In this document: positions 1-41,627 of the stretch, in pieces | Numbering within the stretch: position 1 is the first letter of the stretch | How the letters are laid out: each line of letters starts with the position of its first letter | Source: Gammaproteobacteria bacterium | GTDB taxonomy: Bacteria > Pseudomonadota > Gammaproteobacteria > SZUA-140 | Direction of reading: 5' to 3' | DNA: 41,627 bases | NCBI GenBank assembly: GCA_020845975.1 | Contig: JADLET010000003.1 | Location: forward strand, 1 to 41,627 | Notes under the pieces: model-generated | The model's database searches: none | Told to the model about the DNA's origin: nothing | What the model saw: only the letters and a program-made list of their open reading frames with translations | Program-made: the position numbers and the translations under genes

Positions 1-1915
1 TGGACTCGCCCTCGAAGTAGCGGCCGTAGCTGCCCTCCCGGGTGTAGGGATAGAGCATGCGCCCAACACGACGCGCGCTGTCGTCCTCGTGGGCAAGCAG
101 CCACTCCGCGACCTGGGTGATGGTGGTACGGTCGCCGTTTTCGTTCCAGGCCGTCTTGATGGCTTCCTCCAGAAAGGCGGTCTGCAGACTGTTGAGACCC
201 TGTTGCGGGGCGGCCATCTGCGCCAGCACCGATTTGAGCATTGGTGTCTCTTCCCCGATATCACGCAGGCCGGTAAAGGGGTTGAGATTGATCTGCGTGC
301 TTTCCGAGAACTCGAGGTAGGTGCCGCCGACCAGACGACACAGCCGCTCATAGCTGCGGCCGGAGTCGATCACCCAGACCCGGCCACCGGTACCGAGCAG
401 GCTGGTGACCATCTCCTGGGTGAAGAAACTCTTGCCCGCGCCGCTCGCCGCCGCCACGGCGACGTTGAAATTCCCCTTCTTATTGTCGAAGGGATCGATG
501 TGCATGATCTGTCCGCGGCGACCGAGCAGCATCAGCAGGGGAGTGCCGGTGCCCTTCCACTCGCCGATCATCGGCGCCGTGTTGATGCAGGACCAGGTCA
601 GCGACGTGCGCAAGCGTCCCAGCACGCGCATCTCTTCCACGAAACCCGGTCCCGGCATGAGCGGGAGGCCGGCAAGGAAGGCATGCACGGCCGTGAAGCG
701 ATCTTTCTGCAGGGTCCAACCGCGGGACTCGAACAAGGCGTTGAGTCGTTGTTCGGCATAGTCACCTTCGCCCTGGAGCGGAAACAATAGCAGCTGAATA
801 TGTGATTTCAGCAGCTTGTGTCCGTCTTCCACCAGACGGGTGACGAAGTCCCAATCCTGCTTTCGCTCTCGCCACGCCGGGAGAAAACGACCCATACCCG
901 AATCGGCCATCTGGGTCGCGCGGGCCGCCTTCATCTTGGCGCCATGCGCCGCCGAGACTTGATCCGGCATGTGCACCGTGAGGGTGTAGAGAAACGGGCA
1001 GGGCAGCCGCAGGGAATTGCCGAACAGGTCTCCGATGAGATCGCTCATGCCCCACCCGGCCCAGGATTGCGGATACTGACGCACCGAGTAGGGCCGTACC
1101 TCGACGAGGTGATCACGCCGGTTCAGGTTCAGGCCGTCTCGTCCAACCAGCAACAATGTTTCCGAGTCAACGGCCTGTTCATTCAGCAAGCGGTCGTCTT
1201 CCCAATGCAGCGGCAGGCGCCGCCCCGGTGTCGGGTTCAGCAGGGTGTCGATCACATTGAGGAAGGCATCGGCATCGATCGTCCGGCTGGACAGTCCCGC
1301 CGAAGAGAGTATCCCCCGGATGGCATCTCGAGTGCGCGATAGCCAGCCGCTCTCGACAACGGTTGAGGCTGTACCTCGGATCACGGGGCGCACTACGGTG
1401 ATGAACAGCCGATAATCGCGCACCAGCATGGGTTGATCCGAAAACAGCGAGCGCCAGTTGCCGCGGCGCAGGTAATCGACGCGCTTGCCGGCGAGAAACT
1501 CGAATATCTTGGATTGAGCGTCTGGACGTCTTCCGTGCCGGGCCAGGGCCCAATGATCCAGCAAGGGGAGGATGTCCGGCGAGGCGTAGAGCAGGATCTG
1601 CACCGAGGTGCCCGGTTTCAATCCCTGGGTAAACAGCCCGCTCAGCACCTTGAGCTGGTTCTCGCTGAGCCCGACGGCCGGGGTGGCCTCCACCATGAAT
1701 CCCAGGCTGTCCTCGTTATGAAACAATTGGGTTTCCGGATCGAAGCGCTCGTAGGGCAGTAATGAAGACAATCGGTGAATGCGCGTGAGATCCCGAGCGG
1801 CACGGATCGACGGCGGCAGTTTACCCGCGGCATAGGCCGCGCCGGGCGACTCTTCCTGAAACCACCGCCGGATCTCGTTGGCGAATCGTTGCCTGACTTC
1901 TGAGAAACGGATCAT
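1..1915 (-). CDS. traC: TraC, conjugation ATPase of the F/SXT-type T4SS (partial, runs off left edge)
   Basis: TraC is the VirB4-class cytoplasmic ATPase that powers pilus assembly in F-type conjugation. About 638 codons are present; F/SXT TraC proteins are roughly 800-870 aa, so the C-terminal third or so lies outside the window. The N-terminus begins MIRFSEVRQRFANEIRRWFQ. A clear Walker A (AAASGAGKSFFTQE, GKS near residue 495, about 428-442) follows a central domain with no enzymatic motif I recognise. Downstream, the segment ending RVWVIDSGRSYERL fits the post-Walker-A strand of VirB4 ATPases. The start ATG overlaps the traV stop as ATGA, implying translational coupling. The family call is secure from the Walker A context and operon position. 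The frame stays open to base 1. Confidence 0.93.
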   Translation of the reverse strand, partial: MIRFSEVRQRFANEIRRWFQEESPGAAYAAGKLPPSIRAARDLTRIHRLSSLLPYERFDPETQLFHNEDSLGFMVEATPAVGLSENQLKVLSGLFTQGLKPGTSVQILLYASPDILPLLDHWALARHGRRPDAQSKIFEFLAGKRVDYLRRGNWRSLFSDQPMLVRDYRLFITVVRPVIRGTASTVVESGWLSRTRDAIRGILSSAGLSSRTIDADAFLNVIDTLLNPTPGRRLPLHWEDDRLLNEQAVDSETLLLVGRDGLNLNRRDHLVEVRPYSVRQYPQSWAGWGMSDLIGDLFGNSLRLPCPFLYTLTVHMPDQVSAAHGAKMKAARATQMADSGMGRFLPAWRERKQDWDFVTRLVEDGHKLLKSHIQLLLFPLQGEGDYAEQRLNALFESRGWTLQKDRFTAVHAFLAGLPLMPGPGFVEEMRVLGRLRTSLTWSCINTAPMIGEWKGTGTPLLMLLGRRGQIMHIDPFDNKKGNFNVAVAAASGAGKSFFTQEMVTSLLGTGGRVWVIDSGRSYERLCRLVGGTYLEFSESTQINLNPFTGLRDIGEETPMLKSVLAQMAAPQQGLNSLQTAFLEEAIKTAWNENGDRTTITQVAEWLLAHEDDSARRVGRMLYPYTREGSYGRYFEGES

Positions 1916-2283
1916 GGGGTGAGCCGCCAGGCGCCGTTGTCCAGACGCAGATAGAGATAGGTCTCATCGTGTAAATCGCCCGTCGTGTCCTCCCAGCGAT
2001 TGATCCATACGCGTATCTGTTTCGGAGGCGATAGCAGTGGATCACTCGGGTTTACCGTGGCGACGACGGCGGTGTTCACGCCTTTGGCGATTCCCGGGGC
2101 CGCGGTCGATGGGTTATCCTGGTTGAGTCGGCCACGACTCAGGGTGCCGGCAATGGAGGCTTCGTAGACTTCCCCCACGGGTTTACAACCGACCCCCTTG
2201 GGTAATCCGCAGGCGTATTTGGGCGTGCTGGCGCAGCCCGTCAGCAGAATAAACAGGACAGGAATGAGAACCACCTTATTCAT
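1912..2283 (-). CDS. traV: TraV, outer-membrane core lipoprotein of the T4SS
   Basis: A 123-aa lipoprotein (VirB7-like role) that anchors the TraK/TraB core complex in the outer membrane. The start MNKVVLIPVLFILLTGCAS gives a textbook signal peptide with lipobox LTGC (lipidated Cys17). Two further cysteines lie in YACGLPKGVGCKPVGEVYEA, the conserved TraV signature. A longer upstream reading exists, but its extra 45 residues are basic and low in complexity, so the internal ATG is preferred. It overlaps dsbC by 8 nt upstream and traC by 4 nt downstream. The short length is normal for SXT-like TraV proteins. Confidence 0.9.
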   Translation of the reverse strand: MNKVVLIPVLFILLTGCASTPKYACGLPKGVGCKPVGEVYEASIAGTLSRGRLNQDNPSTAAPGIAKGVNTAVVATVNPSDPLLSPPKQIRVWINRWEDTTGDLHDETYLYLRLDNGAWRLTP

Positions 2284-3040
2284 CGTGTCCCTCCTGTTTG
2301 GGTGATTCCTCAAGCCAGGCCTTGAGTTGATCCGCAGGCAGGTAGCCACTGCGGATGCGCCCATCAAACGAGACCAGGGTCGGGGTCCCCTCGATGCCAT
2401 GGGCCTGACCGAAGGCAATCGCCTTATCCACGCGTTGTTGCGCGCGATCGGTGCAATCCTTGGTCGGGACTTCGCTCTTCAGCTCGCGTCCCGCCATGCT
2501 CTCCGTGAGCGCAGCCTCCGGATGCGGGTGACAGAGCAGGCTGATCGCCTTGTCGCGGGCGCCCGGGTGCAGGGCGGTGACAGGAAACATGATCTCCCAC
2601 ACCTCGATGCCTTTGACATCGCGCAACGACTCATGGAGTTTGCGACACCAGGGACACTCGGGGTCGGAGAACACGGCGAGCTTCAAGGGGCCGTTACCGT
2701 AATGCACGGCCGCCTCCAGCGGCAGGTCGTTCCACGTCAGGCGCGCGAGCGCATCGATGCGCTCAGCGGTCACATCATGAGAGGTCTTCAGATCATAGAG
2801 GTGGCCCACCATCAACCATCGTCCCGACGTGTCCGCATACAAAACGTTGCGACCTGCTTCGACCTCCACCAACCCCGTGATCGGGGATGGACGGATGGCG
2901 TCGATCCGGGTCGAGGGCATGGCCTGATGGATGGCCTGTTCGATGGCGGTGAAATCTTCCGCGGCATAGGTTATCGCCGGCCCGATCATGGCGGTCATCA
3001 TCAAGGTCAATGCGAGCGATGTTCGTCGATATAACTTCAT
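2276..3040 (-). CDS. dsbC: DsbC-family periplasmic disulfide isomerase in the tra operon
   Basis: A 254-aa thioredoxin-fold protein that probably corrects disulfides in periplasmic T4SS components such as TraV. An N-terminal signal peptide (LALTLMMTAMIGPAITYA) is followed by a DsbC dimerisation domain (about residues 28-85) and a thioredoxin domain. The active site is C129-P-W-C132, in the context FSDPECPWCRKLHE, with the cis-Pro region GIEGTPTLVSFDG near the C-terminus. SXT and IncA/C elements also carry a dsbC within tra, so the placement is expected. The start overlaps the traB stop by 4 nt. Confidence 0.93.
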   Translation of the reverse strand: MKLYRRTSLALTLMMTAMIGPAITYAAEDFTAIEQAIHQAMPSTRIDAIRPSPITGLVEVEAGRNVLYADTSGRWLMVGHLYDLKTSHDVTAERIDALARLTWNDLPLEAAVHYGNGPLKLAVFSDPECPWCRKLHESLRDVKGIEVWEIMFPVTALHPGARDKAISLLCHPHPEAALTESMAGRELKSEVPTKDCTDRAQQRVDKAIAFGQAHGIEGTPTLVSFDGRIRSGYLPADQLKAWLEESPKQEGHDE

Positions 3041-4323
3041 GGTGTTTCTCCCGTGTCGTTTGTCTTGTCATGTAAATCCGCGCCGAGTTCCAATCCCTCG
3101 TTCAACACCACCTCCACGCGGCGACCGGCATCCACCTCGAGCACGGGATAGATCTCGTTGGCACGTTCCAGATACCACTGGGAGATGCGGTCCAGCGCCG
3201 AGGCAAACCCATTGGCCACACCGTATTGAGCGATCTTGCCGGGATCGATGCTTTGCACATTCCCGAGCGCGTTGGTGGACAGCGAGGTAAAGGACTGGGC
3301 GACACCGCTGCCGATCCCCCCGGCCACGCCGGCGATGAGTGCCTGGGCGATCATCTGCCCCTGCTTGCTCACCACCCGGCCGCGCAACCCCGCCTTACCG
3401 TCTTCTCCGGTGACGAAGCCCTTGAGGGCGGCTTCGAGGACCTCACCCGAGCGCAACACACAACTCAGCTTTTCGAGACGCAGGTAAGCACGCTCCGAGG
3501 CGAGATCCCCATAGCCCGCGGCGGTGACGAAGCATTCCTGGATGCGGGAGCGGAAGCGATTGGGCAGTGTGCCGTGGTCCATCAGTCGCAGCAGCACCGG
3601 CTGGGGATTGGTCTTGGCGAGCCCGCCCGTGGGCGCATCGAGACCGGAGAGCATCACCGCCTTGGCAAACGCACCGGCGGGCAGAAAGTTGTGGACATCA
3701 TGGCGGCTGGTCTTCCCGGCCGGCTCCGATTGATCCCCCGCGGTTTTATTTGAAGGGGTGACGCTCGAATCCGGGGCCAGATCAACGACCAGGATGCTGG
3801 AGCCGAGGGCATTTCTCGTGCTGGCTCCACGCTGATTGCCGCTGTCGGTCCGTCTGGGCGGTGACGGAGGTGGCGGGAGGAACGACTGGGCAAGGGCAAC
3901 CGATGCGTTGTCACTATTGATCCGTGCCGTAGGTTCCTTGCCGAACGATAGATCTGGGGTGGGTAGCGGCGGGGGAGGGAGCGGCGGCAATGTTCGGTCG
4001 ACGGGACGGTTGGGCTCATCCTGTGGGCGCCGCAGGCGCTCGAGCTTGTCGCGGATCTCGGTGAGGTCACGGCGCAGTTCCTCGTTGGTGTGCTTGAGGT
4101 CCTGGAGCTCCGTCTCCGACCGCGTGATCCACACCTCGCTGGGATCAAGGCTTTGCGCGGGCGTGCGATAGCTCTTCACGACCTCACCGGCGCCCGCTGC
4201 CTGTTTGATGCGCCGGGAGGGATCGGAGAGGTAGAGCCCCAATACCACCAGCGACACCACGGCCGTGACCGCGGCGAGGGTGAGCCCGATCTGGCGTCGC
4301 TTGATGCGGGCGCTGTCCTCCAT
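3037..4323 (-). CDS. traB: TraB, inner/outer-membrane spanning T4SS scaffold (VirB10-like)
   Basis: A 428-aa core-complex protein. Order: short cytoplasmic N-terminus; one membrane helix at about residues 11-31 (IGLTLAAVTAVVSLVVLGLY); a predicted coiled coil at about 67-100, rich in E/L/R heptads; a proline-rich periplasmic linker (PPLPPPPLPTPDL); then the conserved TrbI/VirB10 beta-barrel domain containing GTLPNRFRSRIQECFV. The tail VEVVLNEGLELG matches the family ending. The length is close to F TraB (475 aa). It abuts traK (4324) without a gap and overlaps dsbC by 4 nt. Confidence 0.93.
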   Translation of the reverse strand: MEDSARIKRRQIGLTLAAVTAVVSLVVLGLYLSDPSRRIKQAAGAGEVVKSYRTPAQSLDPSEVWITRSETELQDLKHTNEELRRDLTEIRDKLERLRRPQDEPNRPVDRTLPPLPPPPLPTPDLSFGKEPTARINSDNASVALAQSFLPPPPSPPRRTDSGNQRGASTRNALGSSILVVDLAPDSSVTPSNKTAGDQSEPAGKTSRHDVHNFLPAGAFAKAVMLSGLDAPTGGLAKTNPQPVLLRLMDHGTLPNRFRSRIQECFVTAAGYGDLASERAYLRLEKLSCVLRSGEVLEAALKGFVTGEDGKAGLRGRVVSKQGQMIAQALIAGVAGGIGSGVAQSFTSLSTNALGNVQSIDPGKIAQYGVANGFASALDRISQWYLERANEIYPVLEVDAGRRVEVVLNEGLELGADLHDKTNDTGETP

Positions 4324-5031
4324 CTAGCGACCCTCCCTGACCAGATAGAGTCGGGTGCTTTGCGCGGGCGCCAACACGTGATCCTGGATGGCCACTGCCT
4401 TGATGTCGGTGGCGAGCGCCGCGACTTCCCGCTCGTCCAGGCGCATCTCCTGAGTCGAGGTATTGGTGAGCCGGTAGATCTCTCCAGTGAAATCCCCGGT
4501 ATAGCGAAAGATCTCAACGAGTTTGACCTCCGACCACAGCGGGACTTCCCGCGTCTCGGCGGTGGGTACGTATCCCTCCGGGACGGCGCCGCGCGCCATT
4601 GCTCGAACCAATTGCTGGATCGACTCGATATAGGGACTCGATCGAGCCTCGGATACCGCATGGGAATCCCCCACACGGGATGTCGTGCGCAGCAGCACTG
4701 TGTCCGAAGGCATATCCACCGGCACCGCGAGGAGGGTGTGGGTCGCACCCTGGTCGTCGCGAAGGAAGAAACTGAACGCCTGGCCAGCCATGCCGGGCAC
4801 CGGCCGGAGGAACAACTGACCGCTCTCCTTGTCGGGTTCCACTTGCAGGTGATCCTCCATGCCCCAGACGCGAACGATCCGTCCGCCGTCCGCCATGGCG
4901 ATGCGGGTGAGATCCCGGGTGGAGACCTTGATGGTGACGGTCTGGCCGTCGGTCACCTCGACCAACTGCAGGGCCTGGGCCTCAAGGCTCAGTCCGAGCA
5001 GCGCCGTTATCAGCAGCAAACGGATTCCCAC
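4324..5031 (-). CDS. traK: TraK, secretin-like T4SS core protein (VirB9-like)
   Basis: A periplasmic/outer-membrane ring component partnering TraV and TraB. I chose a GTG start at 5031 because an SD (GGAGG) lies 9 nt upstream and the product then opens with a clean signal peptide (GIRLLLITALLGLSLEAQA). The ATG at 5061 has no SD and adds ten polar residues. About 235 aa, matching F TraK (242 aa). The mature start LQLVEVTDGQTVTIKVSTRD is typical of TraK. It overlaps the 3' end of traE by 50 nt in another frame. Confidence 0.88.
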   Translation of the reverse strand: MGIRLLLITALLGLSLEAQALQLVEVTDGQTVTIKVSTRDLTRIAMADGGRIVRVWGMEDHLQVEPDKESGQLFLRPVPGMAGQAFSFFLRDDQGATHTLLAVPVDMPSDTVLLRTTSRVGDSHAVSEARSSPYIESIQQLVRAMARGAVPEGYVPTAETREVPLWSEVKLVEIFRYTGDFTGEIYRLTNTSTQEMRLDEREVAALATDIKAVAIQDHVLAPAQSTRLYLVREGR

Positions 5032-5581
5032 TGTCTTGCACCTCCGTGAATTTAGAAACAAAGAGTCGCCCGTCGCGGTACTCGAACCCGACGAGGAACG
5101 TTGCCTGGCGCTGTTCGGTCTGTTTGTTGCCCACCAGCGTGGTCAACTGACCGGCGAGTGCAGCCAGATATCCCTTGATCCGGATCTGCTGCGGATAGAA
5201 CACCGAGGACAGGCGATTGCGCTCGATCTTCGCCGCATCACCCTGCAGGCGTGAGGCGAGCGCGCCGTAGGATTTCGGGTCCGCATAACGCAGGAACAGA
5301 CCCGCCTGGTGGCCGACGTTATCGGGGTTATAGGTGAGCGCAAGGCCGGCGAAGAACACCGCCATTTGCTCCAGGTACTCCGGTGAGACCTCATTGCCGT
5401 GCATCCAGAAGGACTTCTCGAACGCCGGCGGAACGATGATGGTCTTTTCCCGCACGTCGGTATTGATCACCCAGAAGGTCAGGGCGATATTGGAAAGGGC
5501 CATCGTCACCGCGATGGCCATCCACAAATTGCGTCGCCACAGCGTGTCCGCGAACAGCGAACGATAACGGCCCTCCCTCAT
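4982..5581 (-). CDS. traE: TraE, T4SS assembly protein (VirB8-like)
   Basis: A 199-aa bitopic inner-membrane protein. The start at MREGRYRSLFADTLWRRN is preferred over an upstream GTG-type extension that runs into traL. It then overlaps the traL stop as ATGA. One membrane helix (LWMAIAVTMALSNIALTFWV, about residues 14-34) is followed by a periplasmic VirB8-like domain with IIVPPAFEKSFWMHGNEVSP, the best-conserved TraE block. The length matches F TraE (188 aa). The C-terminal about 17 residues are encoded in DNA shared with the start of traK. Confidence 0.91.
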   Translation of the reverse strand: MREGRYRSLFADTLWRRNLWMAIAVTMALSNIALTFWVINTDVREKTIIVPPAFEKSFWMHGNEVSPEYLEQMAVFFAGLALTYNPDNVGHQAGLFLRYADPKSYGALASRLQGDAAKIERNRLSSVFYPQQIRIKGYLAALAGQLTTLVGNKQTEQRQATFLVGFEYRDGRLFVSKFTEVQDSGNPFAADNGAARTEP

Positions 5582-5865
5582 CCCACGTACTCCCGCACAT
5601 GGCTTGCTGCACGGCCCCGAAACCACCACGGCGAGGGCGTGTACCAGTAGAGGAAGCGGGTGATCACGCCCCGGCCGCCTTCCGTCTTCACCCGGGCGAA
5701 CGCCCGTGACAGCAGCAGACCGACCACGATCCCGACCAGAATCTGGCCGAGCAGGGCGCCCATCAGCGTGAAGAAGATCACGAGGATGGCCTCGTCCGCG
5801 TCCCAGAAGAAAAACTGAACCGGATCGTCGAGCCGGCGGGGGATGAGGTAGTGTTCCTGATCCAT
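5578..5865 (-). CDS. traL: TraL, pilus assembly inner-membrane protein (VirB3-like)
   Basis: A 95-aa protein. The start MDQEHYLIPRRLDDPVQFFF is a classic TraL N-terminus (short polar segment with IPRRLDDP). A hydrophobic hairpin follows (about residues 25-53: AILVIFFTLMGALLGQILVG and on), then a basic C-terminal tail with WYTPSPWWF. It lies 3 nt downstream of the pilin gene and overlaps traE by 4 nt. Size and order match F and SXT. Confidence 0.91.
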   Translation of the reverse strand: MDQEHYLIPRRLDDPVQFFFWDADEAILVIFFTLMGALLGQILVGIVVGLLLSRAFARVKTEGGRGVITRFLYWYTPSPWWFRGRAASHVREYVG

Positions 5866-5868
5866 CGC

Positions 5869-6168
5869 TTACACCACCGCGGATCCGAAGACCGCATCGA
5901 TAATGGTCGGGCCCAGCGCGCCGAACACGGCCAGAATCACGCCCAGCACCGCCGGCAACGGGCTGCCCTTGGCGGCGCCGTAGCCCAACCCGATCAGGCC
6001 GCCGACAATGGCGATACCGCGGCCGAGATAACCGGTCGCCGCGTCGTAAAAGAACTGATAGGCGATCTGGAATTCCGCGCCCGTGGTTGATCCCAAGGCC
6101 GCCAGTGGAAGCAACAGGATAAGCAGGACGGGTAGATAGGAAGGAATGCGCTGAACAGACAGTTTCAC
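5869..6168 (-). CDS. traA: TraA-like conjugative pilin precursor
   Basis: A 99-aa small hydrophobic protein immediately ahead of traL, where F-type systems encode the pilin. A signal-type helix (LPVLLILLLPLAALG) is followed by a mature segment with two hydrophobic helices (GRGIAIVGGLIGLGYGAAKG and AVLGVILAVFGALGPTIIDA) separated by a short basic loop, the TraA two-helix layout. It overlaps the OmpA-like lipoprotein stop by 4 nt. Pilins diverge quickly, so the call rests on topology plus position more than on sequence identity. Confidence 0.85.
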   Translation of the reverse strand: MKLSVQRIPSYLPVLLILLLPLAALGSTTGAEFQIAYQFFYDAATGYLGRGIAIVGGLIGLGYGAAKGSPLPAVLGVILAVFGALGPTIIDAVFGSAVV

Positions 6169-6821
6169 GGTGTTTCTCCTTTGGGTTGGTTTAAAGGCGG
6201 TTGATTGGGTTGAAACGTAGCTAATGAGACGGGAGAACTACGAATCTCGACACGCCGGTTGGCGGCGCGACCGAGTTCTGTGTCATTGGATTCCAGATAA
6301 CAGCAGGGTCCCTGACCCTTGGCCTCCATGGCGTCGCCATCGAGGCCGATTGCAACGAGATAATCTTTCAGGGACTGGGCACGTCGTAACGCGAGCCATT
6401 CGTTGAAATCTTTTGGGCCTGCGCTGTCGGTAAATCCTGTGAGTACAATCCGTTGATGTTCTAATCTGGGTAGCAGATCAAGCAAAGCCTGCTTATCTTG
6501 AGCCGAGATCTGTGCAGTTCCGAATGAAAAATGGGCGATGTACGGAATCAGCGGTTGGGGCTCAGGAGCTTTCTTCGACGGTATATCGACCGTCGGAGTT
6601 ATCTTTTCGCTCGGGTCGGTAGCGGCGATATCTCGAGAGATCGGTGTCTTCACAGTCGGGGCAGGGCAATCAGCGCAGATCATGAAAATACTCTCACCCT
6701 GGTCAACCGACATTTGCGCGATACCGAGCCTCGATGTCGCATTCGATTCAGTCCCGCTTGGCGGCGCCATCGCACAACCGGCTGTGACCGCAAGGCAAAT
6801 GCCGATAAACTCGAGCCGCAT
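6165..6821 (-). CDS. OmpA-domain lipoprotein at the head of the tra operon
   Basis: About 218 aa from the start MRLEFIGICLAVTAGCAMAP, giving a lipobox (TAGC). An upstream in-frame ATG would add 34 residues that lie inside the preceding gene and carry no signal sequence. The C-terminal half is an OmpA/MotB peptidoglycan-binding domain: FSFGTAQISAQDKQALLDLL, TGFTDSAGPKDFNEWLALRR and GRAANRRVEI. It probably tethers the envelope-spanning machine to peptidoglycan; no OmpA-like lipoprotein is part of the core F or SXT operons as I know them. It overlaps the transglycosylase gene by 74 nt, unusually long for this operon. Confidence 0.82.
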   Translation of the reverse strand: MRLEFIGICLAVTAGCAMAPPSGTESNATSRLGIAQMSVDQGESIFMICADCPAPTVKTPISRDIAATDPSEKITPTVDIPSKKAPEPQPLIPYIAHFSFGTAQISAQDKQALLDLLPRLEHQRIVLTGFTDSAGPKDFNEWLALRRAQSLKDYLVAIGLDGDAMEAKGQGPCCYLESNDTELGRAANRRVEIRSSPVSLATFQPNQPPLNQPKGETP

Positions 6822-7272
6822 ACGCCTTACGCCGCCTTTCCGGTTCCGGTCCTGGCCTTGTGCCGGCGTTGTAGGCGCCGACGGCCAGCCAGCCATACCC
6901 GTAGTGCTGAATGTTTCCAGCAAGGACCCATGCGCCGACGTGAATGTTCAGGCAGGGATCCCAGAGATCTGCTGGCGTGATGGCATATTCCCTCAAGGCG
7001 GGGAACCATCGAGAATTGATTTGCATCAGGCCGAAATCGGACGATCCGTCCGTGTTGATATGTCTTGCGTATGGGTCGAGACTGCTTTCCGTAGTGGCAA
7101 TCGCCATCAGAAGTGCGGGCGCGATTCCGTAGCGCTGACCGGCTTCGGTAAAACAGCTCGCCAGAGAATCCGCATGGGAGGTTGTGGACATCAGAAGTAA
7201 AACGAGTGTCGTGATCACGTTCCATAATTGGTCCCTTACGCTCACCAAACGCCTAAAGCGTTCGAATTGCAT
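6748..7272 (-). CDS. Lytic transglycosylase (SLT/VirB1-like) of the conjugation system
   Basis: A peptidoglycan-cleaving enzyme that opens the wall for the T4SS. A hydrophobic secretion segment ends at SHA (ITTLVLLLMSTTSHA). The SLT fold shows the catalytic Glu in ALLMAIATTESSLDP, the SDFGLMQINSRWF block, and WLAVGAYNAGT with the conserved AYN. The start is uncertain: ATG at 7305 or 7272, or GTG codons nearer the signal core (7245). None has a strong SD, and the ones far upstream give an unusually long n-region. The C-terminal about 30 residues are basic and overlap the downstream lipoprotein gene. Confidence 0.87.
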   Translation of the reverse strand: MQFERFRRLVSVRDQLWNVITTLVLLLMSTTSHADSLASCFTEAGQRYGIAPALLMAIATTESSLDPYARHINTDGSSDFGLMQINSRWFPALREYAITPADLWDPCLNIHVGAWVLAGNIQHYGYGWLAVGAYNAGTRPGPEPERRRKAYAARVYRHLPCGHSRLCDGAAKRD

Positions 7273-7516
7273 TGTCACGCAGTGGTTGCATCTGACGTAG
7301 ATCATGGGATGATCGATTGGTGGATCGCGGCGAAAATTTGATGTGTTTCATCTGGCTGCCTCATGGGTTATGAGTTCATATCCGAGTCATGGACTGGGTG
7401 TGGGCAGCATGGTGGCTGAAGCTCGAGGGATACTGAAGGAAAAACCCTATTCGAATTCGGAAGGGATTTATCAATCGATAAGAAAGTAATAGCCAAGGCG
7501 TTCTCTCATCCCCAAT

Positions 7517-7559
7517 CATATGCAAAAATGTTGTCTTTCTGTCGGTTTTCGCATATAAC
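7517..7559 (+). promoter_or_regulatory. Promoter and candidate autoregulatory inverted repeat of abiE pair 1
   Basis: A sigma70-like promoter is visible: TTGTCT (7531-7536), a 17-bp spacer and TATAAC (7554-7559). An imperfect inverted repeat (CATATGCAAAA at 7517-7527 and TTTTCGCATATA at 7546-7557) brackets the -35 and overlaps the -10. Known AbiEi antitoxins bind inverted repeats in their own promoter, so an operator role is a natural inference. The -10 ends only 6 nt before the abiEi ATG, so the transcript would start at or next to the start codon. Confidence 0.6.
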
Positions 7560-7565
7560 TGGGGG

Positions 7566-8384
7566 ATGGCATCTGTTGATCAGTACATCAACGAACAACT
7601 TTCCCGCGGCAGGGCCTACTTCTCTCGGGAAGAAGCGTTGGATTCGCTTGGCCTGAGTTCGCAGGCATTCATTGCTGCCGCCACCCGATTGGCCAAGAAG
7701 CATCGGCTGGCATCCCCCCGTCGCGGTTTTTACTTAATCCTGCGACCCGAGGATCAGGTGATCGGGGCGCCGGACCCAGTACGCTGGATCGATCCTTTGA
7801 TGAAATACTTAGGCTTCGACTATCGAGTCTCCTTGTTGCGGGCGGCGGCTTTCCACGGTTCCTCACATCAGGCGGCCATGGTTTTTCAGGTGATCGCCCC
7901 GAAGCAGCTCCGGGCATTCGATATCGGCCGTCACCGACTCCAATTCATTTACCAGGCTCCATCGACCTTTTCCAAAACCAACGTGCCTGATTGGCTTTCA
8001 CAAATGAAAAGCGAGGCGGGGTTCGCCAAGGCCGCGGGTGTTGAGCTGACGCTCCTGGACTGCGCCCGCTACTTCCACAAGGTCGCCGGCATCAATGGCC
8101 TGGCCCAGATTGCCAAGGATCTCGGTGCGAATGCTGATCCGAACAAGCTGGCGAAAGTGGCTTCATCATACGAGAATTCTGCCGTTCGGCGACTCGGTTA
8201 CCTACTGGATCGTTCCGGTCATGCGCGTCAGGCCAAGGCCTTGGAGCCATTTGCAAGGAAGGCCAAATCGATGAAGCTCTTGGATCCTTCGGTCAAGCCA
8301 CTCATCGAATCTCTGTCTGAGCCGCATGAGAAAAATATCCAGTGGATGCTCGTGATCAATGAACCTGTGGAGATCGATTTTTGA
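7566..8384 (+). CDS. abiEi: AbiEi-family antitoxin/transcriptional repressor (pair 1)
   Basis: A 272-aa antitoxin of a type IV (AbiE) toxin-antitoxin/abortive infection system. An N-terminal winged-helix region (YFSREEALDSLGLSSQAFIA) followed by KKHRLASPRRGFYLILRP matches the AbiEi pattern of a wHTH plus short wing. The C-terminal antitoxin domain contains VELTLLDCARYFHKVAGING. It overlaps the toxin start by 4 nt (TTGA). No SD is visible: five G residues abut the ATG, and the promoter predicts an almost leaderless mRNA. Neighbouring ICE genes are on the opposite strand and more GC-rich, consistent with insertion as a defence cassette. Confidence 0.88.
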   Translation: MASVDQYINEQLSRGRAYFSREEALDSLGLSSQAFIAAATRLAKKHRLASPRRGFYLILRPEDQVIGAPDPVRWIDPLMKYLGFDYRVSLLRAAAFHGSSHQAAMVFQVIAPKQLRAFDIGRHRLQFIYQAPSTFSKTNVPDWLSQMKSEAGFAKAAGVELTLLDCARYFHKVAGINGLAQIAKDLGANADPNKLAKVASSYENSAVRRLGYLLDRSGHARQAKALEPFARKAKSMKLLDPSVKPLIESLSEPHEKNIQWMLVINEPVEIDF

Positions 8385-9247
8385 TTCCAGCCGCATTCCT
8401 TCAAGAGTGGAGTAACAGAACGCCCTGGCCGGATTCGAGACAGATCGAACAGGATCTCATCATCTGCCGTGCATTGTGTGACCTATTCAACTCACCTGCA
8501 CTCGCGGGAAAGATCGCCTTTCGCGGAGGCACGGCAATCAACAAACTGTTGTTCCAGACACCGCTACGCTATTCGGAAGATATCGATCTGGTTCAGATGC
8601 AGCCGGAGCCGATCGGCGCCACTGTCGATGCTATCCGTGATGTACTCGCCTGGCTGGGCCAGTGTAGTCGCGAACAAGCCGGGCACTCTATGCACCTGGT
8701 GTTCAAGTTCACTCCTGAAGCGGATCAGGAAGCAAAGCTGAAATTGAAAATCGAGATCAATACACGCGAGCATCAAAATTTGTTCGGCATCAGGTATTAC
8801 CCGTTCGAGGTGGACAGCCGTTGGCATCAGGCAAAGTCGAGCATCGCATCTTTTGTGCCTGAAGAACTCTTCGGTACCAAACTGCGAGCTTTGCTACAAC
8901 GGCGCAAGAGCCGCGATTTGTTCGATCTACACGAGGGGCTCAAACAACTCGTTATGGATCAGGAGAAGCTCATTGCTTGTTTTGACCATTACCTGATGTT
9001 GGAAGGTCAATCGATCAGTCGTGCCGTCGCTGAGCAGCGGATGTTGGAGAAGCTGGGTCGAAGTCTGACTGAGGACATTGCACCACTGTTACCTGCCGGC
9101 ATCCGATTCGATGATGACGATGCCATCGATGCTTTTGGCAAGGTGTGGACAGAACTGATTGCACGGATCAAAGGCGATCCCTGGAAGCTTACCGACAAGG
9201 TTGTCAAGGAGTTGCGCGAGAAGAAGTATCCCAACTTGTTGAGATAG
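8381..9247 (+). CDS. abiEii: AbiEii nucleotidyltransferase toxin (pair 1)
   Basis: A 288-aa toxin, DUF1814/AbiEii family. Members transfer nucleotides (shown for tRNA acceptor stems in mycobacterial MenT homologues). The DNA polymerase-beta motif is intact: FRGGTAINK (GGT at 49-51) followed by YSEDIDLV (E66, D67, D69 region). Later blocks FVPEELFGTKLRALLQRRKS and RDLFDLHEGL fit the conserved K/R and RDLFDL motifs. The start codon is TTG, placed as TTGA over the abiEi stop, which would keep toxin output low and coupled to the antitoxin. Confidence 0.9.
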   Translation: MIPAAFLQEWSNRTPWPDSRQIEQDLIICRALCDLFNSPALAGKIAFRGGTAINKLLFQTPLRYSEDIDLVQMQPEPIGATVDAIRDVLAWLGQCSREQAGHSMHLVFKFTPEADQEAKLKLKIEINTREHQNLFGIRYYPFEVDSRWHQAKSSIASFVPEELFGTKLRALLQRRKSRDLFDLHEGLKQLVMDQEKLIACFDHYLMLEGQSISRAVAEQRMLEKLGRSLTEDIAPLLPAGIRFDDDDAIDAFGKVWTELIARIKGDPWKLTDKVVKELREKKYPNLLR

Positions 9248-9330
9248 TTCGCTGATTATTGATCATTGTACTTTAATGATAAGTAGATTATCGGTTGTAG
9301 CCGCCTTCTTTCTGGTTGGTGATCTTGTCG

Positions 9331-9543
9331 TCATACCCCGTTCTTGTGTGCGGTAGATGTTGATGCACGTGCGTTTCTCAGATCTCCGTGTTCGAAGGCA
9401 GAAGCCATGCGGTTGATCTCGGTGGGTGACAGCTACAGGTGTTCGGCTTCTCTGCGCCAGGTTGCCACCATCTGTCCAACCTCGGTGATGATCACGCGCG
9501 CTTCATCGTCGCTCAATTCATTATATCCACGGCCGTGGTCAAG
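9331..9543 (-). pseudogene. Remnant of a HipA-family toxin C-terminus
   Basis: Read directly after the HipB-like gene on the minus strand, the translation gives LDHGRGYNELSDDEARVIIT ... VGQMVATWRREAEHL, a TAG stop (9433-9435), then LSPTEINRMASAFEHGDLRN, ending at a TGA at 9331-9333. The pattern (ELSD..A..I..EV......WR..A...G.S..EI.RM..AFEH.DL) is what I know from the extreme C-terminus of HipA-domain kinases. Only about 65 residues of an about 400-aa protein remain. They are fused almost directly to the antitoxin stop and broken by one in-frame stop. I infer a deletion of the kinase body. Confidence 0.68.
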
Positions 9544-9868
9544 GCGCGGGGCGCGATCGACGGATGCGTTGCGGCAGTCGACTCCCTTCGAGTTCCAGGC
9601 CCACCGTGTCGTTCTTGACGTTGGCCAGATCACCTAATCGTTCAGCCATGCCCAGCACGAAGAGCACGATGGCATAGCTACCCAGTGAGACGCCGGGATC
9701 ACCCTTTTCCACTTTGGACAGGGTGGTGCGACTGATGGACGCCCGCTCGGCCATGATCATCGTCGGGATACGCCGCCTCAATCGGGCATCCCGGAGATTC
9801 TGGCCGAGTTTACGTAATGCCCGCTTGACAGGGATGGGCGTCATCGGTTCAAGCTGTTTCTTGCTCAT
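9539..9868 (-). CDS. HipB-like Xre-family repressor (antitoxin without intact partner)
   Basis: 109 aa from MSKKQLEPMTPIPVKRALRK. The helix-turn-helix MAERASISRTTLSKVEKGDP and the following VSLGSYAIVLFVLGMAERLG match HipB-type antitoxins encoded before HipA. The tail LELEGSRLPQRIRRSRPAP is also typical. The longer upstream reading crosses an AT-rich operator and is rejected. The promoter contains a 26-bp perfect palindrome. With HipA reduced to a scrap, this gene may act as an orphan repressor or a decoy antitoxin. Confidence 0.85.
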   Translation of the reverse strand: MSKKQLEPMTPIPVKRALRKLGQNLRDARLRRRIPTMIMAERASISRTTLSKVEKGDPGVSLGSYAIVLFVLGMAERLGDLANVKNDTVGLELEGSRLPQRIRRSRPAP

Positions 9869-9930
9869 ATAATGACCATTAATATAGGCAATAAGTAGAA
9901 TAATGACCATTATAATGGTCATTATGTCAA
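9868..9930 (-). promoter_or_regulatory. Operator/promoter of the HipB-like gene
   Basis: A perfect 26-bp palindrome lies at 9900-9925 (centre ACCATTATAATGGT). A second partial copy, ATAATGACCATTAAT, lies at about 9871-9885 beside the start codon. A TTGACA hexamer (minus strand, 9925-9930) abuts the palindrome, so bound repressor would cover the promoter. The arrangement of one strong and one weak site fits autoregulation by a HipB-type dimer. Confidence 0.72.
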
Positions 9931-10043
9931 TCCTCGCGCATGGGGTGAGGTGGGTTGCCCTCGGGGGCATATCAGGCATCGTTCTGTAGCATCGGCACAG
10001 GATCACAGGGAACCGGTGCGCGTCCTGTGAAGTTTACGATCAA

Positions 10044-10070
10044 TAAAAACGCCCCGTGATAACGGGGCGT
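10044..10070 (-). terminator. Rho-independent terminator after the 137-aa ORF
   Basis: On the minus strand a stem of ACGCCCCG / CGGGGCGT around a 6-nt loop (10049-10070) is followed by TTTTTATT. It lies 11 nt beyond the stop of the 10081-10494 gene, ending the minus-strand accessory operon before the HipB gene. Confidence 0.85.
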
Positions 10071-10080
10071 AGGTTGTGGA

Positions 10081-10494
10081 TCAGAGGTTTGGTTCAGGGA
10101 CTGTGCCGATGGTTCGGAGCGCAGCTACATAGGCCAGGTCCAGAACGTCCCATTCCACACTTCCTCCGCGTTGCTCGCCCAGGCGATAGGCCTCGACCAG
10201 GAGTCGCGCTGCTTGAAACGCCGCCTCGCGGCGACGGATCTCACGAACACTGGCATCCGATGCCGGCCAGGATTCATTCTCCGCCATTTCCTGCTCGACG
10301 GTGAACACGAGGGGTGAATCTCCCACTTCCTCGTAATCATCGAAGAGCAGTGGAATCGCCTCGCTGTCCTGCCAGAGGTCGCCCTGAACGAACAATTCCT
10401 CGGCCCTGGCGACGGCATTCTCACGGTTATCCGCAGTGATCCCGACCTGAACCCGATGTTCATAGGGCAGTGTATATTCGATGACATATTTCAT
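10081..10494 (-). CDS. Unknown ICE accessory protein, 137 aa
   Basis: Not recognised. It begins MKYVIEYTLPYEHRVQVGIT and is acidic overall. The first half (residues 1-70) looks like a small alpha/beta domain; the second half has a long charged helix (REIRRREAAFQAARLLVEAY). The SD AAGGAGA sits 7 nt before ATG. A 13-bp perfect hairpin lies upstream of the SD, and a terminator follows the stop. It is the last gene of a minus-strand series (RadC, DUF6573-like) common on conjugative elements, so a role in element biology is likely but undefined. Confidence 0.75.
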   Translation of the reverse strand: MKYVIEYTLPYEHRVQVGITADNRENAVARAEELFVQGDLWQDSEAIPLLFDDYEEVGDSPLVFTVEQEMAENESWPASDASVREIRRREAAFQAARLLVEAYRLGEQRGGSVEWDVLDLAYVAALRTIGTVPEPNL

Positions 10495-10527
10495 GATGGT
10501 CTCCTTTCAAAGTGAATGAATGACCGT

Positions 10528-10557
10528 ACCCGCGGAAAGATCACTCTTTCCGCGGGT
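10528..10557 (-). promoter_or_regulatory. 13-bp perfect hairpin in the leader of the 137-aa gene
   Basis: Arms ACCCGCGGAAAGA (10528-10540) and TCTTTCCGCGGGT (10545-10557) enclose TCAC. It occupies the same place relative to the gene as the structured leaders of the next genes, but the sequence is unrelated. There is no U-run, so it is not a standard terminator. It may control translation or mRNA stability. Confidence 0.6.
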
Positions 10558-10572
10558 GGGCGAGTGTTCGCC

Positions 10573-10797
10573 CTAACGGTCGATGGGGTGAAAATGACGC
10601 CGAATTATTCCTTGTTGGAGAATAGTCAGCGGGCCTCCGAGAGAAGCCAAGTAGGTTTCGTTGGTGTCGTCCGTGATGCCGAAGATCGCGTACTCCACGA
10701 AGACAGTAAGGGCCGCGGCCTCGCTCAAGCCATGGACCCGTTGCACGGATCGGATGAGTCTCGGATAACGCTGACGCATTTGATCACCCATCGTCAT
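10573..10797 (-). CDS. Unknown small ICE protein, 74 aa
   Basis: Not recognised. It reads MTMGDQMRQRYPRLIRSVQR, then a helical segment (HGLSEAAALTVFVEYAIFGI), then a short C-terminus rich in I/R. A strong SD (GGGGAGG) lies 7 nt upstream of ATG, and the gene starts 3 nt after the stop of the DUF6573-like gene, so the two are co-translated. Good SD and operon fit argue that it is real despite the small size. Confidence 0.68.
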   Translation of the reverse strand: MTMGDQMRQRYPRLIRSVQRVHGLSEAAALTVFVEYAIFGITDDTNETYLASLGGPLTILQQGIIRRHFHPIDR

Positions 10798-10799
10798 GC

Positions 10800-11219
10800 T
10801 CAGTCCTCCCCAGGTAACAGGAGGGTGATCACGGGTTCGCCGTCATCACCGGGGCCGGCCATGATCTTGAGTTGTGTCTGTACTGCCTTGACGCTCTTAC
10901 CATCGAGCGGCACGCGGTACAGGGAATAGATCATCTTCCCGTCCCCGGCTGCGGAGCCGCGGATGGCGCAGATCGCCATCCATAGCACATCCCACAGACG
11001 ACCGGCTTCATCCTGATGGACCTGATGTCGGCTGTCGTCCTCGGACCAGGCGACGCAGTCCTCCCAGGCCGCATGGGTCATAGCGACGGGCCAGCGGAAA
11101 CCGGCCTCGCGGGCGGTCTCCGACACATCGACCAGTACGCCGTCCGCCAGGGCTTGGGCGCGGGTATAGGCATAAATCACGTCGCCGAACACATCGCTGA
11201 GTGTTGTCGTATCGTTCAT
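10800..11219 (-). CDS. DUF6573-like ICE protein
   Basis: A 139-aa protein. The N-terminal block FGDVIYAYTRAQALADGVLV DVSETAREAGF with the following AMTHAAWEDCVAW is the hallmark of DUF6573 proteins found on plasmids and ICEs; function unknown. A middle part (RLWDVLWMAICAIRG) and a C-terminal strand-rich segment complete the domain. SD AAGGAGA. Its 5' leader is one of five related structured leaders. Encoded next to radC, as often on mobile elements. Confidence 0.82.
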   Translation of the reverse strand: MNDTTTLSDVFGDVIYAYTRAQALADGVLVDVSETAREAGFRWPVAMTHAAWEDCVAWSEDDSRHQVHQDEAGRLWDVLWMAICAIRGSAAGDGKMIYSLYRVPLDGKSVKAVQTQLKIMAGPGDDGEPVITLLLPGED

Positions 11220-11295
11220 GGTGAATCTCCTTCTCGAGTAATTGCCGGAGACGCCATCCTCCCAACCGGGAAGAGGGTCGTCCCGGCGGGTTGAT
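11220..11295 (-). ncRNA. Structured leader RNA (copy a) of the DUF6573-like gene
   Basis: Read on the minus strand: CCCGCCGGGA, a spacer, then CTTCCCGGTTGGGAGG and GGCGTCTCC, then the SD AAGGAGA and ATG. Two overlapping stems are possible: CCGGGA with TCCCGG, and CTTCCC with GGGAGG. The TCTCC of the third element can pair with the GGAGA of the SD. The same layout recurs before four neighbouring genes with changed but compensating stem bases. Confidence 0.6.
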
Positions 11296-11303
11296 AAAGA
11301 GGA

Positions 11304-11810
11304 TCAGATCAAACCTCGTTCCGCCATCGAGGTGGTGCTTTCATGTCCCACGACGAAGTGATCAAGTACGCGGACATCGATGAGCGCCAGCGCATCTTTC
11401 AATCGATGCGTGAGGACCTCATCCGACCGCGAGGGTTCGGCCACACCGCTCGGATGGTTGTGAGCGAAGATGACAGCAGCGGCGTTCAGCTCCAGGGATC
11501 GTTGGACCACGACCCGGGGATGTACCGACGCGCCATCGATGGTTCCGAAGAACAGTTCCTCGAAGGCCAGCACGCGATGGCGGGTATCGAGAAACACAGC
11601 GGAGAAGACCTCGTTCTTGTAGCCTTCAAACGCCAGACGCAGGTACTGCGCCGTATCCTTCGGACTGCTGAGTGGCTGCCCCGGTGCGTGGCGCGCGGCC
11701 AACACCTCCAGGGCCAACCGTAATAGCGAGGCCTGTTCGCCCTCCGTGAGATGATGGCATTCGAGTCCCGCAAACCGGTCTTGCGGTTGTTTTATTGTAA
11801 TGCGCTTCAT
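11304..11810 (-). CDS. radC: RadC-like JAB-domain protein
   Basis: A 168-aa protein with the JAMM/MPN metalloprotease-like domain common on ICEs and genomic islands (often called DNA-repair protein RadC; the real role is unclear). Motifs: E-rich strand AFEELFFGTIDGASVHPR, then the signature FAHNHPSGVAEPSRSD (H117, H119, S121, D130) and a C-terminal DHFVVG. It lacks the N-terminal HhH region of chromosomal RadC, as is usual for mobile versions. Start at MKRITIKQPQ with SD AAGGAGG. The SD lies in one arm of a 10-bp perfect inverted repeat with the leader. Confidence 0.92.
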   Translation of the reverse strand: MKRITIKQPQDRFAGLECHHLTEGEQASLLRLALEVLAARHAPGQPLSSPKDTAQYLRLAFEGYKNEVFSAVFLDTRHRVLAFEELFFGTIDGASVHPRVVVQRSLELNAAAVIFAHNHPSGVAEPSRSDEVLTHRLKDALALIDVRVLDHFVVGHESTTSMAERGLI

Positions 11811-11880
11811 GGAGACCTCCTTAAGAAATAAAAGGGGAGGTCTCCCCCGGTCGGGAAGGTTACTCCCCGACAGGGTGGAA
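11811..11880 (-). ncRNA. Structured leader RNA (copy b) of radC with sequestered SD
   Basis: On the minus strand the core CTGTCGGGG ... TTCCCGACCGGGGGAGACC allows stem GTCGGG/CCCGAC or stem CTTCCC/GGGGAG. In addition GGAGACCTCC (11836-11845) is perfectly complementary to GGAGGTCTCC (11811-11820), which contains the SD and abuts the ATG. The three pairings share strands, so they are mutually exclusive, as in a translational switch. Confidence 0.68.
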
Positions 11881-11890
11881 AAATGTGTGA

Positions 11891-12379
11891 TCAGAGCGCC
11901 TCGCCGAGCAGACGACGAGGCACGCGATAATGCCGGCCGTCGTACTGACCCGTGAGGGGTTTAAGCGAGGTGATGATCACCCAGGGAATGATCGACCCCT
12001 GGATGGCGATCCTCTGACCGATCTCGAGTTTCTGATTTCGATATCGGTGATAGGCCTGGACTCGAACGCGCCAGTCGGCATTTGTGACCGGCGCCATATC
12101 CAGATACTGCAGCGGGCAGGAGTAGTAATACGGGTGCATGGATTCATCCATGTCCTTGTACCCCCATCCGCAGTCTTTCTGCTTCGCGAGCAGGTTGCAA
12201 ACGATCAGCCGCTTCGTTCGGTGTTCCTGCGTGTAGCTGATCTCAACGACCGACCAAAGCACGTTGCCGCGCACGCAATGGGCAATCGTCTCCCAGCGCC
12301 GCGTCTCATTTTCTTCCGGTGCGGTCAGATCCTTGATGATGTCGGCTTTGGTTTTGCCGTAGGTAAACAGCCATCCCAT
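11891..12379 (-). CDS. DUF6927-like ICE protein
   Basis: 162 aa from MGWLFTYGKTKADIIKDLTA, chosen because an SD (AAAGGAGA) precedes it; the longer ORF reads through the structured leader. The N-terminal MGWLF.YG.....I..L pattern followed by a Trp/Cys-containing beta-rich domain (VLWSVVEISYT, CGWGYKDMDESMHPYYY) resembles the DUF6927 family of mobile elements. Function unknown; the C-terminal RIAIQGSIIPWVIITSLKPL looks like a small beta barrel. The family assignment is from memory and is moderate. Confidence 0.78.
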   Translation of the reverse strand: MGWLFTYGKTKADIIKDLTAPEENETRRWETIAHCVRGNVLWSVVEISYTQEHRTKRLIVCNLLAKQKDCGWGYKDMDESMHPYYYSCPLQYLDMAPVTNADWRVRVQAYHRYRNQKLEIGQRIAIQGSIIPWVIITSLKPLTGQYDGRHYRVPRRLLGEAL

Positions 12380-12460
12380 GACGCTTCTCCTTTCAGGTTG
12401 ATGAAAGCAGGACACGCACCATGGCCCCGGGGGCATGGTGATACCCCGCGGGTTTGTTAA
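12380..12460 (-). ncRNA. Structured leader RNA (copy c) of the DUF6927-like gene
   Basis: Minus strand: AACCCGCGGGGTATCACCAT, GCCCCCGGGGCCATGGTGCG. Stem options are GGGG/CCCC, or CACCATG..CCC with GGG..CATGGTG. It shares GGGGTATCACC with copy e. Its contact with the SD is weaker than in copies b, d and e (CTTTC with GAAAG next to the SD). Confidence 0.55.
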
Positions 12461-12945
12461 CGAATAGACCGGCGATGAATGATTCCATCGCGGCGTCTGT
12501 TGCACGGTCCGACGAGACGCTCAGGGCGCAGGCAGGGCCTGCAAAGGTGCCGACAAACCCGTCGGCAGGGTGTAAAACCGGAATGTCTTCCCGAAGCCGT
12601 CTTTGAGCGGCTTCGGGAAGGCCTCCACGGGAGTCCTTCGAGATTTGATTCAGGGGTGAAAGGAGCCGGGGTGGATCGTTGATCACCGACGGCATCGTCG
12701 ACCGGCCGTTGCCGGATACTCCACGCAAGGAAGCGGGGCAGCGTCGTCGCCTTGACCTGACCGACTTCGTTCGCTGGACCCAGGCTCGGAGTGAGGGTCC
12801 TGACTTTCCCTGGCGCGAGTCACGCACAAAGGGTCCCGCTCTTTACCGACAGCGGGCGGCCGATGAGCCTTGAGGGATAAGACCCGACGGTCTTTGCGCA
12901 GCCATCGTTGTGAGATGGCTCCGCAAAGTCCGTCGGATCCGGCAA
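12461..12945. other. Long non-coding, inverted-repeat-rich region
   Basis: No convincing gene in about 485 bp. Three strong inverted repeats stand out: 12548-12567 (TGCCGAC/GTCGGCA); 12587-12620 (13-bp perfect arms CTTCCCGAAGCCG / CGGCTTCGGGAAG, 8-nt loop); and 12884-12936 (23-bp arms with two mismatches, 7-nt loop, core CTTTGCG..AGCCATC). It lies just beyond a terminator and upstream of leader copy c. It could hold a promoter plus a long structured 5' UTR, a small RNA, or an origin of transfer. The one long minus-strand ORF here (12393-12827) has no SD, runs through leader c and looks random. Confidence 0.6.
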
Positions 12946-12977
12946 GAAAAAAAAGGAAGGGGCAGTGCGCCCCTTCC
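12946..12977 (-). terminator. Rho-independent terminator after the DUF3577 gene
   Basis: Minus strand: GGAAGGGGC, 5-nt loop, GCCCCTTCC, then nine T residues (12946-12954), 12 nt beyond the DUF3577 stop. A near-perfect intrinsic terminator that splits the accessory region into two transcription units. Confidence 0.92.
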
Positions 12978-12989
12978 AAGGGGGAGGAA

Positions 12990-13421
12990 TCAGGCTGCTT
13001 GGTCCTCGGTCGTCGAGGGCAGGGCGACGGGTTCACCGTCGATCCTGGCCCAGGACACCTTCAGCAAACGGGCCTTCAAGCTGATCCCGGTCTGACCCTG
13101 GCGTTCGCCTTGTTGATAGGTGAACGTCTCCGGGTAGAGGTCGCCGAGCTTGAAGCCGACCAGGACTTTCTGATCCGCCGCGATGGCGGGCATCAGTTCC
13201 CGGATGAGGGCCTGCGCCTCCTTGCCGGAGACACGGCAATCGAACCGGGTGTACTGAACATTGTCCTCGGCACCGTGCAAGGCGGAGATGTCCACCGCCA
13301 GAAACGGCTTGCCGCGACTGACCGCCACCTCGCGCACGCGGTTGAGATACCCGATGCCGGTGATGTGCAGGTCGAAAAACTTGCCTTGCTCGGTTTGGGT
13401 CTGGTCTTGGTTTGTATTCAT
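12990..13421 (-). CDS. STY4534-family (DUF3577) ICE replication-associated protein
   Basis: 143 aa from MNTNQDQTQTEQGKFFDLHI; the upstream extension is leader sequence. Family signatures: FFDLHITGIGYLNRVREV, KPFLAVDISALHGAEDNV, YTRFDCRVSG and VGFKLGDLYPETFTY. Proteins of this family occur in the replication/stability block of SPI-7/PFGI-1-type ICEs next to SSB and topoisomerase genes. The beta-rich composition suggests an OB-like fold. A strong SD (AAAGGAGAA) is complementary to GGCGTTCTCC in its own leader. Confidence 0.9.
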   Translation of the reverse strand: MNTNQDQTQTEQGKFFDLHITGIGYLNRVREVAVSRGKPFLAVDISALHGAEDNVQYTRFDCRVSGKEAQALIRELMPAIAADQKVLVGFKLGDLYPETFTYQQGERQGQTGISLKARLLKVSWARIDGEPVALPSTTEDQAA

Positions 13422-13508
13422 GATGCATTCTCCTTTGGTTTGAGTTAAATAAACCCTGAGGAGAACGCCTCCCCTTGCAGGGAATGGCTTTCCCCACCAG
13501 GGTGACAT
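13422..13508 (-). ncRNA. Structured leader RNA (copy d) of the DUF3577 gene
   Basis: Minus strand: an outer stem ACCCTG/CAGGGT (6 bp) encloses an inner stem GCC.TTCCC / GGGGA.GGC, with an alternative GGGGA/TTCCC pairing. The element GCGTTCTCC can pair with GGAGAATGC (SD region) over 9 bp including one G-U. The SD-proximal 28 nt (AACTCAAACCAAAGGAGAAT and on) are almost identical to copy e. Confidence 0.68.
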
Positions 13509-13511
13509 GAA

Positions 13512-13529
13512 CCACCGGAGGTCCGGTGG
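13512..13529 (-). terminator. Hairpin after the DUF932 gene (terminator-like, no U-tract)
   Basis: CCACCGGA / TCCGGTGG separated by 2 nt, 7 nt beyond the DUF932 stop and just before leader copy d. There is no U-run, so termination would be weak; it may instead stabilise the 3' end. Confidence 0.45.
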
Positions 13530-13535
13530 GTTACT

Positions 13536-14360
13536 TCAGTGCGCTGCTTTAAGCCTGGCGAATTCTTCCGTCAGTCTCCACAGTGCCTTGTTGAGGCGGA
13601 CGTCGTCGCTTACCGACGCCACCGCACGAGTGCGCAGCCGACGACCGTTCGCCGATTGGCCGCGCAGTCCGCCGCGGAGCAGATTTTCCTGCACCACGTT
13701 CATACGGGACCAGAGGTCCGTCCCGTGATCCTCTGCGCGTCTCGGCACGATCAACTGATCGGGACCGATCGGCGCCTTGTCCGGCTCGTATTTCAAATCG
13801 AGTGCGGCACCCGCCAACACCCGCGCCTCGCGGTCGCTGACGCTGGTTGCGCGATAATCGGCAACTCGCTCGATCAGCCTGGGCGTCTCCTTGACGATCT
13901 CGTAGACACCCTCGATTACCTCGTCGACGACGTTGCCGGCGTGCCGGATCGACAGCGAGCCGATGCAGCCGTCAGCGACGACCATGCCGTTGCTGCATAC
14001 GAAGCGGTACAGCCCCGCGTGCAGTTGATAGCTCGACGATCCGTCGTGGGAGTTGACCAACACCACCTCCGGTACGATGGCGTCCACGGTGGCCGGGCGG
14101 TCGAGTTGGTCTCGATGACGCAGCCGGACCAGGTGTTTGGCGGTGCCGATGCCGCTTTCGTTGCGGATGCGGGTCTGCATGACCCGGGTCGGCACGAAGC
14201 CTTCGTGGTGCAGGGCCTCGAGGACTTTACCGGTCGGTATCAGCGTGTAGCGGCCCGACAGTTTCGCATGCGGTGTTTCCGCGAAGATGGAGGGAGCTGC
14301 GCGCTGCACCTCGTCGAGCGACAGGGCGCGAGCGGGCTGAAGAATGGTTCGACTGAGCAT
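13536..14360 (-). CDS. DUF932 protein (ICE-encoded)
   Basis: 274 aa from MLSRTILQPARALSLDEVQR, with SD AAAGGAGAA. DUF932 signatures: a central VRLRHRDQLDRPATVDAIVP EVVLVNSHDGSSSYQLHAGLYRFVCSNGMVV block (N-S-H-DGS...Y...G..R.VCSNG), then a helical C-terminal half. DUF932 proteins are common on ICEs and phages; the biochemical function is unknown. The track-length ORF starting further upstream is rejected because it reads through leader copy e. The gene is followed by a hairpin and by leader d of the DUF3577 gene. Confidence 0.9.
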   Translation of the reverse strand: MLSRTILQPARALSLDEVQRAAPSIFAETPHAKLSGRYTLIPTGKVLEALHHEGFVPTRVMQTRIRNESGIGTAKHLVRLRHRDQLDRPATVDAIVPEVVLVNSHDGSSSYQLHAGLYRFVCSNGMVVADGCIGSLSIRHAGNVVDEVIEGVYEIVKETPRLIERVADYRATSVSDREARVLAGAALDLKYEPDKAPIGPDQLIVPRRAEDHGTDLWSRMNVVQENLLRGGLRGQSANGRRLRTRAVASVSDDVRLNKALWRLTEEFARLKAAH

Positions 14361-14445
14361 GATGCGTTCTCCTTTGGCTTGAGTTGAACAGTCGCCGGAG
14401 ACGCCTTCCCGAGCGGGGAAGGTGATACCCCGGCAGGATGATGGA
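14361..14445 (-). ncRNA. Structured leader RNA (copy e) of the DUF932 gene
   Basis: Minus strand: CCTGCCGGGGTATCACCTTC CCCGCTCGGGAAGGCGTCTCC. Possible stems: CCTTCCC/GGGAAGG (7 bp, 5-nt loop), CGGGG/CCCCG (sharing strands with it) and outer GCCGG/CCGGC. GCGTCTCC is complementary to the SD region GGAGAACGC apart from one unpaired base. The SD-proximal segment is nearly identical to copy d. Confidence 0.68.
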
Positions 14446-14643
14446 CGTATGGATCGACGGTCATTCGACCGCAGCGTCTCACTACCCGATCCGACTAAGA
14501 CGCTTGGGCGCCGGTAGGAACCGGCAAGGTGACCGCTGAGACCGCAACGGCGACGGTAGTACAGGCTCGACTCTAGCGGAGTACGAGGCTTTATGATGCG
14601 AAAAACCCTATCTTCACTTCGATACGATTTCCGTCGGTGAAAT

Positions 14644-15585
14644 TTATAACTTTGGGATCCAACCTTGGATCTTTTCCAGAATGGCCTCGAACGGCGGTTG
14701 TCCACCGAAATAGAGCGTAGCAGTTGTCTGGTAGGCAAGGGCGTATCGCTGTCTCGTCGAGGCGTCCGACAATCGGAATGCCTCGTTCTCGGCAATGTTC
14801 AAGTTGTCGCCTGTCCTGAATCGCTGTTGCTTTCGCACGTGGTATTCCGGGGTGCCGATGAAGGCGGTTACCGCCGGATGGTCCAAGAGTTGACCGATGT
14901 CGTAATAGTGGCGCAGGAAGTTGGTCGGCATCTCTCCAGTTTCCTGCTCCCGGCGGAACTTGGTGGAGACGGTTTGAAGCTTCTCGACGAAGGTATAGCC
15001 AGGATGATAGCAGGGGACATCGATCGCCCGGTTATCCCGGATGCCGACCGCGCTTTCGCTGGCTTTGTCGAAGGCCCAGGAAGAAATCATTCGGGGCTGA
15101 TTCGGCTGGGTGTCATCGAAGCCGACTTCCAGCAGGATGCCTTCTTTCAGGCCGGCCGGTGTGTCGAAGGCGCTGCCGTAATGCAACCGGATGCCGCCAC
15201 TGCGGAATTTCTCGTCATCGAAGGCAGGATCGCGAGCGACCTCGATGATGCCCGCAATCCGAATCGTATCCGTAAGCCAATCGTAGAACTGCCGTCTGGA
15301 TTCAATTTGCCGTGGTTGCTTGGTTTGATTCGGAGCGGTGAACACTTCTAAGGGTGCGCATCTAGGGTCGATGCGGATATCGATATCTTCCAAGAAACGC
15401 TGGATGATGCCAAAGCCTTTGGAAAGCGTGGTGCCGCCCTTGAGTTCGAAGGCGAAGCCTTGCAGACCCAGACCATACAGGCTGTGCATGATCCAGTAAT
15501 CTTTTTCCACGATCGCCGGCAATAGCCCCCGTTCGTCGGCGACGATGCGGATCAGATCGGAAAAGTCGGATCGTTCGTGGAGCAG
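14644..15585 (-). CDS. abiEii: AbiEii nucleotidyltransferase toxin (pair 2), probable CTG start
   Basis: The conserved core is FELKGGTTLSKGFGII followed by FLEDIDIRI, the polymerase-beta GGT...ED.D motif, with VEKDYWIMHSLYGLGL at the N-terminus as in AbiEii/AbiGii toxins. The first ATG/GTG/TTG in frame is TTG at 15522, which cuts off the usual N-terminal helix. Codons upstream (LLHERSDFSDLIRIVADERG) look like genuine family sequence. A CTG at 15585, 4 nt after the AbiEi stop, is the likeliest start. C-terminal blocks YTFVEKLQTVSTKFRREQ and LRHYYDIGQLL fit the family. From CTG the product is 313 aa; from TTG 292 aa. Confidence 0.88.
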   Translation of the reverse strand: MLHERSDFSDLIRIVADERGLLPAIVEKDYWIMHSLYGLGLQGFAFELKGGTTLSKGFGIIQRFLEDIDIRIDPRCAPLEVFTAPNQTKQPRQIESRRQFYDWLTDTIRIAGIIEVARDPAFDDEKFRSGGIRLHYGSAFDTPAGLKEGILLEVGFDDTQPNQPRMISSWAFDKASESAVGIRDNRAIDVPCYHPGYTFVEKLQTVSTKFRREQETGEMPTNFLRHYYDIGQLLDHPAVTAFIGTPEYHVRKQQRFRTGDNLNIAENEAFRLSDASTRQRYALAYQTTATLYFGGQPPFEAILEKIQGWIPKL

Positions 15586-15589
15586 GGGA

Positions 15590-16171
15590 TCAGGCGGTAT
15601 CCGCCAGCGCCTGATCGAAGAATTTGCGGGTGGCGACCTTGCCGTAGTCGCGCGCGGCTCGCCGGAGCTTGGTGGCGTCCAAGGTCCTGGCCTTGGCGCG
15701 TGCGCGTGCGCGGACCGCCGTGGTGTCCTCGGCGAGTCCGGATAAGTTGTTCAATAGATCGACGAGCAGGAACTCTTCCGTCGCGTGTCGGGGAAAGCGG
15801 GGTTTCCTGCGGAAGTCGAAGGGCAGGCCGCCCAGCGTGAAGCGGCCATGGCGCTTGTGATTGTAGACGACGCGGGTGTTGTAGATTTGGGTGGTGCCCA
15901 GGCCCAGGGTGTTGTAGGTATTCGGCGACGTGAGCAGGAAATCGTCTTCCCTGAGAAACGCGCGCACGAGCGCGCGCTCATCCGGCGGAACCTGTCCAAA
16001 CACGGAAGCCTTGGGGTAGTAGTACAGCCCATTCCGGAGTTTCCGCAACACACCGGCCTCGACCAGTTCACGGGCATGCCGGTCGACGCTCTTCGACCAT
16101 TGGGCCAAATCCGCGCGCCGGGACACCTGTCCGGGGCGCAGGTGGCTTTTGAGTTGTTCCAGTCGGTTCAT
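15590..16171 (-). CDS. abiEi: AbiEi-like antitoxin (pair 2, DUF6088 type)
   Basis: 193 aa. N-terminal winged helix: VSRRADLAQWSKSVDRHARE and AGVLRKLRNGLYYYPKASVF, the wHTH plus GLYYYP signature of DUF6088/AbiEi antitoxins. The middle contains FLLTSPNTYNTLGLGTTQIY NTRVVYNHKRHGRF. The C-terminus is basic and alanine-rich. It precedes the AbiEii toxin by about 4 nt. This antitoxin has no obvious similarity to the pair-1 AbiEi (different length and signatures), so the two systems were acquired separately. Confidence 0.87.
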   Translation of the reverse strand: MNRLEQLKSHLRPGQVSRRADLAQWSKSVDRHARELVEAGVLRKLRNGLYYYPKASVFGQVPPDERALVRAFLREDDFLLTSPNTYNTLGLGTTQIYNTRVVYNHKRHGRFTLGGLPFDFRRKPRFPRHATEEFLLVDLLNNLSGLAEDTTAVRARARAKARTLDATKLRRAARDYGKVATRKFFDQALADTA

Positions 16172-16193
16172 CGTCTTTCCTCGAGCTGGAAAA

Positions 16194-16222
16194 ATACTAA
16201 CCTACAACGTCATAGTTGACAA
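16194..16222 (-). promoter_or_regulatory. Promoter of abiE pair 2
   Basis: Minus strand TTGTCA (16217-16222), 17-bp spacer, TAGTAT (16194-16199), 22 nt ahead of the AbiEi ATG with an SD-like GAGGAAA in between. The surrounding bases are AT-rich, and TACTAA...TTAGTA forms an inverted repeat across the promoter, a possible AbiEi site. Confidence 0.7.
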
Positions 16223-16495
16223 TAAAATTAGTAAAATATCATGCAATCTCAGGGCCAGAACGAAGATTATGAGCATGAAATATGTATAATAAACAGGATA
16301 TTAATTGGTATGTCTACGGATCAAGAGGGGACGGTGCAGTACGATCACATTAGTACTGAGGCACTAAGCGGCGACGTACTGACTTTGGGGCCGGTGGACT
16401 CTGGTGATTTATGCTGAGTTGGACAGATGGCTTGAATATTACGCCAATTGGCCGACAATGATGGTATGCTGTCTCCACCATGCAGGAGGTGACCG
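16223..16495. other. AT-rich divergent intergenic region between abiE 2 and the RES system
   Basis: No gene seen. Going right, the composition shifts from AT-rich to typical. An extended -10 (TGGTATGCT, 16462-16470) sits 25 nt before the Xre antitoxin ATG, with no good -35, consistent with an activator-free extended -10 promoter. An SD (AGGAGG) lies 7 nt before that ATG. Confidence 0.5.
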
Positions 16496-16939
16496 ATGCA
16501 TCTGGAAAACGAACGTGAAGCCGGAGTGATCAAATTGCTGGGTGGCCAGCAGTTGGAGCAGCGCGCCAGGAAACAGGGCAGCTGGGTCGTCATCCGTCAG
16601 GGGCTGCCGAACAGTGCCGTCAACGCCCTGACCGAGCGCTATGGACTGAACGACGATGTGTTGAGCCGTATCATGGGGATATCCGTGCGCACCCTGTCGC
16701 GACGCAAGACCGGCCACGGCACGCTGTCGGCGACGGAATCCGATCGCGCCTTCCGGTTCGCACGGATCGCCGCCCGTGTGGAGGAGATCTTCGGCGATGC
16801 CAAGACGGCGCAGGATTGGATCAGCGTGCCCAACCGCGCCCTGGACGGCATACCACCGCTGGACATGATGGATACGGATGCCGGCATCGAGCGCATCGAG
16901 GCGATCTTGACGCGCATCGAGCAGGGCGTCTACAACTGA
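16496..16939 (+). CDS. Xre/MbcA/ParS-family antitoxin
   Basis: 147 aa, partner of the RES toxin. An N-terminal HTH region (YGLNDDVLSRIMGISVRTLS RRKTGHGTLSATESDRAFRF) is followed by the DUF2384 toxin-binding domain (ARIAARVEEIFGDAKTAQDW, then NRALDGIPPLDMMDTDAGIE), where the G-x-P-L-D-M-x-x-T/D-x-x-G pattern is diagnostic. It ends 22 nt before the toxin start. The start is supported by SD AGGAGG. Confidence 0.92.
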   Translation: MHLENEREAGVIKLLGGQQLEQRARKQGSWVVIRQGLPNSAVNALTERYGLNDDVLSRIMGISVRTLSRRKTGHGTLSATESDRAFRFARIAARVEEIFGDAKTAQDWISVPNRALDGIPPLDMMDTDAGIERIEAILTRIEQGVYN

Positions 16940-16961
16940 GCGGCGGATGTCGGGATGACGG

Positions 16962-17477
16962 ATGCGTCTCTGGCGCCTGAGCCATAAGCGGTTCCAAACG
17001 ACCGCGTTTACCGGAGAAGGGACCTTCCTGGTGGGTGGGCGCTGGGTTCCGCGCGGTCATCGTGTCGTCTATGCATCCCGTACCCTGTCGCTGTGTGTGC
17101 TCGAGTCCCTGGTGCACATGGACGTCCGGCACATGAAGGACAACTTCGTGGCCATTCCCATCGATGTTCCGCCGGACCTCGATATCGAGACGGTCGAGGG
17201 TGGGCAGAACTATCCGGAATTGCCCGCCGGTCAGAAGCCGTTCCAGGCCCTTCCGGTCACGCTGCCGCGGCTGTGGCGCGAGAGTTCCACCGAGGCGGAG
17301 CTTCAGGGAATCGGTGCGGCATGGCTGGAATCCCGGACGACCAGTCTGCTGTGCGTGCCGTCCGTCATCGTACCCCAGGAAGCGAATTTCCTGATCAATC
17401 CCATCCACCCGGATTTTCAACGCCTGACGATCGGCGCACCCGAAGCCTTTCAGTTCGACCCACGCCTCGTTCGCTGA
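16962..17477 (+). CDS. RES-domain toxin (NAD+-degrading)
   Basis: 171 aa. RES toxins (ParT/MbcT) degrade NAD+. The three name-giving residues are present: R27 in GGRWVPRGHRVVYAS (with Y37), E48 in LSLCVLESLVHM and S134 in CVPSVIVPQEANFLINPIHP. The closing NFLINPIHPDF is characteristic. Directly downstream of the Xre antitoxin on the same strand; a small hairpin (17501-17516) follows the stop. The complete active-site set suggests a working toxin. Confidence 0.93.
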   Translation: MRLWRLSHKRFQTTAFTGEGTFLVGGRWVPRGHRVVYASRTLSLCVLESLVHMDVRHMKDNFVAIPIDVPPDLDIETVEGGQNYPELPAGQKPFQALPVTLPRLWRESSTEAELQGIGAAWLESRTTSLLCVPSVIVPQEANFLINPIHPDFQRLTIGAPEAFQFDPRLVR

Positions 17478-17577
17478 TCTCGCTCCGTGGCACGACCGAG
17501 ACTGAGCGATCTCAGTAGCCCATGTCGAGTTGCTGAGCCTGACAGGTCAATTCGTCCGCGGTGGTCGCAGATGCCTG

Positions 17578-17748
17578 TCAACTCCGGTTTTTGTATTCCT
17601 CCAGGTCGTGTACGAGGATCACTCGCTCATCACCCACCCTTTGGGAAGGGATGAGTCCCTGGTCCAGGAGGCTGATCAGGTAGGGATGAGTGACGTTTAA
17701 GAACCTGGCGGCTTGGCGGGTCGAGAACGTGTCAGGTGAGGTGGTCAT
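17578..17748 (-). CDS. Short excisionase-family HTH protein (56 aa)
   Basis: Reads MTTSPDTFSTRQAARFLNVT, then HPYLISLLDQGLIPSQRVGD, then ERVILVHDLEEYKNRS. This is the canonical MerR/excisionase-type HTH: S/T-R-x-A-A-x-x-L-x-V-(S/T)-x-x-x-(L/I)-x-x-L-(I/L)-x-x-G-x-I-P, ending at the wing with D-L-x-x-Y. Such 55-60 residue proteins occur as ICE recombination directionality factors and as truncated antitoxins. No integrase or toxin is adjacent, so the role is open. Too short for a 60-aa cut-off but very convincing as a fold. Confidence 0.82.
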   Translation of the reverse strand: MTTSPDTFSTRQAARFLNVTHPYLISLLDQGLIPSQRVGDERVILVHDLEEYKNRS

Positions 17749-17933
17749 GGTGGGACAATTCCCGAAGGCGATGTGGCTTGGTGACTGCAGTAATGCGACT
17801 GATGGGTTTGACTAATTGACTCTGTTTCATAGCAGGCACTGTTTTCCCGGTTCCAGTAACATACGAGATATAGACCATTTTTAGTACCAAAGTAAAGGTG
17901 CGGTGCACGTATCCGCACGTGGCGCCGACACGG

Positions 17934-18767
17934 TCAAGGGGCGCGGTATCCCAGCCGCTGCAGGATGCCGTCCAGGGCCTCCAGGGAGTGGAAGGTGAAG
18001 GAAAGTTGGCCTCGGCCTCGAGTCGGTTCGTAGTCGATGCGGGTCTCAGCGCCAACCATCTCACCCATGTGTTGCTCCAGACGCACGATATCGGGATCGC
18101 GCCGGGTGTCGGCCGTAGTCAGCGACTCGGAGGTGTCCTTCCGGGCGCGGATACGCCGCTCGAGTGCCCGCACCGAGAGGTCCTTGCGTAGCACCTCCTC
18201 GGCCAACAGCTGTTGCATCGACTGCGGCAGTCCAGCCAACAGTTTGGCGTGTCCGAGGCTGAGCCGGTCCTGCGCCACCATCGCGAGCACCTCGGGGTCG
18301 AGTTTCAGGATCCGCAGCAGGTGACTGATAGCATAGCGCGAGCGACCCAGCGTACGCGCGGCCGCCTCATGGTTCAGCTGAAATTCTTCGATCAGGCGTG
18401 CGACACCTTGCGCCATCTCCACCGGATTGAGATCCTCGCGCTGCAGATTTTCCACCAGCGCGTGACTCAGGGCCGTGCGATCGTCCGTCGATCGCACCAG
18501 GGCAGGCACCCGTTGCAGTCCCGCTGCCTGGGCGGCGCGCCAGCGGCGCTCACCCGCGATGATCTCGTATCGTGGCGGTGCGGTGCCGGGCAGAGGGCGG
18601 ACCAGGATCGGCTGCAACACGCCTTCCGCCTGGATGGAGGCGGCCAGTTCCGCGAGCGGCTCGGATAGAAATTTGCGGCGCGGCTGATAGCGACCGGGGC
18701 ACAGCAGATCGATGTCGAGCTGCCGCAGGCGGCTGTCAAATTCTCCTGATCCAGCGTCGTGATGCAT
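17934..18767 (-). CDS. parB: ParB/Spo0J-like partition protein (stand-alone)
   Basis: 277 aa from MHHDAGSGEFDSRLRQLDID. Canonical ParB: box I region RYQPRRKFLSEPLAELAASI, box II IIAGERRWRAAQAAGLQRVP (the CTP-binding GERRxRA motif), the QREDLNPVEMAQG helix and the HTH HEAAARTLGRSRYAISHLLR. A C-terminal dimerisation tail ends LDGILQRLGYRAP. It is not next to parA; a separate ICE-type ParB is 5 kb away beside ParA. It starts 17 nt after the upstream 183-aa gene, so they are co-transcribed. It may bind a centromere on this element, or regulate it. Confidence 0.92.
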   Translation of the reverse strand: MHHDAGSGEFDSRLRQLDIDLLCPGRYQPRRKFLSEPLAELAASIQAEGVLQPILVRPLPGTAPPRYEIIAGERRWRAAQAAGLQRVPALVRSTDDRTALSHALVENLQREDLNPVEMAQGVARLIEEFQLNHEAAARTLGRSRYAISHLLRILKLDPEVLAMVAQDRLSLGHAKLLAGLPQSMQQLLAEEVLRKDLSVRALERRIRARKDTSESLTTADTRRDPDIVRLEQHMGEMVGAETRIDYEPTRGRGQLSFTFHSLEALDGILQRLGYRAP

Positions 18768-18784
18768 GATGGCCAGACCTTGGG

Positions 18785-19336
18785 TCAGCGCATCGAGGGC
18801 GTCGTTTGCGGTTCGTCGAGCGGCGTCGGGCTCGAATTCCCCAGTTGCTCGGAAGGGGCCTCCTCGTCGGTCAGCGGGAATGGTGATTGATTCAGGAGCT
18901 TGACGAAGGCGATCACGTCGAATGATCCTCGCGTGCTCAGACGCAGGCGTCGTCCCACATCGAGAACCGCCGTGTGCATCATAATCGTACCGCTGCCGTC
19001 CGCGGTGGGCTGGCACCACGGCCGCAGTCGCTTGTCGTTAACGAGTTCCATCAGCGCCCAGAACCGCCACAAGAAACTTGAAAATCGCTGCGAGTCCTTC
19101 ATGCTGTCTTTCACTGCGAACACCGCCCGGATCATGGGGTGGTCGCGGAAACTCAGATCGATAACTTCATCGTCATCTTCGATGATGACGTGGTTGAGCT
19201 CCGGATTGCGTACCGGAGTTCTCATGGATCCTGCCGCCATGGCCAGATCTATGTGGTAGGAGAAGTCATCGAGTTCGAACTCGATCGCCTGGTGGGGAAG
19301 TGTATGGGATTTAAAATCACCATTTCGATGTCTCAT
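18785..19336 (-). CDS. Unknown ICE protein, 183 aa
   Basis: Not recognised. It begins MRHRNGDFKSHTLPHQAIEF and is rich in acidic residues (VIIEDDDEVIDLSFRDHP). A region with helical character (SQRFSSFLWRFWALMELVND) is followed by GTIMMHTAVLDVGRRLRLST and a Pro/Thr-rich C-terminal tail. It sits between SSB and a ParB gene in the replication/partition block and is co-oriented with both, so a replication or partition accessory role is plausible only by context. Confidence 0.72.
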   Translation of the reverse strand: MRHRNGDFKSHTLPHQAIEFELDDFSYHIDLAMAAGSMRTPVRNPELNHVIIEDDDEVIDLSFRDHPMIRAVFAVKDSMKDSQRFSSFLWRFWALMELVNDKRLRPWCQPTADGSGTIMMHTAVLDVGRRLRLSTRGSFDVIAFVKLLNQSPFPLTDEEAPSEQLGNSSPTPLDEPQTTPSMR

Positions 19337-19447
19337 GATTTTACCTGTGAAGCCTCATTGGGTTGCAGCGCTCGGTCACATCTTCGGCGAGCGCATCGTG
19401 AGGAGGGTATGACCTCCTTGCGCCGGGACACATGATCGTGTTTCTGA

Positions 19448-19843
19448 TCACGACGCCGCTTCCTCATCGGGCGCATCGGCTTTTGTGCGGAGGGTAAGTT
19501 TGTCGACGCACAGCAGGTCCACGGTGAAGTAATCCGCATCCAGGCGCATCTGCTTATGCGTCTCTCCCTGGTCGTCCTCCCATGTCTCCTCACGCAAGCG
19601 ACCGCGGCCGAAGATCCGTGCCCCCTTCGAGAGAAGCTTCGTGACAGCCTCGGCGCGCCAGCCCCACAGGCTGACAGTGACCCAGAAGCCGCCACCCTCC
19701 ACGTAGCTGCCGTCCTCCTGCTTCACACGTCGGTCGAAAAAGACCCGCATGTCCGCCACCGGTCGTTGTTCACCCTCGATCTCGACGTACTTCAGGACGG
19801 GCGCACTGCCCAGGTTGCCGGTGCCACTGAACAAGGTACTCAT
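19448..19843 (-). CDS. ssb: Single-stranded DNA-binding protein (ICE type)
   Basis: 131 aa from MSTLFSGTGNLGSAPVLKYV (SD GGGAG, 8 nt); a start five codons upstream is also possible. OB-fold signatures: N-terminal GTGNLGSAPVLKYVE, central FWVTVSLWGWRAEAVTKLLS KGARIFGRGRL and a C-terminal strand. The tail ends PDEEAAS and is acidic but lacks the DDDIPF-type tip of chromosomal SSB, as often in mobile versions. Probably protects transferred or replicating single-stranded ICE DNA. Confidence 0.9.
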   Translation of the reverse strand: MSTLFSGTGNLGSAPVLKYVEIEGEQRPVADMRVFFDRRVKQEDGSYVEGGGFWVTVSLWGWRAEAVTKLLSKGARIFGRGRLREETWEDDQGETHKQMRLDADYFTVDLLCVDKLTLRTKADAPDEEAAS

Positions 19844-19923
19844 CTCGTCATCTCCCATTGTTGGATTTCAGCGCCATGTCACCACATGCCGTCGGATTGC
19901 AACAGCGAAAACCTTGCCTTAAA

Positions 19924-20355
19924 TCAGGACTCAATTTCATGGGTTGAGAGTGCCTCGAGTTTCACTCCGTATTCCCGCACGCGCCGGAGTTCGTGGTGAC
20001 AGAGGCTCGATGCCAGATTCAGATCCAGACGCAGACGCTCGTACTGCAGCAGCACGTGGCGCGTCGACTCGGGTAGAGACTGCAGGAGGCTCCGACCTTT
20101 GTCGCTATCACACAGTTCGAAGTATTTCTGACCTTCGCCAAAATACGTGCTCGCGCGCCATCGCAGCAGGAAGTAGCCGCCGTGGTAATGCAAGGCCAGG
20201 TGTGTCACGCGCGGTGCCCGGAAAGCTTCCTTGAATTCCTTCGTGAGTTGCCGCATGCGCTGCTCGATCTCCTGGGACCGGCGAGCCAGATCGCGTAAAT
20301 GGATCCGGGCGGCCCCCTTACCCTTAAAGGGAAAGAACATGAAGTTTGTTTCCAC
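19924..20355 (-). CDS. DUF3158-like ICE protein
   Basis: 143 aa from a GTG start (METNFMFFPFKGKGAARIHL) with SD AGGAG at 8 nt; a longer reading lies inside the neighbouring gene. Motifs: LRDLARRSQEIEQRMRQLTK, then HLALHYHGGYFLLRWRASTY, then a helical LLQYERLRLDLNLASSLCHH. The position between PFL_4669 and ssb is where SPI-7/PFGI-1-like ICEs encode DUF3158 proteins. The family name is therefore partly by synteny. Function unknown. Confidence 0.75.
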   Translation of the reverse strand: METNFMFFPFKGKGAARIHLRDLARRSQEIEQRMRQLTKEFKEAFRAPRVTHLALHYHGGYFLLRWRASTYFGEGQKYFELCDSDKGRSLLQSLPESTRHVLLQYERLRLDLNLASSLCHHELRRVREYGVKLEALSTHEIES

Positions 20356-20386
20356 TGGTATCACTCCTGAATCTGGCCTCCGATAT

Positions 20387-21208
20387 CTATTCGCTTTGAA
20401 CAGCGGCCGCATCGGCGGCGGGACGCGCGGAGAGGAAACTGTGTGATCGTGTCGTCTCACGAGTCTCAGGCCGGCGGATATCCGGGGCATGCCGCGCGCG
20501 CTGCGTGCCGTCCAGGATCGCCTGGGGCAGCGCGCCCATGGCGGCGGCGGCCGCCTGCGCGCGCGGGTTGTCCTGGCGCACATCGTTGCGGTCGATACCG
20601 ATGTACTTCCACAGGGTAGGCAGCAGAAAGGCGCGACGGATGCCGCGTCCGCCCCGGTTGAGCAACTGCTCCGCCGTGTCCCGTGTCAGCAAGCCGACGT
20701 GCCTTGCGGTGAGTACGGCGCAGACGAGTTCGTCGAAATCACCGACCAGGTAGGCGCCCATATAGCCGTAGGGGTTGGCGAATTGCAGGGGGACCCGCAC
20801 CGGCTTGAGGGAATGCGCGACCGCGATTTCCACGCCTCGGGTGGATTGGAGCAGCGTGTCCGTCTCGAGCTGCATGCGCCGGATCTCATGGCGTGCGGCT
20901 TCGAGGGCATCATGCAGTTGCAGCAGAAACCAGTCCGCATAGGGATCGTCCAGCATGGCCGCGACCCAGACGCGTTTCATGAGCATGCCGAATCGAACGA
21001 GGCCGATGATTCCGGGTTGATCGGGGGATTGTTTTCGGCCGTAGACCAGGCGTTGCGCCTGGCGTGTCTGGACAATCAGGCTCGCGCTGCCGCGCAAGGT
21101 GCCCGGTGTATCCGTTACCGTCTTGTAATCCACGGCGGGGTCCGCGTTGTCGGGTAGATCACGCGGGGTGATCGTGTCGGTATCCTGTCGGGTCATCGAT
21201 GAGTTCAT
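20387..21208 (-). CDS. PFL_4669/TIGR03761-family ICE protein (DUF1845)
   Basis: 273 aa. Family blocks: AQRLVYGRKQSPDQPGIIGL VRFGMLMKRVWVAAMLDDPY ADWFLLQLHDAL, then MGAYLVGDFDELVCAVLTAR HVGLL, then RRAFLLPTLWKYIGIDRNDV. These are characteristic of the PFL_4669 family in the maintenance block of MPF-G-type ICEs. Start ATG at 21208 with SD AAGGAGG. It lies 15 nt from the STY4528 stop, same operon. Function unknown. Confidence 0.92.
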   Translation of the reverse strand: MNSSMTRQDTDTITPRDLPDNADPAVDYKTVTDTPGTLRGSASLIVQTRQAQRLVYGRKQSPDQPGIIGLVRFGMLMKRVWVAAMLDDPYADWFLLQLHDALEAARHEIRRMQLETDTLLQSTRGVEIAVAHSLKPVRVPLQFANPYGYMGAYLVGDFDELVCAVLTARHVGLLTRDTAEQLLNRGGRGIRRAFLLPTLWKYIGIDRNDVRQDNPRAQAAAAAMGALPQAILDGTQRARHAPDIRRPETRETTRSHSFLSARPAADAAAVQSE

Positions 21209-21223
21209 CGGGTGCCTCCTTGG

Positions 21224-22933
21224 TCAATTGCAGGTTTGGGGATCTCGATGTGCCACGTGGCACCTGTCTCCCTGACTGATGGCAGTGCCATCACATTCAG
21301 GTCTTGAAACGGGGTTTTTGAGGATCGGCGGACCGGTCGCTCGGGTGATGGCACTGCCATCACCGCTAATCGGAGTCTCGGGTAACGGCGCAGTCAGGGC
21401 AGGACCCCGTATTTTGAATATGGCCCGCATCTCGACCAGCGCCCGTTCACAGGCTTCAAGGCCGTTCCGCTTGTGAACGGGTGCGTGAGGATTCCGGGCC
21501 GGACTGATGGCAATGCCATCAGCTAATTGATCTCCGCGGAAGGTGATGGCAGTGCCATCACTTGGGGATGCCAGGGTGGTAACCTGCGCGGTTCTGCAGG
21601 GCATCGGTGAACTGATGGCAGTGCCATCAGCACCGTCATCGTCGAGAAGGGTGATGGCACTGCCATCACCCGGGGATTCCCGGTCTATATCGGATGAAAT
21701 CCCCGAGGGTCTCGTGGAACTGATGGCGGTGCCATCACTATTATCGCGATCGCGGAGAGATTGGGTTTCGGTTGGCTTCGGCTCGTGGCTTCGCTTTTCC
21801 CGCTGCTCCTGGACCCTGAGTCCCGGACTGGTCAATGCGAATTCTTCCTTGCGGGCGGCCCGGCACAGACCCGAGAGATAGCCGAGGGGGTTGTCGATGG
21901 GGGCGCCTCTGCGCCTGGCCGCTGTCATCCGGCCGGCCAGTTCATCGAGAATGTCCTGGCGCGTACTCTCCGGGGCATCACCCAGGCAGATCATGGCCGC
22001 TCGCCGTTCATTCGCCGTGAAGGATGCGGGCATTACGAGCGGGGGCGCTGAGGTTCCTTCGCGCGCGTGCGCACGGGTAGTGTTACCAACCCCTGTAGTA
22101 GTAGTTGTAGTTTTATTATTTATATAACTACTACTACTACTACTACTACTACTACATGTAGGCGACTTCAGTTTTTGAAGTGGCTCTGACTGCAAATACT
22201 GAAGCGGGTCATCCTCAGAGCCCGACTTCAAATTTTGAAGTTGGCGCGATGAGAAACCGAAGAATCGCGTTTCTTGACTCTCCAGCGTTCCGATCGCCTC
22301 CAGACGGCGATGCATCGGGTTGACGCGGGCAACCAGGTCATGTCCCGCGCGCAGATCTTCGCTGAGGGCTTCCATCGTCGCGGCGGCCACCCTGCGCACG
22401 TGGGGATGACCGTGGCTCAGCGCCTGTTCCAGAAACTGCATGTATTCCTGATCGAGATAGATCGTATCCAGCAGCGGCAGGGGCTCGTCATGGAGGGCGT
22501 AGATATTGCCTCGGTAACGACCCTGCGCATCGCGTACGCGCAGGCACAGCGACAGCCAGCGCGTCGCACGCAGAATCGCCATGGAGCGCGCCACCGTCGC
22601 CTCCGAGCCGACGTTGGCCGTCCTGGCGATCTGCTTATAGGTCGGGAATGCGGTCGGACGGGTCCCTGAGGCGGCGATCTTGATGACGCCCCAGATGCGC
22701 GTATCCACGGGCTGCAGGACGGGGTCCTGAAAGATCAGCCGCGGCATGGCGTCATGCCAATTCCCCAGGAATAACAAGCCGTCGTTCGTGGATCCGTTGC
22801 GAGGGCCGGCGGTGAGGAGTTGTTGTACGGAGGCCTGGATCAGGGCATCCAGGGCATGGGTTTCAGGTTTGATGGGTTCAGTGATTGGCTCCACCGGGTT
22901 GCCCGCCGCGTGATAGCTGCGCTCAGCCGGCAT
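21224..22933 (-). CDS. STY4528-family replication protein with a repeat-rich C-terminal half
   Basis: 569 aa. The N-terminal part (1-170) has the STY4528 signatures LLFLGNWHDAMPRLIFQDPV LQPVDTRIWGVIKIAA and a winged-helix TYKQIARTANVGSEATVARS MAILRATRWLSLCLRVRDAQ G. Around residue 230-265 three LQxLxS repeats occur, then a poly-Ser run of about 11 residues, YINNK and a Thr run. A conserved segment (MICLGDAPESTRQDILDELAG) follows, then a disordered tail with seven DG(T/S/I)AI(S/T) hexapeptides. Those hexapeptides are the translation of DNA palindromes, so the tail may be shaped by DNA function. The start overlaps DUF2857 by 11 nt. Family members are called pathogenicity-island replication proteins; the mechanism is unproven. 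Confidence 0.9.
   Translation of the reverse strand: MPAERSYHAAGNPVEPITEPIKPETHALDALIQASVQQLLTAGPRNGSTNDGLLFLGNWHDAMPRLIFQDPVLQPVDTRIWGVIKIAASGTRPTAFPTYKQIARTANVGSEATVARSMAILRATRWLSLCLRVRDAQGRYRGNIYALHDEPLPLLDTIYLDQEYMQFLEQALSHGHPHVRRVAAATMEALSEDLRAGHDLVARVNPMHRRLEAIGTLESQETRFFGFSSRQLQNLKSGSEDDPLQYLQSEPLQKLKSPTCSSSSSSSSSYINNKTTTTTTGVGNTTRAHAREGTSAPPLVMPASFTANERRAAMICLGDAPESTRQDILDELAGRMTAARRRGAPIDNPLGYLSGLCRAARKEEFALTSPGLRVQEQREKRSHEPKPTETQSLRDRDNSDGTAISSTRPSGISSDIDRESPGDGSAITLLDDDGADGTAISSPMPCRTAQVTTLASPSDGTAITFRGDQLADGIAISPARNPHAPVHKRNGLEACERALVEMRAIFKIRGPALTAPLPETPISGDGSAITRATGPPILKNPVSRPECDGTAISQGDRCHVAHRDPQTCN
21250..21737. repeat. Seven 17-bp palindromes inside the STY4528 gene
   Basis: TGATGGCANTGCCATCA occurs at 21277, 21346, 21505, 21544, 21613, 21652 and 21721 (first base of each). 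Six are perfect 8+1+8 palindromes; the seventh (21721) has a G:T-type change in the centre. Start-to-start spacing is 69, 159, 39, 69, 39, 69 bp. The intervening sequences are unrelated, so the spacing is not from tandem duplication. A further palindrome with the half-sites turned around (GTGCCACGTGGCAC, 21250-21263) precedes the first copy. All copies are in one reading frame. Candidate iterons, ParB/centromere sites or repressor operators. Confidence 0.9.
22094..22156. repeat. AT-rich hairpin flanked by GTA/ACT trinucleotide runs
   Basis: (ACT)9 at 22127-22153 faces GTAGTAGTAGTTGTAG (22095-22110). The arms can pair around an AT-only stretch (TTTTATTATTTATATAA, 22111-22127), the most AT-rich point in an otherwise GC-rich gene. 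In the protein it encodes Ser and Thr runs joined by YINNK. It could be a slippage-prone linker or a DNA unwinding element. Confidence 0.8.
22166..22240. repeat. Second palindrome set (CTTCAAATTTTGAAG type) inside STY4528
   Basis: CTTCAGTTTTTGAAG (22166-22180), CTGCAAATACTGAAG (22190-22204, degenerate) and CTTCAAATTTTGAAG (22226-22240); spacing 24 and 36 bp. They encode LQKLKS, LQYLQS and LQNLKS in the same frame. The set is different in sequence from the 17-bp set but likewise palindromic and in frame. Confidence 0.75.
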
Positions 22934-23522
22934 GACACGGTGAGACCGAGGGCGTGTGTTCGGGAGGATCGTTGTTGATCAGGCCGGCATTCTCCCAGGA
23001 CTGTACCAACGCCCATGCCGTGTTCAATGGGATGCCGGTCGACTGCCCGATACGAAGGAAACGCTGTTCCAGGGGGAGTTCCTCGGTGTCTTTCCAGACC
23101 TGCCACACCGCCGCTTCTTCATTTTCGGTGGGCGCCAGAGGTCGACCCACCCCGGTACCGTTCAGGCCCAGAAGCTTGCGGCGTGCCGCATACTCTGCGT
23201 TGGTCATGCCGAAGAACGCCCGCATCATGGCCAGTGGTCCGCGCAGACGGATGAGCTCGTCTTGCAGACCTTCATGGCGTTTGTTGCGATCCATGTGGTC
23301 CATGACGCGATCAAAACAGACCGGGTCCACCGCGATGTGCAGGACGTGGGTGCGCACCTGACTGAGGTGGTGACGATCGCCCAGCGTGAGTCGTTCCAGG
23401 CGCGCGATCTGATCCAGACGAAATCCCAATTCCAGGATGGCGTGGAGATCCCCCTCGGCGAGAGACTCCGCGGCATAGCGCAAGGCGTGGAAGATCAGTT
23501 CTGCATGCGTCGTCTTGGACAC
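22923..23522 (-). CDS. DUF2857-family ICE protein
   Basis: 199 aa from GTG (MSKTTHAELIFHALRYAAES), SD GGGAG at 7-8 nt. Helical throughout, with AILELGFRLDQIARLERLTL GD and MMRAFFGMTNAEYAARRKLL GLNGTGVGRPL, plus an HTH-like C-terminal part (EQRFLRIGQSTGIPLNTAWA LVQSWENAGLI). DUF2857 proteins lie between ParB and STY4528 in SPI-7/PFGI-1-like ICEs, exactly as here. Probably a DNA-binding regulator or replication accessory; not established. Confidence 0.88.
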   Translation of the reverse strand: MSKTTHAELIFHALRYAAESLAEGDLHAILELGFRLDQIARLERLTLGDRHHLSQVRTHVLHIAVDPVCFDRVMDHMDRNKRHEGLQDELIRLRGPLAMMRAFFGMTNAEYAARRKLLGLNGTGVGRPLAPTENEEAAVWQVWKDTEELPLEQRFLRIGQSTGIPLNTAWALVQSWENAGLINNDPPEHTPSVSPCHAG

Positions 23523-23538
23523 GGTTGGTCTCCCTTGT

Positions 23539-25089
23539 CTAGCTCGCCGCATTCCTGCGCCACAAACCCGAGTCCTCCTCGTTATCGAACGATCGCCTGA
23601 GCTGGCGGCAGGTCTGTGCCAATGCCAGCAGGTCATCGATGGTGGAGTCGGGGATCAGGGGATTGCTGATCAGTTCATAGCCCAGCGCCTTCCAATCGGG
23701 TTCGCCCACCAGGTTCAGCGCCTTGGTGTCATTTCCCTCAAGGATCAGCGTGCGCAGCACTACTTCGGTCGGTGCGGCCTCCAATCGCTCGGGATGTACC
23801 GCCTCCTCGGACAGGCTCAGGAGCAACCACCAGATCCACTGCCGCGCGAGTTGCTGCAGGGCGTCCGCTTGGCCGGCGACGGGGATGATGGGGTTGTGAG
23901 GAAGATCGATCAGAAAGCCCATTCCAAGATGACCGGCGGTGAGGAGGCAGTCCTCCAGATCATGTCGCTGGGCGATCTTCAGGGCGAGGACGTAACAGCG
24001 ACTGCGCAGAGATTTGAGATCACTCGGTCCTTCATGGGGTGGTCGGGCGCTGCTCGTGGTTTCACGTGTGTATCGATCGGGTTGCCCCGGATCGGCATGT
24101 AGGGAGGGTGTTCGCGAATCCGGTACGACAGCCGATGGGGGAGGGGTATCTGCTGGCGGCTTCTTATGGGTTGCTGTGTTCTCATTCCCCACGGTCGCGC
24201 CCTCAGAGCTGTGCTCCTCGATTCCAGCCACCAGTCGGGTATCGATTTCCAGACGAACATGTTTGAGGGGGAGCTGGAGCGACTCCGCGAGGCGGGTTTC
24301 CAGCGCCTGCTGCACCGTATCGAGATCCCAAGCGGGGTCATCGTGGTCGGCAAATTCGTCACTGAACAGGGCCGAGAATCGTTCCGAGACCTGGCCCTGC
24401 TCTGTCCAGAGATCCCGGCAGGCGGTCTCCAAACGGCGGATCCGTCGTATTTGCGGTGCACCCATCCCGCCGCGCAGGGCCGCCGGTATGAGCGGCAGCA
24501 GAACATCCACGGCATACTCCATGCGGGAGATCATGCTCTGATCCAGCCCATAACCGCGTTCTTTCAAGGCCTCGACCAATTGGCGTTGGGAAAACTTTTC
24601 CTGTCCTTCTGATTCCAGGACATCGCGCAGCTCACGCACACCCAGGGCCTTGTCGATGAAGGTCAGCGCTCCGCGCTTGTCGTTCTCGATCAAGTGTGCC
24701 GTGAGCACATGGGATTCAGAGACCCAGGGTCGGAACAGGCAGTGGATACGATAGAAGCAAGAGTCTCGGGTTTCCGTCCACAGTTCATGGAGGATCTGCA
24801 GGCGGGTATTGCCGCCGGACTCTACCGTGTAGAGCTCATCGCCCGGCCGGCGTGTGACGGTCAACGGGTTGTTGAGGCCACCCTGGGCACGGATCGATGC
24901 CCTGATCTCGTCATAGAGCGGATTACGTTCCTTGCGGGGGTTGCGATCGTAGGTCTTGATCCGGTCGATCTCCAACAGCATCTGGGTCGTGGTGAGCGGG
25001 TCCGCGGCCGGCAGCGCGCGACTTTGTCCGAAGTGCCCCTCGCGCAACATTCCCTGAATCTGTTCACTGGAAGGGTGTTTCCGTGTCAT
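23539..25089 (-). CDS. parB: ICE-type ParB (TIGR03764-like), 516 aa
   Basis: The N-terminal part has a ParB/sulfiredoxin-like domain: EIDRIKTYDRNPRKERNPLY, RASIRAQGGLNNPLTVTRRP, and VESGGNTRLQILHELWTETR in place of the usual GERR box. The helical part (SQRQLVEALKERGYGLDQSM ISRMEYAVDVLLPLIPAALR) provides the HTH. The C-terminal half is a long family-specific extension. It overlaps parA by 4 nt. Length and order match the PFGI-1-type ICE partition pair. About 100 residues (290-390) are low complexity. Confidence 0.93.
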   Translation of the reverse strand: MTRKHPSSEQIQGMLREGHFGQSRALPAADPLTTTQMLLEIDRIKTYDRNPRKERNPLYDEIRASIRAQGGLNNPLTVTRRPGDELYTVESGGNTRLQILHELWTETRDSCFYRIHCLFRPWVSESHVLTAHLIENDKRGALTFIDKALGVRELRDVLESEGQEKFSQRQLVEALKERGYGLDQSMISRMEYAVDVLLPLIPAALRGGMGAPQIRRIRRLETACRDLWTEQGQVSERFSALFSDEFADHDDPAWDLDTVQQALETRLAESLQLPLKHVRLEIDTRLVAGIEEHSSEGATVGNENTATHKKPPADTPPPSAVVPDSRTPSLHADPGQPDRYTRETTSSARPPHEGPSDLKSLRSRCYVLALKIAQRHDLEDCLLTAGHLGMGFLIDLPHNPIIPVAGQADALQQLARQWIWWLLLSLSEEAVHPERLEAAPTEVVLRTLILEGNDTKALNLVGEPDWKALGYELISNPLIPDSTIDDLLALAQTCRQLRRSFDNEEDSGLWRRNAAS

Positions 25090-25934
25090 TCGCCGGATTC
25101 CTCAGTGAGGGGCAGGTCTTCTAAGACCAATGTCGTGTCGTAAAGGTGAGGAAAGAGATCGTGGACGAGGGTCAGCATGGCCACACGGGCGCTTTGCGTC
25201 GGTCCCGAGCGCTGTGTTTCCCAGCGATGCACCGGGACACGTGCTGTGGCTGCTTCCCGGTAGGCGACCGTGTTGGGGATGACGACATCCAGTATGGTGA
25301 TGGCTCCCTTGCTCGGCCCGTAGGCTTCCTTGCGCAGTTCCTGTGCTATGCGGCGTGCATCGATGGTGCGATCCATGCGATAGATGAGGCCGCGCAAAGG
25401 TCCGAGGGGTGCACCCAGATAGGCCATCGGACGCAGGCGGTCAAGCATCTGGACGGTGCCGCGTGCGAATTCTCGCGCCGAGAGAATCTCCGGGGGAATC
25501 GGCGAGACGAGTAGGTCCGCGGCCAGGACCGCGGCATCCTGCAGCGGACCGACCGCGCCCTGGGTATCGATCAGGATGACGTCGTAGCGGGCATAGAATT
25601 GCGCCAGCAGATGTTTCAAGCGCACACGCCCATCAGGTGTGTGGAGGATCCAATTCTGCAGCATGCCTTCGGGGTCGTCCGACACGATAATGTCCAAGCG
25701 CGGCAAGTTGGTCCGGCTGATGACGCCATCGACCCTCGCCTCCGTGATCAATGCGGAAAGACCTCGGTCGGCACGACGCTCCAGGGGGAAGTAGCTCGAC
25801 AGGGTAGGTTGCACGTCCGCATCGATCAGCAGCACTCGCTGTCCGAGGTCCGATAACAGACCGCCCAGGTTTGCAGTCAATGTCGTCTTGCCAACTCCTC
25901 CTTTGGTGCTGGTCACTGTTACTTTGATGGCCAT
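25086..25934 (-). CDS. parA: ParA/Soj-like partition ATPase
   Basis: 282 aa from MAIKVTVTSTKGGVGKTTLT, with the deviant Walker A KGGVGKTT (11-18) and Walker A' LLIDADVQPTLSSYF. The DxxG-type switch VILIDTQGAVGPLQDAAVLA and an adaptor-like C-terminus complete the fold. An upstream extension of 17 residues is rejected for lack of homology. It follows flhC by 22 nt, so the regulatory genes and partition genes may share a transcript. Confidence 0.94.
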   Translation of the reverse strand: MAIKVTVTSTKGGVGKTTLTANLGGLLSDLGQRVLLIDADVQPTLSSYFPLERRADRGLSALITEARVDGVISRTNLPRLDIIVSDDPEGMLQNWILHTPDGRVRLKHLLAQFYARYDVILIDTQGAVGPLQDAAVLAADLLVSPIPPEILSAREFARGTVQMLDRLRPMAYLGAPLGPLRGLIYRMDRTIDARRIAQELRKEAYGPSKGAITILDVVIPNTVAYREAATARVPVHRWETQRSGPTQSARVAMLTLVHDLFPHLYDTTLVLEDLPLTEESGE

Positions 25935-25956
25935 GGTATTGCTCCGGCTGATGCAG

Positions 25957-26625
25957 TCATTGTTGTGCCTTCCCGTTTGACGCATTCGTGCATCGGTTAC
26001 ATTGAATGCGGCGACGCCCCTTGGTTTGTGGATTCAATGGCGAGCCGCACTGATGACACCGGTACCGCAGATAGAGACGGCAACCCGGGCAGGTATTCCT
26101 GCGTGAATCGACGGGGTCGAGAAAGTCGTGTGAGCAGAAACCACAGGTTCGTTCTTCCCAGAGATTCATCGCAGGAAGACGCGTGACGAATACCGCGCGC
26201 GTGAAGTCCAGCAGCGGTTCGCGAACCAGACACGTATAAATCTCAAACACATCGATCAATACTCGCGCGAGGCTTCGGCCGTTATTCTCCAGTTTGCGAT
26301 AGAGCCGCCAGATAAACGTGGCCTGCAGCATGCGCAGATCATGTTCTCGGTACCACGTATCCGAGAATGGCATTTGTCCGGGAGGCGATGTCGTACCCAG
26401 CATCTGTCGGTACAATCGATTGATCGGCGCCTTGTCGAGACCTGTCAGCTGACAAACCAGACCGGCACGGGCGCCGAGACGTACCAGATGTATCGCTTCC
26501 TTGATTTTTATCGCATGCTGGCACAGATCGACATCACAGTGAGGGTATCTGTGGCTGTTGACGCATGGAAAATTGGACGGGATGAACAAATGAGAGCAGA
26601 GATTTGAATTCATAGGCATGACCAT
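25957..26625 (-). CDS. flhC: FlhC-like transcriptional activator (SetC-type) with extra Cys pairs
   Basis: 222 aa. FlhC blocks: IKIKEAIHLVRLGARAGLVC QLTGL, DTWYREHDLRMLQATFIWRL YRKL, VLIDVFEIYTCLV, and the Zn-binding CGFCSHDF...NTCPGC (C161, C164, C179, C182). Two further CxxC pairs (C190/C193 and C209/C212) form a second putative zinc site not found in the 192-aa E. coli FlhC as I know it. The N-terminal about 35 residues also contain three Cys and are not family-like; a later start is possible. It lies 3 nt after flhD. In SXT, the FlhCD relatives SetC/SetD activate transfer and excision. Confidence 0.9.
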   Translation of the reverse strand: MVMPMNSNLCSHLFIPSNFPCVNSHRYPHCDVDLCQHAIKIKEAIHLVRLGARAGLVCQLTGLDKAPINRLYRQMLGTTSPPGQMPFSDTWYREHDLRMLQATFIWRLYRKLENNGRSLARVLIDVFEIYTCLVREPLLDFTRAVFVTRLPAMNLWEERTCGFCSHDFLDPVDSRRNTCPGCRLYLRYRCHQCGSPLNPQTKGRRRIQCNRCTNASNGKAQQ

Positions 26626-26628
26626 CCG

Positions 26629-26922
26629 TTATCCCGGCATAATCAGAACGGCATGATCTATGATGGCCAGAATCTCCTCCTTCCGACCCCCGCGTATCGC
26701 CGTAAACAATCGAGACCACCACCAGGTATCCTGGTGCGGGATGAGGAGCGGGACCTTGATGTTGGCGATATGGGCAAGATCTGTCGGTGAAAGGGATGCC
26801 AGTAAGTGCATCATGTCCTCAGGGACGGAAAGCAGTTTTGCAACCAGCACTGGATCCTTCCTTGCCAGGTCACGGGTGAGGATCAGATATTGGAGATTGA
26901 TCTGTGAGAAATCGTACGTCAT
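26629..26922 (-). CDS. flhD: FlhD-like transcriptional activator (SetD-type)
   Basis: 97 aa, all helical: DFSQINLQYLILTRDLARKD PVLVAKLLSVPEDMMHLLAS LSPTDLAHIANIKVPLLIPH. This mirrors E. coli FlhD (NLSYLLLAQRLI...A...L...L..LT..Q...LA). SD AAGGAGG. It overlaps the small upstream ORF as ATGA and is followed by flhC, giving the usual D-then-C order. No flagellar gene is present, so it serves the element. Confidence 0.88.
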   Translation of the reverse strand: MTYDFSQINLQYLILTRDLARKDPVLVAKLLSVPEDMMHLLASLSPTDLAHIANIKVPLLIPHQDTWWWSRLFTAIRGGRKEEILAIIDHAVLIMPG

Positions 26923-27113
26923 GGCCGAAATACCTCCTTGTAGAAAAAGTCCTTGGGTATTTCGTTATCGGCGTGGATAGCTGTGTAATTGTGGAAATAA
27001 GTTTTATCGGTAAGACGTTGTCTGATGGCGGAGTTATATTTTGCAATCGGCAACGATTGCGCCAGCGCAATCTTGAGCAATCCAGTTAGGTAACCGGGGG
27101 TTACTCGTGACAT
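26919..27113 (-). CDS. Small ORF ahead of flhD (64 aa), probable gene
   Basis: Not recognised. Starts MSRVTPGYLTGLLKIALAQS within the last codons of the HTH gene (13-nt overlap) and ends as ATGA over the flhD start. An SD-like AGAGGAA lies 9-10 nt upstream. The residue mix (SAIRQRLTDKTYFHNYTAIH) looks protein-like. Tight overlap on both sides supports translation; the inverted-repeat cluster at 27043-27072 lies inside it, so it could also be leader sequence. Confidence 0.55.
   Translation of the reverse strand: MSRVTPGYLTGLLKIALAQSLPIAKYNSAIRQRLTDKTYFHNYTAIHADNEIPKDFFYKEVFRP
27043..27072. promoter_or_regulatory. Inverted-repeat cluster upstream of flhD (GCAATC units)
   Basis: GCAATC...GATTGC (27043-27060) is fused to GATTGCGC-CA-GCGCAATC (27055-27072, perfect 8-bp arms), with another CAATC a few bases on (27078-27082). 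Four GCAATC/GATTGC half-sites in 40 bp suggest an operator for the adjacent HTH protein. A second perfect repeat (GTAACC/GGTTAC, about 27090-27105) lies at the end of that gene. Confidence 0.5.
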
Positions 27114-27487
27114 GCGAGTAATTCCTCTGTGCTAATTCTTTCGTCAGAGGAGGTCGACGCGTGTGAATCGCATCTACCAGCAGACCCGAATTTCGATACT
27201 TCATGTGTTTGTTGAAATGGATTGCCCGTGACGCCTGCATCGATGATGTCTGCGATCAATCGTGCCTCGAAGTAGACACGACGACCTATCTGGCGTTTTG
27301 CGAAGGCCAGGGCGACCGCCACGGGTTGTTGTCTTCTCGCTATCGCCATACGCACCCCGTTGGGTGAGGAGTGCATGACTTCAGCCAGGTGCTTGAGGGT
27401 CAGCAATGGACCGTAGTGCGTTAGAAGGTACTGATATGTTTCAGTGTGTGGGTTGGCCACCCTCTGTTCTCCATCGTGCTGAGGCAT
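27101..27487 (-). CDS. HTH DNA-binding protein at the head of the flhDC cassette
   Basis: About 128 aa from the ATG at 27487 (a GTG at 27514 is the alternative; neither has a clear SD). The core YQYLLTHYGPLLTLKHLAEV MHSSPNGVRMAIARRQ reads as a helix-turn-helix, and GRRVYFEARLIADIIDAG as a wing resembling plasmid/ICE HTH proteins of the AlpA/PrtN sort. The C-terminal third is Ser/His-rich and unstructured. It is the first minus-strand gene facing away from the cus operon; likely local regulator of flhDC. Confidence 0.72.
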   Translation of the reverse strand: MPQHDGEQRVANPHTETYQYLLTHYGPLLTLKHLAEVMHSSPNGVRMAIARRQQPVAVALAFAKRQIGRRVYFEARLIADIIDAGVTGNPFQQTHEVSKFGSAGRCDSHASTSSDERISTEELLACHE

Positions 27488-27679
27488 GGAGCACTTTGTA
27501 CGGGAGTCCGCCACGAAGAAAAAGTTGGAAAGCCGGGGGGTAGCGGGCCGCTTTCAGGTTTTGTATTGGATGAGAAGATATGCTAAGGACAAAACGTACT
27601 CTAGTTGCGAGCTGGGCAATTAGTCCGCGGACTGCCACGCGAACGAAATGAAGCGATAGATCCAAAGTCGTGACCGAGA

Positions 27680-27710
27680 TTGCTGTAACAGGAAAAGCAG
27701 ATCGTATACA
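27680..27710 (+). promoter_or_regulatory. Candidate 19-bp-spacer promoter of the cus operon
   Basis: TTGCTG (27680-27685) and TATACA (27705-27710) are separated by 19 bp, the long spacing used by MerR-family activators such as CueR. No clear dyad fills the spacer and no MerR gene is in the window, so this is only suggestive. The -10 lies 9 nt before the first ATG. Confidence 0.45.
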
Positions 27711-27719
27711 ATAGTTGCC

Positions 27720-28097
27720 ATGAAGCGGCTCCAACTAATCCTCATTTTCATACTTGTTGTTACTATCCCGTCTGTGGGATCGACGGCCATTGGCATATCG
27801 GTGGATAGCTTTTGTCCGATGCAAGCCAATATGGACTATGGTGCATCGATGCCGGCGGAGCATGATTGTTGCCAATCCGGCATGGATACCGACAAGACAA
27901 GCACGTCGGGTAAGTTCAAACCGTCCAGTCCCTGCAAGCCAGGACAGGAATGCAAAATTTGCCAGGTTTATCCGCCCACGACGGCGGCTGTCATTGTCCA
28001 CCCGTTAGCGGTGACGAAAGCCGTTGCGGTTCGTCCCGAATCGTTCCTTCCTTCCCACGCCCCATCCGGGTTGTGGCGCCCCCCTCGTTCGCTCTGA
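27720..28097 (+). CDS. Small exported Cys/His-rich protein at the head of the cus operon
   Basis: 125 aa. A signal peptide (LQLILIFILVVTIPSVGSTA) precedes a mature part with CPMQANMDYGASMPAEHDCC and CKPGQECKICQVYP, i.e. Cys, Met and His clusters suited to soft-metal binding. Similar Cys-rich leader proteins precede czc/cus operons in many proteobacteria; the family is unnamed to me. No SD is visible before ATG. The C-terminal about 30 residues are Pro/Arg-rich. Confidence 0.68.
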   Translation: MKRLQLILIFILVVTIPSVGSTAIGISVDSFCPMQANMDYGASMPAEHDCCQSGMDTDKTSTSGKFKPSSPCKPGQECKICQVYPPTTAAVIVHPLAVTKAVAVRPESFLPSHAPSGLWRPPRSL

Positions 28098-28181
28098 TTC
28101 CTGCTGATCGGTCGGTCCCTTCGGTTTAGCCGTTGGGCCGTTCGCGCGCGTTTCTGCGCCATCATGCTATGGAGTTGGAAC

Positions 28182-29426
28182 ATGCCTCATCGTTGGATGT
28201 TTTGGGTTCTGCAACTATCGTGGGTAGGGCTGGCCGGTGTCGTTCACGCCGCGCCGTTGAGTTTTAACACTGCGCTTGATCTTGCCGAGCGTCTATCCTC
28301 AAGTCTTGTTGCCAATGCAGCAGAAATCGGTGCGGAACAATCGTCGATCCTGCCGGCAGGCGCCTTACCCGATCCAAAACTTTTCGCTGGGATCGATAAC
28401 TACCCGGTGTCAGGTGTAGACCGTTGGCATATAAACAGCGACTTCATGACCATGCAGAAGATCGGCGTGATGCAGGAGTTCCCCAACTCCGCCAAACGTC
28501 AGGCGCGAGTCGAAGTCGCCACGGCCAGCGTGGGCATTGCCGAAGCGCAACGCCAAGTCGAGCGGCTGAAAGTACGGCGGGAGACCGCACTCGCCTGGCT
28601 CAACCGTTACTACCTCGAACGCAAGATTTCGTTGATCGACGAACTGGACCGTGAGAACATGATTTTAGCCGATGCGGTAAAGGCTCAAATCGCCGGTGGC
28701 CGTGGTCAAGTGGCCGACAACCTGATGCCGAAGCAGGAAGCGGCGCAACTTGCCGACAGGCGCGACGACTTGGCACGCGACTGGGCCAAAGCCAAGTCCA
28801 ACCTGCGCCGCTTGGTGGGTGCCGAGGCCGATGCACCGTTGGTCGGAGACCCACCCTCTCTTACAGTCGATCCGAAGTATTTCCGCCAGCATTTGCACCA
28901 ACATCCCGAGCTGCAGGCTTTTGCTGCCGAAACCCGCAAGGCCGAGGCCGAAGTACACGAGGCGGATTCCATGAAAAAGTCGGATTGGGGTGCGGAGCTT
29001 GCGTTCCAGCGGCGCTCACCGCAGTTTGACAATATGATCTCGGTGCAATTTACCTTCGATCTGCCCATATCCCCCTCGACTCGTCAAGACCCGCTGATCG
29101 CCGCCAAGCAGCAGGAACTTGCCCGGATCGACGCTGAGCGCGAAGACATGCTACGCGAGCACACCAACGATCTGGACGACAGCTTGGCCGACTACGAGGC
29201 GCTAAGCCGTCAACTTAACCGCGCTAATCAAACGGTACTATCGCTCGCCCAGGAAAAGGTCGATCTGCAATACGCCAGCTATAAAGCCGGCAACAGTGAT
29301 CTCACCAACGTGCTGGCGGCACGCCGCGAACTCATCGATCAGCGTCTGAGGGTTATCGATTTGGAAAATCAACGTGACGCTATCGCCGCACAACTCCACT
29401 TTACCTACGGGGAGACCGCGCAATGA
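28182..29426 (+). CDS. cusC: CusC/CzcC-type outer-membrane efflux protein (TolC family)
   Basis: 414 aa from ATG at 28182 (SD GGAG at 7 nt), giving signal peptide MPHRWMFWVLQLSWVGLAGV VHA. The TolC fold is seen in two alpha-hairpin repeats, each with a long coiled stretch (QRQVERLKVRRETALAWLNR YYLERK and AEREDMLREHTNDLDDSLADY). GALPDPKLFAGIDNYP is typical of the Cus branch. It forms the outer duct of the Cu/Ag tripartite pump. It overlaps cusB as ATGA. Confidence 0.9.
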   Translation: MPHRWMFWVLQLSWVGLAGVVHAAPLSFNTALDLAERLSSSLVANAAEIGAEQSSILPAGALPDPKLFAGIDNYPVSGVDRWHINSDFMTMQKIGVMQEFPNSAKRQARVEVATASVGIAEAQRQVERLKVRRETALAWLNRYYLERKISLIDELDRENMILADAVKAQIAGGRGQVADNLMPKQEAAQLADRRDDLARDWAKAKSNLRRLVGAEADAPLVGDPPSLTVDPKYFRQHLHQHPELQAFAAETRKAEAEVHEADSMKKSDWGAELAFQRRSPQFDNMISVQFTFDLPISPSTRQDPLIAAKQQELARIDAEREDMLREHTNDLDDSLADYEALSRQLNRANQTVLSLAQEKVDLQYASYKAGNSDLTNVLAARRELIDQRLRVIDLENQRDAIAAQLHFTYGETAQ

Positions 29427-30925
29427 ACAAAAAAACGATGGGGGTGGCTGCACTGATTGTTGCCACGGCGGCAATCAGCGGTGGAGCCGGTTATTGGTTG
29501 GCTTTTCATCACTGGGTGACCCAGGCATCGATGGGCATACCCATTGGTAATAACCCCGGAGCGGAGGCGGGCAAAAAAGTCCTCTATTGGTATGACCCGA
29601 TGGTACCCAACCAGCATTTTGACAAACCCGGCAAGTCGCCCTTCATGAATATGCCTCTGGTTGCCAAATACGTCGATGAAGGAAATGATGCCGCGAGTAT
29701 CAAGATCGATTCGAGCGTTGTACAGAACCTGGGTATCCGATGGGCCAAGGTCGAGTCTGGCTCCTTGGCCGCTTCCATCAATGCGGTGGGCACCGTTCAA
29801 CTCAACGGTCGCGAGGTGGCCGTGGTTCAGGCACGCAAGGGCGGCTTCGTCGAGCGTGTTTATGGACACGCTCCGGGGGATGTGGTCAGTCGCGGTACAC
29901 CGCTCGTCGATCTCTTGATACCGGACTGGGCCGGGGCACAGAACGAATTCTTGGCCATGTTGAAAACGGGCGATACAGCTTTGGCTCAAGCCGCTCGCGA
30001 TCGCATAAGGTTGCTCGGGATGCCGGATTATCTGATCGCGCGTGTTGAAAAAACCGGGGAAACGTATCCGATAGTCACCATCGTCGCTCCCATTGATGGC
30101 CTGATCCAGACCCTCGATGTCCGAACCGGTATGACCGTCGGACCGGGCGATACCTTGGCCAAGATCAATGATCTCGACACGGTGTGGCTCGAAGCAGCTA
30201 TCCCCGAGGCGCAAGCCGGGCGCGTTGTCACCGGCATGGAAATGGCAGCGAGTTTTGCCGCCTATCCGGGCGAAGGTTTCAAGGGCAGGGTGATTGCCGT
30301 ACTGCCGGAAACCAACGCCGACAGTCGAACCCTACGGGTCCGCATTGAGTTGCCCAATCGTGACGGCCGCTTCAAGCCCGGCATGTTTGCCCAAGTTCGT
30401 CTGGACACGGGCATGAGTCGACCCACCCTGCTGGTTCCGTCCGAATCGGTTATTCGAACCGGTTCGCGCAATGTGGTCCTCGTCGCCCTGGATGGCGGCC
30501 GATTCCAACCGGTGGAAGTAAGCCTCGGGCAAGAATCAGAAGGTAAGATCGTTGTACTGGACGGACTGACCGAAGGGCAAAAAATCGTCGTGTCCGGCCA
30601 GTTCCTGATCGATTCGGAGGCAAATCTCAAAGGCGTGATAGCCCGGCTGAGCCGACCGGTTGGCGGGGAAATAAAATCGGCTGCTGCGGTTGTTCCACTT
30701 TACGAGTTGGTCGGGAAGGTCGAGTCCATCAAGGGTGATGATATCACTCTGTCGCATGGACCCGTAGCATCGCTCGGATGGGGCGCGATGACCATGCAAT
30801 TCAAGCTGGCTCACACTGACATGGCCGTTACAGTTAAACCGGGGGATACAGTCAGTGTTGGGTTCCGGCCAGGAGACAACGGTTACGTCATCGAGAAATT
30901 GGCCAGGAACGGGAGCGGCCAATGA
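29423..30925 (+). CDS. cusB: CusB membrane-fusion protein with C-terminal CusF-like domain
   Basis: 500 aa. N-terminal membrane anchor ([20 protein letters not shown]), then a heavy-metal-binding motif [23 protein letters not shown] (about 55-80, Met ligands), then the barrel-sandwich and beta-barrel domains ([40 protein letters not shown]). Residues about 425-500 are a CusF-like OB domain: [18 protein letters not shown] has the H-x7-W-x2-M-x-M spacing of CusF. It therefore carries its own metallochaperone, in addition to the separate cusF gene. Confidence 0.93.
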
Positions 30926-33900
30926 TCGAGAAACTTATTCACTGGTCAGTCGATAACCGTCTTCTCGTTCTGCTGGCCACGTTGTTTTTGGCGGCATGGG
31001 GGGTGTGGTCGGTTAAAACCACGTCGGTCGATGCACTGCCCGATTTGTCCGATGTCCAGGTCATCATCCGTACTAACTACCTCGGCCAAGCCCCACAGAT
31101 TGTCGAGAACCAAGTTACTTATCCCTTGACGACGACCATGCTGTCGGTGCCAGGGGTCAAGACCGTGCGTGGTTACTCGTTCTTCGGCGATTCCTTCGTC
31201 TACGTGCTGTTCGAAGACGGTACCGATCTGTATTGGGCGCGTTCGCGCGTGCTCGAATATCTGAGCCAGGTGCAGGGGCGTTTGCCCGCGACCGCCAAAA
31301 CATCGCTTGGGCCGGACGCAACCGGTGTGGGTTGGATCTACGAGTACGCCCTCATCGACAAGACGGGACAGCACGACTTGGCCGAACTGCGCAGCCTGCA
31401 AGACTGGTTCTTGAAGTTCGAGCTGAAAAGCATCCCCAACGTTGCCGAGGTGGCCACTATCGGCGGGATGGTCAAGCAATACCAGGTCGTGCTCGACCCC
31501 GTCAAACAGGCGGCTTACGGTATCCCGCAAGACAAAATCATAGACGCCATCCAGAAGGCCAACCAGGAGACGGGTGGCTCGGTACTCGAAATGGCCGAAA
31601 CCGAATACATGGTACGCGCCTCCGGCTACCTGAAAACCCTCGATGATTTCCGCAACATTCCGCTCTCCATATCGCAAGCGGGGGTGCCGGTAAAGCTCGG
31701 TGATGTGGCCACGATTCAGTTAGGGCCAGAGATGCGACGCGGCATTGCCGAACTCAACGGTCAAGGGGAAGTCGTCGGTGGCGTGGTGATCCTGCGCTCC
31801 GGCAAGAACGCCAGGGAGACCATCGCGGCCGTTAAGGCCAAACTGGCAAACCTCAAAAAGAGTCTCCCGACAGGGGTGGAGATCATACCGACCTACGATC
31901 GCAGCCAACTGATCGACCGGGCTATCGGCAACCTGAGCCACAAATTATTCGAAGAATTCATCGTCGTGGCGGTGGTCTGCGGCATTTTCCTGTGGCACCT
32001 GCGCTCAGCCATGGTCGCCATTGTTTTACTGCCCTTGGGCGTGATGATCGCCTTCATTGTCATGCGTTACCAAGGCGTGAACGCCAACATCATGTCCTTG
32101 GGCGGTATCGCGATCGCCATCGGTGCGATGGTCGATGCCGCGGTGGTCATGATCGAGAACGCGCACAAGCGGATCGAAGCATGGCAGCACGAGCATCCGG
32201 GTATAACCCTGCGCGGTGACGCCCATTGGCGCGTGATAACGGAAGCAGCGGCCGAGGTGGGGCCGGCGTTGTTTTTCAGCCTGCTGATCATCACACTGTC
32301 ATTCATCCCGGTGTTTACGCTGCAAGCGCAGGAAGGGCGGTTGTTCGGGCCACTGGCATTAACGAAGACCTATGCGATGGCCGCGGCGGCCGCCCTGTCC
32401 GTCACCCTGACTCCCGTCCTGATGGGCTACTGGATAAGGGGGCGCATTCCCGGCGAGAACGAGAACCCGCTCAACCGCGGGCTGATCTGGCTTTACCATC
32501 CGCTTTTGAACACTGTCTTGCGTCATCCCAAAAAAACCTTATTCATTGCCGGTTTGACTCTGATCACTACGATCTGGCCGATCACCCGATTGGGCGGCGA
32601 GTTTATGCCGCCGCTCGACGAAGGTGACCTGCTCTATATGCCGTCCGCGTTGCCCGGTCTATCGGCAGCCAAAGCCTCGGAACTGTTACAACAGACTGAT
32701 CGTCTGATCAAGACCGTGCCCGAAGTCGCGAGCGTGTTCGGCAAAGCAGGCCGAGCTGAGACTGCGACCGATCCGGCACCGATGGAAATGTTCGAGACCA
32801 CCATCCAATTCAAACCCCGTGACCAGTGGCGGCCGGGCATGACCCCAGCCACACTGGTGGATGAACTCGATCGGGTGGTCAAGATACCCGGCTTGGCGAA
32901 CATCTGGGTACCGCCCATACGCAACCGTATCGATATGCTGGCCACCGGCATCAAGAGCCCGATCGGGGTCAAGGTATCGGGTACCAACTTGGCCGAGATC
33001 GATAAGGTGGCGCAGGCCATCGAGCAGGTCGCCAAGAGTGTGCCGGGAGTCAGTTCTGCACTGGCAGAGCGGCTTACCGGCGGGCATTATATCGATGTCG
33101 ATATTGACCGCACGGCGGCCGCTCGCTACGGACTCAATATTGCGGACGTGCAGTCCACCGTATCGTCTGCCGTGGGGGGTGAAAACATCGGCGAGACCGT
33201 CGAAGGATTGGCACGCTATCCGATCAACGTTCGTTATCCTCGTGAAATCCGCGATTCGATCGATGGCTTGCGCAACTTGCCGATCCTGACCGAGGGGGGC
33301 CAGCAGATCACATTGGGTACCGTCGCCCACGTGAACATCAGCGATGGGCCCCCCATGTTGAAAAGCGAGAACGCCCGCCCCTCGGGATGGGTGTATGTGG
33401 ACGTGCGAGGCCGTGATCTCGCCTCCGTCGTTGCCGATCTGCAGTCCGCCGTCCTGTCCCAGGTGGCGTTGCAACCGGGTATCAGTATCGCTTATTCCGG
33501 GCAATTCGAATATCTCGAACGAGCTAATGCACGCTTGAAATTGGTGGTTCCCGCGACGTTGCTGATCATCTTCATACTGCTCTACGTGACCTTTCGCCGA
33601 CTGGACGAAGCCGTGCTGATCATGGCGACCTTGCCGTTCGCGCTGGTGGGTGGCGTGTGGTTCCTCTACTTACTGGGATATAACCTCTCGGTGGCAACCG
33701 GCGTCGGGTTCATCGCGCTGGCCGGGGTATCCACCGAATTCGGGGTGGTGATGCTGCTCTATTTAAAACAGGCCGCTGCCGCGCGCCAGGACAAAGGACT
33801 CGATCTCACGCCTATGGTGCTGGAAGACGCCATCCGCGAAGGAGCTGTACTGCGGGTCAGGCCCAAGGCAATGACTGTTGCGGTGATACTGGGCGGTCTG

Positions 33901-34062
33901 CTGCCCATCTTATTCGGCAGCGGCACCGGCTCGGAAGCAATGAGCCGCATCGCCGCGCCCATGGTCGGCGGTATGGTTACGGCACCCCTGTTGTCCATGT
34001 TTGTCATCCCGGCGGCGTATCATTTGATGCGCCGTCAAACCAAAAAGGCGAAGAAAGCCTGA
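30922..34062 (+). CDS. cusA: CusA, Cu(I)/Ag(I) RND efflux pump
   Basis: 1046 aa, HME-RND permease. The methionine ladder of E. coli CusA is conserved at the same numbers: M573 (LLYMPS), M623 (PMEMFET) and M672 (RIDMLATG). The proton-relay D405 is in [16 protein letters not shown]. Start [20 protein letters not shown] and end [10 protein letters not shown] are family-like. Twelve membrane helices expected. It overlaps cusB as ATGA. Metal specificity is Cu/Ag by these residues. Confidence 0.96.
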
Positions 34063-34094
34063 TTTTTAACTTACCAACCTGTAAGGAGCATTGT

Positions 34095-34427
34095 ATGAAC
34101 CAAATTATTGTATCCCTAGTGATTGTTATGAGCTTCGGACTTGCACTACCGAGCTTGGCTGCCGATATGGACAACATGGGAATGACCCAACAAACAGAGA
34201 AAACCGCACACGGCATCGGTGTGATCAAGAACATCAATGTCAAAGAAGGCAAAATCACTCTGGCTCACCAACCCATCAAAGAGCTAAATTGGCCGGCCAT
34301 GACTATGGCCTTCAAAGTGACGGACCCCAAACTGTTGGAAGGCTTGACTGTCGGGAAGGAAGTCACATTTGATTTGCGTTCTAGCGGCATGTCGGCCGTT
34401 GTCACTGGAATTCAAATCACGAAGTGA
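34095..34427 (+). CDS. cusF: CusF-type periplasmic Cu/Ag metallochaperone
   Basis: 110 aa with signal peptide ending LAA. H58, W66, M69, M71 (LAHQPIKELNWPAMTMAFKV) reproduce the H36/W44/M47/M49 ligand set of E. coli CusF with identical spacing. SD AAGGAG at 8 nt; 32 nt after cusA. Delivers Cu(I)/Ag(I) to CusB. No terminator is visible downstream. Confidence 0.94.
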   Translation: MNQIIVSLVIVMSFGLALPSLAADMDNMGMTQQTEKTAHGIGVIKNINVKEGKITLAHQPIKELNWPAMTMAFKVTDPKLLEGLTVGKEVTFDLRSSGMSAVVTGIQITK

Positions 34428-34558
34428 ATGATTGATACATCGGATGGGATGCCCCCTTGCAGTCCAAAAATTAAAAAACGAGGCTAATCGGCCAGGATTT
34501 GACATACAATCGCTGCGGCCGACCTGACTGGAACTTTACTAAGTGACTGAGTGCTGCT

Positions 34559-34957
34559 ATGTTACGCCGCATGTTGCTCGAATCCCGCCTCCGCCCTTGG
34601 CTGCTGACGCTGTTCTGCGTCGCGCTGCTCGTGGTGCGTGTCGGGGGGGCGCATCTGTACCTGTGCTTCGATGGCAGCGAACCGCCCTCCAGCCTGCACC
34701 TGATGGACAGTGGCCTGCACCATGCAGGACCCGGTGCGGATGCTGGACATCAAGATGTGAATCTGGCGCTGGCAGGCGAAGCCCTGACCAGGCTCAAGCT
34801 CGGCAGCATAGACCTTGATCTGCCAGTTCTGCTGATCGCTGCATTGTTGGTCTGGAGCTTGCTTCAGGCCCCGCGCCATCGCGTTCCCGTATTTTCCTCC
34901 GCTGCACGCATTCTGTGGCCGCCGCTACGCGGGCCGCCCCTATTGACCTCCCACTGA
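34559..34957 (+). CDS. Unknown exported/membrane protein ahead of czcC
   Basis: 132 aa. N-terminal hydrophobic segment (LRPWLLTLFCVALLVVRVGG AHLYLCFDG), a His/Asp-rich loop (HHAGPGADAGHQDVNL), a second hydrophobic stretch (LPVLLIAALLVWSLLQA), then a Pro-rich end. Small proteins of this layout are frequently the first gene of czcCBA operons; no name is known to me. The His loop may bind Zn/Co. Two possible ATGs (34559 and 34571). Confidence 0.68.
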   Translation: MLRRMLLESRLRPWLLTLFCVALLVVRVGGAHLYLCFDGSEPPSSLHLMDSGLHHAGPGADAGHQDVNLALAGEALTRLKLGSIDLDLPVLLIAALLVWSLLQAPRHRVPVFSSAARILWPPLRGPPLLTSH

Positions 34958-35014
34958 TGTTCTGACGTTCCCGCCGTCCGTCGCTGCTTGCAGCAAGGTC
35001 CGGCTTGTTTCAGG

Positions 35015-35042
35015 CTCAGGCGCCACCTCGAACGCGCCTGAG
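35015..35042 (+). promoter_or_regulatory. Hairpin just upstream of the czcC SD
   Basis: CTCAGGCGC (35015-35023) and GCGCCTGAG (35034-35042) form a 9-bp perfect stem with a 10-nt loop, ending 7 nt before the GGGAGG SD of czcC. No U-tract follows, so it could be a stability or translational element between the leader gene and czcC. Confidence 0.5.
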
Positions 35043-35058
35043 CTGTTGGGAGGTTTCC

Positions 35059-36375
35059 ATGAGTCTGTTACTGCTACGCGCCTTGCGCGTGGGCCTTTCC
35101 ACACATACCCTGGGCGCGTGTCTGCTGTCCCTGGTGATGGTCCAGCCGCTGGCGCACGCTGCCGAATCCGCCGCTACCACGCCGCTGACGCTGCAACAGG
35201 CCGTCTCTGCTGCGCTTCAGTCCAACCCCCAACTTCAGTCCATAACCTTTGAGTTTCGTATGGTGGATGCGCGCGCACAGCAGGCCGCGCTGCGTCCGGT
35301 ACCGGAAGTGTCCATTGATCTGGAAAACTTTGCGGGCAGCGGTGAGACCAAGCGCCTCCAAGCCGCCGAGGCCACCTTCGCCCTGTCGCAGGTGATCGAA
35401 CTGGGCGGCAAGCGCGATGCGCGCGTCGGTGTCGCCCAGGCGGGCCGCAGCGCGCTAGACATCGAACGGCAGGCTACCCAGCTGGATGTACTGGCGGAGG
35501 TCGCTCGCCGCTTCATCGCCGTGGCCCAGCGGCAGCAGGAAGTGCAACTCGCACGCACCGCCGTGGAGCTGGCCGACAAGACCGTGTCGGCGTCCGAGCG
35601 CCGTGTTAATGCCGCCAAATCCCCCCACGCCGAACTGGATCGGGCGCACATCGCGCGGGACCGCTACCGCTTGGAAGAACGTGCGGTTCAGGTCGAGCTG
35701 GACAGCGCGCGCAAGCAACTCGCCGCCACCTGGGGCGCGTCGCAGCCGGTCATTGACGGACAGGTATTCGGCGAGGTGCAGGCCGACCTGTTCACCCTGC
35801 CACCCATCGGCGATTTCGCGGAACTGGCGACGCGGCTCGCCGCCAATCCCGATTTCCTGCGCTTTGCCTCCGAGGCTCGCCTGCGCGACGCCGAGTTGCG
35901 CCTGGCGGTCAGTCAGCGCCGGCCGGATGTGACGCTGGGCGCGGGTCTGCGGCGCCTCGAAGCCAGCAAGGATCAGGCCTTTGTGGCTTCGTTCTCGATG
36001 CCCTTGTTTTCCGGGCGGCGCGCCGAAGGCTTCGTCGCCGAAGCCCAGGCTAACCGCGAACTGGTTGATGCTGAGCGGCGCATCGCCGAGGTCAAGGCGC
36101 AGGCCACACTTTATGAGCTGCACCGGCAGTTGACGCGAGCGGTGCTGGAGGCCCAGACCCTGAAGGACGACATCCAGCCGCGCATCGCCGAAGCGCTCAA
36201 GGAGACCGAATACGCCTACGAGCGCGGACGCTACAGTTATCTGGAACTGGTGGATGCTCAGCGCGAATACCTGGCCGTACAGGCGACGTTAATTGAGGCC
36301 GCCTCCAGTGCCCACACCTTGCGTGCCGAGATCGAGCGCCTGACCAATGCACCGTTGACTATGTCCACGCCATGA
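35059..36375 (+). CDS. czcC: CzcC-type outer-membrane efflux protein
   Basis: 438 aa from ATG at 35059 (SD GGGAGG, 5 nt). Signal peptide (LRVGLSTHTLGACLLSLVMV QPLAHA). TolC-fold repeats: LQQAVSAALQSNPQLQSITF, LALSQVIELGGKRDARVGVA-like (ALSQVIELGGKRDARVG is the CzcC signature) and FSMPLFSGRRAEGFVAEAQA. C-terminal YAYERGRYSYLELVDAQREY is diagnostic. GC is higher than in the cus genes, so the two operons have different histories. The stop overlaps an upstream czcB ATG. Confidence 0.93.
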   Translation: MSLLLLRALRVGLSTHTLGACLLSLVMVQPLAHAAESAATTPLTLQQAVSAALQSNPQLQSITFEFRMVDARAQQAALRPVPEVSIDLENFAGSGETKRLQAAEATFALSQVIELGGKRDARVGVAQAGRSALDIERQATQLDVLAEVARRFIAVAQRQQEVQLARTAVELADKTVSASERRVNAAKSPHAELDRAHIARDRYRLEERAVQVELDSARKQLAATWGASQPVIDGQVFGEVQADLFTLPPIGDFAELATRLAANPDFLRFASEARLRDAELRLAVSQRRPDVTLGAGLRRLEASKDQAFVASFSMPLFSGRRAEGFVAEAQANRELVDAERRIAEVKAQATLYELHRQLTRAVLEAQTLKDDIQPRIAEALKETEYAYERGRYSYLELVDAQREYLAVQATLIEAASSAHTLRAEIERLTNAPLTMSTP

Positions 36376-36404
36376 ATACGTACCGCAATCCAATGAGGAT
36401 TCAC

Positions 36405-37373
36405 ATGAACCTGAAACTGTCGCCATTAATGATTGCGCTGTTGTTTTGGCTGTCCGCCTGTGGCGGAACCGAAGAGCCCACAACGGCCACGACACCCACG
36501 CCTCAGGTCGCAGCCGGACACGCCGAGGGCAAGGAGGAAGGCGGGTACGACGAAGAGGGCGGCCATATCGAACTCACCCCGGAGCAGCTCAAAGCCACCG
36601 GCATCAAGCTGGTGCAGGCCGGCCCGGCGCAGATTCGCGAGAACCTCCCGCTCTACGGCGTCATCGCGCCCAACGCCGAGCGCGTGCGCGAAGTCGCCGC
36701 GCGCTTCCCCGGCGTGATCCAAAGTGTGGCGAAGAAAATCGGCGATCCGGTGCGCGAAGGCGAGACGCTGGCGACAGTCGAGGCCAACGAGAGCCTGCAG
36801 ACCTATGCGGTGACCGCGCCGCTGTCCGGTGTCGTGACCGCGCGCAACGCCAACCCCGGAGAGCAGACCGGCGACAAGACGCTGTTCACGGTCGCCGACC
36901 TGTCCACCGTCTGGGTGGAGCTGTCGCTATTCCCGCGCGACGTGGCCAAGGTCCGCATCGGCCAGGGCGTGCGTGTGAAGAACAACGAAGTCGGACTGGA
37001 AGCCATGGGCAAGGTAGTCTACGTTGCGCCCTTCGGCCAGTCCGTCAACCAGACGCTCACTGCGCGCGTGCTGCTGGACAACCCGGAGCGCCGTTGGGCG
37101 CCGGGCCTGTATGTCACCGCCGAGGTGACGCTGGCCGAAACCACAGCCCTGCTCGCCATCCGCAACGAAGCCGTGCAGACGCTGGAAGGGCGCAGCGTGG
37201 TCTTCGTGCAGGGCGCAGAAGGCTTTGCGCCGCGCGAGGTCGCGCTCGGGCGCAGCGATGGTGAACATTCAGAAGTGACGTCAGGCCTTGCGGCCGGCGA
37301 CACCTACGCCGCCGCCAACAGCTTCATCCTTAAAGCGGAACTGGGGAAGGGCGCGGCTGCCCACGAGGACTAG
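36405..37373 (+). CDS. czcB: CzcB-type membrane-fusion lipoprotein
   Basis: 322 aa from MNLKLSPLMIALLFWLSACG with lipobox LSAC and SD GAGG; an earlier ATG at 36372 overlaps the czcC stop and is the alternative. Acidic/His stretch HAEGKEEGGYDEEGGHIELT may bind metal. The HlyD domains follow: YGVIAPNAERVREVAARFPG, ATVEANESLQTYAVTAPLSG VVTARN, and LGRSDGEHSEVTSGLAAGD. It is shorter than C. metallidurans CzcB (about 520 aa) but normal for CzcB-like lipoproteins. Confidence 0.92.
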   Translation: MNLKLSPLMIALLFWLSACGGTEEPTTATTPTPQVAAGHAEGKEEGGYDEEGGHIELTPEQLKATGIKLVQAGPAQIRENLPLYGVIAPNAERVREVAARFPGVIQSVAKKIGDPVREGETLATVEANESLQTYAVTAPLSGVVTARNANPGEQTGDKTLFTVADLSTVWVELSLFPRDVAKVRIGQGVRVKNNEVGLEAMGKVVYVAPFGQSVNQTLTARVLLDNPERRWAPGLYVTAEVTLAETTALLAIRNEAVQTLEGRSVVFVQGAEGFAPREVALGRSDGEHSEVTSGLAAGDTYAAANSFILKAELGKGAAAHED

Positions 37374-40875
<3,502 letters not shown>

Positions 40876-40879
<4 letters not shown>

Positions 40880-41211
40880 TCGATTCCGCGATCAACACCG
40901 AGACGCTGACGATCCCGCTGCTGTTCGCGGCCTGGTGCGTGTACTACTACCGCAGCGTGATTGCCAGCAAGGAAGAGTATCTGCGCGCCGTGTGCGGGGC
41001 GCGTTTCGAGGACTGCCTCGCACGGGTGCCGCCGCCAGAACATGTGGCTGTCGCTGGGAGTGGTCGCCCTGCTCATCCCCGCCACTCCCTGACGGGATAT
41101 GGCAGCATCGGCCCGGTAGTCATCGCCCACGAGGGCTCGACCCTGATCGTCGTATTCAATGCGCTACGGCTTTGGGGTACCGCGAGCCGGGCGGATGTCG
41201 TCCTGAATTGA
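40876..41211 (+). pseudogene. Composite remnant: ICMT-like fragment joined to P1B-ATPase C-terminal fragment
   Basis: The 111-aa ORF is a patchwork. Residues 1-53 (YYYRSVIASKEEYLRAVCG.. F..C..RVPP) look like the end of an isoprenylcysteine methyltransferase-family protein (EE.YL...G..F..Y..RVP). From 41037 another frame gives QNMWLSLGVVALLIPA, and the original frame resumes as LTGYGSIGPVVIAHEGSTLI VVFNALRLWG. Together these two parts match the C-terminal end of Zn/Cd/Pb P1B-ATPases (QN.W..G......ATL.G.......HEGSTL.VV.NALRL). The ATPase part is frameshifted near 41089. Overlaps the PII-like gene by 4 nt. Confidence 0.65.
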
Positions 41212-41227
41212 GTGAGGTAATGTCTTC

Positions 41228-41590
41228 ATGAATCGATCGATCTATCGCGATGGCCGTGTGTACCATGTGGTCGATCTTCATAGCGATCGCAGCGGCTGGT
41301 ATTTCGAACTTCGAGGCGCCGGAGCGCGGGGACCCTTTCCCACCCGCAAGCTGGCCGAAGCGGCGCTAGCCGAGTTTCTGGCTCATGCGCCGGACTGCCC
41401 GCGGGAGCAGGACAGCGTGGATGGCGACAAGGAGGTCAGGAGTGATGCGGCACGAGGGAGCAATGCGGTGAAGAAGCGGACGGCGACCTTAACTATCGAA
41501 AATTTAGAGGAAATCGATCATGAAAAAGACGCATCTCTTCGCAACGATAACCGCTTTGTTTCTCCTCACCGCCGGGATTCCCGTTGCTGA
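41228..41590 (+). CDS. Small protein, DUF6316-like N-terminus
   Basis: 120 aa. Residues 5-50 (RDGRVYHVVDLHSDRSGWYF ELRGAGARGPFPTRKLAEAA LAEFL) form a compact beta-beta-alpha with W/Y and G-P-F motif, resembling DUF6316-type small proteins. The rest (from residue 60) is charged, low complexity and probably disordered, and it overlaps a second start site. No known function; weak SD (GAGG). The family label is tentative. Confidence 0.6.
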   Translation: MNRSIYRDGRVYHVVDLHSDRSGWYFELRGAGARGPFPTRKLAEAALAEFLAHAPDCPREQDSVDGDKEVRSDAARGSNAVKKRTATLTIENLEEIDHEKDASLRNDNRFVSPHRRDSRC

Positions 41591-41612
41591 TTTAGATCAT
41601 GTGGCCCCGTGA
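41520..41612 (+). CDS. Signal-peptide-sized ORF (30 aa)
   Basis: MKKTHLFATITALFLLTAGI PVADLDHVAP, then TGA. SD AGAGGAA lies 6 nt upstream. It has an ideal n-region and hydrophobic core but almost no mature part, so it is either a truncated secreted-protein gene or a short peptide. It overlaps the C-terminal region of the DUF6316-like ORF in another frame. Confidence 0.45.
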   Translation: MKKTHLFATITALFLLTAGIPVADLDHVAP

Positions 41613-41627
41613 TTCTTTACATGCAAA

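Follow-up and report, generated by a model that had tools for sequence, protein, structure and literature searches.

Does the palindrome array inside a replication gene of this element act as an origin of replication or as a centromere? We analyzed a 41,627-nucleotide stretch of DNA (the window), in which a first-pass annotation had described seven 17-bp palindromes, spaced 69, 159, 39, 69, 39, and 69 bp apart and all in one reading frame of a gene for a replication-family protein, and had proposed that they form an intragenic origin like that of phage λ O, with a centromere as the alternative. The number, spacing, and common frame of these palindromes were confirmed, with six exact copies and one carrying a mismatch, and the gene is the minus-strand STY4528-family gene at 21224–22933. 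The best reading of our results is that origin and centromere are two functions on two separate sets of sites. With a probability that we put at roughly 0.8, the seven palindromes (set A) are a centromere for the ParB encoded at 23539–25089, translated as the tail of STY4528, and a second palindrome set (set B) together with an AT-rich hairpin is a λ-O-like intragenic origin.

Gene content of the locus

Profile searches identified the STY4528-family initiator gene (21224–22933, minus strand; 569 amino acids; NF040582, 224 bits, cut-off 130) and, upstream of it in the same direction, genes for a DUF2857 protein (22923–23636, minus strand; PF11198, 143.8 bits, cut-off 36.8), a ParB that we propose as the binder of set A (23539–25089, minus strand; 516 amino acids; TIGR03764, 290.8 bits, cut-off 143.75), and a ParA-type ATPase (25086–25985, minus strand; Pfam AAA_31, 82.7 bits, cut-off 27), whose NCBIfam ParA_partition score was below the cut-off of that profile. 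Downstream of STY4528, directly after the set A array, lies a gene for a PFL_4669/AcaB-like protein (20387–21208, minus strand; TIGR03761, 196.7 bits, cut-off 110.7; PF08900). The window has the hallmark of a ParABS system, a ParA-type ATPase and a ParB encoded together and both over their domain cut-offs, and also has the core order ParB-DUF2857-STY4528-PFL_4669 of pKLC102/PFGI-1-type ICEs, and the locus is best read as the partition-and-replication core of such an ICE. A second, Noc-like ParB is encoded at 17934–19019 (minus strand; TIGR00180, 180 bits, cut-off 58.45), and the window contains no match to the consensus DnaA box TTWTNCACA. An FlhC-like protein (PF05280; 25957–26625), which we take to resemble the AcaC-type regulators of IncC, adjoins ParA, and the same ICE carries an AbiEi/AbiEii pair and a second AbiEii-type gene (7566–9247 and 14644–15522).

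The STY4528 family was present in 8 of 55 relatives and in 22 of 398 genomes of the phylum; in three selected groups, 77 of 298, 40 of 250, and 19 of 198 genomes had it. We divide the protein of the window into a winged-helix domain, a disordered linker whose DNA holds set B and the AT-rich stretch, a small C-terminal helical domain, and a tail encoded by set A. In the predicted structure, residues 78–147 form helices and a hairpin, pLDDT is below 50 at 197–296, and the C-terminal helices have modest confidence. A fold search gave nothing below an E-value of 0.4, the best match being 5ubd (RctB N-domain; E 0.41).

Constraint on the DNA of the STY4528 gene

Set A comprises six exact copies of the 17-bp palindrome TGATGGCANTGCCATCA (21277–21293, 21346–21362, 21505–21521, 21544–21560, 21613–21629, and 21652–21668 for sites 1–6) and one copy with a single mismatch (site 7, 21721–21737). 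With up to three mismatches allowed, the window holds 8 matches compared to 0.33 expected, a number reached in 0 of 100 shuffles; the eighth, with 3 mismatches, lies at 9112, away from the STY4528 array. All seven sites are read in the same frame of minus-strand STY4528 and encode D-G-[T/S/I]-A-I. Among the six exact sites, the sole variable base (N) alters the amino acid and the synonymous positions are fixed; the one further change, at site 7, is synonymous. The first-pass annotation had argued, from third codon bases that complete the palindrome, that the DNA, not the peptide, is under selection. That argument was borne out. The gene contains seven perfect 17-bp palindromes, six from set A and one from set B, whereas synonymous recoding with local codon usage left a mean of 0.043 and a maximum of 1, with seven reached in 0 of 400 recodings. 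Because the palindromes and the AT-rich peak described below are both unreached by synonymous recoding, we conclude that the STY4528 DNA itself is constrained in both of these places.

Least probable of the alternatives that we considered is that the array is a selected DGxAI peptide repeat or a mobile palindrome useless to the element. Its peptide is indeed shared and kept in one frame, and further copies of the palindrome exist in the genome outside this locus, but the result of the recodings, the palindromes that are intergenic in other elements, and the sequences that vary with symmetry kept and in step with ParB residues speak against it. The array nevertheless appears to serve as coding sequence too. 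In-frame spacings are all divisible by three, both in the window (69, 159, 39, 69, 39, and 69) and in two close relatives (36, 69, and 36), and the first out-of-frame ones (70 and 250) are found past the stop, an arrangement suggesting that the C-terminal tail of STY4528 is translated through set A. Helical phasing was rejected as an account of these distances, as 39, 69, and 159 bp have no simple common multiple of 10.5 by hand reckoning.

Placement of set A in related elements

The two close relatives (L047 and L048; about 69% protein identity) have the same palindrome in frame, at spacings of 36, 69, and 36 bp, except for a last site that falls outside the frame; the L048 frame stops at the TGA that opens the last palindrome, as read from the coordinates of its twin locus L016. 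The first-pass annotation had held that free synonymous variation in homologues would refute a DNA function. The homologues spoke against this refutation: in L047 and L048 one set A site is broken by a synonymous GGC to GGT change and the others are intact. Elements of the Halopseudomonas type pointed the same way, with the identical palindrome in intergenic arrays of 7, 4, and 3 copies in Pseudomonas saudimassiliensis, Halopseudomonas bauzanensis, and Candidatus Pseudomonas excrementavium, respectively, where the copies are 51 bp apart and downstream of PFL_4669 and STY4528 is only 33% identical. The near-identical elements L085, L088, and L089 carry 7, 3, and 4 copies of a 51-bp set A unit, indicating that copy number changes readily.

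We then took the commonest perfect set A palindrome of each element as its call in 153 elements: the window, 16 of 20 related stretches, 3 more stretches, 13 elements from plasmids or viral contigs, and 120 further elements. A call was obtained in 126 and none in 27. Called arrays lie downstream of the STY4528 frame in 121 of the 126, fully within it in 3, and partly within it in 2, and two of the latter five (L051 and L053) are doubtful calls; a position inside the initiator ORF, as in the window, is rare. Arrays can also follow PFL_4669, far from STY4528, and reach at least 20 copies. Spacings vary widely across relatives, commonly between 36 and 58 bp, and the suggestion that spacing itself is selected was not borne out. 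The 57-bp repeats of pKLC102, in the STY4528–PFL_4669 interval, contain palindromes of the set A form GTG-NNNN-CANTG-NNNN-CAC with other arms. Single exact palindromes were found in 17 viral-contig stretches, one in each. Three family genomes also have a single palindrome: L108 (at 4892) and L109 (at 7954) have it near the start of what we read as similar ATPase-like genes, a possible operator use, and L110 has it within a long helicase-like frame.

Covariation of set A with ParB

We scored every palindrome position against 1213 alignment columns drawn from ParB, STY4528, DUF2857, and PFL_4669, with rows more than 85% alike down-weighted to an effective n of 67.9; three groups are over-represented in the sample, which also contains near-duplicates, and covariation in it partly follows clades. 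For the outer bases, the top column was ParB R169 (NMI 0.81, next 0.57), where R accompanies TG in 90 of 92 cases and S accompanies CT or CG in 27 of 27. For N1, it was ParB Q184 (NMI 0.63, next 0.45), with Q paired with A in 80 of 83 cases and with another base in 2. For N3, scored as T or not, it was ParB R189 (NMI 0.60, next 0.34, rising to 0.96, next 0.37, in arrays of at least three copies); residue 189 with T at N3 is K 16 times, Q once, and never R, and K also occurs with other bases 7 times. The best columns for N4 were ParB R215, A211, and R206, and those for the first core base were ParB A211 and Q213, the top for this base shifting to ParB L490, outside the HTH, in arrays of at least three copies. 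Only for N2, which is nearly invariant, was the top column in PFL_4669. A tree-aware test of the first three ParB–set A pairs, on a tree of DUF2857 plus PFL_4669, gave LR values of 46.7, 83.9, and 45.9 with 5–18 parsimony changes per trait, compared to 3.0–23.2 for seven cross-pair controls.

In a low-confidence ParB model (mean pLDDT 47), the covarying residues R169, Q184, R189, and A211–R215 are placed at the N-terminal ends of helices 168–177, 184–200, and 211–230 or close to them. A search with the ParB profile against solved structures returned no ParB; its matches were all arginine repressors, with E-values no better than 0.015, over residues of about 149–190. The specificity of ParB/Noc proteins is known to sit in such a stretch (PMC7383237), with few specificity residues spread over the recognition helix and the helix that follows, much as is predicted here; unlike the ParB/Noc of Jalal et al. 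2020, the ParB of the window belongs to family TIGR03764, with many natural specificities. Set A is best read as the centromere of this ParB, with binding predicted from the matched residues and bases. A literature search found no report of parS or ParB binding for the pKLC102/PFGI-1-type ICE family.

These results bear on three other accounts of set A. Set A as STY4528 iterons was our own first reading, taken from the pKLC102 repeats, which the original pKLC102 paper reportedly describes as oriV, and it was dropped once the column scan favored ParB. An oriV in the STY4528–PFL_4669 interval is already known as a prediction for PFGI-1 (about 1,100 bp with two palindrome types; PMC2647930) and a postulate for pKLC102 (PMC7685784). 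Such sequence-based proposals, and the position of tandem arrays beside an initiator gene, lend some weight to the idea that set A is bound by STY4528 and that the whole interval is the origin, and when N3 is scored as four states STY4528 E111 ranks first and ParB R189 fourth. However, the E111 ranking arises from the CT-ATCC clade, in which both proteins differ; R189 is again top with at least three copies, and E111 fails to pair with N1 or N3 once the tree is taken into account (LR 4.7 and 3.0). Residue 111 instead follows set B with no exception, set A is followed by ParB residues, and arrays that lie after PFL_4669 are far from STY4528. We regard this account as unlikely.

More improbable again is an operator array of the adjacent PFL_4669 (AcaB-like) protein: the array abuts the PFL_4669 gene, on either side, and the Pfam family is named as a transcriptional regulator, but the one position at which a PFL_4669 column ranked first, N2, hardly varies, and none did so at N1, N3, or N4, at the outer bases, or at the first core base. 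The third account has ParB bind set A mainly as a KorB-like repressor or silencer. Sites at the end of the operon, beside PFL_4669, and the two relatives with a site near an unrelated gene start would fit such a role; the co-encoded ParA–ParB pair and arrays of at least 20 copies are more centromere-like, and we consider a mainly repressive role very unlikely.

Set B and the AT-rich hairpin

Evidence for a putative separate origin comes from the linker codons of STY4528. The second palindrome set described by the first-pass annotation is present, with sites at 22165–22181 and 22225–22241 and an imperfect one at 22189–22205, read from the sequence, whose counterpart in L047 and L048 is an intact site; set B spacings in these relatives are 36 and 24. 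Set B adjoins a hairpin at 22094–22156, a putative unwinding element, which folds as DNA at −14.2 kcal/mol (z −3.93). AT content here peaks at 0.75 in 60 bp compared to 0.55 after synonymous recoding, and the observed peak was reached in 0 of 400 recodings. The hairpin had been called the clearest AT-rich one in the window; it is real, but it shares its AT content of 0.75 with stretches at 16190 and 9868 and hence is not the single most AT-rich place. The window is one of 16 elements, out of 26, with an AT excess over synonymous recoding; the other 10 had none. Linker DNA contained at least two alike palindromes in 113 of 153 elements and at least three in 63 of 153, compared to recoded means of 1.6 and 0.0, respectively, over 20 rounds. 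Set B palindromes are of the AGTTCG type in many elements and have different arms in others. In the STY4528 linker of L053 (G006:C99), three TGTCCACAGTGTGGACA sites lie 87 bp apart, set A-like in form and in the place of set B.

Across 112 elements, the second base of set B is matched by STY4528 residue 111 without exception: R, K, or N occurs with G (90 of 90) and H or E with C (22 of 22). For the sixth base, residue 112 pairs E with G (76 cases) and K with C (16 of 16, among them the distant elements L059 and L112), and A occurs with T (9) or A (4). Residues 111 and 112 were both top of 1210 columns for these set B bases, and both start helix 111–123 of the predicted winged helix. On the tree, the STY4528–set B pairs gave LR values of 17.2–26.0 with only 2–5 changes, a range that overlaps the controls. 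Clade effects are signalled by set B positions 1, 5, and 7, which point to other proteins: for positions 1 and 5 the best column outside the linker was in DUF2857, and position 7 was high in several proteins. In the window, where residues 111 and 112 are E and A, the site at 22165–22181 is a putative STY4528-binding iteron, and set B with the adjacent hairpin is best read as a putative λ-O-like intragenic origin. On this reading, each of the two functions proposed at the outset fits one stretch: the origin fits set B and the hairpin, which covary with STY4528, better than the seven palindromes, and the centromere fits those seven, which covary with the ParB at 23539–25089. Of the two ParBs encoded in the window, this is the one that the covariation analysis covered and to which the evidence points.

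A model for the two site sets

In the model that we favor, each 17-bp set A site would bind a dimer of the ICE ParB (23539–25089), ParB would cluster on the array, and ParA would segregate the excised circle. The STY4528 winged helix, as dimers, would load on set B within its own linker codons, and the origin would open at the hairpin beside it, as in λ O. Most relatives would have their centromere directly behind either the initiator gene or PFL_4669; the initiator frame of this lineage would continue through it, so that the repeats would also encode a C-terminal tail. The model is inferred from four things observed: the sites, the constraint on their DNA, the gene order, and the covariation.

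Phage λ O has an N-terminal DNA-binding domain, with iterons and an AT-rich region in its own linker codons. The window resembles it in having an initiator with putative sites and an AT-rich region in its own linker codons, and differs in that the sites are palindromic, the element is an ICE and not a phage, and a close fold match was not found. The F plasmid sopC is a ParABS centromere array. Like sopC and the parS of IncC, set A consists of tandem or repeated palindromes read, here putatively, by an element-encoded ParB; unlike in those systems, the end of an initiator gene reads in frame through the array, and both the ParB family and the site sequence differ. IncC parS copies, too, are partly located within ORFs, and SGI1 mimics them (PMC10954446); ParB binding is shown for IncC, whereas here it is inferred. 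Another close comparison is with pKLC102/PFGI-1/PAPI-1-type ICEs, which share the order ParB-DUF2857-STY4528-array-PFL_4669. pKLC102 has 57-bp repeats with GTG-NNNN-CACTG-NNNN-CAC palindromes and set B in its STY4528 gene, and PFGI-1 has both palindrome types, described as one oriV (PMC2647930). The window differs from this type in having set A inside the STY4528 frame, and our covariation analysis differs from the earlier description in giving set A to ParB, so that the initiator keeps set B alone.

If this model is correct, the most familiar repeats of a very common family of ICEs would be reassigned from origin to centromere, and the origin would move into the initiator gene. One stretch of DNA would be both protein-coding sequence and centromere, beside an origin in the same gene, tying replication, segregation, and expression together. 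Natural ParB and initiator variants with matched sites would also make a residue-to-base code directly testable.

Sites shared with resident islands

Contigs C74 and C162 of the same genome also carry the exact set A palindrome, in three copies each, and C151 carries a single copy. The stretches concerned (L005 on C74, L006 on C151, and L007 on C162) are island-like, with HTH replication-type and integrase-like genes, partly by our own reading; as far as these contig fragments extend, they showed no STY4528 over the cut-off, no PFL_4669, and no ParA or ParB of the window kind. A further palindrome with a CACGTG core, GTGCCACGTGGCAC, is found exactly three times in the genome: in the window (21250–21263), on C74 (L005, 783–796), and on C151 (L006, 2845–2858). 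It is also present in L047 and L048, once near the second ParB in L047, and may be the site of the Noc-like ParB and hence a possible second partition site.

SGI1 carries mimics of IncC parS (PMC10954446), which makes partition mimicry by islands a natural reading. By this analogy, the set A sites on the islands and the GTGCCACGTGGCAC copies on C74 and C151 suggest SGI1-like mimicry, which would extend that of SGI1 and IncC to another ICE family. Taken at its broadest, our proposal is that the "oriV" arrays found in pKLC102/PFGI-1-type ICEs and in plasmids related to them serve as centromeres for ParB and follow a readable residue-to-base code, that the true origin lies inside the initiator gene, that the centromere has here been absorbed into the initiator frame, and that the resident islands C74 and C151 carry sites for both ICE ParBs and ride or disturb partition; for this wider claim, taken as a whole, we see the chances as about even. 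C74 also carries AbiE-type and type I restriction-like genes, partly by our own reading.
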